Of a DNA stretch of 64,000 bases, positions 1 to 64,000 are shown piece after piece. The notes under the pieces were generated by a model. It did not search any database. It was not told the origin of the DNA and was given only the letters and a program-made list of their open reading frames with translations. A program made the translations under genes and the position numbers. This DNA comes from Bradyrhizobium sp. RP6 (lineage in GTDB: Bacteria > Pseudomonadota > Alphaproteobacteria > Rhizobiales > Xanthobacteraceae): contig NZ_RQIT01000013.1 in the NCBI RefSeq assembly GCF_003837805.1, positions 124,001 to 188,000 on the forward strand, written 5' to 3'. Numbering within the stretch: the first letter of the stretch is position 1; each line of letters begins with the position of its first letter.

Positions 1-495
1 GTGACGCTCGCGTCGGGCCGCAAGAGCGATTTCTACTTCAACCTCAAGCCGACCATGCTCGACCCCGAAGGCGCGACGCTGCTCGCCGAGCTGACCTATG
101 AGGCGCTCAAGGACGATCAGCTCGATTTCATCGGCGGGCTCGAGATGGGTGCCGTCCCGCTCGCCGGCGCGCTGGCGCAGATCTCCTGGATCAAAGGCCA
201 TCCGATCGCGGCCTTCTTCGTGCGCAAGAAGCCGAAAGAGCACGGCGCCAAGCTCGCGATCGAAGGCCTGCCCAAGGGCGAGACGCTGGCGGGCAAGCGC
301 GTCGTCATCGTCGAGGACGTCACCACCACGGGCGGCTCTGCGATGAAGGCGGTGGAATCGGTGCGCGAGACCGGCGCCGATGTGGTGCTGGTGCTAACCA
401 TGGTCGACCGCGAGGAAGGCGCCACCGACACCTTTGGTGCGGCCGGCCTGCCGTTCCGTTCGCTGTACAAGGCGTCGGAGTTCTTGAAGGCGTAA
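1..495 (+). CDS. pyrE: Orotate phosphoribosyltransferase, 5' end cut by window edge
   Basis: Transfers phosphoribose from PRPP to orotate to give OMP, the fifth step of pyrimidine synthesis, in the cytoplasm. The readable 164 residues hold the flexible-loop motif [10 protein letters not shown] (about 73-82) and the PRPP-binding loop [14 protein letters not shown] (about 101-114), both diagnostic. The family is usually about 185-190 residues and the visible protein begins directly in the [11 protein letters not shown] substrate segment, so roughly 20 N-terminal residues lie before base 1. The GTG at base 1 is therefore unlikely to be the true start. pyrD lies 15 kb downstream on the same strand, not in the same operon. 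Confidence 0.95.
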
Positions 496-704
496 GAGGA
501 CGAGACCTTCTCCGTCGACATGCCTGGGCGTGCCCCGGGAGCAACGCCGTCCGTGAAAGCTGCGCCCGGCCATAAAGAGATCACCGCCTCGTCTTGAAAC
601 CGCCGCCACGCAACCGCTCATTTACCATCGCGCATTAGGGTGAACCGTGCGCTGGAGACCTCGAACGGTCCCGGCCGGTTCCGTAGCGTCGGGTGGAGTG
701 AGCC

Positions 705-1490
705 GTGCGTACAGATTTGTTCCATACGCAGCGTCGCGCAATGTTCGCAGCCGTCACGGTTGCGGTTCCCATGCTCGCGGCCCCGACCCCGGTTTCGGCC
801 GAAGGCCTGTTCGATTTCCTGTTCGGCGGAATGCAGCGGCCGCAGCCACAGCAGCCGAACGCCTCCTCCGATCCCTTCACAGGCCAGCAGAATCCGCAAT
901 ATGTACCGCCGACACGCGCGGCCGGCGGCTCGGGCCCGGCTTTCTGCGTGCGCAGCTGCGATGGCAAATATTTTCCGCTGATGCGAGGCGCCGTCTCACC
1001 AGCGCAGATGTGTCAGGCCTTCTGCCCCGCCACCGCCACAAAGGTCTATTTTGGGTCCAGCATCGACGGCGCCTATTCGCAGAGCGGCGAGCGCTACGCC
1101 GACAGCGAAAACGCGTTCGCCTATCGCAAGGCACTGCGCGCCGACTGCACCTGCAACGGCCGTGAACCGGTCGGGCTCGCCCCGGTCGATCTCGCGCTGG
1201 ACTCCTCGCTGAAGGCCGGCGACGTGATTGCCACCACCGACGGCCTCGTCGCCTATACCGGCATCCGCGTCGGCAACGATCAGGCTGCGGACTTCACACC
1301 GGTTGCCTCCTATCCCGGCCTCACCGCCCAGGTCCGCGCGCGCCTCGGCGAGATGAAGGTGGCGCCGGTGCGGGCAGAGGCGGTGTCGGCAGATGCGCCG
1401 GCCCCGGCCGAGATCGTGCGCGAGACGCTGCCTGATGTGACGGTGCCGAAAACGGCCGCGAAGCCGGCGAAGCGCGCGGGGTTGGATTAG
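705..1490 (+). CDS. DUF2865 family secreted protein
   Basis: A 261-residue protein of unknown function. The N-terminus (about 1-33) is a signal peptide ending near VSAEG, so export to the periplasm is expected. After a Pro/Gln-rich linker (45-70) comes the conserved core with Cys-containing stretches AFCVRSCDGKYFPL (about 79-92) and QMCQAFCP (about 101-108), then a third Cys pair near DCTCNG. This layout fits DUF2865, found mainly in Rhizobiales. The C-terminal tail is low complexity and rich in Ala, Pro and Lys. The start is GTG at 705; an internal ATG at MFAAV would still leave a signal peptide. It stands alone, followed by a palindromic repeat. Confidence 0.75.
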   Translation: MRTDLFHTQRRAMFAAVTVAVPMLAAPTPVSAEGLFDFLFGGMQRPQPQQPNASSDPFTGQQNPQYVPPTRAAGGSGPAFCVRSCDGKYFPLMRGAVSPAQMCQAFCPATATKVYFGSSIDGAYSQSGERYADSENAFAYRKALRADCTCNGREPVGLAPVDLALDSSLKAGDVIATTDGLVAYTGIRVGNDQAADFTPVASYPGLTAQVRARLGEMKVAPVRAEAVSADAPAPAEIVRETLPDVTVPKTAAKPAKRAGLD

Positions 1491-1497
1491 CTACTTC

Positions 1498-1601
1498 CGT
1501 CATTCCTGGGCATCGCGCAGCGATGAACTCCGGTGCGCGAGTGCGCACCGGAGAATCTCGAGATTCCAGGATCGATGCTAACGCATCGCCCCGGAATGAC
1601 G
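1498..1601. repeat. Intergenic palindromic repeat, family C copy 1
   Basis: About 104 bp bounded by CGTCATTCC and its inverted copy GGAATGACG, with an inner TCTCGAGATTCC core. A second member with the same ends and core is at 38558-38657. It sits between convergent genes, downstream of the DUF2865 gene, and could fold as a long hairpin that ends or protects transcripts. Confidence 0.75.
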
Positions 1602-1613
1602 GCGAACGAGCCG

Positions 1614-2045
1614 TCACCTCCCGATGATCACCCCGATCACGTTGGGCGCGGCCAGATATTTCTCCTCGATCGCCGCGCGCGCGGCGGCACGGTTCTCCGG
1701 CGTCAGGAGACCGCGCTTCTCGGCCAGGATCATCCAGCAGAAACCCCACCAATCCGTCAGCATGCCCGTTTCGTCGACAAGGTCGTAACCCTGCTCGGCC
1801 GCGAAGATGCGCGCATGGGCCTCGTCCAGCGTGTCGAGAAACAGATGGTCCTCGGTCGAGAACAGATCGTCGCTGACGTCGTCGATGGTGTAGCCCCAGA
1901 TCGACTGGCACACGGCGTTGAACTCGCGGTCGAACTGATCGTCATCGACGGCGTAGCGCCGGGCCGCCTGATGCAGCCGCGATAGCGAGCGCGCGAAATC
2001 GGCGATCCGGGTAAGGGCAAATTGGTCGAAGGCAACGGTGGACAT
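1614..2045 (-). CDS. Conserved hypothetical protein, acidic, 143 aa
   Basis: I do not recognise the family. From the ATG at 2045 (MSTVAFDQFALTR) it encodes 143 residues, acidic and rich in Asp/Glu, with no signal peptide and no membrane segment. A Trp/Phe/Cys-rich stretch (TDWWGFCWMILAEKRG) lies in the last third. The reading frame stays open upstream to 2117 but that extension (MIYHCDS) looks non-coding, and the downstream ATG fits the compositional change. It faces the DUF2865 gene across a repeat and shares its strand with pdeM, 121 bp upstream. A soluble regulatory or antitoxin-like role is possible, but nothing in the sequence shows it. Confidence 0.6.
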   Translation of the reverse strand: MSTVAFDQFALTRIADFARSLSRLHQAARRYAVDDDQFDREFNAVCQSIWGYTIDDVSDDLFSTEDHLFLDTLDEAHARIFAAEQGYDLVDETGMLTDWWGFCWMILAEKRGLLTPENRAAARAAIEEKYLAAPNVIGVIIGR

Positions 2046-2166
2046 GTAGTCCTCGCAAAGTCGGACAGACACTAGATATTGTATCGGCAAGGCCGCCGAA
2101 TCACAATGATATATCAAAGACTTGCTAAATTGTTCTTAATTTGTTCCGAGATGCAGACGGCGTCTC

Positions 2167-2865
2167 TTAGTAACAGCGCGAGGCCGCGATGGCGTGGACC
2201 CGGCGGTCGCCGAGGAGATGGGCGACGAAGCCGTTCTTCGGAAAGATCTTGGCGAAGGCAGCGTCGCGGATGCTGAGGCCGCCGGCATAGGCGCCGAAGG
2301 CGGGCATCACGGCACGCATCCCGTCACCGGCGAAGCAGCGGCGCTCCATCGAGCGACCGCGCGCGGAGACGCGCGCCTTCGGATGCAGATGGCCGGCGAC
2401 CTCGCCGCTTGCACCGGTCGGCTCGTGGCGGAAGGTGATCGGGCCGATCATGACCTCGTCCGCGACGGTGCCGCCGAGATCGCGCGGCAGCATGGGATCG
2501 TGATTGCCTGAGATCCAGATCCAGTCGCGGCCGCTCTGGAGTTCCGCGACGGCGTTGCGATCGTCCGGCAACAGGCGCTCATGCGCGGTGCGGTCGTGAA
2601 AGCTGTCGCCAAGCGCGATGACGGTTCGCGGATTATGGCGGGAGATGACAGCAGCGAGCCGGCCGAGCGTCGCGATGGTATCGTAAGGCGGCAGCAGCAC
2701 GCCGCGCGTTGCGAAACTCGAGCCTTTCTCCAGATGGAGGTCGGAGACCACGAGCAGGCGCTCCTCGTCCCAGAACAGCGCGCCGGAGAGATCGGTGAGG
2801 AACGAGATGCCCGCGACATCCAACCCGCCCGTTGACGTAATCGATAGTGCAACATGCTCCGTCAT
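2167..2865 (-). CDS. pdeM: Ligase-associated DNA damage response endonuclease PdeM (metallophosphoesterase)
   Basis: A calcineurin-like metallophosphoesterase whose family members are Mn-dependent DNA nucleases linked to an ATP-dependent ligase. All metal motifs are present in order: VSDLHLEKG, ALGDSFHD, ISGNHD and GHLHP. I chose the ATG at 2865 (MTEHVALS), which gives 232 residues. The frame is open to 2940, but the added residues are the translation of a palindromic repeat and the ATG itself is part of that repeat's inner arm. lhr lies just upstream on the same strand, separated only by the repeat, so the two probably form one operon. The ligase and exonuclease partners are at 19456-22160. 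Confidence 0.9.
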   Translation of the reverse strand: MTEHVALSITSTGGLDVAGISFLTDLSGALFWDEERLLVVSDLHLEKGSSFATRGVLLPPYDTIATLGRLAAVISRHNPRTVIALGDSFHDRTAHERLLPDDRNAVAELQSGRDWIWISGNHDPMLPRDLGGTVADEVMIGPITFRHEPTGASGEVAGHLHPKARVSARGRSMERRCFAGDGMRAVMPAFGAYAGGLSIRDAAFAKIFPKNGFVAHLLGDRRVHAIAASRCY

Positions 2866-2943
2866 GGCCGGGCTTGTCCCGGCCATCCACGTTCTTGCTG
2901 CGGCGACGAAGACGTGGATGCCCGGGACAAGCCCGGCCATGAC
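2861..2943. repeat. Intergenic palindromic repeat, family D, with perfect 22-bp inverted ends
   Basis: 83 bp bounded by perfect 22-bp inverted repeats at 2861-2882 and 2922-2943 (both carry GGCCGGGCTTGTCCCGG or its complement). It lies between lhr and pdeM and overlaps the ATG of pdeM. Read as protein it gives the MAGLVPG and GTSPAMT peptides that falsely extend pdeM. Confidence 0.85.
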
Positions 2944-2981
2944 GGTGTGGATGGATTAGCGCGCCCCACTGGCAAAATTCT

Positions 2982-5648
2982 CTACGACATCGCCTCTTTG
3001 ACGAGCTCGTCGGCGGCCTCCGCCAAAAGCTCGTCTGCAGCTTCGCCATAGACTGACTCGCGGCCGATTTCCAGCATCACGGGGACAGCCAGCGGGGAGA
3101 CGTGGTCGAGTTCCCGGTGCGTGATGCGGCCGTGGATTCGGGCGAGCATGTCGCTGAGGCGGCGCAGGTCGAGCAGGCCGGTGGCGGCATCGGCACGCGC
3201 AGCGCGCAAGAGCACGTGGTCGGCCTGGTGCTTGCGCAGGACGTCGTAGACGAGGTCGGTCGAGAACAGCACCTGACGGCGGCTCTTCTCTTCGCCAGTG
3301 TGGCGGCGTGCGATCAGGCCGGAGATGATCGCGCAGTTGCGGAAGGTGCGCTTCATCAGCGCGGATTCCGCGAGCCAGGCTTCGAGATCATCGCCGAGCA
3401 TGTCAGGATCGAACAGGGCGTTGAGGTCGATCCTGCCGTCGCGGATCATGAAGGAGAGATCGCCGAGCGCCCAGATCGCCACCGCATATTCGTTGGCGAC
3501 GAAGCCGAGCGGCCGCGCGCGGGCGCGCTCGAGGCGCCGCGTCAGCAGCATGCCGAGGGTCTGATGCGCGAGGCGGCCCTCAAAAGGGTAGCAGACGAGA
3601 TAATGCTTGTTGGCACGCGGAAAGCTTTCCACCAGCAGCTCCCGCACCGCCGGCACGCGCGAGACGTCCTTCTGCAGCGACAGCCAGTCGCGCACCTGCT
3701 CCGGCAAGCCGCCCCATGCGCGGCCATCATCGAGCAGGCGCCGCACGCGCTCGGCGAGATAGGTCGAGAGCGGGAATTTGCCGCCCATATAGGACGGCAC
3801 CTTCGGGTCCTTGTCATGCGCGCGCGAGACATAGACCTGGTCCTCGACCAGGGTCTCGTAGCGCACCACCTCGCCTGAGAACACGAAGGTGTCGCGGGGC
3901 GAGAGGCCCTCGATGAAGGCCTCCTCGATCTCGCCAAGCAGCCTGCCGCCGCGCGCAATCACCCCGGTCGAGCCGCCTGCTTTCCCTTGACCGCCGCCGC
4001 GCGAGCGCACCAGCCGCACCTTCAGCATGTCGTCCTCGACGATGGTGCCGACATTCATCCGATAGCTCTGCCGCACCTTTGGATTGGCGACGCGCCAGCG
4101 GCCCTCCTTGTCCTGCTTGATGCGGGCGAAGCGCTCATAGGTCCTCAGTGCGTAGCCCCCGGAGGCGACGAAATCGACGACGTCGTCGAAATCCTGCCGC
4201 GACAGGTCGGCGTAGGGCGCGGCGGTGCGGACCTCGCGGTAGAGATCATCGGAGAGGAACGGCTCGCCGCAGGCACAGCCGAGCACATGCTGGGCGAGGA
4301 CGTCGAGCGCCCCTTGGCGCAGCGGCGGCGTGTCCTGCGCGTTCTCCGCAATGGCATCGATGGCGACGCGGCACTCCAGCACTTCGAAGCGGTTGGCCGG
4401 CACCAGCACCGCGCGCGAGGCTTCGTCGAGGCGGTGATTGGCACGACCGATGCGCTGCATCAGGCGCGAGGAGCCCTTGGGCGCGCCGATATTGACGACG
4501 AGATCGACATCGCCCCAGTCGACGCCGAGGTCGAGCGAGGAGGTGCAGACCACGCCACGCAGCCTGCCGGCCGACATGGCATCCTCGACCTTGCGGCGCT
4601 GGGCGACGTCGAGCGAGCCGTGATGCAGCGCGATGGCAAGGCCGTCGTCGTTCATGCTCCAGAGATTCTGGAACAGCATCTCGGCCTGGCTGCGGGTGTT
4701 GACGAAGACCAGCGTGGTCTTGTTCGCCTTGATCAGCTCGTAGATCTCGGGGAGCGCGTGGCGCGCGCTGTGGCCGGCCCAGGGCAGCCGCTCGCGCGTA
4801 TCGAGCATCTCGACCACGGGCGGCGCGGCACCGCCGGCGACGACGATATCGGCAGCGGCCTCCTTGCCGTCGGGCTGCGGCACCAGGAAGCGCGCGAGCT
4901 GATCCGGCTCGGCCACAGTCGCCGATAGGCCGATGGCGCGCATCTGCGGCGCGAGGCGCCAGAGCCGCGCGAGCCCGAGCGAGAGCAGATCGCCGCGCTT
5001 GGACGTCACCAGCGCATGCAGCTCGTCGAGCACGATGCGCTTCAAGGAGGAAAACAGGAACGGTGCGTCGTCGGAGGAGAGCAGCAGTGCGAGCTGCTCG
5101 GGCGTCGTCAGCAACACGTCCGGCGGATAGCGCCGCTGCCGCTGCCGCCGCGACACCGGCGTGTCGCCGGTGCGGGTCTCGACCTTGATCGGCAGCGCCA
5201 TCTCCGCGACCGGCCGCTCCAGATTGCGCGCGATGTCGACGGCAAGCGCCTTGAGCGGCGAGATGTAGAGGGTGTGCAGGCCGCCGGCGCGCTGCACGCT
5301 GCGGCCGGTGGAGACGAGGTTCTTCGCGCCCGCGCCCCGTTCGACCGACTGCGCCGACAGCTCCACCAGCGTCGGCAGAAACCCGGCGAGCGTCTTGCCG
5401 GCGCCGGTCGGCGCAATCAGGAGCGCCGAGCGGTCCTCGCGCGCCTTCTCCAGCAGCGCCAACTGATGCGCGCGCGGCGACCAGCCGCGGGCTGCGAACC
5501 ACGCCTGGAAGAGATCCGGCAGCAGCGCGGCCGGCTTGACCGATATTTGGAGGATCCGAGGCGGCACAGCATGACAGGTAAGCCGCAGGAGCGGATTCGT
5601 CGAGGGGTGGCCCTCCCCGCCTGCGGCGAGAAGGGCAAGAGATCTCAC
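2982..5648 (-). CDS. lhr: Ligase-associated DNA damage response DEXH-box helicase (Lhr family)
   Basis: A large superfamily 2 DNA helicase of the Lhr core type, expected to translocate 3' to 5' on single-stranded DNA and unwind duplexes during repair. Visible are the Q-motif region (SPRAHQLALLEKA), Walker A APTGAGKT (about 79-86), Walker B LDELHAL, motif III LSATV, and motif VI QRIGRANH, followed by the Lhr winged-helix and C-terminal domains. At 888 residues it is slightly longer than usual. The GTG at 5648 overlaps the stop of the upstream gene as GTGA, but the first 30 residues are not typical. A GTG at 5567 would start nearer the conserved region, so the true start is open. Its operon partner is pdeM. 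Confidence 0.92.
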   Translation of the reverse strand: MRSLALLAAGGEGHPSTNPLLRLTCHAVPPRILQISVKPAALLPDLFQAWFAARGWSPRAHQLALLEKAREDRSALLIAPTGAGKTLAGFLPTLVELSAQSVERGAGAKNLVSTGRSVQRAGGLHTLYISPLKALAVDIARNLERPVAEMALPIKVETRTGDTPVSRRQRQRRYPPDVLLTTPEQLALLLSSDDAPFLFSSLKRIVLDELHALVTSKRGDLLSLGLARLWRLAPQMRAIGLSATVAEPDQLARFLVPQPDGKEAAADIVVAGGAAPPVVEMLDTRERLPWAGHSARHALPEIYELIKANKTTLVFVNTRSQAEMLFQNLWSMNDDGLAIALHHGSLDVAQRRKVEDAMSAGRLRGVVCTSSLDLGVDWGDVDLVVNIGAPKGSSRLMQRIGRANHRLDEASRAVLVPANRFEVLECRVAIDAIAENAQDTPPLRQGALDVLAQHVLGCACGEPFLSDDLYREVRTAAPYADLSRQDFDDVVDFVASGGYALRTYERFARIKQDKEGRWRVANPKVRQSYRMNVGTIVEDDMLKVRLVRSRGGGQGKAGGSTGVIARGGRLLGEIEEAFIEGLSPRDTFVFSGEVVRYETLVEDQVYVSRAHDKDPKVPSYMGGKFPLSTYLAERVRRLLDDGRAWGGLPEQVRDWLSLQKDVSRVPAVRELLVESFPRANKHYLVCYPFEGRLAHQTLGMLLTRRLERARARPLGFVANEYAVAIWALGDLSFMIRDGRIDLNALFDPDMLGDDLEAWLAESALMKRTFRNCAIISGLIARRHTGEEKSRRQVLFSTDLVYDVLRKHQADHVLLRAARADAATGLLDLRRLSDMLARIHGRITHRELDHVSPLAVPVMLEIGRESVYGEAADELLAEAADELVKEAMS

Positions 5649-6010
5649 ACGCCGGTCGGCACCTGGTCCAGAAATCCGGTCACGCGGCTGATGCGCCCCT
5701 CCTTCAGCACGGCAAATTCCGTGCCCTTGATCGGGCTGTCGGTGCCGTCAGGACCAAGTCCCCACGAAAAGCGGACGTGATCGCCGTAGCCGTCTGGCTC
5801 GCCGATCAGCCTGAACTTGAAATCGGGAAAGCGCTGCTGCACGCCCGCGATCAGCGCCTCGATGCCGTCCCGGCCCTCGCCCTTCATCAAGGGATCGACA
5901 TAGCTCGCATCCGTCGTCCAGCTTTCGCTGAGCAGCTCGCGACGTCGTCCGGCCGTGCGCTCGTTCCAGAGCTCGATGTAGCGGTGGGCGATGGTGGTGG
6001 GGTCGATCAT
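5645..6010 (-). CDS. NTF2-like / SnoaL-like protein
   Basis: A 121-residue cone-shaped NTF2-fold protein. Typical features are the N-terminal helix segment IAHRYIELWNE, the central DPLMKGEGRDGIEALI and the C-terminal sheet with GTEFAVLKEGRISRVTGFLDQVP. Such proteins bind or turn over small hydrophobic molecules; no substrate can be inferred. The ATG at 6010 (MIDPTTIA) fits the family N-terminus and length; an open extension to 6100 looks non-coding. Its stop overlaps the first possible start of lhr by 4 bases, so it may be co-transcribed with lhr and pdeM although a repair role is not expected. Confidence 0.8.
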   Translation of the reverse strand: MIDPTTIAHRYIELWNERTAGRRRELLSESWTTDASYVDPLMKGEGRDGIEALIAGVQQRFPDFKFRLIGEPDGYGDHVRFSWGLGPDGTDSPIKGTEFAVLKEGRISRVTGFLDQVPTGV

Positions 6011-6124
6011 GGTGCTCTCCTTCGATGGTGCCGTGTTGTCCGGCTGACCGCGACTATCGAAGGTCCACGCGCGTTGATCGATTACCCCGGAGGTCATCAA
6101 CGCGCGTGGGGTTTTCGCAAAAAA

Positions 6125-6475
6125 TTACTTCGCCGCCGTCACCATGACCTCGACAGTGTATTGCGGGGCGGCCAGCTTGGCTTCGACGGTGGCGCGCGCC
6201 GGGGTGTTGCCGGGCGAGACCCAGGCGTCCCACACCGCGTTCATCTCGCCGAAAGTCTTCATGTCGGTGATGTAGATCGTTGCCGACAGCAGCTTCGACT
6301 TGTCGGTGCCGGCCTTGGCGAGGTGGCCGTCGATGGTCGCCAGGATGTCCTGGGTCTGCTTCGTCACGCTTTCGCCGGCCGCCTTGTTCGCGACGACGCC
6401 GGCGAGATAGACCGTGTTGCCGTGCACGACGACCTGGCTCATGCGCGGACCGGTTTCAAAACGCTGAATGCTCAT
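6125..6475 (-). CDS. RidA family protein (enamine/imine deaminase-like)
   Basis: A 116-residue member of the YjgF/YER057c/UK114 family. RidA proteins hydrolyse reactive enamine and imine intermediates released by PLP enzymes. Seen here are the N-terminal VYLAGVVAN strand, the ILATIDGHLAKAGTDKSKLL helix region and the C-terminal PARATVEAKL segment with the Arg that binds the substrate carboxylate in active RidA. The start is the ATG at 6475 (MSIQRFETG). The strand is shared with the esterase upstream, but a tandem repeat lies between them. The precise subfamily and substrate cannot be told from sequence alone. Confidence 0.88.
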   Translation of the reverse strand: MSIQRFETGPRMSQVVVHGNTVYLAGVVANKAAGESVTKQTQDILATIDGHLAKAGTDKSKLLSATIYITDMKTFGEMNAVWDAWVSPGNTPARATVEAKLAAPQYTVEVMVTAAK

Positions 6476-6536
6476 TGGGGATCTCCTGGTGGAATGGCGG
6501 CCCTGTCTAGCCCAGCACCTCGCGCTCTGCCACCCC

Positions 6537-6608
6537 GGGCACGCATGCGTTGCCGGGCACGCATGCGTTGCCTGCGGCGGATGCGTCACCGCCGATGCAT
6601 GCGTCGCT
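6537..6608. repeat. 18-bp tandem repeat, about four units
   Basis: Two identical 18-bp units (GGGCACGCATGCGTTGCC) at 6537-6554 and 6555-6572 are followed by two diverged units of the same length to 6608, each keeping ATGCGT. The array begins directly after the stop codon of the esterase gene and ends shortly before ridA. The units have the self-complementary core GCATGC. Confidence 0.75.
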
Positions 6609-7526
6609 TTACGGAAACTGGCTGAAGAATGTCCAGATCGTCTCGGCACCATCGATGTCGGCGTTCTGCGGCCCCAGCAGGCCGACGGCGACCTTCGGGA
6701 AGCGGGCATCCGGAGCAAATCCGGGCACGCGATGGCCGCCCTGGTTGACACGATACAGCACCACGTCGTGTCCCCGGGGGCAGCGTGAGGAGATCCGCGT
6801 GACCGTGGAATGGTCTGCGGGCGCCCTGTCCGGCAAATCAGTCGTCTCGGCGTCATCGGTCTCGCAGCCATTGAGCCTGCGCCAGAAGGCCAGTGTCTCG
6901 TCGGTGGACCAGAACCCGTCCGCGGCAAAGTAGCTCGATCCGCGTCCGCCGGCGTAGGGGACCAGCAGGTCCGCGGTGCCGTTCATGAGCAGCATCGGGA
7001 GCGGCCGTGACGGATGGCATGTGACGGCAGCCTCGTCGGTGAGATTCATGATCACACTCGCAGCTGCCGCGAACAAATCGGCGCGCGCGCAGACCATCGT
7101 CATCGCCATGGCGCCGCCATTGGAGATGCCCGCGATGAAGACGCGCTTTGCATCGGCCGTGCCGTCGGCCACCAGCTTCTCGACGAGCTTTGCGATGAAG
7201 GCGACGTCATCGGTACCTGCCGGTGGTCCACGCAGTGCGGGCCCGGCCTTCGTTCGCGCGTCCGCCCATGCATTGTTGAGCCCGTCCGGAAAGACCACGG
7301 CCAGGCCCTCGCGCTTTGCAACCTGCGGCCAGGCCGTCCGCGTGATCATGTCGGCACCGCGCTGGGTCTTGCCATGCAGCACGATCACGAGCGGTGCAGG
7401 TCTCTTGGCCGGCAGTTGCGCGGTGTAGGACCGCTTCACGCCGTCGACGTCGATCGTAACGGCGGATGCAGCTGAAGCTGCCGCCAATGACGCGGCCAGC
7501 GCCGCGATGCGCATCCATCGCAGCAT
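6609..7526 (-). CDS. Secreted PHB depolymerase-type esterase (LpqC family)
   Basis: A 305-residue alpha/beta hydrolase resembling polyhydroxybutyrate depolymerase and feruloyl esterase proteins (LpqC/COG3509). Residues 1-22 form a signal peptide ending SAVT. The oxyanion segment LHGKTQRG is at about 50-57 and the nucleophile elbow GISNGG puts the catalytic Ser at about 136; an Asp in NGTADLLVPY and a His in NQGGHRVPG complete the triad. The protein should act in the periplasm or outside on polyester or ester bonds. It starts 3 bases after the stop of the flavin dehydrogenase on the same strand, so the two are almost certainly co-transcribed. Confidence 0.85.
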   Translation of the reverse strand: MLRWMRIAALAASLAAASAASAVTIDVDGVKRSYTAQLPAKRPAPLVIVLHGKTQRGADMITRTAWPQVAKREGLAVVFPDGLNNAWADARTKAGPALRGPPAGTDDVAFIAKLVEKLVADGTADAKRVFIAGISNGGAMAMTMVCARADLFAAAASVIMNLTDEAAVTCHPSRPLPMLLMNGTADLLVPYAGGRGSSYFAADGFWSTDETLAFWRRLNGCETDDAETTDLPDRAPADHSTVTRISSRCPRGHDVVLYRVNQGGHRVPGFAPDARFPKVAVGLLGPQNADIDGAETIWTFFSQFP

Positions 7527-7529
7527 GAT

Positions 7530-9188
7530 CTAGCCCACCGCTTTGGCGGCGGCACGGCCCGCATTGCGGCCCGAGAACAGGCAGCCGCCAAGAAAAGTGC
7601 CCTCCAGCGAGCGGTAGCCGTGCATGCCACCGCCGCCGAAGCCGGCGGCTTCGCCGACTGCGTAGAGGCCGGGAATGACGCGGCCCTCCTCCCCGAACAC
7701 GCGGGAGTCGAGATCGGTCTCGAAGCCGCCCAGCGTCTTGCGGGTGAGAATGTTGAGCTTCACCGCGATCAGCGGCCCATGCGCGGGATCCAGGATGCGG
7801 TGCGGGGAGGCGGTGCGGATCAACTTGTCGCCGATATAGCGGCGCGCATTGTGGATGTTCATGACCTGCGCGTCCTTGACGTAGGGATTGGCGATCTCGC
7901 GGTCGCGCGCCTCGATCTGCATCCTGATGTGCTCGACCTTGAGGAGATCGCTGCCGGCGAGTTCGTTCATGGCCGTAACGAGCTCATCGAGCTTGTCGCG
8001 GACGATGAAGTCGACACCATGGCTCTTGAACGCCTCCACCGGCGCCGGCGCGCCCTTGTTGGTGGCACGGCGCAAGGTCATGCGCCAGCTCTTGCCGGTC
8101 AAATCGGGGTTCTGCTCCGAGCCCGACAGCGCAAACTCCTTTTTGATGATGCTCTGGGTCAGGATGAACCAGGAATAATCATAGCCCGTGGACATGATGT
8201 ATTTGAGCTGGCCAAGCGTGTCGGACCCCGGGAACAGCGGCGCCGGCAGCCGTGTGCCCGTGGCGTCGAACCACATTGAGGAGGGGCCGGGCAGGATGCG
8301 GATACCGTGGCGCGGCCAGATCGGTGACCAGTTCTGGATGCCCTCGACGTAGTGCCACATCCGGTCGCGATTGATCAGCCGCGCACCGGTCGTTTCCGTG
8401 ATGCCGATCATGCGGCCGTCGACATGCTCGGGAACGCCGGAGATCATGAATTTCGGCGGCTCGCCAAGCCGCTTTGGCCAGTTCTGCCGCACCAGCTCGT
8501 GATTTCCGCCGATGCCGCCGGAGGCGACGATCACGGCCTGCGCCTTCAACGCAAACTCGCCGACGACGTTGCGGGAGGAGCTCTTGCCGCGCTCGATCGT
8601 GTCGGGCGCGAGGATGGCGCCGCTGACGCCGTCCACGGTGCCATTGGTGATCGAGAGGGCATCGACGCGATGGCGGAACCTGAAGCTCAGCCGGCCGCTT
8701 TGGGCGGCCTCGCGCGCGCGGCGCTCGAAGGGCTCGACGAGGCCGGGGCCGGTGCCCCAGGTGACATGGAAGCGCGGCACCGAATTGCCGTGGCCCATTG
8801 CGTCGTAGCCGCCGCGTTCGGCCCAGCCGACCACGGGGAAGATGCGATGGCCCATGGCGCGCAGCCAGTCGCGCTTCTCGCCGGCCGCGAACGCCACATA
8901 GGCCTCGGCCCATTGGCGCGGCCAGAAATCCTCGTCGCGGTCGAAGCCGGCGGTGCCGAGCCAGTCCTGCATGGCGAGGTCGAAGGAGTCCTTGATGCCG
9001 AGCCGGCGCTGCTCCGGCGAACCGACCAGGAACAGTCCGCCGAACGACCAGAATGCTTGTCCGCCGAGCGATTGCTCGCCTTCCTGGTCCACGACGATCA
9101 CGCGCTTGCCCGCGTCGGCGATCTCGGTGGCGGCAACGAGGCCCGACAGTCCCGCGCCGACGACGATGACGTCTGTTTCCTCAGCCAT
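7530..9188 (-). CDS. FAD-binding dehydrogenase (fumarate reductase/ketosteroid dehydrogenase-like)
   Basis: A 552-residue flavoprotein of the FAD_binding_2 group. The dinucleotide fold VVGAGLSG is at residues 9-16 and the Asp/Glu of IVVDQEGEQSLGGQAFWSFGG binds the ribose of FAD. A second FAD contact region, GLYAVGEAAGFGGGGMHG, is near the C-terminus. Related proteins reduce or desaturate alpha,beta bonds of steroids, fumarate and similar acids. No signal peptide is seen, so it is probably cytosolic. It heads a two-gene unit with the secreted esterase (3-base gap) and is divergent from the gene at 9452. The real substrate is unknown. Confidence 0.88.
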   Translation of the reverse strand: MAEETDVIVVGAGLSGLVAATEIADAGKRVIVVDQEGEQSLGGQAFWSFGGLFLVGSPEQRRLGIKDSFDLAMQDWLGTAGFDRDEDFWPRQWAEAYVAFAAGEKRDWLRAMGHRIFPVVGWAERGGYDAMGHGNSVPRFHVTWGTGPGLVEPFERRAREAAQSGRLSFRFRHRVDALSITNGTVDGVSGAILAPDTIERGKSSSRNVVGEFALKAQAVIVASGGIGGNHELVRQNWPKRLGEPPKFMISGVPEHVDGRMIGITETTGARLINRDRMWHYVEGIQNWSPIWPRHGIRILPGPSSMWFDATGTRLPAPLFPGSDTLGQLKYIMSTGYDYSWFILTQSIIKKEFALSGSEQNPDLTGKSWRMTLRRATNKGAPAPVEAFKSHGVDFIVRDKLDELVTAMNELAGSDLLKVEHIRMQIEARDREIANPYVKDAQVMNIHNARRYIGDKLIRTASPHRILDPAHGPLIAVKLNILTRKTLGGFETDLDSRVFGEEGRVIPGLYAVGEAAGFGGGGMHGYRSLEGTFLGGCLFSGRNAGRAAAKAVG

Positions 9189-9451
9189 GCCTTCCCCCCT
9201 CCATGAATTCCCCTGTAATTGCCCGGATTGAAGCCAGCGGTTGTAACTGAGATCAAGGGTGTGACGCGTAAGACCTCATTAACTTGTTCCACTTTGGGTG
9301 AGAGACCGGTGCGAGTGCAGCGCGGACGCAACACTGGATTTGAATTTGTTTTGATCGAGCCGGCCTGCCTAGACAAAACCTTGGTTACGACAGACGCTAG
9401 CTGTGCATCACCACCTGACACGCAGATTCGAATTCGCTGGGGCGGGGGACA

Positions 9452-9973
9452 ATGAAGTTTCTGACGGGATTGCTTGCGGTGGTTCTCCTGATTGCGGGCA
9501 TGGGGGCTTCTCACGCGGTGGTTCGGATCGCGGATGACCGCGGTGGCCGGATTGGAACCTATGTCGACAGGTACCAGGACCTCAGACAATCGGGCGAGAC
9601 CGTCATCATCGACGGCCTCTGCGCCTCCGCCTGTACCATCGTGCTCGGCGCAATCCCGCACGACCGGATCTGCGTGACCTCGCATGCGACACTCGGCTTC
9701 CACGCCGCCTGGGATTTCGGCTCCAACGGCCGCGCCATCACCAATCCTGAAGCGACCCAGATGCTCTATGCGATGTATCCCTCGCAGGTGAAGCGCTGGA
9801 TCGGCCAGCGGGGCGGGCTTACCCCACGCATGCTCTTCCTGAAGGGCAAGCAGCTCGAAGCCATGTACAAGCCCTGCTATCTGGACGCTCAGGCCTCGAC
9901 GGCCAAGCCGTCGCGCCGATCGCTTCCAAAAGCGGATCAACTCGAATCCGCTCGGGGCCAGCTGCTTCACTGA
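9452..9973 (+). CDS. Secreted ClpP-fold-like protein (COG3904-like)
   Basis: A 173-residue exported protein with a clear signal peptide (1-22, ending SHAVV). The mature part resembles the small alphaproteobacterial periplasmic proteins of COG3904, which have a ClpP/crotonase-like fold. The segment GLCASACT (about 55-62) places a candidate nucleophile Ser at 59 and GFHAAW gives a candidate His at 84. Whether it is a protease is not known. The start ATG at 9452 is preceded by a GGGGCGGGGG stretch. The gene stands alone and is divergent from the flavin dehydrogenase across 263 bp that should hold both promoters. Confidence 0.65.
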   Translation: MKFLTGLLAVVLLIAGMGASHAVVRIADDRGGRIGTYVDRYQDLRQSGETVIIDGLCASACTIVLGAIPHDRICVTSHATLGFHAAWDFGSNGRAITNPEATQMLYAMYPSQVKRWIGQRGGLTPRMLFLKGKQLEAMYKPCYLDAQASTAKPSRRSLPKADQLESARGQLLH

Positions 9974-10083
9974 TATTCGCAGCCTGAGGGATCCTTTTGC
10001 GCCGCCCGGCTGCGTCTTGCCCGCAGACGGCACAAAGCCTATCTGAAAGCCAGGGAACCGGGGCCTTCGTCCCGATCGTTGTC

Positions 10084-10278
10084 ATGGCTCAACCACTGCA
10101 TCCAGCACATCGGCTATCGGACAATTCGCCCACTGCCGGCCGGATGCCGTCCGTGCTGCTGTGGGTTGGCGCGGCAATCGGCGGCCCCGTCGTGATCGGC
10201 GCACTGGCGCTGTGGTTCCACTATGGCAGCCAGGTGTTCTTCGAAATGATCAGGACCGGCTTTGCCGCCTGCTTCTGA
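10084..10278 (+). CDS. Small membrane protein, 64 aa
   Basis: From the ATG at 10084 (MAQPLHPAHRLSD) a 64-residue protein is encoded with one clear membrane segment (about 23-42, LLWVGAAIGGPVVIGALALW). It ends 24 bases before the SCO protein gene on the same strand, which suggests a shared transcript and possibly a role beside cytochrome oxidase assembly, but that is inference only. Codon use agrees with its neighbours. I do not recognise a named family. Confidence 0.55.
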   Translation: MAQPLHPAHRLSDNSPTAGRMPSVLLWVGAAIGGPVVIGALALWFHYGSQVFFEMIRTGFAACF

Positions 10279-10302
10279 CCTGCGACAGGAAGTTTTCCGC
10301 CT

Positions 10303-10893
10303 ATGAGCTCCGCCATCCGCCCGCTGGTGATTGCGACCGCCTTCGCCGCAAGCCTTATTGTCGGGCTCCTGATCATGTTCTGGGCCATGGGCGGGCTCAG
10401 CAAGGTGGCGCAGCCGGCCGCGATCGGCGGACCGTTCCAGCTGACCAACCAGAACGGCAAGGCCGTCACCGACAAGAGCCTCAAGGGCAAGCCGACCCTG
10501 ATCTTCTTCGGCTACACCCATTGCCCCGACGTCTGCCCGACCTCGCTGTTCGAGATCTCGGAGGTGCTGCGCGCAATGGGCAAGGACGCCGACAAGGTCA
10601 ATGCCGTCTTCATCTCGGTCGACCCCGAGCGCGATACGCCGGCGACGATGAAGGATTATCTGTCGAGCTTCGATCCGCACCTGGAGGGCCTGTCCGGCGA
10701 TCCCGCCGAAACCGCCAAGGTCATCACCTCCTACCGGGTCTACGCCAAGAAAGTCCCGACCAAGGACGGCGACTACACCATGGACCACACCGCGCTGATC
10801 TATCTGATGGACCGCGACGGCCGCTTCGTCTCGCCGTTCAACCTGAAGCGCGCGCCGGCAGAGGCGGCAGCGGATTTGAAGAAGTATCTCTAA
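10303..10893 (+). CDS. SCO family copper chaperone / thiol-disulfide protein (SenC/PrrC)
   Basis: A 196-residue membrane-anchored thioredoxin-fold protein that delivers copper to, or reduces cysteines of, the CuA centre of cytochrome c oxidase. An N-terminal membrane anchor (about 8-28) precedes the domain. The copper-binding motif HCPDVCPTS gives Cys74 and Cys78, and the conserved His of MDHTALIY is at about 162; the ISVDPERDTP segment is typical. All metal ligands are present, so it should be functional in the periplasm. It follows the 64-residue membrane protein by 24 bases and is followed by a large palindromic repeat. Confidence 0.92.
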   Translation: MSSAIRPLVIATAFAASLIVGLLIMFWAMGGLSKVAQPAAIGGPFQLTNQNGKAVTDKSLKGKPTLIFFGYTHCPDVCPTSLFEISEVLRAMGKDADKVNAVFISVDPERDTPATMKDYLSSFDPHLEGLSGDPAETAKVITSYRVYAKKVPTKDGDYTMDHTALIYLMDRDGRFVSPFNLKRAPAEAAADLKKYL

Positions 10894-10930
10894 TTTGGCG
10901 GGCCGATCGCGCCTCAGTCTCGGTTTGACC

Positions 10931-11042
10931 TTCTTGCGGGAGAGGTCGGCGCGGAGCGCCGGGTGAGGGCTCTCTCCTCTGGGGGAGTCTTCGTCGTTGA
11001 GACACCCTCTCCCCAGCCCTCCCCCGCAAGCGGGGGAGGGAG
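10931..11042. repeat. Intergenic palindromic repeat, family A copy 1
   Basis: About 112 bp with the internal text GGTCGGCGCGGAGCGCCGGG, CTCCTCTGGGGGA and GACACCCTCTCCCC shared with a second copy at 19311-19429. It ends in an 11-bp perfect hairpin (11017-11027 with 11030-11040). It lies downstream of the SCO gene and before the next gene, where it may end or protect the SCO transcript. Confidence 0.8.
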
Positions 11043-11102
11043 CACACCCGCAATCGGCGCTCGCGTTCCCGGCGGGATGGTCTATAACGCCCTCCGATCC
11101 CA

Positions 11103-12062
11103 ATGAAATTCGTTCATTTCCGGCCGATGGCTCCATCGCAACAGGCGAAATCGTCCAAATCTGCCCGCGGCTTGCTGACTGGGTTGGCCGTCGGTGCTTG
11201 CCTGCTCGCGGGGCTGACCGGCGCCGGGGCCCAAGCTCCCGCCACACGGCCCCCGGCATCACCCCAGGCCACACCGCAGGTCACCCCCCAGGCCGCTCCG
11301 CAGGCCGTGCCCGGCTTCTGGGACCCGCGCCGGCGACCGGAGCGGCCGGACCTGTCGCGCCTGACCGTGATCCGCTTCCTGACCGAGACCGACTATCCGC
11401 CGTTCAACTTCACCGGCGCGGACGGCAATCCGGCCGGTTTCAACGTCGATCTTGCCCGCGCCCTGTGCGAGGAGATCAAGGTCACCTGCACTGTGCAAAT
11501 GCGCCGCTTCGAGACGCTGGTCGACGCGCTCACCTCCAACCGGGGCGATGCCATCATCGCTTCGATGGCGGTGAGCCCGCAGCTTCGCGCCCGCGTCGAC
11601 TTCACCGATCCCTATTACCGGGTGCCGGCGCGCTTCGTCTCGCGCAAGGACGCGGTGATGCCGGAGATCCGGCCCGAATACCTTGAGGGCAAGAAGGTCG
11701 GCGTCATCGCCGGCTCCGCGCATGAAGCGTATCTCAAGGCGCTGTTCACCGATGCCGAGCTGCACGCCTACCCCAGTGACGATGCGATGCGCGCCGCTTT
11801 ACGCAGGGGCGAGGTCGATTTCATCTTCGGCGACGCCATCTCGCTGGCGTTCTGGATCAACGGCACGGATTCCGGCGATTGCTGCGCCTTTTCCGGCGGC
11901 CCCTTCGTCGAGAGCCGCTTCTTCGGGGAAGGCATCGGCATTGCCGTGCGCAAGGGCAACGACGTGCTGCGCCAGGCCCTGAACTGGGCGATGTTCCGCG
12001 TCTGGGAAAAAGGCCGCTACACCGATCTGTGGCTGCGGTATTTCTCTGTGAGCCCGTTTTAG
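11103..12062 (+). CDS. Family 3 extracellular solute-binding protein
   Basis: A 319-residue periplasmic binding protein of the amino-acid (PBPb) family. The signal peptide is unusually far in, at about 19-43, after a charged N-terminal stretch. A Pro/Gln/Thr/Ala-rich linker with PQxTPQ repeats (about 48-72) precedes the domain, which starts at LTVIRFLTETDYPPFNF and includes the typical GFNVDLARALCEE and DAIIASMAVSPQLRARVDFTDPYY stretches. The ligand is probably an amino acid or related molecule. No ABC permease or ATPase gene is adjacent, so it is an orphan binding protein or works with a transporter elsewhere. The start ATG at 11103 is accepted for lack of a better one. Confidence 0.85.
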   Translation: MKFVHFRPMAPSQQAKSSKSARGLLTGLAVGACLLAGLTGAGAQAPATRPPASPQATPQVTPQAAPQAVPGFWDPRRRPERPDLSRLTVIRFLTETDYPPFNFTGADGNPAGFNVDLARALCEEIKVTCTVQMRRFETLVDALTSNRGDAIIASMAVSPQLRARVDFTDPYYRVPARFVSRKDAVMPEIRPEYLEGKKVGVIAGSAHEAYLKALFTDAELHAYPSDDAMRAALRRGEVDFIFGDAISLAFWINGTDSGDCCAFSGGPFVESRFFGEGIGIAVRKGNDVLRQALNWAMFRVWEKGRYTDLWLRYFSVSPF

Positions 12063-12085
12063 TTTCGTCGCTGCTCCCTCCGCCA

Positions 12086-12207
12086 TCATTGCGAGGAGCC
12101 CTTGCGACGAAGCAATCCAGACTGTTTCCGCGGAAAGATTCTGGATTGCTTCGCGGAGCCTGTCATCGGGCCGCGCTTTGCGCGGACCCGGTGGCTCGCA
12201 ATGACGG
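12086..12207. repeat. Intergenic palindromic repeat, family B copy 1
   Basis: About 122 bp bounded by TCATTGCGAG and the inverse CTCGCAATGACGG, with the pair AAGCAATCCAGA and TCTGGATTGCTTCGC inside. A shorter copy is at 48949-49030. It separates the solute-binding protein gene from lysK, and the frame of lysK stays falsely open through it. Confidence 0.8.
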
Positions 12208-12281
12208 CGCGAGAGGCAACACCGCCCACAAAATTGCATTTGGCCCGGAAATCGCTATTTTCCGCGGCCCGGAGGCCCCTG

Positions 12282-13922
12282 ATGTCCGTTATCGATCTTG
12301 CCGCGAACCCGAGCGACCTGCGTGCGCTCGCCGAACAATCCAACGCCTGGCCGTTCGAGCAGGCGAAGGCCATTGTCGCGCGGCTGAAGAAAAGCCCGAA
12401 GGACGAGGTGCTGTTCGAGACCGGCTACGGCCCGTCAGGCCTGCCGCATATCGGCACGTTCGGCGAGGTCGCGCGCACCTCGATGGTTCGCCATGCCTTC
12501 CGCGTGCTGACCGAGGACAAGATCAAGACCCGCCTGCTCGCCTTCTCCGACGACATGGACGGCCTGCGCAAGGTGCCCGACAACGTGCAGAACAGAGCGC
12601 CGCTGGAAGCCAATCTCGGCAAGCCGCTGACACGCGTGCCCGATCCCTTTGGTACGCATGACAGCTTCGGCGCGCACAACAATGCGCGGCTGCGCGCCTT
12701 CCTCGACCATTTCGGCTTCGACTACGAGTTCGCGAGCTCGACCGACTACTACACGTCGGGCCGCTTCGACGCGACGCTACTGAGGATGCTCGCCGCCTAC
12801 GACAAGGTGATGGAGATCATCCTGCCGACGCTGGGTCCCGATCGTCGCGCCACCTATTCGCCGTTCCTCCCCATCAGCAAGACCACGGGCGTCGTGCTGC
12901 AGGTGCCGATGATCCGCCGCGACGTCGCCGCGGGCACGGTCACCTATGTCGATCCCGATACCAATCAAGAAGTCGAAACGACCGTCACCGGCGGCAACGT
13001 CAAGTGCCAGTGGAAGGCCGACTGGGCGATGCGCTGGGTCGCGCTCGGCGTCGACTACGAAATGGCAGGCAAGGATCTCATCGACTCGGTGAAGCTCTCC
13101 GGCGCGATCGCCAGGGCGCTCGGAGCGACCCCGCCCGAAGGCTTCAACTACGAGCTCTTCCTCGATGAGAAGGGCCAGAAGATCTCGAAGTCGAAGGGCA
13201 ACGGCCTCACCATCGACGAATGGCTGCGCTACGCCTCGCCGGAATCGCTGTCGCTGTTCATGTATCGCGAGCCGAAGGCCGCCAAGCGACTCTATTTCGA
13301 CGTCATCCCGCGCAATGTCGACGACTACCAGCAGTTCCTCGACGGCTTTGCCAAGCAGGACGGCAAGCAGCAGCTCGGCAATCCGGTCTGGCACATCCAC
13401 AACGGCAAGCCGCCGAAGGGCGACATGCCTGTCACCTTCCAGCTGCTCTTGACGCTGGTGTCGTCCTCGAACGCGGAGAATGCCGAGACGCTGTGGGGCT
13501 TCATCGGCCGCTATCGCCCCGGCGTGACGGCGCAGACGCATCCGAAGCTGGACGCGATGGTTGGCTACGCCATCAACTATTATCGCGATTTCGTCGCGCC
13601 GACGAAGCAGTTCCGGGTGCCGACAGACGGCGAGCGCGCCGCGCTCCAGGATCTGCGCGATGCGCTGTCGCAGTTGGCGCCGGACGCTTCGGCCGAGGAC
13701 ATCCAGAACGTCGTCTACGAAGTCGGCCGCCGCGAGCCGTTCCTTGACCAGGTCAAGAAGGGCAAGGACGGCCGCCCCGGCGTGACGCTGGACTGGTTCA
13801 ACATGCTCTACCAGGTCCTGCTCGGCCAGGAGAAAGGCCCGCGCTTCGGCTCCTTCGTCGCGGTCTATGGCGTGCAGAACGCGGTCAACATGATCGACGG
13901 CGCGCTGGCGAGAAGCGCGTAG
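12282..13922 (+). CDS. lysK: Lysyl-tRNA synthetase, class I
   Basis: Charges tRNA-Lys with lysine. At 546 residues it belongs to the class I LysRS group, which is found in archaea, spirochaetes and alphaproteobacteria in place of the usual class II enzyme. The HIGH-type signature [10 protein letters not shown] is at about 53-62 and the KMSKS-type signature KISKSKGN at about 300-307, both class I marks. I chose the ATG at 12282 ([12 protein letters not shown]); the frame is open further up to 12102 but that part is the translation of a palindromic repeat. It stands alone as a single gene. Confidence 0.95.
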
Positions 13923-14294
13923 TTTCGGGCCGCTTCTACAGCGGATCGCCCGCCTTGTCGTGAACTTGTAGACACCGTCCGGCCCGAGCACGGCGTGCAT
14001 GTCGACGTCGGGCTGGCGATCGGCGCAGCCGTCCGCCGCGCGCATCAAGGTCAGCAGCAGCGTAGTCGGGATGGAGCGTAGCGCAATCCGGGGTCTTCAC
14101 AAGCTACGCCACCGGTCCCCAGATTGCGCTGCGCTCCATCCTACGGGTCTCAGCACATAGACGCAAACAATCTCCCGGATCATCAGCACAGCATCAGTGG
14201 TCCTGACGTGCAACAGGTGCGCAACCTAGGCGAGAGGGCTTGTGAGTCGCAATGGCGCTCGCTGCGAGAATGGTGTCATGGTCCGCTCGCGCGA
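13923..14294. other. Intergenic stretch with a possible gene remnant and a repeat
   Basis: 372 bp between lysK and the convergent repressor gene. Bases about 13935-14050 read on the minus strand give an open frame (containing VDMHAVLGPDGVYKF) with no convincing start, cut off at its upstream side by the family G repeat. It may be the tail of a decayed gene, but I cannot name one. Bases 14150-14294 show nothing recognisable. Confidence 0.35.
14061..14145. repeat. Intergenic palindromic repeat, family G
   Basis: 85 bp bounded by inverted arms: GGGATGGAGCGTAGCGCAATC on the left (broken by two extra bases) and GATTGCGCTGCGCTCCATCC on the right, with CGTAG/CTACG ends. It can fold as one long hairpin. 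No second copy was seen in this window; similar elements are common in Bradyrhizobium genomes. Confidence 0.7.
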
Positions 14295-14924
14295 TCACTG
14301 GCTTGCCCACACGATCCGCATGATCCAGCCGACGTCACCAATCGCCATCGTTCGCTCGGCGAGCGACGCATCGAGCGGTTGAAGCTCCAGCGCCTTTGCA
14401 GTGCGGCGCTTCAGCGTCGCGACCGTCACCTCACCCGCTTTGCTCCTCACCACCACGCGATCGCCTTTGCGGATCGGCGCGCCGGGCGAGACCAGAACGA
14501 TGTCGCCGTCGCGATAGACGGGTGCATGCGCATCGCCGGAAATCGCCAGCGCAAAGGTGTGGCCGTCCTCGGTTGCGGGAAGCGCGATCTCGGTCCAGCC
14601 CCTGCCGGATGGAAGGCCGGCCTCGTCGAAGGCGCCGCTCATCCCGGCCTGTGCAAAGCCGAGCAGCGGCACCGAGCGCCCGTCGCCCGTACCGTCATGG
14701 TCAATCAACTTCGCAAAGCTGTCGATCGAGGCGCCGGCCGCGGCCAGCGCCTTTGCGATCGATTCGGTCGACGGCCAGCGCTCGCGGCCGTCGGCGGTGA
14801 CGCGCTTGGACCTGTTGAAGGTCGTGGGGTCGAGCCCGGCACGCTTGGCAAGCCCCGACGGCGACAGTCCGGCACGCGCCGCCAGCCGATCCAGCGCGGC
14901 CCAGATCTGGTCGTGGGTCAGCAT
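14295..14924 (-). CDS. Helix-turn-helix repressor with LexA/S24-like C-terminal domain lacking the catalytic Ser
   Basis: A 209-residue regulator. The N-terminal XRE-type HTH (about 1-60: IWAALDRLAARAGLSPSGLAKRAG) is joined to an S24/LexA-type peptidase-like domain with the consensus tail PVYRDGDIVLVSPG, KGDRVVVR and TLKRR. In self-cleaving relatives the motif reads SGDSM; here it is SGDAHAP, so the Ser nucleophile is replaced by Ala while the Lys region remains. Self-cleavage is thus unlikely and the protein may be a stable, DNA-damage-insensitive repressor. I chose the ATG at 14924 (MLTHDQIW); ATG 14951 is an alternative. It is divergent from the DUF952 gene across 311 bp. Confidence 0.82.
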   Translation of the reverse strand: MLTHDQIWAALDRLAARAGLSPSGLAKRAGLDPTTFNRSKRVTADGRERWPSTESIAKALAAAGASIDSFAKLIDHDGTGDGRSVPLLGFAQAGMSGAFDEAGLPSGRGWTEIALPATEDGHTFALAISGDAHAPVYRDGDIVLVSPGAPIRKGDRVVVRSKAGEVTVATLKRRTAKALELQPLDASLAERTMAIGDVGWIMRIVWASQ

Positions 14925-15235
14925 CCTCTGCGCTTTGGCTTGTCTGACCATGGAAGGTCCAGCCCGTCGCAACTCAGGAAAACTATCCTCAAATCAACCG
15001 GTTTTCCGTTTTTCGCGCAAGAGGCGGCAATGGCGCGTTTCAAGCGAAGTGGTACCGGTCGCGAAATCGCGTCAAAACAGGATCTGGGGCCCGGTTCCAA
15101 TTTCATCGGAACGGAGAAGACTCTAAGTCTTGAGTTCGGAAGGGACGGCCTTTACGGTCGCGCCCGGGGTTTTGCGGACCCGCGAGAGACGAAAAAACCA
15201 AAAAGACTCAAAGAACAAACAAGGCTGCGGAAGCG
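14925..15235. other. Divergent intergenic region, nothing further recognised
   Basis: 311 bp between the divergent repressor gene and the DUF952 gene. It should hold both promoters and perhaps an operator for the repressor. The composition is AT-richer than the flanks around 15190-15220. A frame opening at 15030 runs on out of phase into the next gene and is not convincing. Confidence 0.4.
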
Positions 15236-15580
15236 GTGGTCAAGATCTACAAAATCTGTCCGGCCTCGGCCTGGCGCGAGGCGGAACGACAGGGTGCCTA
15301 CCGGGGCAGCGCGGATGACGCGCGCGACGGCTTCATCCATTTCTCGACCGCGGCCCAGGTTCCCGAGACCTTGCGCAAGCACTATTTCGGGCAGCGTGCG
15401 CTGTTCCTGGTCGAGGTCGACGGCGACGTGCTCGGCAGCGAGCTGCGCTGGGAGCGCTCGCGCAACGACGAGCTGTTTCCGCATCTCTATGGCGACCTCG
15501 ATCTCGGCGCGGTGATCGCGGTGATCAACCTCAACATGCGTTCCGACGGCGGTCACGATGTTCCGGAGCTGTTGCCGTGA
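15236..15580 (+). CDS. DUF952 domain-containing protein
   Basis: A 114-residue soluble protein that matches DUF952 over its whole length: the N-terminal [39 protein letters not shown] with the conserved GFIHFS motif, and the C-terminal [18 protein letters not shown]952 proteins share the ADP-ribosyltransferase-like fold, but their activity is not established. The start is GTG at 15236. The stop overlaps the GTG start of pyrD in a GTGA tetrad, so pyrD translation is coupled to it. The same pair occurs in other rhizobia as far as I recall. Confidence 0.85.
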
Positions 15581-16674
15581 TCCGCGCGTTCGACGCCTTT
15601 TCGCTGCCGGTGCTGCGCTGGCTCGACCCCGAAGATGCGCATCGCCTCGCGATCCAGGGCCTGCGCTTCCTGCCACCGGCCAAGCCGCGTGCCGATGATC
15701 CAAAGCTCGCGGTGCGCGCCTTCGGGCTGAACTTTCCCAATCCGATCGGCATGGCCGCGGGCTTCGACAAGAGCGCCGAGGTTCCGGACGCGCTGCTGCG
15801 ACTCGGTTTCGGCTTCGTCGAGATCGGCTCGGTAACGCCGAAGCCGCAAGACGGCAATCCGCGACCGCGGCTGTTCCGGCTCGAGCGAGACGAGGCGATC
15901 ATCAACCGCATGGGCTTCAACAATGACGGTGCGGAGGTTGCATTGCGCCGGCTTGCAGCGCGCGCGCAGCACGGTGGCATCGTCGGCGTCAACGTCGGCG
16001 CCAACAAGGATTCGCCGGACCGCGTCGCCGACTACGTCAAGCTGATCGAAACCTTTGCGCCGGTGGCGAGCTATTTCACCGTCAACGTCTCCTCGCCGAA
16101 CACGCCGGGCCTGCGCAATCTGCAGGAAGGCGCGCTGCTCGACGATCTCCTCGCACACGTGATCGACGCCCGCGAGCGGGTGCGCCGGAAGGCGGGCGAC
16201 ACACCGGTGCTGCTCAAGATCGCGCCGGATTTGAGCCTTGCCCAGCTCGACGATATCGTGCAGGTCGCGCGTTCGCGCCGGGTCGACGGCATGATCGTGT
16301 CGAACACCACGATCGCGCGGCCGAGCACGTTGCGCGAGCAGGTGCGGGCGAAGGAGCAAGGCGGCCTGTCCGGCCGGCCGCTGTTCCGTCTGTCGACGCG
16401 CATGGTCGCGGAAACCTATGTGCGCGTCGAGGGTGCATTCCCGCTGATCGGCGTCGGCGGCGTGGACTCGGGCGGCGCCGCGCTGACGAAAATCCGCGCC
16501 GGCGCCAGCCTAATCCAGCTCTATTCGTCGCTGGTTTACAAGGGTCTCGGCCTCGTCGACGAGATCAAGCGCGATCTGGCCTCGACGCTGCTCCGCACGG
16601 GGCGGGATTCGCTGTCCGATATCGTCGGTGCGGATGCGGCGACGCTCACGGCGGAAGACTGGCCCGGGATGTAG
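15577..16674 (+). CDS. pyrD: Quinone-dependent dihydroorotate dehydrogenase
   Basis: Oxidises dihydroorotate to orotate with FMN and passes electrons to the quinone pool; membrane-associated class 2 enzyme, 365 residues. The N-terminal helices (1-40, [20 protein letters not shown]) that touch the membrane are present. FMN and substrate motifs seen are [15 protein letters not shown], the catalytic region [14 protein letters not shown] with the class 2 Ser, [13 protein letters not shown] and the C-terminal [12 protein letters not shown]. The start GTG at 15577 overlaps the DUF952 stop by 4 bases. The C-terminal tail of about 25 residues beyond the barrel is longer than in E. coli PyrD. Confidence 0.96.
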
Positions 16675-16678
16675 CACC

Positions 16679-16796
16679 GTCTCGTGCCCCGCGCGCAGCG
16701 CGCGGCGTCTTCGCGGCGTGATGCGCTGCTGAGCCGGGCCCCATGCCGCCGCATTCTGGGTCCCGGCTCGCGCTTCGCGCGTCCGGGACACGAGAG
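16679..16796. repeat. Intergenic palindromic repeat, family F copy 1
   Basis: About 118 bp between the convergent pyrD and MATE genes. Its right part (GGGTCCCGGCT ... CCGGGACACGAGAG, around a GCGCGC-rich loop) matches an element at 57700-57797 between pstS and pstC. The outer arms CGTCTCGTGCCC and GGGACACGAG are inverted, so it can fold as a bidirectional terminator-like structure. Confidence 0.65.
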
Positions 16797-18122
16797 CTAC
16801 GGCTTCACGAACGTCGCCCGATACAGCGCCGGATAGCGCGCACCCTGCAAGCCGCCGCGGGCGACGTAGAACGCGATCAGCGCGCTCCACAGTCCGGCAT
16901 TGCCGAACGATTGCAGCGCCAGCCAGGCACCGAAAAAGATCGCGAGCGAAGCCAGCATCAGATTGCGCATCTCGCGCGCCCAGGTCGCGCCGACATAGAT
17001 GCCGTCGAAGCCGAAGGCGAACACGCCGGGGATCGGCGCAAGCACGATGAACGGCAGGAAGTCGCGCGCGGCGCGGCGAACGTCCTCACTGGCCGTCATG
17101 ACATTGATCAAGTTAGGGCCGAACAGCGCGAACAGCACGGCGACGACGAGCGCGAAGCCCAGGCCCCAGAGCAGCACCAGCTTGGTCGAATCCGCAAATC
17201 CCTTGGCGTCGCGCGCGCCAAAGCTGCGGCCGCAGAGCTGCTGGGCCGCGTTGGCGAGGCCGTCGAGAAAGAAGGCGCTGACCAGGAGGAAATTGTTGAG
17301 CACGGAGTTCGCCGCCAGCGTGACGTCGCCGGCGCGCGCCCCCTTGGCGGTGAAGAACAGGAATGCTGCGATCAGCGCCGCGGTGCGGATCAGGATGTCG
17401 GTGTTCACCGCCAGCAGCCGCATCAGTTTTGCGCGATTGAACAGCGTTGCGCGGGGCACCCTGAAGCCACCGCCCGCATAACGGCGGCAGACGATCACGC
17501 CCAGGGCGAAGCCGATCGTCTCCGAGAGCAGCGCGGCGATAGCCGCGCCGGCAATACCGGTGTCGTAGACGAGCACCAACAGGATCGTCGCCGCCATGTT
17601 GATGACGTTGATCACGACCTGGAGCGCAAGGGCGGGATTGGCGCGGGCCTGGCCGACCAGCCAGCCGAGCACGACGTAATTGGCGAAGGCGAATGGCGAT
17701 GACCAGATCCGGATCATGAGATAGGTTTTCGCCGCGCGCGTCACGCCTTCGCTGCCGCCCATCAGGTCGAACAGCACCGAGGTCAGCGGCAGTTGCAGCG
17801 CGATCAGGCCGGTGCCGATCAGACCGGCAACGATGAAGCCGCGCACCAGGATCGCGGTCTGCTCGCGCGTCTCGCCGGCGCCCAGCGCCTGCGCGGTGAA
17901 TGCAAGCGTGCTCATGCGCAGGAAGCCGAACAGCCAGAACAGGCAGTCGAAGATGACGGAGGCCATCGCGACGCCGCCGAGCAGCGCGGCATCGTCGAGC
18001 CGTCCGATTGCGGTGGTCGAGACGACGCCGATCAGCGGCGTGGTCAGGTTCGCGACCATCGCCGGTCCCGCGATGGAGAACACCTGGCGGGAGCTGACCC
18101 TGGGATGAACCGGCGCGTGCAT
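16797..18122 (-). CDS. MATE family efflux transporter (DinF-like)
   Basis: A 441-residue polytopic membrane protein with about 12 hydrophobic segments and the internal two-fold repeat of MATE cation/drug antiporters. Typical are the N-terminal IAGPAMVANLTTPLIGVVSTTAIGRL, the LRMSTLAFTAQALGAGE segment and the second-half LANAAQQLCGRSFGARD stretch. It should export organic cations or metabolites in exchange for Na+ or H+. The ATG at 18122 starts one base after the stop of the MBL hydrolase, so the two share an operon. A second MATE gene is at 39318-40760; the two are only distant relatives. Confidence 0.9.
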   Translation of the reverse strand: MHAPVHPRVSSRQVFSIAGPAMVANLTTPLIGVVSTTAIGRLDDAALLGGVAMASVIFDCLFWLFGFLRMSTLAFTAQALGAGETREQTAILVRGFIVAGLIGTGLIALQLPLTSVLFDLMGGSEGVTRAAKTYLMIRIWSSPFAFANYVVLGWLVGQARANPALALQVVINVINMAATILLVLVYDTGIAGAAIAALLSETIGFALGVIVCRRYAGGGFRVPRATLFNRAKLMRLLAVNTDILIRTAALIAAFLFFTAKGARAGDVTLAANSVLNNFLLVSAFFLDGLANAAQQLCGRSFGARDAKGFADSTKLVLLWGLGFALVVAVLFALFGPNLINVMTASEDVRRAARDFLPFIVLAPIPGVFAFGFDGIYVGATWAREMRNLMLASLAIFFGAWLALQSFGNAGLWSALIAFYVARGGLQGARYPALYRATFVKP

Positions 18123-18123
18123 G

Positions 18124-18858
18124 TCAGAACACGAGCACCATGCCGTCCTCGGCAGCGAGATGCGGCACTTCGCCCAGACGCGACAGCATGTCGTCGCTCA
18201 TATGGGTGAGGACGAGCCGCTTGGCGCCGATCGCGGGCAGGTGCTGTTCCAAGGTCTTCAGGCTGAGATGGTTCTTGACCATCCTCTCGTACATGTAGGC
18301 TTCGGCGATGAAAAGGTCCGCGCCATGCGCCAGCGGAATGAGCGACTCCGTCCATTCGGTATCGGCGCTGTAGGCGAGCGTGCGGCCCTCGGCCTCGACG
18401 CGGTAAGCCACGAAAGGCCCGCCGGATTCGCCATGCACGACCGGATAGGGCGTCACCGTCACCGCGCCGAAGCTTTGGCCTTGCTCGGGGGCGAGTTCGA
18501 TCACGTTCAGCTCGAACCGCTGTTGGGTGCTTGAGGAATGCTCGAACAGCGCTTCCATCACCTGGGCAAGCCGCGCCGCGATGCCTTGCGGACCCGCGAT
18601 CGTCAACGGCCGCTTCCGCCGCGAGAATTGCGCGTCGAGCAGGACAAACGGTAGCCCGCCAAAATGGTCGCCGTGGAAATGCGTGATCAGGATCAGATCG
18701 ATCTCGTTGCAATCGATCTCGAGCCGCTTCAGCGCCGGCAGTGCCGACGCGCCGCAATCGATCAGGAAGTTGGCCTCGCGCCCCGAGACGTGGAAGCAGG
18801 TGTTGAGCCTGCCACCGGAGCCGAAAGCATCGCCGCAGCCGACAAAGCGCAATTGCAT
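18124..18858 (-). CDS. MBL fold metallo-hydrolase (RNase Z/phosphodiesterase-like)
   Basis: A 244-residue metallo-beta-lactamase-fold protein. The zinc motif THFHGDHFGG is at about 59-68, with further ligands in PVVHGESGG, YSADTEW and LTHMSDD. The overall form is that of tRNase Z-like phosphodiesterases and PhnP-type hydrolases, but the long exosite arm of true RNase Z is absent, so tRNA processing is not supported. It sits between the DUF6460 gene (21 bp upstream) and the MATE transporter (1 bp downstream) on one strand. The substrate is unknown; phosphodiester or ester hydrolysis in the cytoplasm is the safest guess. Confidence 0.87.
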   Translation of the reverse strand: MQLRFVGCGDAFGSGGRLNTCFHVSGREANFLIDCGASALPALKRLEIDCNEIDLILITHFHGDHFGGLPFVLLDAQFSRRKRPLTIAGPQGIAARLAQVMEALFEHSSSTQQRFELNVIELAPEQGQSFGAVTVTPYPVVHGESGGPFVAYRVEAEGRTLAYSADTEWTESLIPLAHGADLFIAEAYMYERMVKNHLSLKTLEQHLPAIGAKRLVLTHMSDDMLSRLGEVPHLAAEDGMVLVF

Positions 18859-18879
18859 GGGCAGCGAGCCTTCAAGATC

Positions 18880-19185
18880 TTACCGGCCGCGCGGCGCGCC
18901 GAAGACGCGCGAGAGCAGCCAGATCGGGATCACGATGACGGCGCCGAGCAGGAAGTAGCGCCACAGCCAGTTCACGGCATCGAAGCCGAGATCCCAGAGA
19001 CGCTGGAACAAGAGACGAATGCTGGCGATGATGTTCCAAGGGTCGAAGCCGATCGCCGCCAGCACGACTCCGACCAGGATCGAGAGCAGAACCAGTCGGA
19101 ACGCGACCGCCAGCGGGGAGCCGCCGAGAAAGCGGTGCAGGCCGTCGCTGCGGCCGGCCGGCAAATCTCTGACGTCTTGGACCAT
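18880..19185 (-). CDS. Small integral membrane protein, probably DUF6460
   Basis: A 101-residue protein with two strong membrane segments: VAFRLVLLSILVGVVLAAIG (about 28-47) and WRYFLLGAVIVIPIWLLSRVF (about 76-96). The layout matches what I recall as DUF6460, a two-span family of Rhizobiales, but the assignment is from memory. The ATG at 19185 (MVQDVRDLP) follows an AGGAG-like GAGGAG stretch 7-12 bases upstream, which supports this start over the open extension to 19260. It heads the operon with the MBL hydrolase and MATE genes. Function is unknown. Confidence 0.7.
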   Translation of the reverse strand: MVQDVRDLPAGRSDGLHRFLGGSPLAVAFRLVLLSILVGVVLAAIGFDPWNIIASIRLLFQRLWDLGFDAVNWLWRYFLLGAVIVIPIWLLSRVFGAPRGR

Positions 19186-19310
19186 CGCAAACTCCTCGGG
19201 GGATTCGACCCCATTATAGGGCACGGCGGGGCACATGGGGAACCCTGACCAGACCAACAATCAGCTTACCGCATTTTAATCCGTAGCCCGCGCGCGCCGA
19301 AGACTGGCCG

Positions 19311-19429
19311 CAACCTCTCCCGCTTGCTTGCGGGAGAGATCGGCGCGCAGCGCCGGGTGAGGGCTTTCTCCTCTGGGGGATTGTCCCATCGCGGAGACAC
19401 CCTCTCCCCGACAGCGGGAGAGGGAGCGC
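19311..19429. repeat. Intergenic palindromic repeat, family A copy 2
   Basis: About 119 bp that share GATCGGCGCGCAGCGCCGGG, TGAGGGCTTTCTCCTCTGGG and GACACCCTCTCCCC with the copy at 10931-11042, allowing for a few substitutions. Its arms CTCTCCCGCTTGC and the reverse GCGGGAGAG can pair. It lies between the DUF6460 gene promoter region and the 3' end of the DNA ligase gene. Confidence 0.8.
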
Positions 19430-19455
19430 ACTGACGCCAAGACGAGATCGATGCC

Positions 19456-21117
19456 TCACACCTCAATCTCTGCCGCTTCCTCCTTCAACATCCTTTCCAG
19501 CGTTTCCAACCGATCGGCCTCGCGCGGCGGCTTGTCCCAGCGCAAGCGGCTGATGCGGGGAAAGCGCATGGCAACGCCGGACTTGTGTCGCGGCGAACGT
19601 TGCAGACCCTCGAACGCGACCTCCAGCACGAGTCCCTTGTCGCGCTCGTGCACGACATGCCGCACGGGGCCGAACTTTTCCGTGGTATTGCGGCGGACGA
19701 AGCGGTCGATCTGGAGCAGTTCCTCGTCCGTGAAGCCGAAATAGGCCTTGCCGACCGGCACCAGTTCGTCGCCGCCCTCGCCCCCGGTCCAGACGCCGAA
19801 CGTATAATCAGAATAATAGGACGAGCGCTTGCCGTGGCCGCGCTGCGCATACATCAGCACGGCGTCGATGATGTGCGGATCGCGCTTCCACTTCCACCAT
19901 TGGCCCTTCGGCCGCCCGGGGAAATAAGGCGCATCGCGCCGCTTCAGCATCACGCCCTCCACGGCGTCCGCATCCTCACCGGCACCTGCGCTCGCCGGAT
20001 CGGCGCGCGCGGCGGTCAGCGCGTCCCAGCTTGTGAAGGGGACGGTGGACGACAGGTCGATGCGGGGATCGTCAAGCTTCTTCACGAATCTCTCCAGCCG
20101 TTCACGTCGCTCGGCAAAAGGCAGCTCGCGCAGATCATTCTCGTCGTCGCCAAGCAGATCGTAGGCGCGAAGGTGGATCGGAAACTCCTTGATCAGCTTC
20201 GGCGAGACGACCTTGCGGTTGAGGCGCTGCTGCAGAACATTAAAACTCTGCACGCGACCCTCGCGCAGTATCAGCAGTTCGCCGTCGATCGCGCCGGGCA
20301 GGCGTAGCGACGGCACGAGATCCGGAAAGCTGCCGGTGATGTCCTCGCCGGTGCGCGAATAGAGCCGCGCCGTGATGTGGCCGCGATCGTCGCGCCCGGC
20401 CACCGCCTGAACGCGGATGCCGTCCCATTTCCACTCGGCGATGTAGTCGGCGGGGTCGAGCGCGGCGAAATCCGCATCCTCGATCGCATGCGCCAGCATC
20501 ACGGGCCGGAACGGCGCGGGATCGCAATTGACCGGCTTTTCGGCGCGTCCCTCCAGCCATGCGAACAGCTCGAGATAGGGCGGCGAGAGGCCCGGCCAGA
20601 TCAGCTCGACTTCATGCGGGTCCTTGTCGCCGAGCGCTGCGGCCGCGGTCTTGGCGAGGCGCGCGGAAATGCCGATCCGAAGCGCGCCGGTGACGAGCTT
20701 GAGCAGCGCCCAGCGGCCGGTCTCATCCAGCTCGTCAAGCCAGCGCTCGAGCTGCTTCGGCAACTCGGTCTTACCGAGCGTGCGCAGCGTGGTGACGACT
20801 TCGGTGAGGGATGGCGGTGGCGGGTTATTATGGGCGGCCAGCGCGGCCTTCGGCCACATCAGCGCCACCGTCTCCGAGAGATCGCCGATATAATCATAGG
20901 AGAGCCCGAACAGCACCGGGTCGGTGCGCGCCGCGATGAGCTCGCGGACCAGCGCGGGCTTGGCATGCTTGAAGCTGAGCGCGCCGGTCAGCGCGGCCAG
21001 CGCATAGCCGCGGTCGGGATCGCCGACCTCGCGGAAATAGCCGGTGATCAGCCGAAGCTTGTTGTTGCGGCCGGGCTCGTAAGCCAGGCGGTCGAGCAGT
21101 TCGGCGAAGCGGTTCAT
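19456..21117 (-). CDS. ATP-dependent DNA ligase (ligase of the Lhr/PdeM repair set)
   Basis: A 553-residue ATP-dependent DNA ligase that seals nicks during repair. It has the N-terminal DNA-binding domain (1-200), then motif I EWKWDGIR with the adenylated Lys at about 230, motif III-type AIDGELLI, motif IV VEGVMLKRRDAPY, and motif V WWKWKRDP, then the OB domain. This is the LigB/LigC-like type found with Lhr, PdeM and an MBL exonuclease, distinct from LigD of NHEJ because it has no polymerase or phosphoesterase domain. The ATG at 21117 overlaps the stop of the exonuclease gene by 4 bases; the open extension to 21372 lies inside that gene and is rejected. Confidence 0.93.
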   Translation of the reverse strand: MNRFAELLDRLAYEPGRNNKLRLITGYFREVGDPDRGYALAALTGALSFKHAKPALVRELIAARTDPVLFGLSYDYIGDLSETVALMWPKAALAAHNNPPPPSLTEVVTTLRTLGKTELPKQLERWLDELDETGRWALLKLVTGALRIGISARLAKTAAAALGDKDPHEVELIWPGLSPPYLELFAWLEGRAEKPVNCDPAPFRPVMLAHAIEDADFAALDPADYIAEWKWDGIRVQAVAGRDDRGHITARLYSRTGEDITGSFPDLVPSLRLPGAIDGELLILREGRVQSFNVLQQRLNRKVVSPKLIKEFPIHLRAYDLLGDDENDLRELPFAERRERLERFVKKLDDPRIDLSSTVPFTSWDALTAARADPASAGAGEDADAVEGVMLKRRDAPYFPGRPKGQWWKWKRDPHIIDAVLMYAQRGHGKRSSYYSDYTFGVWTGGEGGDELVPVGKAYFGFTDEELLQIDRFVRRNTTEKFGPVRHVVHERDKGLVLEVAFEGLQRSPRHKSGVAMRFPRISRLRWDKPPREADRLETLERMLKEEAAEIEV

Positions 21118-22160
21118 GCTTCGGCCTCGTCCGGAATCGGCGTCTCGCTCTCCTCCTCGTCGCCATAGCCGACGAGATCGAGCGGCCGCGCTTTCAGGCC
21201 TTTGCTCTGGCACCAATGCACCAGCGCATCTTCCTGACCGTGAGTGACCCAGATCTCGCCCGCGCCGGTCGCGCCGATGGTAGAGGTAAGGCCGTCCCAA
21301 TCGGCGTGGTCGGAGATCACCAGCGGCAATTCCACGCCGCGCTGCCGCGCCCGGGCGCGCACGCGCATCCACCCCGACGCGAAGGCGACGACGGGATCGG
21401 GAAAGCGCCGCGTCCAGAGATCGGAAGTCGCCGAGGGCGGCGCCAATGTGATGGTGCCGGCAAGCGCCGCCTTCTTGACGCCCTTCACCGGCCTCAGCTC
21501 GCCGAGCGCGATCCCGCGGCTCTGGTAGTAGTGCGTGATCGTCTCCATGGCGCCATGCAGGTAGATCGGCGCGTCATAGCCGGCCTGCCGCAGCAGCGCG
21601 ATCACGCGCTGCGCCTTGCCGAGCGAATAGGCGCCGACCAGATGGGCGCGCTCCGGAAACAGTGCGACGGAGGCCAGCAGCTTCTTCACCTCGTCGGCGG
21701 CATCGCCATGCCGGAAAACCGGCAGGCCAAAAGTGGCCTCGGTGATGAAGACGTCGCAGGGCACCAGCTCGAACGGCGCGCAGGTCGGGTCGGGCGCGTC
21801 CTTGTAGTCGCCGGAAGCGACGATGCAGATGTCCTTGCACGTCACCGCGATCTGCGCCGAGCCGAGCACATGACCGGCCGGGTGAAATTTGACGCGGACG
21901 TCGCCGAGCCGGATCTCCTCGCCATAGTGGATGACTTGCGTCGATCCGGCAAAGTTCTCACCGTAGCGCAGCCGCATCATGTCGAGCGTTTCCTGCGTCG
22001 CCAGCACCACGCCATGGCCGGCCCGGGCATGATCGGAATGGCCGTGGGTGATCACGGCGCGCTCGACCGGGCGGACTGGATCGATATGAAAGCCGCCGGG
22101 CTTGCAGCATAGGCCGGCAGCAACTGGCAGCAGAATGTCTTGCGGACGCATGGGCTTCAT
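21114..22160 (-). CDS. Ligase-associated DNA damage response exonuclease (MBL/beta-CASP)
   Basis: A 348-residue metallo-beta-lactamase and beta-CASP nuclease of the Exo type that accompanies ATP-dependent ligases. The zinc motif THGHSDHARAGH is at about 38-49 (His39, His41, Asp43, His44). Further motifs are HPAGHVLGSAQI, VASGDYKD and the late SDHADWDGL and VTHGQEDAL. Relatives are DNA exonucleases that trim ends before ligation. Its stop overlaps the ligase ATG by 4 bases, so translation is coupled. The helicase and endonuclease partners lie 13.8 kb away on the same strand. The start may be ATG 22160 or ATG 22151. Confidence 0.92.
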   Translation of the reverse strand: MKPMRPQDILLPVAAGLCCKPGGFHIDPVRPVERAVITHGHSDHARAGHGVVLATQETLDMMRLRYGENFAGSTQVIHYGEEIRLGDVRVKFHPAGHVLGSAQIAVTCKDICIVASGDYKDAPDPTCAPFELVPCDVFITEATFGLPVFRHGDAADEVKKLLASVALFPERAHLVGAYSLGKAQRVIALLRQAGYDAPIYLHGAMETITHYYQSRGIALGELRPVKGVKKAALAGTITLAPPSATSDLWTRRFPDPVVAFASGWMRVRARARQRGVELPLVISDHADWDGLTSTIGATGAGEIWVTHGQEDALVHWCQSKGLKARPLDLVGYGDEEESETPIPDEAEA

Positions 22161-22187
22161 ATAGGGAGCGGACGCTTCAAATTAACC

Positions 22188-22337
22188 CGTCATGCGCCGG
22201 CTTGCCGTCCCCGCTAGGCTTCGCCGGGCGGGGGGTGTAAAAGCCCGCCGAAGCCAATTTGCGGAGGCGGGACCCGCGCATCCATCCTCCAAAGCAGCGA
22301 TTGTTTAAGGATTGCCGGGTCAAGCCCGGCAATGACG
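22188..22337. repeat. MITE-like intergenic repeat, family I
   Basis: About 150 bp in the divergent region between the exonuclease and methyltransferase genes. The ends CGTCATGCGCCGGCTTG and CAAGCCCGGCAATGACG are imperfect inverted repeats, and GCTTCGCCGGGCGGG with CCCGCCGAAGC-type arms lies inside. Read as protein it yields the DCRVKPGNDE peptide that falsely extends the methyltransferase frame. Confidence 0.65.
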
Positions 22338-22348
22338 AGTTGTTCCAA

Positions 22349-23275
22349 ATGCCTCTGCGCCTGTTCCAGTCCTCCGGCGATCTCATGGCCGACCGCCGCT
22401 TCGAGTTCGCGCGCGACCTCCAGCTCAAGGGCGACCTGCCGGCCGCCGCGGACCTCCTGGAGCAGGCGATCGAGCTTGCGCCGAACTTCACCTCCGCCTG
22501 GTTCACGCTCGGCGAGATCCGTCAGCAACTCGGCGAGCGCGACAAGGCGATCACGGCCTTTCGAGAATCGCGTCGATGCGATCCCGCGGACCGGCACGGC
22601 GCCGGCCTGCATCTGGTGCGGCTCGGCGACGCACAGATGGCCGAGATGCCCAAGGCCTACGTGCAGACCCTGTTCGACCAGTACGCGCCTCGCTTCGAGC
22701 ACACGCTGATCAACGATCTCGGCTATCGCGGCCCGGCGCTGATCTTCAAGGCAGTGCTCGCCGCGCGTGGCGCGGCGAAGAAGCCGGCCTACTTCAAGCG
22801 GGCCATCGACCTCGGCTGCGGCACCGGGCTTGCGGCTGTCGCGTTCGCCAAGCAGGTCGATCATTTCGTCGGCATCGATTTGTCGCCTCGCATGATCAAG
22901 GAGGCGCGCGCCACGAACCTCTACGCGGAGCTCGAGGTCGCCGACATGATCGAAGGCCTGCGCAGCAAGGCGGATGCGAGCGCGAACCTCGTCGTCGCTG
23001 CGGATGCGTTCGTTTACCTTGGCGATCTTGCGCCGGTGCTGAATGAATCGAACCGCGTGCTCGCGCCTGGCGGCGTGCTCGCCTGCACGCTGGAGACGCA
23101 CGATGGCAGCGGCATCGTGCTCGGTGAAGGCCTGCGCTATGCCCATTCTGCGGAATATGTCCGCGGCGCGATCGCCAGGGCGGAGCTCAAGCTGCAGACA
23201 CTAGAGCCAGCCTCGCCGCGCAACGAGAACAACGAGCCGGTGCGCGGCCTCGTCGTCGTCGCCGAGAAAATTTGA
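22349..23275 (+). CDS. TPR-containing class I SAM-dependent methyltransferase
   Basis: A 308-residue two-part protein. Residues about 14-80 form two tetratricopeptide-like repeats (FEFARDLQLKGDLPAAADLL and SAWFTLGEIRQQLGERDKA). The C-terminal part is a Rossmann-type methyltransferase with motif I AIDLGCGTGLAA at about 152-163, the acidic end of strand 2 in FVGIDLSP, and VVAADAFVYLGDL as motif II. The TPR part suggests a protein substrate or partner; the methyl acceptor is unknown. The ATG at 22349 (MPLRLFQSS) is chosen because the open extension to 22259 translates a repeat. The gene is alone. Confidence 0.85.
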   Translation: MPLRLFQSSGDLMADRRFEFARDLQLKGDLPAAADLLEQAIELAPNFTSAWFTLGEIRQQLGERDKAITAFRESRRCDPADRHGAGLHLVRLGDAQMAEMPKAYVQTLFDQYAPRFEHTLINDLGYRGPALIFKAVLAARGAAKKPAYFKRAIDLGCGTGLAAVAFAKQVDHFVGIDLSPRMIKEARATNLYAELEVADMIEGLRSKADASANLVVAADAFVYLGDLAPVLNESNRVLAPGGVLACTLETHDGSGIVLGEGLRYAHSAEYVRGAIARAELKLQTLEPASPRNENNEPVRGLVVVAEKI

Positions 23276-23389
23276 GTCTAGGCGCTAGCACTGTTCAATT
23301 TGAGCGCCATTGCGTCGCAAAGCTGCGACTTCCCACTTGCGAGATGCGCTGCGATGCCAGCACAATGCCCTCGCTAGGGAGAAACAATA

Positions 23390-24619
23390 ATGACGAAGAA
23401 TCCATCGCGGCGCGATTTCAGCGCCGCCGCGCTCGCCACCATCGCTGTATCCACCTTGCCGGCGCCTTATGTCTGGCCTGCGGAAAAGAAATACGATGCG
23501 GGCGCCAGCGACACCGAGATCAAGATCGGGCAGACCGTGCCGCATTCCGGCCCCGGCTCGCTCTACGGCGTGCTCGGGCGCATCGGCGAAGCCTATTTCC
23601 AGATGCTGAACGAGAAGGGCGGCATCAATGGACGCAAGGTAAAATTCCTCACCATGGATGACGCCTACAGCGCGCCGAAATGCGTCGAGGCGACGCGGCG
23701 CCTGGTCGAGCAGGAGGAAGTGCTGGCGCTCTATGGCTCGCTCGGCACCGCGCCGCAGACCGCCGTGCACAAATACCTGAACTCCAAGGGCGTGCCGCAG
23801 CTCTTGCTCAACACCGGCGCATCGAAGTGGAACAACCCGAAGGAGTTCAAATGGACGATGGCGGGGCTGCCGCTCTATCCGACCGAGGCGCGCATCCTGG
23901 CCCGGCACGTCGTCAGCGTGAAGCCGAACGCGAAGATCGGCATCCTCTACCAGAACGACGATTTCGGCCGCGACTTCCTGGGTCCCTTCAAGAAGGTGCT
24001 GGCGGATGCCGGCGGCACCGCGCAGGTGATCATGGAGCAGACCTACGATCTCACGGAGCCGACCGTCGATTCCCAGCTCATCAATCTCTCGAAGTCGGGC
24101 GCCGACGTCTTCTACAACATCTCGACGGGCAAGGCCTCGTCGCAGTCGATTCGCAAGGTGGCCGAGCTCGGTTGGAAGCCGCTGCAATTGCTGTCGGCGG
24201 GCTCGACTGGCCGCTCCATCCTCAATGCCGCGGGCCTCGAGAACGCCACCGGCATCGTCGCCATCCGCTACAACAAGGAGGTCGGCCTGCCCAAATGGGA
24301 GAAGGACCCCGACGTGATGGCGTTCGAGGAACTGCGCAAGAAGTACACGCCGGCGATCGATCCCGACAACACCATCGCCTTTGCCGGTTACGGCCAGGCC
24401 GTGACCATGGGCGAGATCCTGCGCCGCTGCGGCGGCGAACTCACTCGCGCCAACGTGCTGAAGCAGGCCTCGACGCTCGCGGGCTTCCATTCGCCCTATT
24501 TCCTCGACGGCGTCACCTACAGCTACGCGCCCGAAGACTACACGCCGATGAAGACGCTGTTCATCTCCACCTTCACCGGCAAGGATTGGGACATTTCCGA
24601 CAAGCCGATGTCGGAGTAG
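23390..24619 (+). CDS. Tat-exported branched-chain amino-acid-type ABC substrate-binding protein
   Basis: A 409-residue periplasmic binding protein of the Leu/Ile/Val family (Peripla_BP_6). The N-terminus SRRDFSAAALATIAVS has the twin-arginine motif followed by a weak hydrophobic stretch, so export is probably by the Tat route. Typical are IKIGQTVPHSGPGSLYGVLGR, the GGINGRKVKFLTMDDAYSAPK stretch and IGILYQNDDFGRDF. The ligand could be an amino acid, an amide or an aromatic acid; none is shown. No permease or ATPase gene is near, so it is an orphan component. A hairpin at 24650-24671 follows the stop. Confidence 0.9.
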   Translation: MTKNPSRRDFSAAALATIAVSTLPAPYVWPAEKKYDAGASDTEIKIGQTVPHSGPGSLYGVLGRIGEAYFQMLNEKGGINGRKVKFLTMDDAYSAPKCVEATRRLVEQEEVLALYGSLGTAPQTAVHKYLNSKGVPQLLLNTGASKWNNPKEFKWTMAGLPLYPTEARILARHVVSVKPNAKIGILYQNDDFGRDFLGPFKKVLADAGGTAQVIMEQTYDLTEPTVDSQLINLSKSGADVFYNISTGKASSQSIRKVAELGWKPLQLLSAGSTGRSILNAAGLENATGIVAIRYNKEVGLPKWEKDPDVMAFEELRKKYTPAIDPDNTIAFAGYGQAVTMGEILRRCGGELTRANVLKQASTLAGFHSPYFLDGVTYSYAPEDYTPMKTLFISTFTGKDWDISDKPMSE

Positions 24620-24649
24620 GTGGCGGGACGAACTCCGCCTTGGCCTCCC

Positions 24650-24671
24650 CTCTCCTGCTCCGTCAGGAGAG
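24650..24671. terminator. Hairpin between convergent genes
   Basis: CTCTCCTG (24650-24657) pairs with CAGGAGAG (24664-24671), 8 bp and a 6-base loop. It lies between the convergent binding-protein and amidohydrolase genes. There is no T-tract on either side, so it is at best a weak or Rho-assisted terminator. Confidence 0.4.
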
Positions 24672-24695
24672 ACAGGAGGACGCCGGCGCTTCGCG

Positions 24696-25547
24696 CTAAG
24701 CCGCGATCGGCAGCCGATACGCCTGCGCAGCATTCACGCCGAAAGCCTTGTCCCGCACATGCGGGCCAAGGCTCGCCAGGCAGGCCTCCAGCGCATTCTT
24801 GATCTCGCCGTAACTTCCCGCAAGCAGGCACACTGGCCAGTCCGAGCCGAAGATCAGCCTGTCCTCGCCAAAACATTCTGCGGCGTGCGCGACGAACGGA
24901 AACAGCCGTTCCGCATCCCAGTCATTCCAGACCGCCTCGGTCGCCAAGCCTGAGATCTTGCACCAGACATTTCCGCAGGCAGCTAACGCTGCGATGCGGT
25001 CGGCCCATTCGGTGCTCCCGCCGCCGGCGATCGGCGGCTTCGCGGCATGATCGAGCACGAAGCGCGCTTGCGGAAAGGCCTGCGCAGTCGCGATCGCAGC
25101 CGGCAGCTCGCGGGTGCGAACGAGGAGATCGTAGCCGAGATTGCGGGCGAAAACGGCCGTGAGACCACGCTGGACATCCTCGCGGAGCAGCCAATCCGGA
25201 TCAGCCTCGTCGTGGACCTGGTGGCGGATGCCAACCAGCTTGCCGCCGCCGGGCAAAGCGCGCAGGCGATCAAGCGTTTCGTCGAGAGCGCCGTCCGTCA
25301 GATCAGCCCAGCCGACCACGCCGACGACGAAGGGATTCTCGTGCGCGATGTGCAGGAACTGCTCGGTCTCCTCCAGCGCAGAGCGGCACTGCACGAGGAT
25401 GCTTGCGTCGATGCCGTTGCCCTTCATGAGCGGCGCGAGATCGGCGGGACCGAAGGCGCGGCGGATCGGCGCGAGTTCGTCCGCCTCCATCCAGGGATAG
25501 TCGCCATGCGCCGGGTCCCAGAAGTGCTGATGGGCGTCGATGATCAT
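24696..25547 (-). CDS. Amidohydrolase family protein, L-fuconolactonase-like
   Basis: A 283-residue TIM-barrel hydrolase of the amidohydrolase_2 / COG3618 group. The N-terminal metal motif is IDAHQHFWDP (His6, His8), with VLDHAAKPP in the middle and the C-terminal catalytic IFGSDWPV. COG3618 members open sugar lactones such as L-fucono- or L-rhamnono-lactone. That fits its place 4 bp after an aldo/keto reductase of the aldose dehydrogenase type, which would make such lactones. It is the last gene of the sugar locus. The start ATG is at 25547; the frame is open further up but inside the upstream gene. Confidence 0.85.
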   Translation of the reverse strand: MIIDAHQHFWDPAHGDYPWMEADELAPIRRAFGPADLAPLMKGNGIDASILVQCRSALEETEQFLHIAHENPFVVGVVGWADLTDGALDETLDRLRALPGGGKLVGIRHQVHDEADPDWLLREDVQRGLTAVFARNLGYDLLVRTRELPAAIATAQAFPQARFVLDHAAKPPIAGGGSTEWADRIAALAACGNVWCKISGLATEAVWNDWDAERLFPFVAHAAECFGEDRLIFGSDWPVCLLAGSYGEIKNALEACLASLGPHVRDKAFGVNAAQAYRLPIAA

Positions 25548-25551
25548 GCCC

Positions 25552-26535
25552 TTACACTCCGCCCGGCAGCGGCGCCCGGACATCGACGAGCTTTCGCGCA
25601 CGGAGTTCCTGCCAGAACGCGGCCGGCACCGCTTTCTCCGACATCGCGATGTTGTCGGCCACTTCCACGGCATTGCGCGCGCCCATCACGGCGACCGTCA
25701 CTGCCGGATGCGCCATGCAGAACTGGAGCGCGGCGGCTTTCAGCTCGGTGCCGTGCCTGCGGCAGAGCGCGTCGAGCTCGAGCGCACGCGCGACGAGCGC
25801 CGGATCGGCGTCCTGATAGTTGAACTTCGCGGAGGTCCGCGGATCGGCCAGAATGCCGCTATTGTAGATGCCGCCGAGCAGAATGCCGATATCCTTCGCC
25901 TGACAGGCCGGAAACAGGACGTCCAGCGCGCCCTGGTCGAGGAGCGTGTACCGCCCGGCGAGCAGGAAGCAGTCGACCGGCACGGCGTCGGCGAAGCGAA
26001 CCAGCATCTCCGACTGGTTCATGCCGGCGCCGATCGCCTTGACCGTGCCTTCGCTGCGCAAGCGCTGGAGCGCACGGAAGGCGCCGGTGACGGCGTCGTC
26101 ATAATGGTCGTCGGGATCATGCACGAGCAGGACGTCGACGCGATCGAGGCCAAGGCGCGCCAGGCTCTCCTCGACCGATCGCATCACGCCGTCATAACTG
26201 AAATCGAACACCGGGCGCTCGCGCGGCGTGCCCTTGTAGTGCTCGTCTTCCGTGGCATTGCCATCCGGTGCGCGCAGCAGACGGCCGACCTTGGTCGAGA
26301 TGGCGTAGGAGTCGCGCGGCTGTTGCCGCAGGAATGCACCCAGCCGCCGCTCGGCAAGGCCAAAGCCATAGAGCGGCGCGGTATCGAAGAAGCGGACGCC
26401 GAGAGACCAGGCCCTTTCAATCGTTGCTTGCGCATCGGCATCGCTGACGGGGGAGAACAATCCGCCGAGCGGGGCGGAACCGAGGCCGATTGAGGTGACG
26501 TCGAGAGCGCCGAGCCGCGACATTTTCATACCCAT
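25552..26535 (-). CDS. Aldo/keto reductase, aldose (L-fucose/D-threo-aldose) 1-dehydrogenase-like
   Basis: A 327-residue NAD(P)-dependent oxidoreductase of the AKR superfamily. The catalytic tetrad is present: Asp51 and Tyr56 in DTAPLYGFG, Lys82 in ISTKVGR and the His of VLLVHDPDDHYDD. The FGLAERRLGAFLR segment and HDPDD motif resemble D-threo-aldose 1-dehydrogenase and pyridoxal 4-dehydrogenase rather than the general AKRs. It probably oxidises a sugar to its lactone, which the neighbouring amidohydrolase would open. It lies between the sugar-binding protein gene (99 bp upstream, with a hairpin in the gap) and the amidohydrolase (4 bp). ATG 26535 is chosen; 26529 and 26523 are alternatives. 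Confidence 0.87.
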   Translation of the reverse strand: MGMKMSRLGALDVTSIGLGSAPLGGLFSPVSDADAQATIERAWSLGVRFFDTAPLYGFGLAERRLGAFLRQQPRDSYAISTKVGRLLRAPDGNATEDEHYKGTPRERPVFDFSYDGVMRSVEESLARLGLDRVDVLLVHDPDDHYDDAVTGAFRALQRLRSEGTVKAIGAGMNQSEMLVRFADAVPVDCFLLAGRYTLLDQGALDVLFPACQAKDIGILLGGIYNSGILADPRTSAKFNYQDADPALVARALELDALCRRHGTELKAAALQFCMAHPAVTVAVMGARNAVEVADNIAMSEKAVPAAFWQELRARKLVDVRAPLPGGV

Positions 26536-26571
26536 TGCCTTCCAGCAGCCCTCTTCCAACAGCCCAAATCA

Positions 26572-26606
26572 TCTCTCCCGCTTGCGCAAACCGCAAGCGG
26601 GAGAGA
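26572..26606. repeat. Intercistronic perfect hairpin after the sugar-binding protein gene
   Basis: TCTCTCCCGCTTGC (26572-26585) pairs perfectly with GCAAGCGGGAGAGA (26593-26606): 14 bp, 7-base loop. The arms resemble the ends of family A repeats. No T-tract follows. It lies between the binding-protein gene and the aldo/keto reductase gene, where it could reduce read-through or stabilise the upstream mRNA. Confidence 0.7.
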
Positions 26607-26634
26607 CATATGGAAGCGCCAGGCTGGGGTGCTC

Positions 26635-27567
26635 CTACTTCAACATCTGTGCGACGTTGTCCTTGGTGACGAGATCGAGGCCGGTGTAGACGATCTCCGG
26701 CACCTTCTCGCCCTTCTTGATCGCGAGCAGCGTGTCCATAGCCTTCTCGCCCATCTCGAACGGACGCTGGCCGACCAGCGCATTGGCATAGCCATCGCGC
26801 AGCAGCTCGAGCTGCATCTTCAGCGTATCGGCTACGACCAGCGTGAACTTGCCGGAATCGATGTCCTTTTTGTTCCTGGACGCGAAGGCCTTGAAGCCTT
26901 CCGGAGCGAACATCGGCCAGCCGCCGATCGGAACGATGGCGGCAAGGTCAGGCGTTGCGGTGCGCATGTCCGTCATCTGCTGGACCGCCAGCGCGGGATC
27001 GTCGTTGCAGAAGGTCGGGGAACCCGCGACCTCGGTCCATTTCGAGCCCTTCAGTGCCTCGCGCACGCCATCGACGCGCTCGGCGAGGTTCTTGGCGCCG
27101 GGACCGCCCGAGACCATGGCGTACTTGCCGCCATCGGGCCGCATCTTCAAGAGTTGCTTGCCGAGGGCCAAGCCGAACTCTTTGTTGTTGGTGCCGATAT
27201 AGGCGACGCGCTTGGAGCCTGGGGCATCGGCATCGAAGGTGATGACGGGGACGCCGGCCGCGGTTGCCGCCTCGATCGACTTGGTCATGGCTGCGACATC
27301 GGCAACCGAGATCGCGAGGCCGTCGACCTTCTGGGTGATGAAGTCCTGGATGATCTGGGCTTGCGTCGCCGGCTCATGCTCCACCGGCCCCTTGTAGATG
27401 CACTCGATGTTGCCGAGCTCCTTGGCGCGCTTGAGGCAGCCATCGCGTGCGAAGTCGAAGAACGGATTGTTCATCGCCTTGGGCACGATGACGAAGCGGT
27501 AGTTCGCGGCGAACGCCGGCGTCGCCATCATCGCAACCGCGATGCCGGCAAGAAGAAATTTCCTCAT
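26635..27567 (-). CDS. Sugar ABC transporter substrate-binding protein (CUT2/ribose type)
   Basis: A 310-residue periplasmic binding protein of the Peripla_BP_4 (RbsB-like) family. Residues 1-20 are a signal peptide (LLAGIAVAMMATPAFA). The mature start NYRFVIVPKAMNNPFFDFARDGC and the VDGLAISVADV and VPVITFDADAPGSKR stretches are typical of monosaccharide binders. It belongs with the permease and ATPase immediately upstream, and the xylA/xylB context suggests an aldopentose such as D-xylose as ligand, though the sequence does not prove this. It is placed last of the three transporter genes, 94 bp after the permease, with its own ribosome site GGAGGAG before the ATG at 27567. Confidence 0.9.
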   Translation of the reverse strand: MRKFLLAGIAVAMMATPAFAANYRFVIVPKAMNNPFFDFARDGCLKRAKELGNIECIYKGPVEHEPATQAQIIQDFITQKVDGLAISVADVAAMTKSIEAATAAGVPVITFDADAPGSKRVAYIGTNNKEFGLALGKQLLKMRPDGGKYAMVSGGPGAKNLAERVDGVREALKGSKWTEVAGSPTFCNDDPALAVQQMTDMRTATPDLAAIVPIGGWPMFAPEGFKAFASRNKKDIDSGKFTLVVADTLKMQLELLRDGYANALVGQRPFEMGEKAMDTLLAIKKGEKVPEIVYTGLDLVTKDNVAQMLK

Positions 27568-27661
27568 TGTCTCCTCCACCCTTGTTTGGTGCCCATCCTC
27601 TCGAAAGCGCCCGGGAAGCGGACAGGCGGCATTTTCGTTGCCTTCCCGAGACGACGTCGCG

Positions 27662-28744
27662 TCAGGTCATCCGCGAGCGGATGCGATCGACCAGCACAGC
27701 CAGAATGATGATCACGCCCACCAGCGTCTGCTGCCAGTAGGAGCTGACCTGCGCCAGCACGAGCCCGTTGCGGATCACCTCCAGCAGCACGCAGCCGACG
27801 ATGGCCCCAAGTGGGCCGCCAATGCCGCCGGCGAGATTGGCGCCGCCGATCACGGCCGCCGCGATCACGTTGAGCTCGTAGGATGTCGCCATGTTGGCCG
27901 GCGCTGACCCGAGCCAACCGGAGATGATGATGCCCTGGAGCCCCGCGGCGAGCGCGCAGATCACATAGACCTCGATCTTCACCCGCACCACCGGAATGCC
28001 GGTGAGCTCGGCCGCCTTCTCGTTGCCGCCGAGCGCGAAGACGTGGCGGCCAAAGGAGGTGTGGTGCAGAACCACGGCCATCGCCAATGCGAGGATCACG
28101 AGATAGATGAAGGGTACGGGGACGCCAAGCACGTCACCCGAGGTGAGCGCATAGAAATAATCGGCGTCCGGTCCGCCCGGGAAACTGCCACGGCCGTTGG
28201 AGACGACGTAGCCGAGCCCGCGCACGATCGAGAGCATGCCGAGCGTGGTCACGAAGGGCGACAGGCCGAGCACGGCGATGCAGAAGCCGTTGACGAGACC
28301 GGCGACCAGCGCGACGCCAAGGCCTGCGAGGATCGACACCAGCAGGATCAGCCCCGGCACATTGGCGAGCGCGGTCTTGCCGTCGGCCCCCATGTGCACG
28401 AACAGCGCGCCCGCGGGCGAGCCGGGCGTCGACAGCTCGGTCATCACCATCGAAGTGATCATGGCGGAGAAGCACATCATCGAGCCGACCGAGAGGTCGA
28501 TGCCGCCGGTGATGATCACGAACGTGACCCCAAGCGTCGCGATGGCGATGAAGGAGAAGTTCTTCGCCACGTTCTGCATGTTGCCTTCTGTGAAGAAATA
28601 GGGACTGGCGAAATGCATGATCACCAGCAGCACCGCCAGCGCGAGCAGGACGTAGCCGGTCTGGGAGGCGAAGATGCCGCGCTGCCACCACCTGATCTTG
28701 CCGACATTGGAGAACGTGACCGGGGATTCCATGGGCATGGTCAT
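27662..28744 (-). CDS. Sugar ABC transporter permease (CUT2 family)
   Basis: A 360-residue inner membrane protein with about 9-10 membrane segments, of the RbsC/FrcC/XylH family. The conserved IATLGVTFVIITGGIDLSVGSMM and the EAA-like loop GGNEKAAELTGIPVVRVK are present. It forms the channel for the binding protein downstream and the ATPase upstream. The ATG at 28744 overlaps the ATPase stop by one base (TGATG), so translation is coupled. A hydrophilic loop of about 30 residues after the third segment is longer than in E. coli RbsC. Confidence 0.93.
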   Translation of the reverse strand: MTMPMESPVTFSNVGKIRWWQRGIFASQTGYVLLALAVLLVIMHFASPYFFTEGNMQNVAKNFSFIAIATLGVTFVIITGGIDLSVGSMMCFSAMITSMVMTELSTPGSPAGALFVHMGADGKTALANVPGLILLVSILAGLGVALVAGLVNGFCIAVLGLSPFVTTLGMLSIVRGLGYVVSNGRGSFPGGPDADYFYALTSGDVLGVPVPFIYLVILALAMAVVLHHTSFGRHVFALGGNEKAAELTGIPVVRVKIEVYVICALAAGLQGIIISGWLGSAPANMATSYELNVIAAAVIGGANLAGGIGGPLGAIVGCVLLEVIRNGLVLAQVSSYWQQTLVGVIIILAVLVDRIRSRMT

Positions 28745-29502
28745 CACGCCGCCTCCTTCGCACCGGTGATGAGCGCGGTGATTTCCTCTGGCGATGTCTG
28801 GTGGATCGGCTTGTCGGCCCGCTTCTCGCCGCGGCGCATGACGATGACGCGGTCGCACACCGCGAACACGTCGGGCATGCGATGCGAGATCAGCATCACG
28901 GCGACGCCCTGCTCCTTCAGCCGGTGAATCAGGCCGAGCACCTGCTCGACCTGGCGCACAGAGATCGCGGCGGTCGGCTCGTCCATCATCACCAGCCGCG
29001 CATTGGAGAGCCGGGTCCGCGCGATCGCGACGGCCTGGCGCTGGCCGCCCGACATCTGCTTGACGAGATCGTCGGGGCGCGTCTCCGAGCGCAGCTCGCC
29101 GAACAGCTCGAGCGCGCGCGCCGCCATCGCCTTGTGGTCGAGCAAGGCGATGGGTCCGAATCTGCGCTTCAGCTCGCGGCCGAGAAAAACGTTGGCTGCC
29201 GCCGTCAGATTGTCCGATAGCGCGAGGTCCTGATAGACCACCTCGATGCCGACAGCGCGGGCATCGACGGGACGATTGAAACGCACGGCGCTGCCGGCGA
29301 AGCGCATCTCGCCTTGCGTGGGACGAAAATTGCCGGCAATGATCTTGACCAGGGTCGACTTGCCCGCGCCGTTGTCGCCCATCAGGCCGACCACTTCGCC
29401 GGGGAAGACCTGCATCTCGACATCGTGCAGCGCGCGGATCGCGCCGAACTCCTTGCCGATGCCGGTCAGCTCGAGGACCGGTTTTGCGTCGGTGTTTGCC
29501 AT
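28744..29502 (-). CDS. Sugar ABC transporter ATP-binding protein, single domain (FrcA-like)
   Basis: A 252-residue ATPase with one nucleotide-binding domain: Walker A GDNGAGKST (42-50), Q-loop VYQDLALSDNLT, signature MSGGQRQAVAIAR, Walker B VMMDEPTAAIS and the switch His in LISHRMPD. Enteric CUT2 ATPases such as RbsA and XylG have two fused domains, so this is the single-domain rhizobial form known from the fructose importer FrcA, which would work as a homodimer. It follows xylA by 12 bp and overlaps the permease start by one base. Confidence 0.93.
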   Translation of the reverse strand: MANTDAKPVLELTGIGKEFGAIRALHDVEMQVFPGEVVGLMGDNGAGKSTLVKIIAGNFRPTQGEMRFAGSAVRFNRPVDARAVGIEVVYQDLALSDNLTAAANVFLGRELKRRFGPIALLDHKAMAARALELFGELRSETRPDDLVKQMSGGQRQAVAIARTRLSNARLVMMDEPTAAISVRQVEQVLGLIHRLKEQGVAVMLISHRMPDVFAVCDRVIVMRRGEKRADKPIHQTSPEEITALITGAKEAA

Positions 29503-29514
29503 CAGCGGTCCTCC

Positions 29515-30837
29515 TCAGACGTAGCGGTTGACGAGGGATTCCAGGTATTCCTGCCGGCCCGAGCGCGGCTGCGGGTCGAAGCCGGGACTCATGGCACGGT
29601 CGGCGAGATCGGCGAGCGAGCGCTGGCCGCCGAGAATGGCGCGGCCCTCGGAGCCGGCCCACCCTTCGTAACGCCTGGCAAGCGGCTCCGTGAGGACGGC
29701 GGCATCGATCATGTCGGCGGCGGCGAGGAAGGCACGCGCGCAAGCATCCATCGAGCCGACATGGGCATGGATCAAATCGTCGGGATCGATGGACTGACGG
29801 CGGATCTTGGCATCGAAATTGAGCCCACCCGAGGTGAATCCGCCTCGGCTCAGGACCTCGTGAAACACTAGCGCGAGCTCGCCCACGTTCATTGCGAACT
29901 GGTCGGTGTCCCAGCCGAGCAGATCATCGCCGCGGTTGATGTCGAGCGAGCCGAAGACACCGAGCGCCTCGGCGAGCGCGACCTCGTGATGGAAGGAGTG
30001 GCCGGCGAGGATGGCGTGGTTCTGCTCGATGTTGAGCTTGACGTCTTTCAGGAGATCGTAGCGTTCGAGGAAGCCGTAGCAGGTGGCGACGTCGAAGTCG
30101 TATTGATGCTTGGTCGGCTCCTTCGGCTTGGGCTCGATCAGGATCGGACCCTTGAAGCCTATTCTGTGCTTGTGCTCGACCACGAGCGAGACGAAGCGGC
30201 CGAGCTGATCGAGCTCACGCTTGAGATCGGTGTTGAGCAGCGTCTCGTAGCCCTCGCGCCCGCCCCACAGCACGTAGTTCTCGCCGCCCAGCCGGTGCGT
30301 CACCTCCAGCGCGGCGCGGACCTGGCCCGCGGCATAGGTGAAGATATCAGGATCCGGATTGGTCGCCGCGCCCGCCATGTAGCGACGGTGCGTGAACAGG
30401 TTTGCGGTACCCCAGAGCAGGCGCACTTTTGCGGAAGCCATCTTCTGCTCGAACAGATCGGCGATCACGTTGAGGTTGGCGACGGATTCCGCGAGCGTGG
30501 CGCCTTCGGGCGCCGCATCCACGTCGTGGAAGGTGAAGAACGGCACGTCGAGCAGGCGGAACAGCTCGAAGGCAACGTCAGCCTTGGCGCGCGCCATTGC
30601 CATCGCGTCGGTGCCGTGGTGCCAGGGCCGCAGGAACGTCTCGCCGCCGAAGGGATCGCCGCCCGGCCAGCATAGGGAATGCCAATAGCAGACTGCAAAG
30701 CGCAAATGATCCTCGAGCCTGCGGCCATGCACGAGACGATCCTTGTCGTACCAGCGGAAGGCGGGCGCGCTTGCGGCATCCTTGCCGGCAAAGGCGACGG
30801 GTGCGCTTGCATCGAAGAACTTGGCTGACGCGTTCAC
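29515..30837 (-). CDS. xylA: Xylose isomerase
   Basis: Converts D-xylose to D-xylulose in the cytoplasm. The 440-residue length fits the class II enzyme. Active-site parts seen are the catalytic His104 and Asp107 in FFTFHDVD, the metal ligands in [14 protein letters not shown], the Glu and His of NIEQNHA and the Asp of SLDINRGD. It overlaps xylB by 4 bases and leads into the transporter genes 12 bp downstream, so import and catabolism are transcribed together on the minus strand. The LacI-family gene at the head of the cluster is the likely regulator. Confidence 0.97.
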
Positions 30838-32291
30838 TTAACGGACTCCTTCAGTGCTGGATAGAGCGCGCGCCATCGCCGATAACTCTCGTCATAGGCC
30901 GAAGCGACGGATGCACGGGGCATGAAGGTCGCGAGCCGCCGCGAACGGGTGCAGACATCCGCGGGAACTTCGCCGGTCGCGGCAAGCCGGGCGAGCCGCG
31001 CGGCGCCGAGCGCGGCTCCGACCTCGCCTTCCTCGACGCGGTGAACGGGAATGCCGAGCACGTCGGCGCAGATCTGCGCCCACAACGGTGAGCGCGAGCC
31101 GCCGCCGACGAGATCGACCTCGGCAATCGGCCCACTCGCCGCGCTCAGCACCGCCAGATTGTCGCGCGCGGCAAAGGCGACGCCTTCGAGCACGGCCTGG
31201 ACGATCTGGCTCCGGCCGGTCGCACCGCGCAAGCCGACAAAAGCGCCGCTGGCAGCGGCATCGTTGTGCGGCGTGCGCTCGCCATCGAGATAGGGCAGGA
31301 ACTTGATCGGGCTTGGCCCGTCGACGCGCTCGCCGAGCGGCGCCAGCAGCGCTGCAGCCGGCGTCTCCATCACGCCGGACAGCCAGGCCAGCGACGCTGC
31401 CGCCGACAGCATGACGCCCATCTGGTGCCACAGGCCGGGCAGCGCGTGACAGAAGGCATGCACGACTGATGCCGGCGCCGGGGCGAAGCGATCGGTGGCG
31501 CGGAATAGCACACCCGACGTTCCCAGCGACAGGAAGGCGTCGCCCGGTGCGATGGCGCCGAGCCCGATCGCGCTGGCTGCATTGTCGCCGGCACCGCCCG
31601 CGACCACGACATCCTTCTGCATGCCCCAGCGGCGCGCGTAGTCCGGCGCGAGCACTGCGCTCACCTCGCTGCCCTCGACCAGGCGTGGCATGTGGTGCAG
31701 ATCGAGCCCGGTGGCATGCAGCAGCAGGGCCGACCAGCGGCGCAGACCGACATCCAGCCACAGCGTGCCTGATGCGTCCGACATATCCTCGACCATCTCG
31801 CCGGTGAGCCGATAGCGAACATAGGCTTTCGGCAACAGCACCTTTGCCACGCGGTCGAAGATTTCGGGTTCATGCCGCGCGACCCATAACAATTTCGGGG
31901 CGGTGAAGCCGGGCATGGCCAGATTGCCCGTTATCGTGTGCAGCGAGGGACAGCGCCGCTCCAGCGCGACGCATTCGGCCTGCGAGCGGCCGTCGTTCCA
32001 GAGAATGGCCGGACGCAGCGGCCGGCCATTCTCGCCGAGCAGCGTCGCGCCATGCATCTGACCAGACAGCCCGATGCCACGAACCTGCGCAACCTCGCGC
32101 GGCTGGCGCGAGGCGAGATCGTCTATTGCGCCGATGGCCGCAGCGACCCAGGCATCGGGATCCTGCTCGGACCACAGCGGCGCCGGGTGCGACAGCGCAA
32201 GCTCGCGCGCCGCGGTGGCGACGACCGCGCCGGCTTCGCTCACGAGCACCGCCTTCACACCGGATGTGCCGATGTCGATCCCGAGATACAC
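30834..32291 (-). CDS. xylB: Xylulokinase
   Basis: Phosphorylates D-xylulose with ATP to xylulose 5-phosphate, which enters the pentose phosphate pathway. 485 residues of the FGGY family: N-terminal phosphate-binding [15 protein letters not shown], the [12 protein letters not shown] substrate motif, [10 protein letters not shown], and the C-terminal FGGY-type [19 protein letters not shown]. It starts 81 bp after the LacI-family gene and overlaps xylA by 4 bases. The form is more like proteobacterial xylulokinase than glycerol or ribulose kinase, and xylA beside it settles the substrate. Confidence 0.96.
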
Positions 32292-32372
32292 GCAATCCTC
32301 CCTTTATCCTGCTGCGGTGCGCGATCTTGCGTCGCTTTCACCGCAACGGGCCCATTCGAAATCCACCTGCCG

Positions 32373-33461
32373 CTAAGGCAGATTGTCCCGCATCACGATA
32401 TCGATCCTGATCTTCTCCTGTTCGCTCAAGATCGGCTCGCCGCGCGCGAGCGCCAGCAGCACGCGCACGGCCGCGCGCGCTTCATGTCCGGGGTTCTGCG
32501 AGATCGCCGCATCCATCACGCCCTGCAGCAGCAATCGGCGCGTCAGCGCCGTGACATCGTGTCCGACGAACACCACCTGCTTGTCGCGGCCGACTTCGCT
32601 CAACGCCTTGTCGTTCAGTGCCTTGTCGTTAAGCGCCTTGTCGTTAAGCGCCTTGGCGACGCCTTGCGTGCCGGCACCGACGTTATAAAGGCCGACAATG
32701 TCGGCATGGCTGCCGAACAGCCGTCCCAGCAGCTGCTCCGAGCGGTCGTCCTCGTCGCGCCCTTCCAGCACGGGCAACACGCTGAGACCGGGGAATTCTG
32801 TCGCCATTACCTGGTTGAAGCCGAAGATGCGCTCGGCATGATCGCGCAGGCCCTGCGAGCCCGCCACGATCGCGACCTTGCCGGACCTTTGGCCGACCAA
32901 CCGCCCGACCAGCGCGCCGGCGGTGCGCCCCGCCGCAATATTGTCGATGCCGACATAATGGTGTCGGCGCGAGGACGGTACGTCCGAGACCAGCGTCACG
33001 ACCTTGGTGCCGGCATCGACGAGGTCATTGATGGCAGCGCGCACGCCGGGATGATCCAGCGCCACCACGGCAACGCCGTCATAGTCGCCCGACAGCGCCT
33101 CTAGCGACGCCGCGAGCGCGGAGGGGTCGAACACGTCGGTTGTGACCATCTCGACGCCGAGACGGCGTGCCGCCAGCCAGGCCGACATCTCGCCGAGATA
33201 GGCCTCGATCTGCTGCATGAACGGGTTTGGCCCCGACGGCATCACGAAGGCGAAACGGCGGGCGCGGCCGCGGGCGAGCTCGGCGGCGGCCACATGCGGC
33301 TGAAACGAATTGCGTTCGATCGCCGCCTTGACGCGCCGCACCGTGTCCGGCCGCACGCCCGGGCGATTGTGCAGGACCCGGTCCACCGTCGCGAGGCTGA
33401 CGCCTGCCTCGCGGGCAATGTCCTTCAGCGTCAACGCGGTCGCGGTGAGGGTCTCGGCCAT
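32373..33461 (-). CDS. LacI family transcriptional regulator of the sugar locus
   Basis: A 362-residue regulator with the N-terminal LacI helix-turn-helix LTLKDIAREAGVSLATVDRVL (about 10-30) and hinge region, then a periplasmic-binding-like effector domain similar to that of the CUT2 binding proteins. It probably represses the xyl-transporter genes until the sugar binds; it could also control its own synthesis. An internal 15-bp repeat at 32605-32649 adds three copies of ALNDK to the effector domain near residues 271-286, which is odd for this family. It is the first gene of the locus, 81 bp before xylB, and divergent from the DUF1003 gene. Confidence 0.9.
   Translation of the reverse strand: MAETLTATALTLKDIAREAGVSLATVDRVLHNRPGVRPDTVRRVKAAIERNSFQPHVAAAELARGRARRFAFVMPSGPNPFMQQIEAYLGEMSAWLAARRLGVEMVTTDVFDPSALAASLEALSGDYDGVAVVALDHPGVRAAINDLVDAGTKVVTLVSDVPSSRRHHYVGIDNIAAGRTAGALVGRLVGQRSGKVAIVAGSQGLRDHAERIFGFNQVMATEFPGLSVLPVLEGRDEDDRSEQLLGRLFGSHADIVGLYNVGAGTQGVAKALNDKALNDKALNDKALSEVGRDKQVVFVGHDVTALTRRLLLQGVMDAAISQNPGHEARAAVRVLLALARGEPILSEQEKIRIDIVMRDNLP
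32605..32649. repeat. 15-bp in-frame tandem repeat, three units, inside the LacI-type gene
   Basis: Units at 32605-32619, 32620-32634 and 32635-32649; the last two are identical (GCCTTGTCGTTAAGC) and the first differs at two bases near its end. A partial fourth unit follows to 32655. It encodes KALND-type residues on the minus strand and keeps the frame. Confidence 0.9.
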
Positions 33462-33534
33462 GGCTGAAGGCTAGCAGAGGTGTTTTGAGGTACGCAACTC
33501 ATTTTGAGGGAACATCGGTCATTTCTGGCATCCC

Positions 33535-34107
33535 ATGGCCTCTCTAGGAACAGCACTTCCATCGGGCCGTTGCCGCCCCGTGCGGAACGACATCACCCAT
33601 GATCCCGGCAAGGGGCTGAGCCCGACGCTCGAGCGCAATATTCATGCGTTGGTCGAGCGCCGTCGCCGCGAGCAGCAGGCGGCAAGAGGCCAGGACAAGG
33701 TCGCCGACTCGATCACGGCCTTCACCGGCAGCATGACGTTCGTCTACCTGCACCTTGCCGTGTTCGGGTTCTGGATCATTGCCAATCTGCATTGGCTGCC
33801 GGGTATCCCGGCCTGGGACGAGAGCTTCGTGGTGCTGGCGATGGTCGCGTCGGTGGAGGCGATCTTCCTCTCCACCTTCGTGCTGATCTCGCAGAACCGC
33901 ATGACCGCAGCCGCTGACAAGCGGGCCGATCTCGATCTTCAGATCAGCCTGCTTGCCGAGCATGAGCTGACCAAGGTTGCCCGCCTCCTGACGCAGATCG
34001 CCGAGCGGCTCGACGTTCAGCCGGACTCCGCGCGCGATCTGGAGGAGGCCGCCCGGGACATCGCGCCCGAACGCGTGCTCGACAAGATCGAGGAGACGCG
34101 CTCCTGA
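33535..34107 (+). CDS. DUF1003 family membrane protein
   Basis: A 190-residue protein with two adjacent membrane segments: MTFVYLHLAVFGFWIIANL (about 67-85) and FVVLAMVASVEAIFLSTFVLIS (about 99-120), with the conserved ISQNRM just after. This matches DUF1003, whose function is unknown. The C-terminal part (LLAEHELTKVARLLTQIAERL) is probably a cytoplasmic coiled-coil helix. The start ATG at 33535 is the first in the frame; a later start near VRNDI is possible. It is convergent with the GNAT gene, ending one base before it. Confidence 0.87.
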   Translation: MASLGTALPSGRCRPVRNDITHDPGKGLSPTLERNIHALVERRRREQQAARGQDKVADSITAFTGSMTFVYLHLAVFGFWIIANLHWLPGIPAWDESFVVLAMVASVEAIFLSTFVLISQNRMTAAADKRADLDLQISLLAEHELTKVARLLTQIAERLDVQPDSARDLEEAARDIAPERVLDKIEETRS

Positions 34108-34108
34108 G

Positions 34109-34582
34109 CTATCGGCGCGCCCACGCCGACAGGTCGAGGGTCAGGAACAGGCTGTTGGGATCCTCGACATAACCCTCGAACGGGCCGCAGGGCACGAAGT
34201 CGTGGGCCTGATAGAGCGCGTGCGCCGGCTTGAAATAGTCCCACGAGCCGGTCTCGAGGCTGAGCCGCGTCATCCCGCGCGCGCGGGCCTCCGTGATGAT
34301 GTGACGCAGCATCTGACCGCCATAGCCGCGCCGGCGCGCGGTCTGCAGCGTGTGCATCGACTTCACCTCGCCATGGCTGGCCGAGAGCGTCTTCAGCGCG
34401 CCGGTCGCAACCAGCGTGTCGCCGTTCCAGCCGGTCCAGAACGCGACGTCGCTGGCGCGAAGGCCCGCCAGATCGAGCGCATGCGCGCTCCCCGGCGCGG
34501 TCTGTGCCCGCGCAGACGTGACGTGATAATCGAGCAGCGCTACGACGTGCGGATCGAAAGTGTCGCCGGTTCGGATCTGCAT
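34109..34582 (-). CDS. GNAT family N-acetyltransferase
   Basis: A 157-residue acetyl-CoA-dependent acyltransferase. The CoA pyrophosphate loop motif A is TARRRGYGGQMLRHIITEAR, preceded by the beta-4 strand VKSMHTLQ and followed by LSLETGSWDYFKPAHALYQAHDFVPCGPF, which closely resembles the PhnO/YafP-like small acetyltransferases. The acceptor is unknown. The ATG at 34582 (MQIRTGDTF) is taken; 34594 is an alternative. It follows the cupin regulator by 40 bp on the same strand, which suggests control by that regulator. Confidence 0.85.
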   Translation of the reverse strand: MQIRTGDTFDPHVVALLDYHVTSARAQTAPGSAHALDLAGLRASDVAFWTGWNGDTLVATGALKTLSASHGEVKSMHTLQTARRRGYGGQMLRHIITEARARGMTRLSLETGSWDYFKPAHALYQAHDFVPCGPFEGYVEDPNSLFLTLDLSAWARR

Positions 34583-34622
34583 GGTCGGTCTCATTTCAAT
34601 GGCTTGGATCGGATCAGCGACA

Positions 34623-35204
34623 TCACATCTTCCCATAAGAGGTGCCGCGCCGGGTGATGATGACGTAGCGCGCGTCCTGCCTGGTTTCGTTCTCGAAGGT
34701 CACCGCGCGCATCACGTCGAAGTCGAGACAGTCGCCATCGCGCAGGCGCACCGTCTTGGCGTCGATATGCACGCAGACCGCGCCCTCCAGCATCAGGAGC
34801 TGCTGGGTGAAGGCGTTGCGGCCCCAGGGGCTGTAAGAGACCCGCGCGCCGGCCGGCAGGTCGACGACGATGATCTCGATGCCGCTCGCCGCATCCGGCG
34901 GCGAGGCGTGACGCCGGCGGTAGCCGCTATCGGGGTCGCGCCAATGCGGCTGGTCGGCAAGCCGCACCAGGCGCTCCGGCGGCTTCTCCGCGAGCGCAAC
35001 GACGTCGCTGAGCGTGACGTCGAGCGCCGCACAGAGCTTGTTGAGCAGCGCCGCCGTCGCACTGCTCTGCGCCCGCTCCACTCGCCCGATCATGGCCCGG
35101 CTGACGCCCGACCGTGCCGCCAATTCGTTCAACGTCATGCCCGCTTGCGTCCTCAGCGTCTTCAAGCGACGACCGATCGCACGGTCGAGTTTCTGCTGGT
35201 CCAT
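34623..35204 (-). CDS. XRE family regulator with C-terminal cupin domain
   Basis: A 193-residue regulator. Residues about 8-63 form an XRE helix-turn-helix (RLKTLRTQAGMTLNELAARSGVSRAMIGRVE), and about 100-185 a single cupin domain (GIEIIVVDLPAGARVSY ... LLMLEGAVCVHI ... LRDGDCLDF), the layout of PuuR/SutR-type regulators that sense small metabolites. ATG 35204 (MDQQKLDRAI) is chosen. The GNAT gene lies directly downstream and the epoxide hydrolase gene is divergent upstream, so both are possible targets. Confidence 0.87.
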   Translation of the reverse strand: MDQQKLDRAIGRRLKTLRTQAGMTLNELAARSGVSRAMIGRVERAQSSATAALLNKLCAALDVTLSDVVALAEKPPERLVRLADQPHWRDPDSGYRRRHASPPDAASGIEIIVVDLPAGARVSYSPWGRNAFTQQLLMLEGAVCVHIDAKTVRLRDGDCLDFDVMRAVTFENETRQDARYVIITRRGTSYGKM

Positions 35205-35374
35205 GGTGTCGTCACAATATTGCCCGGCGCAGGGACCGTGTTCCACCGGCCAAGACGAGCTTAGGGCGGGCGCGGCGTGCGTGCCGGGAGCAAGAGGCTA
35301 ACATATTAGAATCTTTGCGGAGCCTGCAGCGCAGATTAGAATGCGCCAACCGCAGTGAACGGGGAGGCAATGGC

Positions 35375-36367
35375 ATGGGCGAGCCGACGCAGCGGACGAT
35401 CGGGGCAAACGGCATCAAGATCAAGATCGCCGAGCAGGGCGAGGGGCCAATGGTGCTGCTTTGCCACGGTTTTCCGGAAGGCTGGTACTCCTGGCGCCAC
35501 CAGCTCGAGGCACTGGCAGCGGCGGGCTACCACGCGGTCGCACCCGACATGCGCGGCTATGGCAAGAGCGACCGGCCCGAAGCAATCGACCAGTACACGA
35601 TCCTCCATATGGTCGGCGATCTCGTCGGCGTGCTCGACGCCTTCGGGGCGAAGGACGCCGTCATCGTCGGCCATGACTGGGGCGCGACAATCGCCTGGCA
35701 CACGGCGCGCCTGAGGCCCGATCGCTTCCGCGCCGCCGCGATCCTCAGCGTGCCCTACCGTCCGCGCAGTCCAGTGCGGCCGACCAGCGTGATGCCGCAG
35801 ACGGCGGATGCGCAGTTCTATCAACTGTACTTCCAGGAGCCCGGTATCGCCGAAGCGGAGTTCGAACGGGATACGCGCGCAACGCTCGGTGCCATGCTCT
35901 TTGGCGGTTCTGGCGAAGGGGCGGCGGCGATCCGTGCCAATGCCGAGCGTCAAGGTCGGACCGCCGGCGTCGGCATGGTCTCGCGGAAGGACGGCATGTT
36001 GCCGAAAGTGCAGGTACCGCGGCCCTCATGGCTGAGCGCTGCCGACCTCGACTATTATGGCGCCGAGTTTGCCTGCAGCGGGTTTCGCGGGCCGCTCAAC
36101 TACTACCGCAACATCGATCGCAACTGGGAGCTGATGGGCGCTTTCGAGGGCGTGAAGGTGATCGTGCCGTCGCTCTTCATCGCCGGCGACCATGACATGG
36201 TCCTTGCCTTCCCCGGCGCCGCCGAGCATCTCGCCAACATGAGGCAATGGGTGCCCCAGCTACGCGAGATCAAGATGCTGCCGGGCTGCGGACACTGGAC
36301 GCAGCAGGAGCGGCCGGCGGAGGTGAACGCGGCGATCGTGGAATTCCTGCGAAGTCTGCCGAACTGA
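35375..36367 (+). CDS. Alpha/beta hydrolase, epoxide hydrolase type
   Basis: A 330-residue soluble alpha/beta hydrolase. The oxyanion motif HGFPEGWYSW is at 31-40, and the nucleophile elbow VGHDWGA puts Asp101 where lipases have Ser, the mark of epoxide hydrolases and haloalkane dehalogenases. Later come an acid in IAGDHDMV and the catalytic His in GCGHWTQQE; Tyr residues in LYFQEPG and YYRNIDRNW suit epoxide ring opening. It should hydrolyse epoxides to diols; the natural substrate is unknown. The ATG at 35375 follows a GGGGAGG ribosome site, which rejects a longer open frame from 35114. The stop lies 4 bp before the 3' end of tRNA-Gly. Confidence 0.9.
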   Translation: MGEPTQRTIGANGIKIKIAEQGEGPMVLLCHGFPEGWYSWRHQLEALAAAGYHAVAPDMRGYGKSDRPEAIDQYTILHMVGDLVGVLDAFGAKDAVIVGHDWGATIAWHTARLRPDRFRAAAILSVPYRPRSPVRPTSVMPQTADAQFYQLYFQEPGIAEAEFERDTRATLGAMLFGGSGEGAAAIRANAERQGRTAGVGMVSRKDGMLPKVQVPRPSWLSAADLDYYGAEFACSGFRGPLNYYRNIDRNWELMGAFEGVKVIVPSLFIAGDHDMVLAFPGAAEHLANMRQWVPQLREIKMLPGCGHWTQQERPAEVNAAIVEFLRSLPN

Positions 36368-36371
36368 AGCT

Positions 36372-36445
36372 TGGAGCGGGCGAAGGGAATCGAACCCTCG
36401 TATGCAGCTTGGGAAGCTGCCGTTCTACCATTGAACTACGCCCGC
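36372..36445 (-). tRNA. tRNA-Gly, anticodon CCC
   Basis: 74 nt on the minus strand including an encoded CCA. The acceptor arms GCGGGCG and CGCCCGC pair, the D-arm segment AGTTCAATGGTAGAACG and the T-arm GAGGGTTCGATTCCCTT are normal. The anticodon stem GCAGC/GCTGC encloses TTCCCAA, so the anticodon is CCC and it reads GGG. It points against the epoxide hydrolase gene and its 3' end is 4 bp from that gene's stop. Confidence 0.97.
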
Positions 36446-36618
36446 TTATGCGCGCTTCACGCCCCTCCTGATTAGCCGAGACGGCGCCTCCCGCCAAGCG
36501 GTTTGGCGCGCCCGGCCCGACGGATGTTAACGTCCTGACAAGATTCCAGGTGCGCCGGATTGTGGCAGTGTTATGATCGTATTTCCGGGAAGAAACGTGC
36601 ACTGAGTGGGGCGTGTGC

Positions 36619-37197
36619 ATGGTGGGGCGCGCGTACGCGATATTCGACACGGCGCTGGGGCGCTGCGGCATCATCTGGAGCAGCACCGGCGTGATTGCCG
36701 TGCAACTACCGGAGGCGCGGGAGATCGATACCCGCCGCCGGATCTTCCAGGCCTATCCCGACGCGCGCGAGCAACGGCCGTGCGAAAATGCCGAGCTTGC
36801 GATCGAGGGCATCGCGGCGCTGCTGCAAGGCAGCGACCCCGATTTTTCCGACGTCAGCCTGGACGCCGGCGGAGTGCCCGGCTTCAACCGGCGCGTCTAC
36901 GAGTTCGCCTGCACCATTCCGCGCGGGGAAACACGCACCTATCACGAGGTCGCCAAGGCGCTGGGTGCCTCAGGCGCGGCGTATTCGGTGGCGCAGGCGA
37001 TCGCGAAAAATCCCTTTATGCTGATCGTGCCCTGCCACCGGGTGCTGGAGGCCGGCAATTACACCGACGGGCTCTCGCGCCATGGCGGCGTGATCTCCAA
37101 GCGGCGGCTGCTGGCGCTTGAAGGCGCCCGCCCCATCGCCAGCAAGACGCTGTTCGAGGTGCTGCTGCCCGTTGCTCCGCCGCGCGCGCCTGGCTAA
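36619..37197 (+). CDS. ogt: Methylated-DNA-[protein]-cysteine S-methyltransferase
   Basis: Removes alkyl groups from O6-guanine (and O4-thymine) in DNA by one-step transfer to its own cysteine. The active-site motif IVPCHRVL places the acceptor Cys at about 139, with the DNA-binding helix region RRVYEFACTIPRGETRTYHEVA before it and the YSVAQAIAKNP stretch between. 192 residues, within the usual range, with an N-terminal domain that lacks Ada-type regulatory motifs, so Ogt rather than Ada. The start may be the ATG at 36619 or the GTG at 36613. The stop codon lies inside the stem of a terminator. Confidence 0.93.
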   Translation: MVGRAYAIFDTALGRCGIIWSSTGVIAVQLPEAREIDTRRRIFQAYPDAREQRPCENAELAIEGIAALLQGSDPDFSDVSLDAGGVPGFNRRVYEFACTIPRGETRTYHEVAKALGASGAAYSVAQAIAKNPFMLIVPCHRVLEAGNYTDGLSRHGGVISKRRLLALEGARPIASKTLFEVLLPVAPPRAPG

Positions 37198-37228
37198 GGC
37201 GCGATCCTGATCGCACCTTAGCTTTTTT
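37194..37228 (+). terminator. Rho-independent terminator of ogt
   Basis: CTAAGGCGCGATC (37194-37206) pairs with GATCGCACCTTAG (37209-37221) with one mismatch, followed within a base by six T (37223-37228). The ogt TAA at 37195-37197 is part of the 5' arm. Confidence 0.8.
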
Positions 37229-37230
37229 GG

Positions 37231-37276
37231 GACATGATCTTTTCGGACAACCGCTACACACTTGTCCGGATCATGC
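37231..37276. repeat. Intergenic palindromic repeat, family H
   Basis: 46 bp with inverted arms CATGATCTTTTCGGACAA and CTTGTCCGGATCATG around an ACCGCTACACA loop. This looks like the short repeat that is very common between genes of Bradyrhizobium and other rhizobia (recalled, not checked). It follows the ogt terminator directly. Confidence 0.7.
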
Positions 37277-37289
37277 CTAGATAGGCGGC

Positions 37290-38129
37290 ATGGACGCGAC
37301 CACGCTGCTGACGACGCCATCGATGACGGTCTCCGAGTTTCGCTGCGATGCGGGACCGGACGACGCGCCGTTTCCCGAATGCCGCACCGGCCACTCCATC
37401 GCCTATGTCCGCACGGGCAGCTTCGGCTGCCATTGCCGCGCCGGTTTCTTCGAACTGGTGGCGGGCTCGATGCTGGTCGGCGCCCCCGGTGAGGAATACA
37501 CCTGCACGCATGAGCACGTCTCCGGCGACGTCTGCCTGTCGTTCTTTCTCAGCGAGGGCCTCGTCGGGACTCTCGGCGGGCGGCGTGAGGTCTGGCAGGT
37601 CGGCGCGACGCCGCCGCTGCCCGAGCTGATGGTGCTGGGCGAGCTCGCCCAGACGGCAGCAGATGGCAACAGCGACCTCGGCCTCGATGAAGTCGGTCAG
37701 ATCCTGGCCGGCCGCTTTGTGGATGTCGTCTCCGGCAAGGAGCGCAGGCCGGCGACGCCTACCGCGCGCGACCGCCGGCGCGCGGTGGAGGCCGCGCTGT
37801 GGATCGACGACAACTCGCATGCCGAGCTCGACCTCGAGCAGGCCGCACGGCAGGCGGGCCTCAGCCCGTTCCATTTCCTGCGGCTTTTCTCGAGCGTGCT
37901 CGGCGTCACCCCGCATCAATATCTGGTGCGCTCGCGGCTGCGGCACGCGGCTCGGCTGCTCGCTGACGACGCCATGGCGGTCACCGACGTCGCCTATGAC
38001 GTCGGCTTCGGCGATCTCTCCAACTTCGTCCGAACCTTCCACCGCGCCGCCGGCGTATCCCCGACGAAATTCCGCCAGGCGTCGAAAGGGATGCGCAAGA
38101 TTCTCCAAGAGCAGCTTGCCCTCAACTGA
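37290..38129 (+). CDS. AraC family transcriptional regulator
   Basis: A 279-residue regulator. The C-terminal third is a clear AraC/XylS double helix-turn-helix: [20 protein letters not shown] (first) and [32 protein letters not shown] (second). The N-terminal part (about 15-130) is a cupin-like effector domain with a cluster of Cys residues ([25 protein letters not shown]), which could bind a metal or sense oxidation; that is speculation. It precedes a VOC protein gene by about 50 bp with a short terminator between, so that gene is a possible but not certain target. Confidence 0.9.
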
Positions 38130-38146
38130 CTAGAATCGTCTCCGGC

Positions 38147-38170
38147 GCGTGCCATTCGCGGCACGCTTTT
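38147..38170 (+). terminator. Short stem-loop terminator after the AraC gene
   Basis: GCGTGCC (38147-38153) pairs with GGCACGC (38160-38166), then TTTT. The stem is only 7 bp and the T-run short, so read-through into the VOC gene is likely to be partial. Confidence 0.55.
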
Positions 38171-38174
38171 CGCA

Positions 38175-38546
38175 ATGGAGACGAACATGTACGACCACAT
38201 CGGACTTCGCGTTGCCGATCTCGACGCCGCCACGCGCTTCTACACCGCAGTGCTGGCGCCGCTCGGCTATGTCCTGTGCTCGAGCGGCGATGGCTATGCC
38301 GGCTTCGGGCCGAAGGGCGAGCCGGCGCTGTGGCTGCACCTGAACATGGGGCGCAAGGCCGACGGTGCCCACATCGCCTTCCGCGCCAAGGATCATGACG
38401 CGGTCAAGGCGTTCCATACCGAAGGGCTGAAGAACGGCGGCCGCGACAACGGCGGCGCCGGGCCGCGCAAGGACTACGGACCGACTTACTACGCCGCGTT
38501 CCTGATCGACCTTGACGGCAATAATGTCGAGGCGGTTTGTACGTGA
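38175..38546 (+). CDS. VOC family protein (glyoxalase/bleomycin resistance/dioxygenase fold)
   Basis: A small protein (123 residues from ATG 38175, 119 from ATG 38187) of the vicinal oxygen chelate superfamily. Typical is the start YDHIGLRVADLDAATRFY and the end FLIDLDGNNVEAV, with a candidate metal His in each half (DHIG and GAHIAF) and a Glu in NNVEA. Such proteins bind a metal and act as glyoxalases, dioxygenases or resistance proteins; which applies here is not evident. It lies after the AraC regulator, whose terminator overlaps the presumed leader. A family C repeat follows. Confidence 0.88.
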   Translation: METNMYDHIGLRVADLDAATRFYTAVLAPLGYVLCSSGDGYAGFGPKGEPALWLHLNMGRKADGAHIAFRAKDHDAVKAFHTEGLKNGGRDNGGAGPRKDYGPTYYAAFLIDLDGNNVEAVCT

Positions 38547-38557
38547 GTTTGTTGCAC

Positions 38558-38657
38558 CGTCATTCCGGGGCGGTCCGAAGGACCGAACCCGGAATCTCGA
38601 GATTCTCAGGCGCGCAACTGCGCGCCGTAGTTCGCGCTTCGCGCGCCCCGGAATGAC
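38558..38657. repeat. Intergenic palindromic repeat, family C copy 2
   Basis: 100 bp bounded by CGTCATTCCGGGGCG and CGCGCCCCGGAATGAC, with the shared core GGAATCTCGAGATTC also present in the copy at 1498-1601. Fills most of the gap between the VOC and SRPBCC genes. Confidence 0.8.
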
Positions 38658-38678
38658 TCCATCTGATGAGAAAGAATC

Positions 38679-39080
38679 ATGGCTTCCATCCGCAACGACA
38701 TTCCCCTCCCCGCCTCCGCCCGCGACGTCTGGGACGCGGTGCGCGACTTCGGCGCGCTGCATGAACGGCTGGCGCCCGGCTTCGTCACCGCTTGCACGCT
38801 CGACGGCGATGCGCGCATCGTCACCTTCGCCAACGGCTCGGTGGCGCGCGAGGTGCTGGTCGATTGCGACGATGCGCGGCGGCGTCTCGTCTATGCCATC
38901 AGCAACGAGCGACTGAAGCACTACAGCGCCTCGGTGCAGGTGATCGCCGAGAGCGATGCGCGCTGCCGGCTGGTCTGGATCATCGACGTGCTGCCGAACG
39001 AGCTCGCGGCCTACATTCAGGGGCAAACGAAGGAAGCCGTCGGCGCCATCCACAGGGCGTTCCGGCCTGCGGCTGCGTGA
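38679..39080 (+). CDS. SRPBCC family protein (START-like fold)
   Basis: A 133-residue protein of the polyketide cyclase/dehydrase and Bet v 1-like superfamily. Typical features are the start IPLPASARDVWDAVRDFGALHERLAPGF, then alternating strands and the long C-terminal helix (AYIQGQTKEAVGAIHRAF). These proteins have a deep hydrophobic cavity for lipids or aromatic compounds and often no conserved catalytic residue; a specific role cannot be given. No signal peptide. It stands alone between a repeat and a non-coding gap. Confidence 0.85.
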   Translation: MASIRNDIPLPASARDVWDAVRDFGALHERLAPGFVTACTLDGDARIVTFANGSVAREVLVDCDDARRRLVYAISNERLKHYSASVQVIAESDARCRLVWIIDVLPNELAAYIQGQTKEAVGAIHRAFRPAAA

Positions 39081-39317
39081 TCTTTTTCACAGAGCCGCGC
39101 CCTCGCCGGCCGTAACCATGGCGGCGTGCGTCCGGTTGGCTCTGCTCTCCCGGCGGCGCACGCACGCGAAGAGCATGCCATGAGAGGTGCGGGCAAAGTG
39201 ATCTGTCAAGCAGCCGCCGTGCTGCCGCTGTTTTCGATGTCGCCCGCCGGCGAAGGCGCAGTTCGCGGGCTTCGGCGGCGGAGGTGCCGGCGGCGGCCAC
39301 CGTCGCCACAAGCACCG

Positions 39318-40760
39318 CTAGTCGGCAGTCGAAAACGCCGGCCTGATCGCAGCTTTCGTCTTGCGCGGTCCCCAGCGTGTCAGCATCACGCTGGAGCACG
39401 ACAGCAGGCCGAGCACGACCATCGAGCTCGCGGCCAGCCAGAAGAAGCTCTGGGCGCTGGCCTCGTGCGTCGAGAGCCACCAGCCGACAGTCGCGATGTA
39501 GATCAGCCGCGCTGTCTGCGCCAGCACCGGTCCGATCACCTTGGCCGCGCCCTGCGAGGAGAAATACATCGTCGTGGCAAGGCCGAAGAAGGCGTAGAAC
39601 GGTCCGACCGTCGAGAGATATTGATGGCTCGCCGCGCGCACGGCCGCGCTGTCCGTGAACATGTTGATCCAGAGATCGGGGAACATCGCGACGACGCATG
39701 CCGGCGCGCCCACGGCCACGAAGGCGGCAGCACTGGCGATCCAGGCGACGCGCCGGGCGCGCGCGATGCGGCCTGCGCCGATCGCCATCCCCACCATCGG
39801 CACGCAGGCGATGCCGAACGAGAATGCGATCGAGGTCAGCAAGAATTCGAGCCGCGCACCGACGCCGTAACCGGCGAGGATTGCGGTGCCGAACTTCGCC
39901 AGCATGTGGGTGAAGATCGAGATCGTCAGCACCGATTGCAGCGGCGAGAAGCAGGCGATGGCGCCGACCTTGAGGATGTCGAAGAACATAACCCATTGGA
40001 TGCGCAAGCCACGCAGTCTGAGAACGATCCGCGCTCGGCCGGAGAACAGGTACCAGCCCATGATGCAGATATTCATGGAATAGGCGATCAGCGCGCCGGC
40101 TGCGACGCCGCGCATGCCCAGCTGCGGAACGGGGCCAAGGCCGAGGCCCAGCGTGCCGCCGAGCACGATCTGCCAGGCCGCGGAGTTGAGGATGAGGAAC
40201 GACGGCAGCTTCATGTTGCCGGTGCCGCGCAAGACGCCCGCCATGGTGTTGAGCAGCCAGGGCAGAACGGCGCCGCCGAAAAACACCTGAGTGTAGGCGA
40301 TCGCGTGCGTCAGCACAGCGCCGCGGCCGCCAAGCATTTCGAGCACCCTGGGTCCGAAGATCAGCATGCCTAGCATGAAGACCAGGCCGAAACTGATGCC
40401 GATCAGCATCGCATGCACCGCGAGCGTGCCGGCGCGCTCGCGATCACCGGCGCCGAGCGCACGCGCGATGGCCGAGGCCACCGCACCGCCCATGGCGCCG
40501 CCCGACATGGTCATGGTCAGGATCACGGTCGGAAACACCAGCGCCATCGCCGCCAGCGCCTCGACGCCGAGCCGGCCGACGTAGGAGGTCTCCGCGATCA
40601 CCACGCAGATGCCGGCCGACAAGCCGATCACGTTCGGCCAGGCGAGGGAGAGCAACGTGCGCAGGATCGGCCCGTCGGTCAGGGCGCTACGCACCGGCCC
40701 CGGAGGCGGCGGCAACGGACTCTCCTGTTCATCGACCGGGATTTCGGCGATGTCCGACAT
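39318..40760 (-). CDS. MATE family efflux transporter
   Basis: A 480-residue membrane antiporter of the MATE/NorM group with about 12 membrane segments. The N-terminal ILRTLLSLAWPNVIGLSAGICVVIAETSYVGRLG and second-half ILAGYGVGARLEFLLTSIAFSFGIA stretches are characteristic. The cytoplasmic N-terminus (1-40) is acidic and proline-rich (SPLPPPPGP). It should export cationic drugs, phenolics or metabolites. ATG 40760 (MSDIAEIPV) is chosen over the open extension to 40820. The uncharacterised gene at 40926 lies 165 bp upstream on the same strand. Confidence 0.9.
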   Translation of the reverse strand: MSDIAEIPVDEQESPLPPPPGPVRSALTDGPILRTLLSLAWPNVIGLSAGICVVIAETSYVGRLGVEALAAMALVFPTVILTMTMSGGAMGGAVASAIARALGAGDRERAGTLAVHAMLIGISFGLVFMLGMLIFGPRVLEMLGGRGAVLTHAIAYTQVFFGGAVLPWLLNTMAGVLRGTGNMKLPSFLILNSAAWQIVLGGTLGLGLGPVPQLGMRGVAAGALIAYSMNICIMGWYLFSGRARIVLRLRGLRIQWVMFFDILKVGAIACFSPLQSVLTISIFTHMLAKFGTAILAGYGVGARLEFLLTSIAFSFGIACVPMVGMAIGAGRIARARRVAWIASAAAFVAVGAPACVVAMFPDLWINMFTDSAAVRAASHQYLSTVGPFYAFFGLATTMYFSSQGAAKVIGPVLAQTARLIYIATVGWWLSTHEASAQSFFWLAASSMVVLGLLSCSSVMLTRWGPRKTKAAIRPAFSTAD

Positions 40761-40925
40761 GTCTTCTCCCGGGCACGAGCCGCCCTTTGCGGCGCGGCAA
40801 CGAACAGGTGTGCCAATCAATCACTTCGCGCGCAGGGCGGCGGGGACTTGTTAGCACGGCGCTCGCCGCTTCCTCCAGCGTCGGGTGCAGGCGCGCCCTG
40901 CGGCGGCGCATTCCGATGGGTGAAC

Positions 40926-41978
40926 CTACCCGATCGTCCAGACCAGTGGCGGACGTCCGCCAACCGCGGAGCGCATCTGCACGCCGATGTGCCGGCCGCA
41001 GCCCGCGGCGAGCCCCTCGAACAATCCCGCCAGCACCCTGGCACAGGCGGGGTGATAGTCGGCGACGTCGTCCATCAGCTTCCAGCTCTGCTGGCGTATT
41101 TTAACCGTGCCTTCGGATTGCGTCATCTCGGCCGCGTCATCCTGCGCGGCGAACAACGCGCCCAGGAATGATGCGAATTCGCGCGCCCCGCCGCGGGGCA
41201 TCGCCAGCGCCGAGGCAACCTCGTCGAAATATTGCATGCCGATCAACTTGCCGGTGAGATGCAGCAGATAGCCGGCGTCTTCCGGACCGAACAGCTGCAC
41301 CATCACGGGTGCGGCGGTGCGGACATATTCCATGGCGTAGTTGCGATAGGCCTTTTCCAGACGCGGCTTCGGCCAGCTCGCGACCGGCAGCGCCGGCGCG
41401 GTCTTGGCGTCGAACATAGGGGCTTCCAAATGCCGCGCGAACACCAGGCGCTGGTCGAGCTCGAGGGGATGCTCGTATTGATGGTAATAGCCCTCAAGCC
41501 CGTCCTGGCCATCGACGCTCTGCTTGGTGCAGACGAAGCCGAGCCTGAGGTCACCGAGTGCAGCGCCGTTGTTGGCGTGCCAGCCGCGCAGCATCGCGCG
41601 GGAGACCTCGCCAGGCACGCCGCAGATCGCGGTGCCCTTCCAGATCCAGCGCGGCGGCGGATAGCGGATCCAGGCCTTGGCGTCGCTCTCATACATGTAT
41701 TCGACGTGCACGCCGCCGATCCAGTTGGAGAGATAGTGATATTGCGCCGCCGCGACCGCGGGCGGCAGATCTCGAAGCCCGAGCTTCTCGAGCCCGGGCA
41801 GGAAACGCTCCTGCTGCTGGCGGCGGAACACGCGGAAGACGAATTCCGCGGCATCCGCCGTCCCGCGCCGCGTCACCACCGTGAGGATGAGGCCGGTGAA
41901 ATAGGCGTGGTAGAGATCGGCGACTGCGCGCCAGCGTTTCCATTGCGCTTCCTGCGCAGAGTCTGATGCCGCGGTCAT
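40926..41978 (-). CDS. Uncharacterised 350-aa protein
   Basis: I do not recognise the family. The protein is soluble, without signal peptide or membrane segment, and rich in Trp, Tyr and His (KRWRAVADLYHAYF, YHYLSNWIGGVHVEYMYES, PPPRWIWKG, YYHQYEHPLE). The C-terminal quarter has two conserved-looking Cys (HPACARVLAGLFEGLAAGCGRHIG), reminiscent of V4R-type or heme/ligand-binding proteins, but that is only an impression. Codon use matches the neighbours. It is followed by a MATE transporter gene and preceded, after 104 bp, by nothing on the same strand but a PAS protein. A role in handling a small aromatic molecule is a guess. Confidence 0.6.
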   Translation of the reverse strand: MTAASDSAQEAQWKRWRAVADLYHAYFTGLILTVVTRRGTADAAEFVFRVFRRQQQERFLPGLEKLGLRDLPPAVAAAQYHYLSNWIGGVHVEYMYESDAKAWIRYPPPRWIWKGTAICGVPGEVSRAMLRGWHANNGAALGDLRLGFVCTKQSVDGQDGLEGYYHQYEHPLELDQRLVFARHLEAPMFDAKTAPALPVASWPKPRLEKAYRNYAMEYVRTAAPVMVQLFGPEDAGYLLHLTGKLIGMQYFDEVASALAMPRGGAREFASFLGALFAAQDDAAEMTQSEGTVKIRQQSWKLMDDVADYHPACARVLAGLFEGLAAGCGRHIGVQMRSAVGGRPPLVWTIG

Positions 41979-42082
41979 GTTTCCTCCCGATCCTTGTTGC
42001 GATCGAGTGTGTCACCGCACTTGGTGACAGGCAACCTGACGCTCGCGCAGGGCGCCCTGCACGCCGCCCCGACAATTCCGCA

Positions 42083-42496
42083 TCACGAATTTTGCGCAGG
42101 CCTTGCAGCGCGCTCGCGCTCGACGCGCTCCGTGACGTCGCGCGCCACCGCAACCGATCCCTGCACGACACCGCCGGCATCACGCACCAGCGCGAATGTC
42201 ATCTCGACGTAGAGCTTGCGCCCGCTCTTGTGGAGCGCGCGGGTCAGTGTCGGCTTGCCCGCAAGCTTCATCGCCCCGCTCCCCAGCGCGGCCTCGAAGC
42301 CTTTCCAGTGCGCGGCGCGGAGATGCTCGGGAATGATCAGGTCGAGGTTCTGGCCCAGCGCTTCCGCGACGGAGAAGCCGAACAGGGCGGCGGACGCGCG
42401 ATTCCAGCGCATGATCGTGCCGGATCGGTCCGAATAGATCAGCGCGTCCGCAACGTCTTCGATGATGCTTGCGTCGAGATCGGATGGATTGCTCAT
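42083..42496 (-). CDS. Single PAS domain protein
   Basis: A 137-residue protein that is essentially one PAS domain: IEDVADALIYSDRSGTIMRWNRASAALFGFSVAEALGQNL followed by the PAC part VARDVTERVERERA. No output domain is attached, so it must act through a partner or as a stand-alone sensor. PAS domains bind heme, flavin or small ligands; no heme-binding His or flavin-binding NCRFLQ motif is evident. ATG 42496 (MSNPSDLD) is chosen; 42511 is an alternative. The dCTP deaminase gene is 171 bp away on the same strand. Confidence 0.85.
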   Translation of the reverse strand: MSNPSDLDASIIEDVADALIYSDRSGTIMRWNRASAALFGFSVAEALGQNLDLIIPEHLRAAHWKGFEAALGSGAMKLAGKPTLTRALHKSGRKLYVEMTFALVRDAGGVVQGSVAVARDVTERVERERAARPAQNS

Positions 42497-42667
42497 CTCG
42501 TCACCTCGCATGTAGCCCTGATTTGCGTCGCGTCCTGACACCTACGCGGTGCCATCGCTGACTTGATCGAGTGATCCCATAGTCCGAGTCGGGCCGTTAT
42601 CAAACTGAGCGGCCGCGGCGTACTGTCCTGCTCCAGTCAAGCCGAGGCATGACAGTAGAGTGTGTGG

Positions 42668-43774
42668 TCACACCCGAAAATGCTTCGATAGTTTGAGGCC
42701 CTGCGCCTGGTAGTTCGAACCGATGCGCTGGCCGTACATCGCGTCGGGCCGGGCCAGCATCTTCTCGTAGACGAGGCGGCCGACGATCTGGCCGTGCTCG
42801 AGAATGAAGGGCACCTCACGCGAGCGCACCTCGAGCACGGCGCGTGCGCCCTGCCCGCCGACGCCGGCATAGCCGAAGCCGGGGTCGAAGAAACCGGCAT
42901 AGTGCACGCGGAACTCGCCGACCAGGGGATCGAACGGCACCATCTCCGCGGCGTAGTCGGGCGGCACCTGCACGGCTTCCTTGGACGCGAGGATGTAGAA
43001 CTCGCCGGGATCGAGGATGAGGCTGCCGTCGGGGCGCGCCGAGATCGGCTCCCAGAAGTCTTCGACCGCATAGCCGGAGCGGCGATCGACGTCGACGACG
43101 CCGGTGTGGCGCTTGGCGCGATAGCCCACGAAACCGCTCGCCTTCTCGCCCGACAGATCCACCGATACAGCGACGCCGCCCGAGAGGTCGGCATCGTCGA
43201 CATCGACGAGGCGCTCGGCGGCATGCAAGCCGTCGAGCTCGTCCGCGTTGAGGATGGCGTCACCGGTGCGGAAACGCACCTGCGACAGGCGCGAGCCCTC
43301 GCGCACCAGCACCGGAAAGGTCTTCGGGCTAATCTCGGCATAGAGCGGGCCATGGTAGCCGGCGCCGATCATGTCGAAGCGGCGGGTGCCATCGGCGATC
43401 ACGCGGGTGAAGACGTCGAGCCGGCCGGTCGAGCTCTTCGGATTTGCGGCCGCGACGATTTCCGGCGGCAGCGCCAGGCTTTCCAGCAGCGGCACGATAT
43501 AGACGCAGTTGGTCTCCAGCACCGCGCCGTCGGCGAGGCTGAACTCGTGCAGCTTCAATTCGTCAATGCGTTCGGCGACCGTGGCGCCGGGACCTGGCAG
43601 GAAGCTGGCGCGGACGCGATAGGCGATATCGCCCAGACGTAAATCGAGGCTCGCCGGCTGGATCTGGCTCTCGACGAAGTCGTATTCGGGCAGGATGAGC
43701 CCCGCTTCCGCCATCGCCGCGATCATGCGGTCGGGCAGGATACCATTGGCGTCGGCGGCGACCGTGAACGTCAA
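42668..43774 (-). CDS. dcd: 2'-deoxycytidine 5'-triphosphate deaminase, two-domain form
   Basis: Deaminates dCTP to dUTP for thymidylate synthesis. 368 residues, about twice the E. coli Dcd, because two dUTPase-like trimer-fold domains are fused; this is the form usual in alphaproteobacteria. Domain 1 has SQIQPASLDLRLGDIAYRV and NPKSSTGRLDVFTRVI with the catalytic-region STGR; domain 2 has the ILASKEAVQVPPDYAAEM and PFILEHGQIVGRLVYEKM stretches. I chose the TTG at 43774 because GAGGA lies 7 bases before it and the upstream open residues (to ATG 43867) look non-coding. It is divergent from metZ. Confidence 0.9.
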   Translation of the reverse strand: MTFTVAADANGILPDRMIAAMAEAGLILPEYDFVESQIQPASLDLRLGDIAYRVRASFLPGPGATVAERIDELKLHEFSLADGAVLETNCVYIVPLLESLALPPEIVAAANPKSSTGRLDVFTRVIADGTRRFDMIGAGYHGPLYAEISPKTFPVLVREGSRLSQVRFRTGDAILNADELDGLHAAERLVDVDDADLSGGVAVSVDLSGEKASGFVGYRAKRHTGVVDVDRRSGYAVEDFWEPISARPDGSLILDPGEFYILASKEAVQVPPDYAAEMVPFDPLVGEFRVHYAGFFDPGFGYAGVGGQGARAVLEVRSREVPFILEHGQIVGRLVYEKMLARPDAMYGQRIGSNYQAQGLKLSKHFRV

Positions 43775-43892
43775 CCGGGGGTCCTCATCAGGCTCGCTTG
43801 CATCCCAACATGCGGGAAATATCAGCCTCTTACGGCTAGCCGATGGACGTCTTGACGGAAAGGGCATTGCGGAATATGAGCATCACTTATCC

Positions 43893-43953
43893 CGTGGTGA
43901 TTTGAGCCGGCCGGCTTGCAGCCACGTTAAATAAATCGCTAAACAGGCCGGGG
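43893..43953 (+). ncRNA. SAM-II riboswitch aptamer before metZ
   Basis: The conserved metA/SAM-II pattern is present: stem CGTGG (43893-43897) with CCACG (43922-43926), the GTGATTTGAGCCGG segment, the TTGCAGCCACGTTAAATAAATCGCTAAA stretch in pieces, and the 3' pseudoknot strand AGGCCGGGG (43945-43953) facing the GCCGGCCGGC loop. Binding of S-adenosylmethionine closes the pseudoknot. It lies 87 bases before metZ, as in other alphaproteobacteria, and should switch the gene off when SAM is plentiful. Confidence 0.9.
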
Positions 43954-43964
43954 ACCTCTGTGAT

Positions 43965-43999
43965 CCCGGCCAGTGGAGATATCCAGGCCGGTTTTTTTT
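43965..43999 (+). terminator. SAM-responsive attenuator terminator of the metZ leader
   Basis: CCGGCC (43966-43971) pairs with GGCCGG (43986-43991) and TGGA (43974-43977) with TCCA (43982-43985), two-base bulge, then eight T (43992-43999). The 5' arm CCCGGCC can instead pair with GGCCGGGG at 43946-43953, the strand used by the SAM-II pseudoknot, so the terminator and the alternative stem exclude each other. Confidence 0.8.
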
Positions 44000-44039
44000 G
44001 TGACCGTTTGCGTGTCGAATGGTCATGTCGGAGGGTCCT

Positions 44040-45227
44040 ATGTCGAAGTCGCCTGCCAACTACCGCCCCGAAACCCGCCTGGTCCATTCCGGGACCCTGC
44101 GCTCGCAATATGGCGAGACGTCGGAGGCGCTGTTCCTCACCCAAGGCTACGTCTACAACAGCGCCGAGGAGTGCGAGGCGCGGTTCAAGGGCGAGGATCC
44201 CGGCTTCATCTATTCGCGCTACTCCAACCCCACCATCGCGATGTTCGAGCGCCGCATGATCGAGCTCGAAGGCGCCGAAGCCGCCCGCTCGGCGGCAACG
44301 GGCATGGCCGCGGTGACGACCGCGATCCTCGCACCGCTCAAGGCCGGCGACCACGTCGTGGCTTCGCGCGCCCTGTTCGGCTCGTGCCTCTACGTCATCC
44401 AGGACCTGTTGCCGCGCTACGGCATCGAGACCACGCTGGTCGACGGGCTCGATCTCGACCAGTGGCAGCGCGCTTTGAGGCCCAACACGAAGACGTTCTT
44501 CCTGGAGAGCCCGACCAATCCGACCCTCGACGTGCTCGACATTCCCGGCATCGCCGAGATCGCGCACAAGCGTGGCGCACGGCTCGTGGTCGACAATGTG
44601 TTCGCAACCCCGATCTGGCAGAGCCCGCTGGCGCTGGGTGCGGACGTCGTCGTCTATTCCGCGACCAAGCATATCGACGGCCAGGGCCGGTGCCTGGGCG
44701 GCATCATCCTGGCCTCGGAGGCCTTCATCGCCGAACACATTCACAATTTCATGCGCCAGACCGGCCCCTCGATCTCGCCGTTCAATGCCTGGGTGCTGCT
44801 CAAGGGCCTGGAGACGCTGGGCGTGCGCGTGCGCGCGCAGACCGATACCGCGGCGCGCATCGCCGACGTGCTGGCGAGCCATCCGAAGATCTCGCGGCTG
44901 GTCTATCCCGGCCGCGCCGATCATCCGCAGGCGGCGCTGGTGACAAAGCAGATGCGCGGCGGCTCGACGCTGGTCGGCTTCGAAGTCAAGGGCGGCAAGG
45001 CGGCGGCGTTCCGCGTGCTCAACGAATTGAAGCTTGCGAAGATCTCGAACAATCTCGGCGACGCCAAGAGCCTCGTCACACATCCGGCGACGACGACGCA
45101 TCAGCGTCTCAAGCCGGAGGATCGTGCCACGCTCGGCATCAGCGAGGGATTCATTCGCTTCTCCGCGGGACTCGAGCATGCGGATGATCTGATCGAGGAT
45201 CTGACCGCGGCGCTGGAGAAGGCGTGA
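44040..45227 (+). CDS. metZ: O-succinylhomoserine sulfhydrylase
   Basis: PLP enzyme that makes homocysteine from O-succinylhomoserine and sulfide, the direct sulfhydrylation route to methionine. 395 residues of the Cys/Met metabolism family: ETRLVHSGTLRSQYGETSEA at the start, the FIYSRYSNPT phosphate-contact motif, VDNVFATP and the Schiff-base Lys210 in YSATKHIDGQGR. The AGRCLGG stretch after it and the C-terminal SLVTHPATTTH are typical of MetZ rather than MetB or MetY. The ATG at 44040 (MSKSPANYRP) is chosen; 44025 is also possible. Expression should be governed by the SAM-II riboswitch and attenuator upstream. Confidence 0.95.
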   Translation: MSKSPANYRPETRLVHSGTLRSQYGETSEALFLTQGYVYNSAEECEARFKGEDPGFIYSRYSNPTIAMFERRMIELEGAEAARSAATGMAAVTTAILAPLKAGDHVVASRALFGSCLYVIQDLLPRYGIETTLVDGLDLDQWQRALRPNTKTFFLESPTNPTLDVLDIPGIAEIAHKRGARLVVDNVFATPIWQSPLALGADVVVYSATKHIDGQGRCLGGIILASEAFIAEHIHNFMRQTGPSISPFNAWVLLKGLETLGVRVRAQTDTAARIADVLASHPKISRLVYPGRADHPQAALVTKQMRGGSTLVGFEVKGGKAAAFRVLNELKLAKISNNLGDAKSLVTHPATTTHQRLKPEDRATLGISEGFIRFSAGLEHADDLIEDLTAALEKA

Positions 45228-45284
45228 TGGGCGAATGGCGAATAGTGAGTGGCGAATAGATCAAACCCTATTCCCTACTCGCCT

Positions 45285-46277
45285 CTACATCGGCCGGTAC
45301 GTCCGCACATCCGCGGGGACGTTCACCCCGAGCCTGATCTGGCCGACGGAACGGATGATATCGTCACCCAACAGCTGGGCGAAGCAGGCATAGCCCCAAT
45401 CGTTCATGTGCAGGCCGTCGGCGATGACGAAGCCCTCGACCGGAATGGCCTGCTTCTCGTGCCAGTCGCGCATCACCTCGAAGCGCGGGAAGATTCCAAC
45501 ATGACGGAGCTCGGCGACCTTGCTGAGCAGCGTCACCATCTTGCCGGCGCTCTCGGCGCGCTGGTTGACCGCCGGCGAATATTGCGGATCGACCAGCACG
45601 ATGTCGGCGCCGCCCGCGGCCTGGATGCGGCTGATGCCATCCTCCACCATCTTGGCGGTTTCCCCGGGATCGAGATTGCGCAGCACGGCGTTGGTGCCGA
45701 CCTGCCAGATCACGAGGTCCGGATGCACGTCGATCACCTGCGTCTGCAGGCGCTTCATCATCTCGGGGGCGTCCTCGCCGCCGACGCCGGCATTGATGAC
45801 GCTGATGTTGGCGGCCGGATAGTGCCGGCGCAGCTGCGCGGCGAGACGGTTGGGGTAATTGAACTCCGGCGAGCTCGCGCCGAACCCTTGAGTCGACGAC
45901 GAGCCGAACGCGACGATGACGACGGGCTGGCCCGCGGCGAGCTTGCCAGCAACGTGCGGCAGCGAGCCCATCGCCTTCGAACCGCCCTTCGGCGGCAGGC
46001 AGGGCACACGGTTGAAGATGTCGCCGGCGGATTTGGCGGCCTGCTTCACCTTGTCGATGGCTCGCGCCGCGATGCCGCGCTGCTCGGGCGAGGTCGCAGC
46101 GACGCTGGTCTGGGAGGGCGAAGCGGAAGCGGGATCAGCCGACTGCGCGGGGGCGGTTGTCGTTTGTGCGGCTGGCGTCTGGGCATACGATTGCGAGGCC
46201 GGCGTCAGCAACAACAGCGCTACGGCGGCAGGCGCGGCCAGCCATGTCGCCAGGCAAAAAGGGGGAAGAGAACTCAT
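45285..46277 (-). CDS. Secreted SGNH/GDSL hydrolase
   Basis: A 330-residue exported esterase-fold protein. Residues 1-32 form a signal peptide (ATWLAAPAAVALLLLTPASQSYA), followed by a low-complexity Ala/Thr/Pro linker. The SGNH blocks are present: block I VVIVAFGSSSTQGFG with the nucleophile Ser, block II-type VINAGVGGEDAP, block III IWQVGTNAV, and block V IADGLHMNDWGY with the Asp-x-x-His pair. It is thus likely active as a periplasmic esterase or deacylase. It is the third gene of a unit with OpgC and a second SGNH protein (12-bp gap), so it may remove or transfer substituents on periplasmic glucan. Confidence 0.85.
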   Translation of the reverse strand: MSSLPPFCLATWLAAPAAVALLLLTPASQSYAQTPAAQTTTAPAQSADPASASPSQTSVAATSPEQRGIAARAIDKVKQAAKSAGDIFNRVPCLPPKGGSKAMGSLPHVAGKLAAGQPVVIVAFGSSSTQGFGASSPEFNYPNRLAAQLRRHYPAANISVINAGVGGEDAPEMMKRLQTQVIDVHPDLVIWQVGTNAVLRNLDPGETAKMVEDGISRIQAAGGADIVLVDPQYSPAVNQRAESAGKMVTLLSKVAELRHVGIFPRFEVMRDWHEKQAIPVEGFVIADGLHMNDWGYACFAQLLGDDIIRSVGQIRLGVNVPADVRTYRPM

Positions 46278-46289
46278 TAACGCTAGACC

Positions 46290-47069
46290 TCAATTTTGCT
46301 GCTGGGCCGGCTCGAGACGGGCTGCGTCGAACACGAACCGTGCCAACGCCCGGCCAAGGCAATCATGGACCTGTTTCGCCAGCTCGGGCCCGCGGGACGG
46401 GCTGAACAGGTCGAACTGACCTTGATCATTCCATTGCCGCATGATCGCGAAACGATCGAACAGCGGAATACCGTGCTCCTGCGCCACCACCCGCATATTA
46501 TCGAGAAAAGGCTGCGCCGAGATCATGGTTTCGGTGCGTGGACTGTACTGCAGATTCATCAAGACGACGTCAGCTCCCGCATTCTGCAACGCAGCAACCC
46601 CTTCGGTGACGGCACTTCGAAACTCGTCGGGATCGATGGCTCGGATAGCATCCACCGTCCCGGTCTGCCAGATCACCAACGTAGGCGTTTTTGCTTCCAT
46701 CAGCTTAACGAAAGTGGAGGCGGCCTCCTCCGCCGTTCTCTTGCTCTGTATTTCTACGGAGACATGCACCTCCTCCGACGGCGGCAGCTTCTCCTTGAGG
46801 ATCGCCTCCATGCGCGCCGGATATGAGCTGTTCTCCGAAGATGGAATGGTCGTCGAGCGGCTGCCGATAACCAGGATCTCGAGCGGCCTGCCGGCCTTGA
46901 CGGCAGCGGCGACCTTGGGCAGCGGGCTTTCGCTGGTCAGCAGATAGGCCGGCAATTCGCAGGAAGCGGGCGCAGGGGAAGCCGTGGGCGCAGCATCGTC
47001 CGCACGCGCCACGGGCGCGGTGAGGCCGCCGTATAGCAGGATCAGGCTCAGGAGAACCTTCGCCTTCAT
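46290..47069 (-). CDS. Secreted SGNH-like protein, catalytic His motif apparently lost
   Basis: A 259-residue exported paralogue of the next gene. A signal peptide (1-23, ending APVARADDA) precedes the domain. Block I is EILVIGSRSTTIP and block III LVIWQTGTVDAI, both recognisable, and NLQYSPRTE matches the paralogue's DPQYSPAVN. The block V Asp-x-x-His of the partner (DGLHMND) is replaced by a DLFSPSRG-like stretch, so the catalytic His seems absent, and the protein may be inactive or act as a binding partner. Its ATG overlaps the OpgC stop by one base, and the active paralogue follows after 12 bp. Confidence 0.78.
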   Translation of the reverse strand: MKAKVLLSLILLYGGLTAPVARADDAAPTASPAPASCELPAYLLTSESPLPKVAAAVKAGRPLEILVIGSRSTTIPSSENSSYPARMEAILKEKLPPSEEVHVSVEIQSKRTAEEAASTFVKLMEAKTPTLVIWQTGTVDAIRAIDPDEFRSAVTEGVAALQNAGADVVLMNLQYSPRTETMISAQPFLDNMRVVAQEHGIPLFDRFAIMRQWNDQGQFDLFSPSRGPELAKQVHDCLGRALARFVFDAARLEPAQQQN

Positions 47070-48325
47070 CAGCCCCCTCCCGCCAGATCGGCATTGCCGA
47101 CGGCGTTTTTGGTTTTCGCACCGCTCTTGTCAGCCACGCGCTTGTACCACGAAATGACCCAGGCCACCCCCCACATGATCAGGACTCCGGAGAGACTAAT
47201 CAAGGCATGCATGGCTGCGCCGCCGGAAACTTCGGCCAGGATGAAGTGGCCGGCGAAAGCAAGGAAGACGCCGAGACAGAATATCTCGAGGGAATGTTGG
47301 CCGCACAGGATCAGCGGCCGCAGCCAGGGCGACTTCAGGCCCGGCCAGTCCCGCGGCAGGAAGCGCACCGTGAGCGCGGCCAGCGCCAGGAAATGCGTGA
47401 AGCGCAGCACGTCTAGATCGGTCTTGTTGATCGGATACATCCATTGCTCGATCAGCTTCGGCGTGAACTGGGAGAGCTGCGGCACATACCAGGTCAGCGT
47501 CACGTAGAACGACGCGGCGAGATAGGCGATCGCCATCCACATCGTGACGCGCGACGACAGAATACGCGACATGCGGCGCGCACCCCCGAGCGCACACCAT
47601 GCACCGAACACGAACAGCAATTGCCAGGCAAAGGGATTGAAGGCCCAGAAGCCATTTGGATAGGCCGATAGATAGAGATCGTACTCCCAGGTAACCGCGT
47701 AGAGTACGACCGAAAGGCCGAGAGTGACGTCGGGTCGCCATTTCATCGACCAAAGGATCAAGGGCAGCGCCAGCATCAGCACGATGTAGAGCGGCAGCAC
47801 GTCCATGTTGACGGGACGGAAGCGCAAGAGCAGCGCCTGCACGATGGTGACGTCGGGCTGCTTGAGGAAGTCCATGATGCCCATCTCTTCGGTGTAGAGC
47901 GGGTTCTCGAATCTGGTCGCCACGTAGGAGATTTCGGCAAGGAAGATCGTGAACAGGAAGACGTGGGCGACGTAGATCTGCCAGACCCGGCGCAGGATGC
48001 GCGCGGTGGCGATGACGACGCCGCTCTCCAGCATCGCCCGGCCGTAGACGAAGGCGGCGGTGTAGCCGGAGATGAAGATGAAGATCTCCGTCGCGTCGCT
48101 GAAGCCGTAATTGCGGATCGTGAACCAGGTCAACAGACTTGCCGGCAGATGGTCGATGAAGATCAGCCACAGCGCGAGCCCGCGGAACAGATCGAGCCGG
48201 AGCTCGCGCTCGCCGATGGCGGGCAGCGTGATGGCCGGCGCGGCGGCACGCGGCTTGGTCCCTGCGGGTTTGGCTTCCGCAGCCCCCGCGATCGTCGATC
48301 CCGTCACTTGGTCGGCAATGGTCAT
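47069..48325 (-). CDS. opgC: OpgC domain membrane acyltransferase (glucan succinylation type)
   Basis: A 418-residue polytopic inner membrane protein of the OpgC group of acyltransferases, with about 10 membrane segments. The start ELRLDLFRGLALWLIFIDHLP holds the conserved RGLALW and Asp-His pair, and ATEIFIFISGYTAAFVYG is the typical second motif. OpgC proteins succinylate osmoregulated periplasmic glucans; in Bradyrhizobium the substrate would be the cyclic beta-1,3/1,6 glucan. ATG 48325 (MTIADQVTG) is chosen; the open frame to 49024 reads through apaG antisense and a repeat. The one-base overlap with the SGNH-like gene shows an operon of three. Confidence 0.85.
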   Translation of the reverse strand: MTIADQVTGSTIAGAAEAKPAGTKPRAAAPAITLPAIGERELRLDLFRGLALWLIFIDHLPASLLTWFTIRNYGFSDATEIFIFISGYTAAFVYGRAMLESGVVIATARILRRVWQIYVAHVFLFTIFLAEISYVATRFENPLYTEEMGIMDFLKQPDVTIVQALLLRFRPVNMDVLPLYIVLMLALPLILWSMKWRPDVTLGLSVVLYAVTWEYDLYLSAYPNGFWAFNPFAWQLLFVFGAWCALGGARRMSRILSSRVTMWMAIAYLAASFYVTLTWYVPQLSQFTPKLIEQWMYPINKTDLDVLRFTHFLALAALTVRFLPRDWPGLKSPWLRPLILCGQHSLEIFCLGVFLAFAGHFILAEVSGGAAMHALISLSGVLIMWGVAWVISWYKRVADKSGAKTKNAVGNADLAGGG

Positions 48326-48520
48326 CGGGGGCCTAAAAACGCTCCGCAAATAACGACATTGAAGGAATGTAACGATCCCGCCGTCGTCTCGCAAAGCGGC
48401 CGGATCGTATAAGGGAATCTCCCTTTGAGGGTGTCCTTCCCTTCGAATTCTGGCGGGACGATGTCGCCAAAGCCGTCTCCAGCGTTTGGTTCCGGGACGG
48501 ATTTGGCTATTATGGCAGCC

Positions 48521-48913
48521 ATGTACCGCGCCGTGACCCGCCAGATTGAAGTGACCGTCGAGCCGAACTTTGTTCCGGAGCAGTCGTCGGCCGACCGCTC
48601 GCGCTATTTCTGGTCCTACACCATCGTCATCACCAATTCCGGCGAGGAAACCGTGCAGCTCAAGACGCGGCACTGGATCATTACCGATGCCTCCGGCCGC
48701 CAGCAGGAGGTGAAGGGCGAGGGCGTGGTCGGCGAGCAGCCGATCCTGGCCCCAGGCGAGCGCTTCGAATACACCTCCGGCGTGCCCCTCTCGACCGCCT
48801 CGGGCTTCATGACCGGCAGCTACCAGATGGTCAGCGAAACCGGCGAGCGCTTCGAGATCGACGTACCGACGTTCTCGCTCGACAGTCCCGACAACAAGCG
48901 GGTGTTGAATTAA
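48521..48913 (+). CDS. apaG: ApaG protein
   Basis: A 130-residue fibronectin type III-like beta-sandwich protein (DUF525). The conserved core is RYFWSYTIVITNSGEETVQLKTRHWIITD and the GEGVVGEQPILAPGERFEYTSGVPL stretch. In enterics ApaG is linked to Co2+ resistance and to Ap4A metabolism, but its biochemical role is not settled. ATG 48521 (MYRAVTRQIEVTV) gives the usual family length; an open extension to 48425 is rejected. It is divergent from opgC and followed by a family B repeat before the convergent hslO. Confidence 0.93.
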   Translation: MYRAVTRQIEVTVEPNFVPEQSSADRSRYFWSYTIVITNSGEETVQLKTRHWIITDASGRQQEVKGEGVVGEQPILAPGERFEYTSGVPLSTASGFMTGSYQMVSETGERFEIDVPTFSLDSPDNKRVLN

Positions 48914-48948
48914 GGGGCGCAGCAGGGTGTGGCACGCTCTCTCCCCAC

Positions 48949-49030
48949 CGTCATTGCGAGCGCAGCGAAGCAATCCAGAATCCCCTCCGCGGCGGCAGTC
49001 TGGATTGCTTCGCTGCGCTCGCAATGACGG
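48949..49030. repeat. Intergenic palindromic repeat, family B copy 2, perfect 31-bp arms
   Basis: 82 bp with perfect 31-bp inverted arms at 48949-48979 and 48999-49029 (ends CGTCATTGCGAG and CTCGCAATGACG). Same ends and AAGCAATCCAGA core as the copy at 12086-12207. It lies between the convergent apaG and hslO genes. Confidence 0.9.
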
Positions 49031-49036
49031 AAGTAC

Positions 49037-50044
49037 CTACGCGTCCTCCACGCCCGCCTCGTGCGGCGTGAACTGGTACACCGATGAGCAGAACTCGCAG
49101 GTGACGACGACCTTGTCGTCCTTGACCATTGCGGCACGATCGTCCGGCGAAAAGCTCTTGAGCATCGAGGCGACCGCATTGCGCGAGCAGGAGCACTGCG
49201 CCTTGAGGACCTGCGGATTGAACACGCGCACGCCGCGCTCGTGGAAGAGACGGTAGAGCAGCCGCTCGCCCGAGAGTTCGGGATCGATCAGCTCGACGTC
49301 TTCGACGGTCTCGATCAGCGAACGCGCCTCGACCCAGGCGTCGTCTTCGGCGACACTGTGCACTTCGACACCTTCAGGCGCATCACCGGGATGCAGATCG
49401 GCCTGCCGGGCGCGCTCCGGCGCCTTCGGCAGAAACTGCATCAGCATGCCGCCGGCCCGCCAGCGATGCTTGCCGCCGTCGCTCGAGCGCCACTCCTCGC
49501 CGACCGCAAGGCGCACGCGCGTCGGGATCTGTTCGGAGCGGAGGAAATATTCGTGCGCGGCGTCTTCCAGGCTGCCGCCGTCGAGCGCAACCAGACCCTG
49601 GTAGCGGCTCATGTCGGGGCCCTGGTCGATGGTCATGGCGAGATGGCCGCGGCCGAGCAGCGCGCCCGGGTCTTTGGCTTCGCCGAGGCGCGCGGCGTCA
49701 AAGCGCGCATAGGCGCGCAGGCGATCGGGCGCCATGTAGTCGACGACCAGGAACGAGACCGGACCGTCGGTCTGGGCCTGGAGAATGAAACGCCCCTCGA
49801 ATTTCAGCGCGGTGCCGAGCAACGTCGTCAGCACGATGGCTTCACCCAGCAGCTTGCCGACGGGTGCGGGATAATCGTGCTTGGTCAGGATATCGTCGAG
49901 TGCCGGGCCGAGCCGCACCAGCCGCCCGCGCACATCGAGCGCGTCGACCTCGTAGGGCAACACGGCGTCATCGATCGGAACCGCCGATGGTGCGCGAACC
50001 GGGCCTTCTGGCCCGGTTTTCATGTCAGGGGATTGGGAAACCAT
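49037..50044 (-). CDS. hslO: Redox-regulated chaperone Hsp33
   Basis: A 335-residue holdase chaperone activated by oxidation. The C-terminal zinc switch is intact: CSC, then 29 residues, then CEFC, matching the CxC-(27-32)-CxxC rule. The N-terminal domain begins with VLPYEVDALDVRGRLVRLGPALDDIL. Loss of zinc and disulfide formation would open the substrate site during oxidative unfolding stress. An N-terminal extension of about 25 residues (MVSQSPDMKTGPEG) is longer than in E. coli, and a later start is possible. The gene follows argF by 150 bp on the same strand, the argD-argF-hslO order known from other alphaproteobacteria. Confidence 0.95.
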   Translation of the reverse strand: MVSQSPDMKTGPEGPVRAPSAVPIDDAVLPYEVDALDVRGRLVRLGPALDDILTKHDYPAPVGKLLGEAIVLTTLLGTALKFEGRFILQAQTDGPVSFLVVDYMAPDRLRAYARFDAARLGEAKDPGALLGRGHLAMTIDQGPDMSRYQGLVALDGGSLEDAAHEYFLRSEQIPTRVRLAVGEEWRSSDGGKHRWRAGGMLMQFLPKAPERARQADLHPGDAPEGVEVHSVAEDDAWVEARSLIETVEDVELIDPELSGERLLYRLFHERGVRVFNPQVLKAQCSCSRNAVASMLKSFSPDDRAAMVKDDKVVVTCEFCSSVYQFTPHEAGVEDA

Positions 50045-50194
50045 GGGCCGTTATCTGGGGTCGGAGGGCTGAGAATGGAAGGGGGCGGCTACCACCACGT
50101 ATTCCGCCATCGTTCCGGACAAGCGAGCAGGACGAGCGCTGATCCTGGACGATCGCGGCGCGCGGGGCGACAGCAACGCCACCACACGCCCCCG

Positions 50195-51130
50195 CTATTT
50201 CACCGCGTCAAAGCACCAGGCCAAAATGCCCTTCTGCGCGTGCAGGCGGTTTTCGGCCTCGTCGAACACGACCGATTGCGGACCGTCGATCACCTCGTCG
50301 GTGACCTCCTCGCCGCGATGGGCTGGCAGGCAGTGCATGAACAGCGCATCGGGCTTGGCCAGCGACATGAGCTTGGCATTGACCTGGTAGGGCTTGAGCA
50401 CGTTGTGGCGGTGCTCGCCCTCCTTGTCGCCCATCGACACCCAGGTGTCGGTGACGACGCAGTCGGCGCCGCGCACAGCGGCTTCCGGATCGGTGCCGAG
50501 CACGATCGGCGCACCTGACGTCTTGATCCAGTCGCGCATTGCCTTCTTCGGCGCGAGTTCAGGAGGTGTTGCGACGTTGAGCTGGAACTTGAAGCGCTCG
50601 GCGGCATGCGCCCAGGACGCCAGCACGTTGTTGTCATCGCCGGTCCAGGCCACCGTCTTGCCCTCGATCGGGCCGCGATGCTCCTCATAGGTCATGAGGT
50701 CGGCCATCACCTGGCAGGGATGCGACCGCCGGGTCAGGCCGTTGATGACAGGCACGGTCGCATAGGCCGCAAGCTCCAGCAGCGCCTCGTGATTGAGGAT
50801 GCGGATCATGATCGCGTCGACATAGCGCGACAGCACCCGCGCGGTGTCGGCGATGGTCTCGCCGCGACCGAGCTGCATCTCGGCGCCCGTGAGCATGATG
50901 GGCTCGCCGCCAAGCTGGCGCATGGCGACATCGAACGACACCCGCGTCCGCGTCGAGGGCCGCTCGAAGATCATCGCCAGCGTCTTGCCTTCAAGCGGCC
51001 TGACCGGCTGGTGCGCCTTCTGCTTCGCCTTCATGGCCGATGAGGCGGCGAGCATGCTCTTGAGCTCCGACAGCGGCAGCTCGTTGATGTCCAAAAAGTG
51101 CTTTGGAGTCGTGTTGGGCGTCTTGCTCAT
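50195..51130 (-). CDS. argF: Ornithine carbamoyltransferase
   Basis: Joins carbamoyl phosphate and ornithine to citrulline in arginine synthesis. 311 residues with all signature motifs: the carbamoyl phosphate loop [13 protein letters not shown], the [10 protein letters not shown] motif and the ornithine-binding [12 protein letters not shown] with its Cys. The start ATG at 51130 overlaps the argD stop by one base (TGATG), so the two are translationally coupled. A few residues at the N-terminus ([18 protein letters not shown]) are of normal form. Confidence 0.97.
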
Positions 51131-52338
51131 CAGCTTGCCGCCCGCTTGGTCTGACTGGAAGAGATTGCGGTGCAGGCGCGTTCGAGCCGCCCGACGCTGT
51201 CTTCGATCTCCGCCTCGGTAACGATCAAGGGTGGCAGGAAGCGCACGACATTGTCGCCGGCTCCGACGGTGAGCAATTTTTCGGCGCGCAGCGCCGCGAC
51301 GAGATCGCCCGAGGGTACCACGGCCTTGATGCCGATCAGGAGGCCCTCGCCGCGCACCTCGCTGACGACTTCGGGATGGCGGTCGATCACGGAGGCGAGC
51401 TTCTGCTTCAGCAGCAGCGACATTTTCTGCACGTGACCGAAGAAGCCGGGTTTGAGCATGACGTCGAGAACGGCGTTCGCGGCCGAGATCGCAAGCGGAT
51501 TGCCGCCGAAGGTCGAACCGTGCGAGCCCGGCCCCATGCCGCGCGCAGCGTCGGCGGTGGCGAGCACCGCGCCGATCGGGAAACCGCCACCGAGCGCCTT
51601 CGCCAGCGACATCACGTCGGGCACGACGCCGGTGCGCTTGTAGGCAAAGAGTTCACCGGTCCGGCCCATGCCAGTCTGCACCTCATCGAAGGCGAGCAAT
51701 AGGCCGTGCTCATCGCAGAGCTCGCGCAGCGCCTTCAGGAAGGCGGGAGGCGCAGAACGAACGCCACCCTCGCCTTGGATCGGCTCGATGAGAATGCCGG
51801 CGGTATGCGGGCCGATCGCCTTCTTGACGGCTTCGAGGTCGCCATGCGGCACCTGGTCGAAGCCGTCCATCGGCGGGCCGAAGCCCTCGAGGTATTTTGC
51901 AGAACCGGTGGCGGCCAGCGTCGCCAGCGTGCGGCCATGGAAGGCGCCCTCGAAGGTGATCATGCGATAGCGTTCGGGACGCCCCTTGGAGAAGTGGTGG
52001 TGGCGCACCAGCTTGATCACACCTTCCAGCGCCTCGGCGCCGGAATTGCAGAAGAACACGAAGTCGGCAAAGCTTTCGTTGCACAGACGCGCCGCGAGCT
52101 TCTCGCCGTCCGGGCTCTGGAACAGGTTCGACATGTGCCAGAGCTTCGTCGCCTGCTCCTGCAACGCCTTGACCAACGTGGGATGGGCATGACCGAGCGC
52201 ATTCACCGCCACGCCCGAGGTGAAATCGAGATAGCGATCCCCATCGGTCGCGATCAGCCAGCAGCCTTCGCCGCGCTCGAAACCGAGGTCGGCCCTGGCG
52301 AAAACGGGGAGCAAATGCGGCGCGGCGCTGTTAGTCAT
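51130..52338 (-). CDS. argD: Acetylornithine aminotransferase
   Basis: PLP-dependent transaminase that converts N-acetylglutamate semialdehyde to N-acetylornithine. 402 residues; visible are [31 protein letters not shown], the AFHGRTLAT and [12 protein letters not shown] (PLP-pyridine Asp218) motifs and the Schiff-base Lys247 in [10 protein letters not shown]. ArgD of this type often also acts as succinyldiaminopimelate aminotransferase in lysine synthesis. ATG 52338 ([10 protein letters not shown]) is chosen; the frame stays open into the leader. A strong 10-bp hairpin lies in the leader about 75-101 bases upstream. Confidence 0.94.
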
Positions 52339-52412
52339 GACGTCACTTGAATGTTGCGGACGGTGTGATGCGTGCATTGCGCAACGCACCATTGACCGGC
52401 CCGGAAAACGAA

Positions 52413-52439
52413 ACGTGCCGCCTTTTAAGGGCGGCACGT
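52413..52439 (-). promoter_or_regulatory. Perfect 10-bp hairpin in the argD leader
   Basis: ACGTGCCGCC (52413-52422) pairs with GGCGGCACGT (52430-52439), loop TTTTAAG. Read towards argD it is followed by a loosely T-rich run (TTTCGTTTT). It could be an attenuator or a terminator of transcripts arriving from the gcrA side. No leader peptide was identified. Confidence 0.5.
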
Positions 52440-52560
52440 GGGGCTATCTTATGCTTGGCAAGACGGGTGTCAATGCCGCCTGGAAAGCCTCGCGAAATGC
52501 TAAATCCGTAGTCTTGCGGTGCCGATTTTGCGGGATTTTCACCACGGAACATGTGGACGC

Positions 52561-52715
52561 GAGTCGGCGGACTCTTGCGCGGGAGTCACGCCATATTGTA
52601 GCGTTTGGACTGTCAGATACGACATCTCGTGCAGCAGTTCTGATCCCAAGAGTCCTCATGTACCGGCGTAAACGTTCGGGCGTCTTGAGCGCGCCCGGCG
52701 AGCCTTAAGGGATTC
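52561..52715. promoter_or_regulatory. Cluster of five GANTC (CcrM) sites before gcrA
   Basis: GANTC occurs at 52561, 52570, 52583, 52650 and 52711, five sites in 155 bp, where about one per 256 bp is expected by chance. GANTC is the target of the cell-cycle methylase CcrM, and GcrA in Caulobacter acts at promoters with methylated GANTC. The last site is 86 bp before the gcrA ATG. Confidence 0.7.
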
Positions 52716-52796
52716 TGACGGCACGGGTTTTTCAAGGCTTAGGCAATCGCTGCGAAGGCCCCAGGATGGCAGGCGCGCAGCGAGGGAAAGGGTGCA

Positions 52797-53309
52797 ATGA
52801 CGGTTTTGACCTGGTCCGATGATCGCGTCGAGCAGCTGAAAAAGCTTTGGGAGGCCGGACTTTCGGCCAGCCAGATCGCGGCGGAGCTCGGCAATGTGAC
52901 CCGCAATGCCGTGATCGGCAAGGTGCACCGGCTCGGCTTGTCCGGCCGCGCCAAGAGCCCTTCATCGGCAGCGCCCCGGCCGCGCAAGGCCCGGCCTGCG
53001 CAGCACATGATGCGGGTGACCCGCCCCGTCGCCCGCGGCAACACCGCACTGGCGCAGGCCTTCGAGGTCGAGGTGGAGGCCGAACCCGTCACCTACGACA
53101 ACGTGGTGCCGATGAGCCAGCGGCTGTCGCTGCTGGAATTGAACGAGGCGACGTGCCACTGGCCGGTCGGCGATCCCTCCAGCCCGGATTTCTTCTTCTG
53201 CGGCGGCAAGGCGCTCTCGGGCCTGCCCTACTGCGCCCAGCATTCGCGCGTGGCGTATCAGCCTGCAGCGGATCGGCGGCGCGCACCGGCGAAGCCGGGC
53301 ACGCGGTGA
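52797..53309 (+). CDS. gcrA: GcrA cell cycle regulator
   Basis: Global cell-cycle activator of alphaproteobacteria that binds sigma70 and CcrM-methylated promoters. 170 residues: the N-terminal DNA-binding domain MTVLTWSDDRVEQLKKLWEAG and SASQIAAELGNVTRNAVIGKVHRLGLSGR (about 1-50), a basic linker, and the C-terminal sigma-interaction domain with the ATCHWPVGDP and FFFCGGKALSGLPYCAQHSRVAY motifs that hold conserved Cys residues. The ATG at 52797 follows a GGGAAAGGG stretch. It is divergent from argD and its upstream region has a cluster of GANTC sites, suggesting control by DNA methylation state. Confidence 0.95.
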   Translation: MTVLTWSDDRVEQLKKLWEAGLSASQIAAELGNVTRNAVIGKVHRLGLSGRAKSPSSAAPRPRKARPAQHMMRVTRPVARGNTALAQAFEVEVEAEPVTYDNVVPMSQRLSLLELNEATCHWPVGDPSSPDFFFCGGKALSGLPYCAQHSRVAYQPAADRRRAPAKPGTR

Positions 53310-53365
53310 GTTTGCGGATTTAGCTGACTGCAGCCGTCACACGCTGACGGCTCGGCTTACTCGGT

Positions 53366-53501
53366 GTCGTCCCCGCGGAGGCGGGGGATCAATAACCACA
53401 GGGCGCAGTGATTGCGCGAGATGGTCACTCCGAGTCTTCGCCAAACAAAGCCCTGTGATTATGGATCCCGGGCTCACGCTACGCGCGCCCCGGGGTGACG
53501 G
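53366..53501. repeat. Intergenic palindromic repeat, family E
   Basis: About 136 bp between the convergent gcrA and phoB genes. The arms GTCGTCCCCGCGG...CGGGGGATC and GGATCCCGGG...GCCCCGGGGTGACGG, and the inner ATAACCACAGGGC and GCCCTGTGATTAT, are inverted pairs, so the element folds as one long hairpin. Confidence 0.7.
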
Positions 53502-53536
53502 CCAAGATTGTTGCCGCGGCTCGCTAGTTCAGAGCT

Positions 53537-54244
53537 TTACGTCTGCTCCGCCTTCGCGAATCGATCGTCCAGCGCATAGCCGGCGCCACGGACGGTGCGG
53601 ATCGGATCCTGCTCACGGCCGAGATTGAGCAGCTTGCGCAGGCGGCCGATGTGGACGTCGACGGTGCGCTCGTCGATGTAGATGTCGCGGCCCCAGACGC
53701 TGTCGAGCAGCTGCTCGCGCGAGAACACGCGGCCGGGATGCTCCAGGAAGAACTCCAGCAGGCGATATTCGGTCGGGCCGAGATCGATCGGCCGGCCCGA
53801 GCGCGCCACGCGGCGCTTGTCGCGATCGAGCTCGATGTCGCCGTAGGCGAGCACGGTGGCGAGCCGCTCGGGGCTGGCGCGCCTGAGCAGACCCTTCACG
53901 CGCGCGAGCAGCTCCGGCACCGAGAACGGCTTGACGATGTAATCGTCGGCACCGGTCGCAAGTCCCCGCACCCGCTCGCTCTCCTCGCCGCGCGCGGTGA
54001 GCATGATGATCGGCAGCTGCTTGGTTTCGGGACGGGTGCGCAGCCGCCGGCATAGCTCGATGCCCGACAGGCCCGGCAGCATCCAGTCGAGCACGATCAG
54101 ATCGGGAATGTGCTCCTTGAGGCGGGTGTCGGCGTCATCGCCGCGCATCACCGTCTCGACGTCATAGCCGTCGCCTTCGAGGTTGTAGCGGAGAAGCTCG
54201 GTGAGAGCTTCCTCGTCCTCAACCACCATGATGCGTGCGCCCAT
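53537..54244 (-). CDS. phoB: Phosphate regulon response regulator PhoB
   Basis: OmpR/PhoB-type response regulator, 235 residues. The receiver domain has the acid pocket VVEDEE, phosphoryl acceptor Asp53 in LIVLDWMLPG, Thr in IIMLTARG and Lys in YIVKPFS. The C-terminal winged helix (about 135-230: GPTEYRLLEFFLEHPGRVFSREQLLDSVWG, then DERTVDVHIGRLRKLL) binds Pho boxes. PhoR phosphorylates it when phosphate is scarce. It is the last gene of the pst-pho cluster, 14 bp after phoU, so it is probably autoregulated through the pst promoter. Confidence 0.96.
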   Translation of the reverse strand: MGARIMVVEDEEALTELLRYNLEGDGYDVETVMRGDDADTRLKEHIPDLIVLDWMLPGLSGIELCRRLRTRPETKQLPIIMLTARGEESERVRGLATGADDYIVKPFSVPELLARVKGLLRRASPERLATVLAYGDIELDRDKRRVARSGRPIDLGPTEYRLLEFFLEHPGRVFSREQLLDSVWGRDIYIDERTVDVHIGRLRKLLNLGREQDPIRTVRGAGYALDDRFAKAEQT

Positions 54245-54258
54245 GTTGTCGTCGCTCC

Positions 54259-54975
54259 TTAGGTATTCGGCACCGTCGTGGCGAAGGTCGTCATGTCGCC
54301 CTTCGGCCGCTTGTCGGTGATCGCCTGGCCCTCGATCATGTAGAACACGGTCTCGGCGATGTTGGTGGCGTGGTCACCGATCCGCTCGATGTTCTTGGCA
54401 CAGAACATCAAATGGATGCAGAACGAGATGTTGCGCGGATCCTCCATCATGTAGGTGAGGAGTTCGCGGAACAGCGAGGTGCAGATGGCGTCGACTTCCT
54501 CGTCGCCTTTCCACACCGCCATCGCCGCCGGCAGATCGTGCGCGGCATAGGCGTCCAGCACCGACTTGACCTGCTGCTGAACGAGGTCGGTCATGTGCTC
54601 CAGGCCGCGGAACAGTTTCAGCGGATGGAAATCCGTCTCCAGCGCGGCGACGCGCTTGCCCATGTTCTTGGCGAGATCGCCGATGCGCTCGAGATCGGTC
54701 GCGACGCGCATGGCGCCGACGATCTCGCGCAGATCAACGGCCATCGGCTGCCGGCGGGCGATGGTGAGCACGGCGCGCTCCTCGATGCGCTTCTGCAGCA
54801 TGTCGAGCTCGGCGTCGGTGGTGACGACGCGCTGACCGAGCGTGACGTCGCGGCGGATCAGCGCGTCGACGGAATCGACGATCATGCGCTCGGCGATCCC
54901 GCCCATCTCGGCGACCAGGCGGGTGAGCTCCTGCAGGTCGGTGTCGAAAGCCTTTGCGGTATGTTCAGAACCCAT
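54259..54975 (-). CDS. phoU: Phosphate signalling protein PhoU
   Basis: A 238-residue all-helical protein made of two similar three-helix bundles, each with the metal-binding E/DxxxD motif of PhoU (ATDLERIGDLAKNM in the first, CAKNIERIGDHATNIAE in the second). PhoU links PstSCAB to PhoR and holds PhoB inactive when phosphate is plentiful. ATG 54975 (MGSEHTAKAF) is chosen; the open frame to 55344 lies inside pstB. It follows pstB by 11 bp and precedes phoB by 14 bp. Confidence 0.95.
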   Translation of the reverse strand: MGSEHTAKAFDTDLQELTRLVAEMGGIAERMIVDSVDALIRRDVTLGQRVVTTDAELDMLQKRIEERAVLTIARRQPMAVDLREIVGAMRVATDLERIGDLAKNMGKRVAALETDFHPLKLFRGLEHMTDLVQQQVKSVLDAYAAHDLPAAMAVWKGDEEVDAICTSLFRELLTYMMEDPRNISFCIHLMFCAKNIERIGDHATNIAETVFYMIEGQAITDKRPKGDMTTFATTVPNT

Positions 54976-54986
54976 GTTCCGTCTCC

Positions 54987-55808
54987 TCAGCCGAACCGGC
55001 CGGTGATGTAATCCTGCGTGCGCCGGTCGCTCGGCGACGTGAAGATCTTGCTGGTGTCGTCGAACTCGATCAACTCGCCGAGATACATGAAGGCGGTCTT
55101 GTCGGAGACGCGGGCCGCCTGCTGCATGTTGTGGGTGACGATCGCGATCGTGTAGTTCTCCGACAATTCCTGGATTAATTCCTCGACCTTGGCGGTCGAG
55201 ATCGGATCGAGTGCCGAGCAGGGCTCGTCGAACAGGATCACCTCGGGCCGCACCGCGACGGTGCGGGCGATGCAGAGGCGCTGCTGCTGGCCGCCGGAGA
55301 GCGACAGGCCGGAGGCGTTGAGCTTGTCCTTGACCTCGTTCCACAGCGCGCCGCCGCGCAGCGCCTTCTCGACGCGATCATCCATCTCGGACTTCGAGAT
55401 CTTCTCGTAGAGGCGGATGCCGAAGGCGATGTTCTCGTAGATCGTCATCGGGAACGGGGTCGGCTTCTGGAACACCATGCCGACCCGGGCGCGCAGCAGA
55501 TTGAGGTCGAGCTTGGGGTCGAGCATGTTGGTGTGGTCGAGCAACAGCTGGCCGGTGGCGCGCTGGCCCGGGTAGAGGTCGTACATCCGGTTGAAGATAC
55601 GCAGCAGGGTCGACTTGCCGCAGCCGGACGGGCCGATGAAGGCCGTGACGCGATTGGTGCCGAGCGCCAGATTGATGTTCTTCAGCGCATGGTGCTCACC
55701 ATAGTAGAAGTTGAGGTTGCGCGCGGTGACCTTGGCAGGCGCCTCGGGCAGCGGCTGCGAGCCGGGATGAACGGTCGGCGCGCTTACGGAAACAGACATT
55801 TCACTCAT
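54987..55808 (-). CDS. pstB: Phosphate ABC transporter ATP-binding protein
   Basis: ATPase of the high-affinity phosphate importer. 273 residues with Walker [10 protein letters not shown] (59-67), the [13 protein letters not shown]-loop typical of PstB, signature [14 protein letters not shown], Walker [14 protein letters not shown] and switch His IVTHNMQQA. An N-terminal extension of about 25 residues ([16 protein letters not shown]) precedes the domain and could be partly untranslated. It overlaps the pstA stop by 4 bases. Confidence 0.96.
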
Positions 55809-56650
55809 TTTGCGGTCCTCTCGGCACCAAGGATGCGGGCGCCAATGTTCAGGGCAAGCACAGTCAGGGTGATCAGCAGCGCCCCGCTCCAGGCAAGTTG
55901 CTTCCAGTAGGCGTAGGGGCTCTGCACGAAGTTGTTGATGGTCACCGGCAGGTTGGCCATCGTCTTGTCCAGGCCGAGGCTGAAGAACTGGTTGGACAGC
56001 GCGGTGAACAGCAGCGGCGCGGTCTCGCCGGCGACGCGGGCGGTGGCGAGCAGCACACCGGTGATGAGGCCGGAGCGCGCCGCACGGTAGGCGATGCGCT
56101 TGATCACCAGCGAGCGCGGCAGGCCGAGTGCGCTGGCGGCTTCACGCAGCGGGTTCGGCACCAGCAGCAGCATGTCCTCCGTGGTGCGCACCACGACCGG
56201 GATCACGATCACGGCGAGCGCCAGCGCGCCGGCGATGGCCGAGAAGCCTCGCATCGGCACCACGACCGCGCCGTAGATGAAAAGGCCGATGATGATCGAA
56301 GGCGCCGACAAGAGGATGTCGTTGATGAAGCGGATCACCGAGGTCAGCTTGTCGTTGCGGCCGTACTCGGCGAGATAGGTGCCGGCGAACAGGCCGAGCG
56401 GCGCGCCAATGCCGACGCCGATCACGGTCATGATCAGCGAGCCGACGATGGCGTTGCGCAGGCCGCCCTCGGTCGATCCGGGCGGCGGCGTGTCTGCGGT
56501 GAAGACCTGAAGGTTGAGCCCGGCCAGACCGTTGTAGAGCAGCGTGATCAGGATCAGCGCGAGCCAGGTGACGCCGAAGGCGGCGGCGGCGATGCAGAGC
56601 CCGCGGATGACGATGTCCCAGCGGCGACGGCGTGAATAGATCGGATTCAT
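55805..56650 (-). CDS. pstA: Phosphate ABC transporter permease PstA
   Basis: Inner membrane half of the phosphate channel, 281 residues with about six membrane segments. The EAA loop [30 protein letters not shown] is present. It pairs with PstC (5 bp upstream) and uses PstB (4-base overlap downstream). The [26 protein letters not shown] stretch marks PstA. Confidence 0.95.
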
Positions 56651-56654
56651 GGCT

Positions 56655-57653
56655 TCATTTCCCCGCCTTGGTTTCCAGGCGCATCAGCATCAGCCGCGCG
56701 GCTGCGAGCACGAAGAACGTGAGCACGAACAGAAGCAGGCCGAGCAGGATCAGGCCGGACTGGTGCAGACCGTCGCTCTCGGCGAACTCGGATGCGATCG
56801 CCGCCGAGATCGTGGTGCCCGGGGCGAAAATCGATGAAGAGATACGGAACGAATTGCCGATGATGAAGGTCACCGCCATGGTTTCGCCGAGCGCGCGGCC
56901 CAGCGCCAGCATGACGCCGCCGATGATGCCGACGCGGGTGTAGGGGATCACCACGCTGCGCACGACTTCCCACGTAGTGCAGCCGACACCGTAGGCGGCT
57001 TCCTTCAGCACCGGCGGCACCGTCTTGAACACGTCGACCGAGATCGAGGTGATGAAGGGCAGCACCATGATGGCGAGGATCAGCGCGGCATTGAACAGGC
57101 TGAGATAGGACGGGGGACCTGCGAAGATCGCGCCGAGCACGGGCACGCCGTCGAACACCCGGATCATGAAGGGCTGGAAGGTGTTGGCCAGGAACGGGCC
57201 CAGCACGAAGAAGCCCCACATGCCGTAGATGATCGAGGGAATGCCGGCGAGCAGCTCGACCGCCATGCCGATCGGGCGGCGCAGCCATTGCGGACAGAGC
57301 TCGGTGAGGAAGATCGCAATCCCGAGTCCGACGGGAATGGCGATCAGCATCGCGATGAACGAGGTGACGAGCGTGCCGTACATCGGCCCGAGCGCGCCGA
57401 GCACGGGCGGATCGGCGGAAGGAGCCCAGCGCTGCGTCCACAGGAACGACAGGCCGTATTCCTTGATCGCCGGGAACGCGCCGACGATCAGCGAAATGAT
57501 GATGCCGCCGAGGATCAGCAGCACCGAGATCGCGGAAAGCCGTGTGATCCAGTAGAAAGTGACATCGCCGAGCTTGAACGCGCTCAAGGCCTTGGCGCGA
57601 TCATACGGTCCGGCGTCGTCGATTGCATCGCTCTGAACGGCCATCTCTGCCAC
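56655..57653 (-). CDS. pstC: Phosphate ABC transporter permease PstC
   Basis: Inner membrane half of the phosphate channel, 332 residues with about six membrane segments and a longer N-terminus than PstA. Typical are [30 protein letters not shown] and the EAA loop [31 protein letters not shown]. It precedes pstA by 5 bp. A gap of 149 bp with a repeat element separates it from pstS upstream. Confidence 0.95.
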
Positions 57654-57699
57654 GCCGATCCCCTGTACCCGTTTATGTATACGCTTGTTTTGATTCTGT

Positions 57700-57797
57700 G
57701 CCCCGGATGCGCTGGCCTATCCGGGGCTTGGTTCTTGTGGGTCCCGGCTCAGCGGCGGAGCACGTCATGCTGCACCGCGTCCGGGACATGAGAGGAG
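57700..57797. repeat. Palindromic element, family F copy 2, inside the pst operon
   Basis: About 98 bp between the pstS stop (57803) and the pstC start (57653). CCCCGGATGCG and the following TATCCGGGGC pair, and GGGTCCCGGCTC with the GCGTCCGGGACATGAGAG stretch repeats the family F copy at 16679-16796. On the minus strand it lies just after the pstS coding end. Confidence 0.7.
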
Positions 57798-57802
57798 AGC
57801 GC

Positions 57803-58816
57803 TCAGCTCTTGATCTCGGCAGCCCAGGTCTTCTCGATCTGCTGGACGACGCTGTCGGGCATCGGGATGTAGTCGAGCTCCTCTGCCATCTTGCCGCCGT
57901 TCTTGAAGGCCCAGCGGAAGAACTTGATGGCTTCCTGCGAGGCCGCCTTGTCGGTGGCAGACTTGTGCATGAGGATGAAAGTCGCCGCGGTGATCGGCCA
58001 GGACTTGTCACCGGGCTGATCGGTCAGGATGACGTAGTAGCCCGGAGCCTTGGCCCAGTCGGCGTTGGAGGCGGCCGCCTGGAACGCTTCGACGGTCGGC
58101 TGCACCGTCTTGCCCGCCTTGTTGACCAGGCCGGCGTAGGTCAGCTTGTTCTGCTTGGCATAGGCGTACTCGACATAACCGATCGAGTTCTTGGTCTGGC
58201 CGATGTTGCCCGACACACCCTCGTTGCCCTTGGCGCCGACGCCGACCGGCCACTCGACCGCGGTACCCTCACCGACCTTGCTCTTCCAGTCCGCGCTGAC
58301 CTTGGAGAGGTAGTTGGTGAAGTTGAAGGTGGTGCCGGAACCGTCCGAGCGGCGAACCACGGTGATGGCTTCCGACGGCAGCTTCACGTTCGGATTGAGC
58401 TTCTTGATCGCGGCATCGTCCCACTTGGTGATCTTGCCGAGATAGATGGCGGCCAGGGTCTCGCCATCGAACACCAGCTCGCCGGGCTTCACGCCCTCGA
58501 GGTTGACGACGGGAACGATCGCCCCCATCACCATCGGCCACTGAGCGAGGCCGTCCTTCTCGAGCTGCTCGGCCTTGAGCGGCGCGTCGGTGGCGCCGAA
58601 GGTCACGGTCTTGGCCTGGATCTGCTTGATGCCGCCGCCGGAGCCGATCGACTGATAGTTCAGACCGTTGCCGGTCTCCTTCTTGTAGGCGTCAGCCCAC
58701 TTGGAATAGATCGGGAACGGGAACGTCGCGCCGGCGCCGGTGATATCGGCGGCGAAGGCCGCCGTCGTCGTTGCGGCGACCAAGCCCGCAGCAACCATAG
58801 TTTTGATGAAATTCAT
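57803..58816 (-). CDS. pstS: Phosphate-binding protein PstS
   Basis: Periplasmic high-affinity phosphate receptor, 337 residues. A signal peptide (1-22, [17 protein letters not shown]) is followed by [26 protein letters not shown], the PstS hallmark, with the phosphate-binding loops GSGGGIKQI and [15 protein letters not shown] 58816 (MNFIKTMVA) is chosen. A Pho-box-like site lies about 100 bases upstream, so PhoB should activate it. A palindromic element follows its stop before pstC. Confidence 0.96.
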
Positions 58817-58916
58817 GCTGGTCTCCATACAGGGGGAACGAAGCGCCATCCGCGCCCGATCGCGCTCCCCGCGCCGCTCGTTTAGGGGCGGTCGGCTGTG
58901 CTTTTACGAAGGTTTC

Positions 58917-58934
58917 GTGACGGCTGGATGACAC
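58917..58934 (-). promoter_or_regulatory. Candidate Pho box before pstS
   Basis: On the minus strand GTGTCAT, four bases, CCGTCAC: two 7-bp half sites in the 11-bp spacing of PhoB sites (consensus CTGTCAT). Matches are 6/7 and 5/7. It lies about 100 bases before the pstS ATG and after the phoR stop, so it could drive pstS-pstCAB-phoU-phoB. Confidence 0.65.
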
Positions 58935-58966
58935 CAACAAGCAATTGAAATTGCTTGAATTTCAGG

Positions 58967-60259
58967 TCACGCCGAAGTCTTCGCCTGGGGAAAACAGGCG
59001 GTGAAAGTGGCGCCCTGCTTGGGCACGCTTTCAATCAGAAGGCGGCCGCGATGGCGGTTAAGAATATGTTTCACCAGCGATAATCCGAGGCCGGTCCCGC
59101 CTTGCGAGCGGCTGTCGCCCACGTCCACCCGGTAGAAGCGCTCGGTCAGCCGCGGCAGGTGCTCCGGAGCGATGCCGGGGCCGAAATCGCGGACCAAGAC
59201 TCGGATTTCCTGAGTTCCATCAGCGGCGATGCCTGATGTCAGCGACACAATGACGCGTCCGCCGGAGGCGCCGTATTTAAGCGCGTTCTCGATCAGGTTC
59301 TCGAACAAGCGCAGCAGCTCCTCGCGGTCGCCCGCGATCATCACCGGCGGCTCCGGCAGATCGATCTCCACCTCGACCTGGCGCTCGCGCGCCAGCGGCT
59401 CGAGCCCGTCGGCGACCTGGCGGATGATCGGTATGAGGTCGACCAGGGTGTCGGGCCGGACATGGGCCGACAGCTCGACCCGCGACAGCGACAGCAAATC
59501 GTCGATCAGGCGCGCCATGCGCGTGGCCTGGTTGTGCATGATACCGAGGAAGCGTTCGCGCGCCTTGGGATCATCCTTGGCCTGGCCCTGCAGCGTGTCG
59601 ATGAAGCCCGATAGCGCGGCCAGTGGCGTACGCAGCTCGTGGCTGGCATTGGCGACGAAGTCGGCGCGCATCTCCTCGACCCGGCGCAGCGGCGTCTGGT
59701 CGTGGAAGGTCATCAGCATGCATTTGTCGGCGCCGCCGAAGCTGGTCGGCACCGGCACCGGCGTGATCATCAGCTCCATCCAGCGATCGACCGGAACATG
59801 GTCGAGATAGGTCGCGCGCCGCGGCTCGGTGGTGGCGATCGCCTCGCGCAGCGCCGTAATGATCTCCGGCGAGCGCAGCGCGAACTGGGCGAGCTCGTTC
59901 CTGCGCAGCGCCGGCGCGAGCTGGGCGGCCGCGGCGTTGAGGTGGATGACGCGGCCGGCGCGGTCGAGCAGCACCGCCGGATCCGGCATGCCGGCGACCA
60001 CCGCAGCCACCGCCGCGCTCTCGACCGGGTTGATGCGCCTGACGTCGTCGCGCGAAGCGGCGCGATCATGCAGCCGCCAGGGGATCAGGGCAGCCGCGGC
60101 GATGCAGAGGAACACGATCGCGGCGTGCAGCGCCGATAATTCGCCAAGGGAGGCCACGACGGACAGCGCCAGCGCCGCGGCAATCAGGATGACGGTCGAG
60201 TGCCGGAGCCGGTCGGACCAGGGCTGGGCGGGGGGAGAAGATGGGGCGTCGATCGCCAT
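58967..60259 (-). CDS. phoR: Phosphate regulon sensor histidine kinase PhoR
   Basis: Membrane histidine kinase, 430 residues. Two N-terminal membrane segments (about 21-60) with almost no periplasmic loop, then a PAS domain (about 85-200: GMPDPAVLLDRAGRVIHLNAAAAQL), the H-box ANASHELRTPLAAL with the phosphorylated His, and the ATPase domain with N-box NLIENALKYG, G1 DFGPGI, F-box ERFYRVD and G2 GGTGLGLSLVKHIL. Lack of a large sensor loop agrees with PhoR sensing through PstSCAB-PhoU. It lies 46 bp after the YbhN-like gene and 151 bp before pstS. Confidence 0.94.
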   Translation of the reverse strand: MAIDAPSSPPAQPWSDRLRHSTVILIAAALALSVVASLGELSALHAAIVFLCIAAAALIPWRLHDRAASRDDVRRINPVESAAVAAVVAGMPDPAVLLDRAGRVIHLNAAAAQLAPALRRNELAQFALRSPEIITALREAIATTEPRRATYLDHVPVDRWMELMITPVPVPTSFGGADKCMLMTFHDQTPLRRVEEMRADFVANASHELRTPLAALSGFIDTLQGQAKDDPKARERFLGIMHNQATRMARLIDDLLSLSRVELSAHVRPDTLVDLIPIIRQVADGLEPLARERQVEVEIDLPEPPVMIAGDREELLRLFENLIENALKYGASGGRVIVSLTSGIAADGTQEIRVLVRDFGPGIAPEHLPRLTERFYRVDVGDSRSQGGTGLGLSLVKHILNRHRGRLLIESVPKQGATFTACFPQAKTSA

Positions 60260-60305
60260 CGGGACGGGCTTCTCCTGGGGATTGTCCTAAGGACTCTGGC
60301 ACCGG

Positions 60306-61361
60306 TCAGGCGCCGCCGTCGCTGCGCTCTCTCACGTAGGCGGCTTCACGCACGGGGCCGGGATCCAGCTTGAGCGCCGCCTGTTGCAAGCGCTTCGATC
60401 GCGCGCCAATGATAACTTCGCGAAGCGTCAGCAAGATTACAGATAAGACGAAAGGAGACAGATAATAGAGGACGCGGAACAGCAGCATGCCACCCAGAAG
60501 CTCCTCCCGGTCCATCTGCCAGAGACCGACCAGCATGGCGGCGTCGAACACGCCGAGCCCCCCCGGGGAATGGCTGGCGAAGCCGAGCAGGGTGGCCGAG
60601 ACGAAGATCACCGCAACCACGACGAAGCCGACATGGGGCTCGTCCGGCACCAGGACATACATCGCCAGCGCGCAGAAGCCGAGATCGACGATGCCGATCG
60701 CGATCTGGAGCAGCGTCAGCGGACCGCCCGGCAGCACCACGGTCCAGGGGCCGCGGCCGACCACCCGCGGCTGGGTCCAGACCCAGACTACGTAGCCGAC
60801 CAGCGCCACGATGATCATCAGCGCCAGCGTCCGGTTCAGCCAGGGAGGAAGCTGGTCGATCGAGGCGGCGGCCTCCGGGTGATAGGCGATGCCGAGGCCG
60901 AGCACGGCGGCATTGCCCAGCCAGAAAGTCAGGCCGGCGAGAAAGCAGATTTTTGCGACGTCGATCGCGTTCAGCCCATAGGCCGAATAGATGCGGTAGC
61001 GCACCGCACCGCCGGTGAAGACGCTGGCTCCGACATTGTGGCCGATGGAATAGCTGGTGAAGGCCGCGAGCGCGTTGATGCGATAAGGCACATGGGCATG
61101 GCCGATCGCGCGCGTGGCGAAGAGGTCGTAGAAGGTCAGCGTGAAATAACCCGCAGCGACGAACAGCGCCGCCATCGCAATCTGACTCGGCTCGGTGCTC
61201 TTGATCGCCTCGAGGACCTCGTTGAAATCGATGCCTCGCAGCATGTGGTAGAGCACATAGCAAGCGACGCCGATGACCGCGATGCTGATCACAACTCCAA
61301 GCTTATGCAGGACTTGCTTCTGGCGCAGAAACGACATCGCCCTGCGTATGGCTTCCAGCAT
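60306..61361 (-). CDS. YbhN/UPF0104-like membrane protein (lysylphosphatidylglycerol synthase-type transmembrane domain)
   Basis: A 351-residue polytopic membrane protein with about eight membrane segments, of the UPF0104/COG0392 family that shares the membrane domain of MprF. Typical are the GASVFTGGAVRYRIYSAYGLN and SHSPGGLGVFDAAMLVGL stretches. It lacks the catalytic C-terminal aminoacyl transferase domain of MprF, so lipid flipping or another lipid role is more likely than lysyl transfer. It lies 46 bp before phoR on the same strand and may be co-transcribed with it. Confidence 0.82.
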   Translation of the reverse strand: MLEAIRRAMSFLRQKQVLHKLGVVISIAVIGVACYVLYHMLRGIDFNEVLEAIKSTEPSQIAMAALFVAAGYFTLTFYDLFATRAIGHAHVPYRINALAAFTSYSIGHNVGASVFTGGAVRYRIYSAYGLNAIDVAKICFLAGLTFWLGNAAVLGLGIAYHPEAAASIDQLPPWLNRTLALMIIVALVGYVVWVWTQPRVVGRGPWTVVLPGGPLTLLQIAIGIVDLGFCALAMYVLVPDEPHVGFVVVAVIFVSATLLGFASHSPGGLGVFDAAMLVGLWQMDREELLGGMLLFRVLYYLSPFVLSVILLTLREVIIGARSKRLQQAALKLDPGPVREAAYVRERSDGGA

Positions 61362-61817
61362 CTAGACCTCGAACAACACTTCGGCGGCCAGGGTGGCCGG
61401 TGGACAGGCGGACGGCGCACAGGCAATCAACGAATCCTCGCCGCCGGCTCCGGCATCGCGGATGCCCCCTGCCCCTCCACTAGCGCGTTTTCGGGCAGAG
61501 TGGAATTCGCTAATTCGAACAAAAACACGTGCGTTCAATATTTTAGGCAGGGTTGCGGCTCCTGATGCACGATTTGGCGCTTTCGACGGCAAGGGCTCGA
61601 CGCGAATCTCCATGGCAATCCTGCGCAGACGCCATGAAGTTTTGATGATTTCGGCCGCACAATGTTCCGTCACGCCTTAAGCCGACGTCAATCTATGGGG
61701 CAGGCCTGCCTGTTGAAAGAGGGCGATCGAAGAGGCCAGTTGACGGGGTGCTGACGCGCCGAAAGGCCGCGGCGGACGCGCGCACCCCGTACCTTCGGTC
61801 AGGGGGGCACGGCAACA
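61362..61817. other. Intergenic stretch, nothing recognised
   Basis: 456 bp between the YbhN-like gene and the small membrane protein gene, both on the minus strand. It should contain the promoter of the former. There is an open stretch on the plus strand (61393-61680), but its composition and lack of a ribosome site make it unlikely to be a gene. No hairpin with T-tract was seen. Confidence 0.4.
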
Positions 61818-62126
61818 TCACAGAGCGGCTGGAGGCGCGGTGCGCGAGACCACGCGGTCGCGCAACCACGCACCGATGGTGCAGCCGACGAGGTAGCAGG
61901 CGAACATGATCAGGCCGAGATCGAGCCAGTAGCCGAAGCGGCCGGGGACCACATGGGCGAGCGAGGCCGCCACCAGCGCAGCGGCGAGCGCGGCGAGCCA
62001 GCGCGCCATCACCTTCGAGGTGCCGTTGCCGCGCTGGACCACCGAGATCCAGCCCATGCAGAAGCCCAGCAGCAGCGAGCCGATCAGCCAGCCCAGATGG
62101 AACGAGACGAGATAGGGCATCGTCAC
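61818..62126 (-). CDS. Small membrane protein, coupled to the OmpA-family gene
   Basis: A 102-residue protein with three membrane segments (FHLGWLIGSLLLGFCMGWISV, LAALAAALVAASLAHVV and LDLGLIMFACYLVGCTIGAWL). The GTG at 62126 overlaps the TGA of the OmpA-family gene as GTGA, so translation is coupled; ATG 62120 is the next start. I do not know the family. The location suggests it assists the OmpA-domain protein in the inner membrane. Confidence 0.75.
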   Translation of the reverse strand: MTMPYLVSFHLGWLIGSLLLGFCMGWISVVQRGNGTSKVMARWLAALAAALVAASLAHVVPGRFGYWLDLGLIMFACYLVGCTIGAWLRDRVVSRTAPPAAL

Positions 62127-63517
62127 CTCACCAGAAATTCGATGCGGCGGTTCTGCGCCTTGCCTTCGTCGGTGTCGTTGCCGGCGACGGGCTGCGTGCT
62201 GCCATGACCGACCGCGGTGAAGCGGCTGGCGGGCAGGCCGGCCTTGACGAGGTAGTCGATCACCGCCTGCGCGCGCTGTTCCGAGAGAGCCTGATTGAAG
62301 TTGTCCTCGCCGTCGGCGTCGGTATGCCCGGCGACCTCAATATTGTTGGTGGGGCAGCGCAGCGCCGTCTCGATGAGACGATCGAGGATGCCGGCGGAGT
62401 CAGGATCGATGTCGGCCCGCTTGGCCGCGAAGCGGATCTTGCCCTTGGTCAGGAGCTCCGAGAACAATTGCTGGCACACGGTGCCATCGACGGGGCCTGC
62501 CGCGGGCTTTACCGTGATCTCCGGCTTGTACTGCCAGTTTTTCGGGAAGTCCTTGCCGAGGCCTGCGCGGATGTCGTTGGCGGCACCCTCGTACAGCGCA
62601 TCGCCCGACAACTTCACCTCGCGGTCGGAGACGACGAGCGTACCGGTCGACAGCCGCGACAGCGCGCCAAGCGCTGCGACCACGGCCGGGCTGAAGGAGC
62701 CGGGTGCGCCGATGCTGGCCTTGAGATTGTCGACGACCTTTTCGGTGAAGAACTTTCGCGAGGCGCTGGTGGCGATCGCCGCATGGACATTGTTGTCGGG
62801 AACATAGCCGGTCAGCGTCACCGTCGCGGCCACCGGATCCTTGTATGCCTGGAAGATGTAGGGCGGCGCCTTGATCTCGTTGGCGGCAATAGAAAAACCC
62901 TCAGGCAGGTTCTTGAGCGCGGCCGCGATCGCCTCCCGGCCGCCGAGCTCGCGCGCTATGCCCGACAGATTGACCTTGGTGTCCGTTATCGTGATCTTGC
63001 CGTCCTTGAGCTTGCCGATCTGATCCAGCAACAGCATCGCAGCAGCCTCGAACCGTGGCGGCGCGCCGCGCGCCAGCCCCATCTGATCGGCCACCTCGAC
63101 ACCCCCGACCTCCTTGCGGGCGGCCTCGGTCAGCCGGCCCTTCATCGAGGGCAGGGGCGCCGAGCCTGACAGCGTCACCCGCACGACGTCGCGCTCGGCG
63201 GTCCAGACAAAGGGCTTGGCCTCAGGAACAAGGCGGGTCCGGTCGTCGACCAGCCGCACTCCGGGGACGGTCTCGACCGCCACCACGGCGTCGCGGCGCC
63301 CCGCCTCGGAGAAGGCGTCCGCAGCCAGGCTGACATCGCGGCCATCGACCACGATCCGTGTCTTGTCCAGAACGGTATCCTTCAGCGCAGCCGAGCTGCG
63401 CGCCGACAGATCGGCCTCGACCGGTAAGGTGTTATTCCAGGCCGCAAATCCCCACATGACGGCCAGGGGGATCAGCCCTAGCCACCATTTGCTGGCCCAC
63501 CTGAAAAGCTTCTGCAT
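62123..63517 (-). CDS. OmpA family protein with inner membrane anchor
   Basis: A 464-residue envelope protein. A membrane anchor (about 8-28: WWLGLIPLAVMWGFAAW) is followed by a long periplasmic part with two similar segments that resemble BON-type repeats (DKTRIVVDGRDVSLAADAFSEAGR and TLVVSDREVKLSGDALYEGAA). The C-terminal 120 residues are an OmpA peptidoglycan-binding domain with VAGHTDADGEDNFNQALSEQRAQAV. It probably links the inner membrane to peptidoglycan. ATG 63517 (MQKLFRWAS) is chosen over 63553. It shares a coupled unit with the small membrane protein gene downstream and is divergent from the deacetylase at 63682. Confidence 0.83.
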   Translation of the reverse strand: MQKLFRWASKWWLGLIPLAVMWGFAAWNNTLPVEADLSARSSAALKDTVLDKTRIVVDGRDVSLAADAFSEAGRRDAVVAVETVPGVRLVDDRTRLVPEAKPFVWTAERDVVRVTLSGSAPLPSMKGRLTEAARKEVGGVEVADQMGLARGAPPRFEAAAMLLLDQIGKLKDGKITITDTKVNLSGIARELGGREAIAAALKNLPEGFSIAANEIKAPPYIFQAYKDPVAATVTLTGYVPDNNVHAAIATSASRKFFTEKVVDNLKASIGAPGSFSPAVVAALGALSRLSTGTLVVSDREVKLSGDALYEGAANDIRAGLGKDFPKNWQYKPEITVKPAAGPVDGTVCQQLFSELLTKGKIRFAAKRADIDPDSAGILDRLIETALRCPTNNIEVAGHTDADGEDNFNQALSEQRAQAVIDYLVKAGLPASRFTAVGHGSTQPVAGNDTDEGKAQNRRIEFLVR

Positions 63518-63681
63518 TCGACGACCCGAACTCTGGAAACGGAGACAAAACAAACCCTTGGCAGGCTGTCAAACCGGAAATGCTGCCGTTCCAAGGGCCC
63601 CGCCTGGACAATCGGAATAACTTTTTCTTCAAGGGTTCTTCCGTAAGTTGAGCGCGGAATGCCAGAGTCCCCCAGCCGTTC

Positions 63682-64000
63682 ATGAAACAACTGCGTAACA
63701 ACGTCATCCGCGCCGGGCTGGGAGCACTCTATTTCAGCGGAGCGCACCACCTGTTGCGCCCACTTTTGTCGGGCGTCGGCGCCATTTTCATGCTGCACCA
63801 CGTGCGGCCCGCCCGTGAGGGCGCGTTCCAGCCGAACCGGCATCTCGAAGTCACACCCGAATTCCTGCGCGCAACGCTGCGCCATTTGCGCTCGCGCGAC
63901 ATCGACATCGTCAGCATGGACGAGCTGCATGAGCGGCTGGTGCAAGGCCGCTTCGACCGGCGCTTCGCCGCCTTCACCCTCGACGACGGTTATCGCGACA
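63682..64000 (+). CDS. Polysaccharide deacetylase family protein, 3' end cut by window edge
   Basis: The first 106 residues are visible. After an N-terminal helix (VIRAGLGALYFSGAHHLLRP) comes GAIFMLHHVRP and then FAAFTLDDGYRD at the very edge, the T-x-DD metal motif of NodB-type deacetylases. Such enzymes remove N-acetyl groups from chitin-like or cell-surface polysaccharides. The N-terminal HHLL-type helix without a signal cleavage site suggests a membrane-near enzyme of the exopolysaccharide type. ATG 63682 follows the divergent OmpA-family gene by 164 bp. The rest lies beyond the window. Confidence 0.85.
   Translation, partial: MKQLRNNVIRAGLGALYFSGAHHLLRPLLSGVGAIFMLHHVRPAREGAFQPNRHLEVTPEFLRATLRHLRSRDIDIVSMDELHERLVQGRFDRRFAAFTLDDGYRD

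Follow-up and report, generated by a model that had tools for sequence, protein, structure and literature searches.

The window, a 64,000-nt stretch of Bradyrhizobium sp. RP6 DNA, carries metZ, encoding O-succinylhomoserine sulfhydrylase, at 44040-45227 (NF005696, 767 bits, cut-off 675; TIGR01325, 557.1 bits, cut-off 510.05). The metZ leader and all features described within it lie, like the gene, on the plus strand, and a divergently oriented dCTP deaminase gene (NF005734, 618.1 bits, cut-off 283) is found upstream of the leader. A SAM-II aptamer at 43884-43963 was identified with the Rfam covariance model RF00521 (87.4 bits, cut-off 36, E 2e-18), the match spanning the full model length of 1-79. 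In the Rfam alignment its P1 stem pairs 43893-43898 with 43921-43926, the stem and loop together covering 43893-43926. The score above the curated cut-off, the P1 and pseudoknot complementarity and the metZ gene downstream place the leader in the SAM-II family, as the preliminary description had proposed. The positions given there for the strands B, C and D and for the run of T residues also proved exact when read against the sequence.

Four short strands make up the rest of the structure. Strand A (CCGGCC, 43907-43912) lies in the P1 loop and is the 5′ partner of the P2 pseudoknot, in a register presumed from the sequence, the A:B duplex energy and a permutation test across families. Sequence, folding and family comparison assign strand B (GGCCGGGG, 43946-43953) as either the 3′ strand of P2 or the 5′ arm of an antiterminator, and strand C (CCCGGCC, 43965-43971) as either the 3′ arm of that antiterminator or the 5′ arm of a terminator whose 3′ arm is strand D (GGCCGG, 43986-43991). 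The terminator hairpin (43966-43991, -15.8 kcal/mol) consists of CCGGCC, a 2-nt bulge at 43972-43973, UGGA, a GAUA loop, UCCA and GGCCGG, and is followed directly by eight T at 43992-43999. Thus an intrinsic terminator stands between aptamer and gene, with B common to P2 and C common to the terminator, which is the arrangement of an attenuation platform. The hexamer of A is identical to 43966-43971 within C, and 43946-43951 within B is identical to D, so that A:D is a further possible pairing.

A generic consensus scan of the leader returned no promoter and no terminator. The terminator was probably missed because its stem contains the 2-nt bulge, and direct folding with ViennaRNA gave the hairpin despite this result. 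A promoter-like element, TTGACG (43852-43857) and TATGAG (43875-43880) with a 17-nt spacer, was read directly from the sequence and ends 12 nt upstream of P1; it rests on a looser TTGAC-N16-19-TA pattern, the stricter scan not flagging 43852-43880. The Shine-Dalgarno sequence GGAGGG (44030-44035), which would lie inside P2 in a SAM-II RNA acting by direct occlusion, was found outside both the aptamer and the terminator. Between terminator and Shine-Dalgarno sequence a further hairpin, GTGACC...GGTCAT (44000-44026), appeared in the fold ending at 44039, and similar GTGACC...GGTCAC pairs were seen by eye in metZ leaders of the same genus.

Folding of the leader

Calculated energies (ViennaRNA) were -16.0 kcal/mol for the B:C stretch, -16.8 for the C:D stretch and -14.4 for the A:B duplex. 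Since the first two are nearly equal, the choice between antiterminator and terminator would be a kinetic one. The stems are mutually exclusive as had been claimed, B pairing with A or C and C with B or D. When the region 43954-43991 was dinucleotide-shuffled 5000 times, with B and the T run held fixed, an equally stable terminator arose 29 times, an equally stable B:C stem four times, and the two jointly not once. The whole 107 nt was only moderately better folded than its shuffles (z -1.76, 10/200 as good).

To follow the chain as it grows, nested minimum-energy folds were calculated with the 3′ end moved in three-base steps. In early folds P1 was present with strand A folded back within its loop, and B:C was found with every 3′ end tested in the range 43970-43988. 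With the 3′ end at 43991, where D is complete, the minimum-energy fold was the C:D terminator; from 43994 to 43999 it was B:C enclosed by A:D, with the terminator absent, and at 44039 the terminator was again present. A:D also forms when the whole 107 nt is folded to its nested energy minimum. Because the minimum fold at 43994-43999 contains B:C and A:D rather than the terminator, SAM and kinetics must both have a part in the outcome. Masking A and B, to imitate the pseudoknot with SAM bound, gave a fold in which P1 coexists with the C:D terminator. The layout of an attenuation switch that had been described for this leader therefore stands as regards aptamer, gene, exclusive stems and terminator, all of which are present, and is incomplete in that its model omitted the A:D pairing.

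Recurrence and pairing conservation among relatives

SAM-II RNAs were detected in 60/60 sampled genomes of the genus and in 147/199 sampled genomes of the order, 145 of the latter above the cut-off. A total of 161 loci were compared, of which 125 precede metZ, 30 precede metX and six, excluded from the metZ and metX counts, precede neither. These were drawn from the matches listed for the 147 genomes of the order (109 loci, 29 + 80), from the genus (50 loci, 30 + 20) and from the window's own genome (two loci), and the sample leans toward strong matches. When one fixed rule was applied, 106/125 metZ and 24/30 metX loci had a terminator hairpin downstream of the aptamer, as against 21/125 and 4/30 for platforms shuffled once per locus, which agrees with the earlier assignment of C:D before eight T as a terminator; a stricter rule gave 100/125 and 23/30. 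Every locus of the same genus has the terminator (39/39 metZ, 16/16 metX), as does at least one metZ locus in 26 of the 33 families having metZ in the sample. The 19 of 125 metZ loci lacking it under the fixed rule belong to families f1 (in another genus), f3, f7, f12, f14, f19, f21, f26, f28, f31, f33, f34, f39 and f50. Inspection by eye reveals a hairpin preceding a run of T at some of these 19 (e.g. L081, L084 and L114) but none at others (L123, L139).

Among L001-L061 the 58 metZ loci were checked for the TTGAC-N16-19-TA pattern, and 56 have it upstream of the aptamer. A second SAM-II RNA in the window's genome (L002, 1501-1580) precedes a metX-like ORF and repeats the layout of B, C and D, with GGCCGGGG, CCCGGCC and GGCCGGG followed by five T. 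At four loci (L057, L058 and L065 of f50, and L062 of f24) SAM-II precedes an ORF starting MPIKIPDTLPAF, neither metZ nor metX, which is presumably metA; a terminator was looked for after SAM-II at these four and was not found.

Conservation of the pairings was assessed by permuting strands among families, with each of 26 families represented by a single metZ locus out of the 106 that bear a terminator. Cognate C:D pairs averaged -19.61 against -14.19 when permuted (sd 0.62), with 0/3000 permutations as good, and the C:D pairing is strongly supported across families by this comparison of strands. For A:B the values were -12.40 and -11.79 (sd 0.27; 30/3000), and for B:C -14.16 and -13.44 (sd 0.49; 243/3000). 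The energy test is thus only suggestive for B:C; its power is limited, since B varies little because it is held by A. No signal was obtained in this one-per-family permutation for B:D (1825/3000), A:C (634/3000) or A:D (816/3000). A permutation over 88 distinct strand sets placed cognate B:C at -15.44 against a mean of -14.23 (sd 0.24, lowest of 5000 -15.09); as close relatives and the two genes are pooled in it, the weaker one-per-family result is the one relied on here.

Column by column over the same 106 loci, with the first G of the core numbered 0, B:C shows several paired substitutions. At position 1, G-C is replaced by A-T in f7, f24 and f44, accounting for five of the eight loci with A there, the other three being A-A. 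At position 2, C-G becomes T-A in f16 and f40 (4/18 loci with T there), the remaining T loci comprising 12 T-G wobbles in six families and two unpaired, and at position 6 G-C becomes A-T in f40. Position 5 of B is unpaired with C in 27/105 loci scored, so the B:C helix is imperfectly kept in places.

A divergent SAM-II-like RNA

The window's genome holds a third, divergent SAM-II-like RNA (L176, at about 1486-1564, G000:C10:1942 onward), scoring 24.6 bits, below the cut-off of 36. A pattern search requiring GATTTG and CAGCTTGC listed 28 genomes of the genus, from which L185 was left out for two mismatches and a different ORF downstream; the RNA is accordingly counted in 27/195 genus genomes (L162-L189 minus L185), and it occurs also at L155 and L156. 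P1 is different and GCTAAAG is kept; both GCTAAAG and a GCGCC preceding GATTTG, neither of them required by the pattern, were seen by eye in 27/27. Downstream of each of the 27 lies an ORF with M(K/R)FAAIAD(V/I)HGN, or the same with V as first letter, and the product of the L176 ORF resembles YfcE-family phosphodiesterases at a score below the curated cut-off (44.4 vs 56.25). By eye, most of the 27 carry ATGCAG within the 3′ portion of the element and a complementary CTGCAT nearby, and a helix between the two could compete with the aptamer.

An element of similar kind occurs on the minus strand of L190, near 1500, in a different family of the order. The ORF that follows it has MetN, the ATPase of a methionine transporter, as the best match to its first 200 residues (230.2 bits over that fragment, cut-off 499.7), suggesting that the RNA may still sense a SAM-like ligand. 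With a narrower pattern the divergent element was found in 2/297 genomes of the order, those of L176 and L190. Judged from these sequence features, the phosphoesterase-leader RNA is possibly a variant riboswitch and may be more novel than the metZ leader; a literature search covering open-licence papers found no description of it.

Proposed control of metZ and comparison with known SAM-II systems

We propose, with a probability of about 0.85, that the metZ leader is a SAM-II riboswitch repressing its gene through transcription attenuation. Aptamer, metZ and competing pairings are observed directly, and so is the return of these features in related loci. The leader RNA very probably senses SAM; that SAM binds, that transcription terminates at this site and that control runs in the direction of repression we infer from the family. 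SAM would stabilise the A:B pseudoknot on P1, sequestering B and leaving C free to pair with D directly before eight U, whereupon RNA polymerase would stop and release an RNA of about 112-115 nt, as counted from a presumed start near 43885-43888 to 43999. Without SAM, A would tend to fold back inside the P1 hairpin and B would pair with C once C is transcribed, blocking the terminator; D may additionally pair with A. Repression of metZ by SAM is the expected biology.

The symmetry of the strands allows a more elaborate version, in which one hexamer and its complement are each used twice (A=C, B=D), so that without SAM C would be locked by B and D by A, and SAM would bring about a one-step swap to A:B and C:D. 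Such a four-strand exchange would, if true, give a sharper switch than an antiterminator of the usual kind. B:C and A:D do occur together in minimum-energy folds, yet A:D has no family-level support (816/3000), and we consider the exchange rather doubtful.

A riboswitch acting mainly on translation or mRNA stability, with the terminator constitutive or secondary, is an improbable account of this leader. A 2024 review lists SAM-II among the direct-occlusion, translational riboswitches (PMC10907184), and in Sinorhizobium meliloti high SAM stabilises the metZ and metA RNAs, promoter activity also falls, and the metA terminator is believed to act independently of SAM (PMC9373788). At the window locus, however, neither aptamer nor terminator contains the Shine-Dalgarno sequence, a point in favour of control at transcription rather than translation. 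Aptamer strand B is moreover complementary to a terminator arm, with compensatory changes in some families. Purely translational control was set aside on the ground of the free Shine-Dalgarno sequence; an added effect on RNA stability may exist beside attenuation. Far less credible still is the view that B and D are complementary to C as a side effect of a GC-rich GGCC repeat, with no designed switch behind it. GGCC is indeed palindromic, non-cognate B and C strands taken from different families also pair strongly (-13.44 kcal/mol), and the gain from cognate pairing is small (243/3000). Against this stand the failure of all 5000 shuffles to give both stems, the excess of terminators at real over shuffled metZ loci (106 vs 21 of 125) and the compensatory B:C changes across families.

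SAM-II is best known structurally as a small translational pseudoknot (PMC10907184), and a 2007 riboswitch survey by Barrick and Breaker, in which the general idea of such a switch also appears, states that the mechanism had not then been established by experiment (PMC2258182). In the Bradyrhizobiaceae, SAM_alpha has been reported before metXW in five genomes (PMC4239095). The direct-occlusion metX SAM-II shares the aptamer class of the window leader and, like it, uses the 3′ strand of P2 as the output strand; its ribosome-binding site lies inside P2, whereas the window leader has a free Shine-Dalgarno sequence, and its P2 would feed a terminator (PMC10907184). Closer precedents come from Corbino et al. 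(2005), who noted that many representatives of the metA element, or SAM-II, have putative terminators between P2 and the gene, with a promoter a few nucleotides before P1, and who proposed those bearing terminators as OFF switches (PMC1273637). In its passages on these elements that account is general, metZ being unnamed and the antiterminator not spelled out (PMC1273637).

The nearest counterpart is the metZ SAM-II of S. meliloti, for which Scheuer et al. (2022) proposed SAM-induced Rho-independent termination: under high SAM a terminated RNA of about 100 nt (RZ sRNA) goes up and metZ mRNA goes down (PMC9373788). As in the window leader, the aptamer stands before metZ and a terminator is predicted in the SAM-bound form, and the RNA of about 100 nt is similar to the 112-115 nt product expected here (PMC9373788). 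The genus differs from that of the window, and the strand model for S. meliloti is given in a supplementary figure (PMC9373788). The sections of that paper on S. meliloti metZ describe no termination assay with purified components (PMC9373788), and a literature search aimed at such assays showed none for a metZ SAM-II in the passages it covered. As a compact leader in which the P2 pseudoknot strand would drive the terminator, the window leader is suited to a direct test of transcription attenuation by SAM-II. A SAM-II termination OFF switch is already in print, in general form since 2005 and for S. meliloti metZ since 2022, and given these precedents the window leader belongs to a kind already known. 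It is a well-formed further example, to which the strand assignment in this genus, the recurrence and the A=C/B=D symmetry are modest additions.
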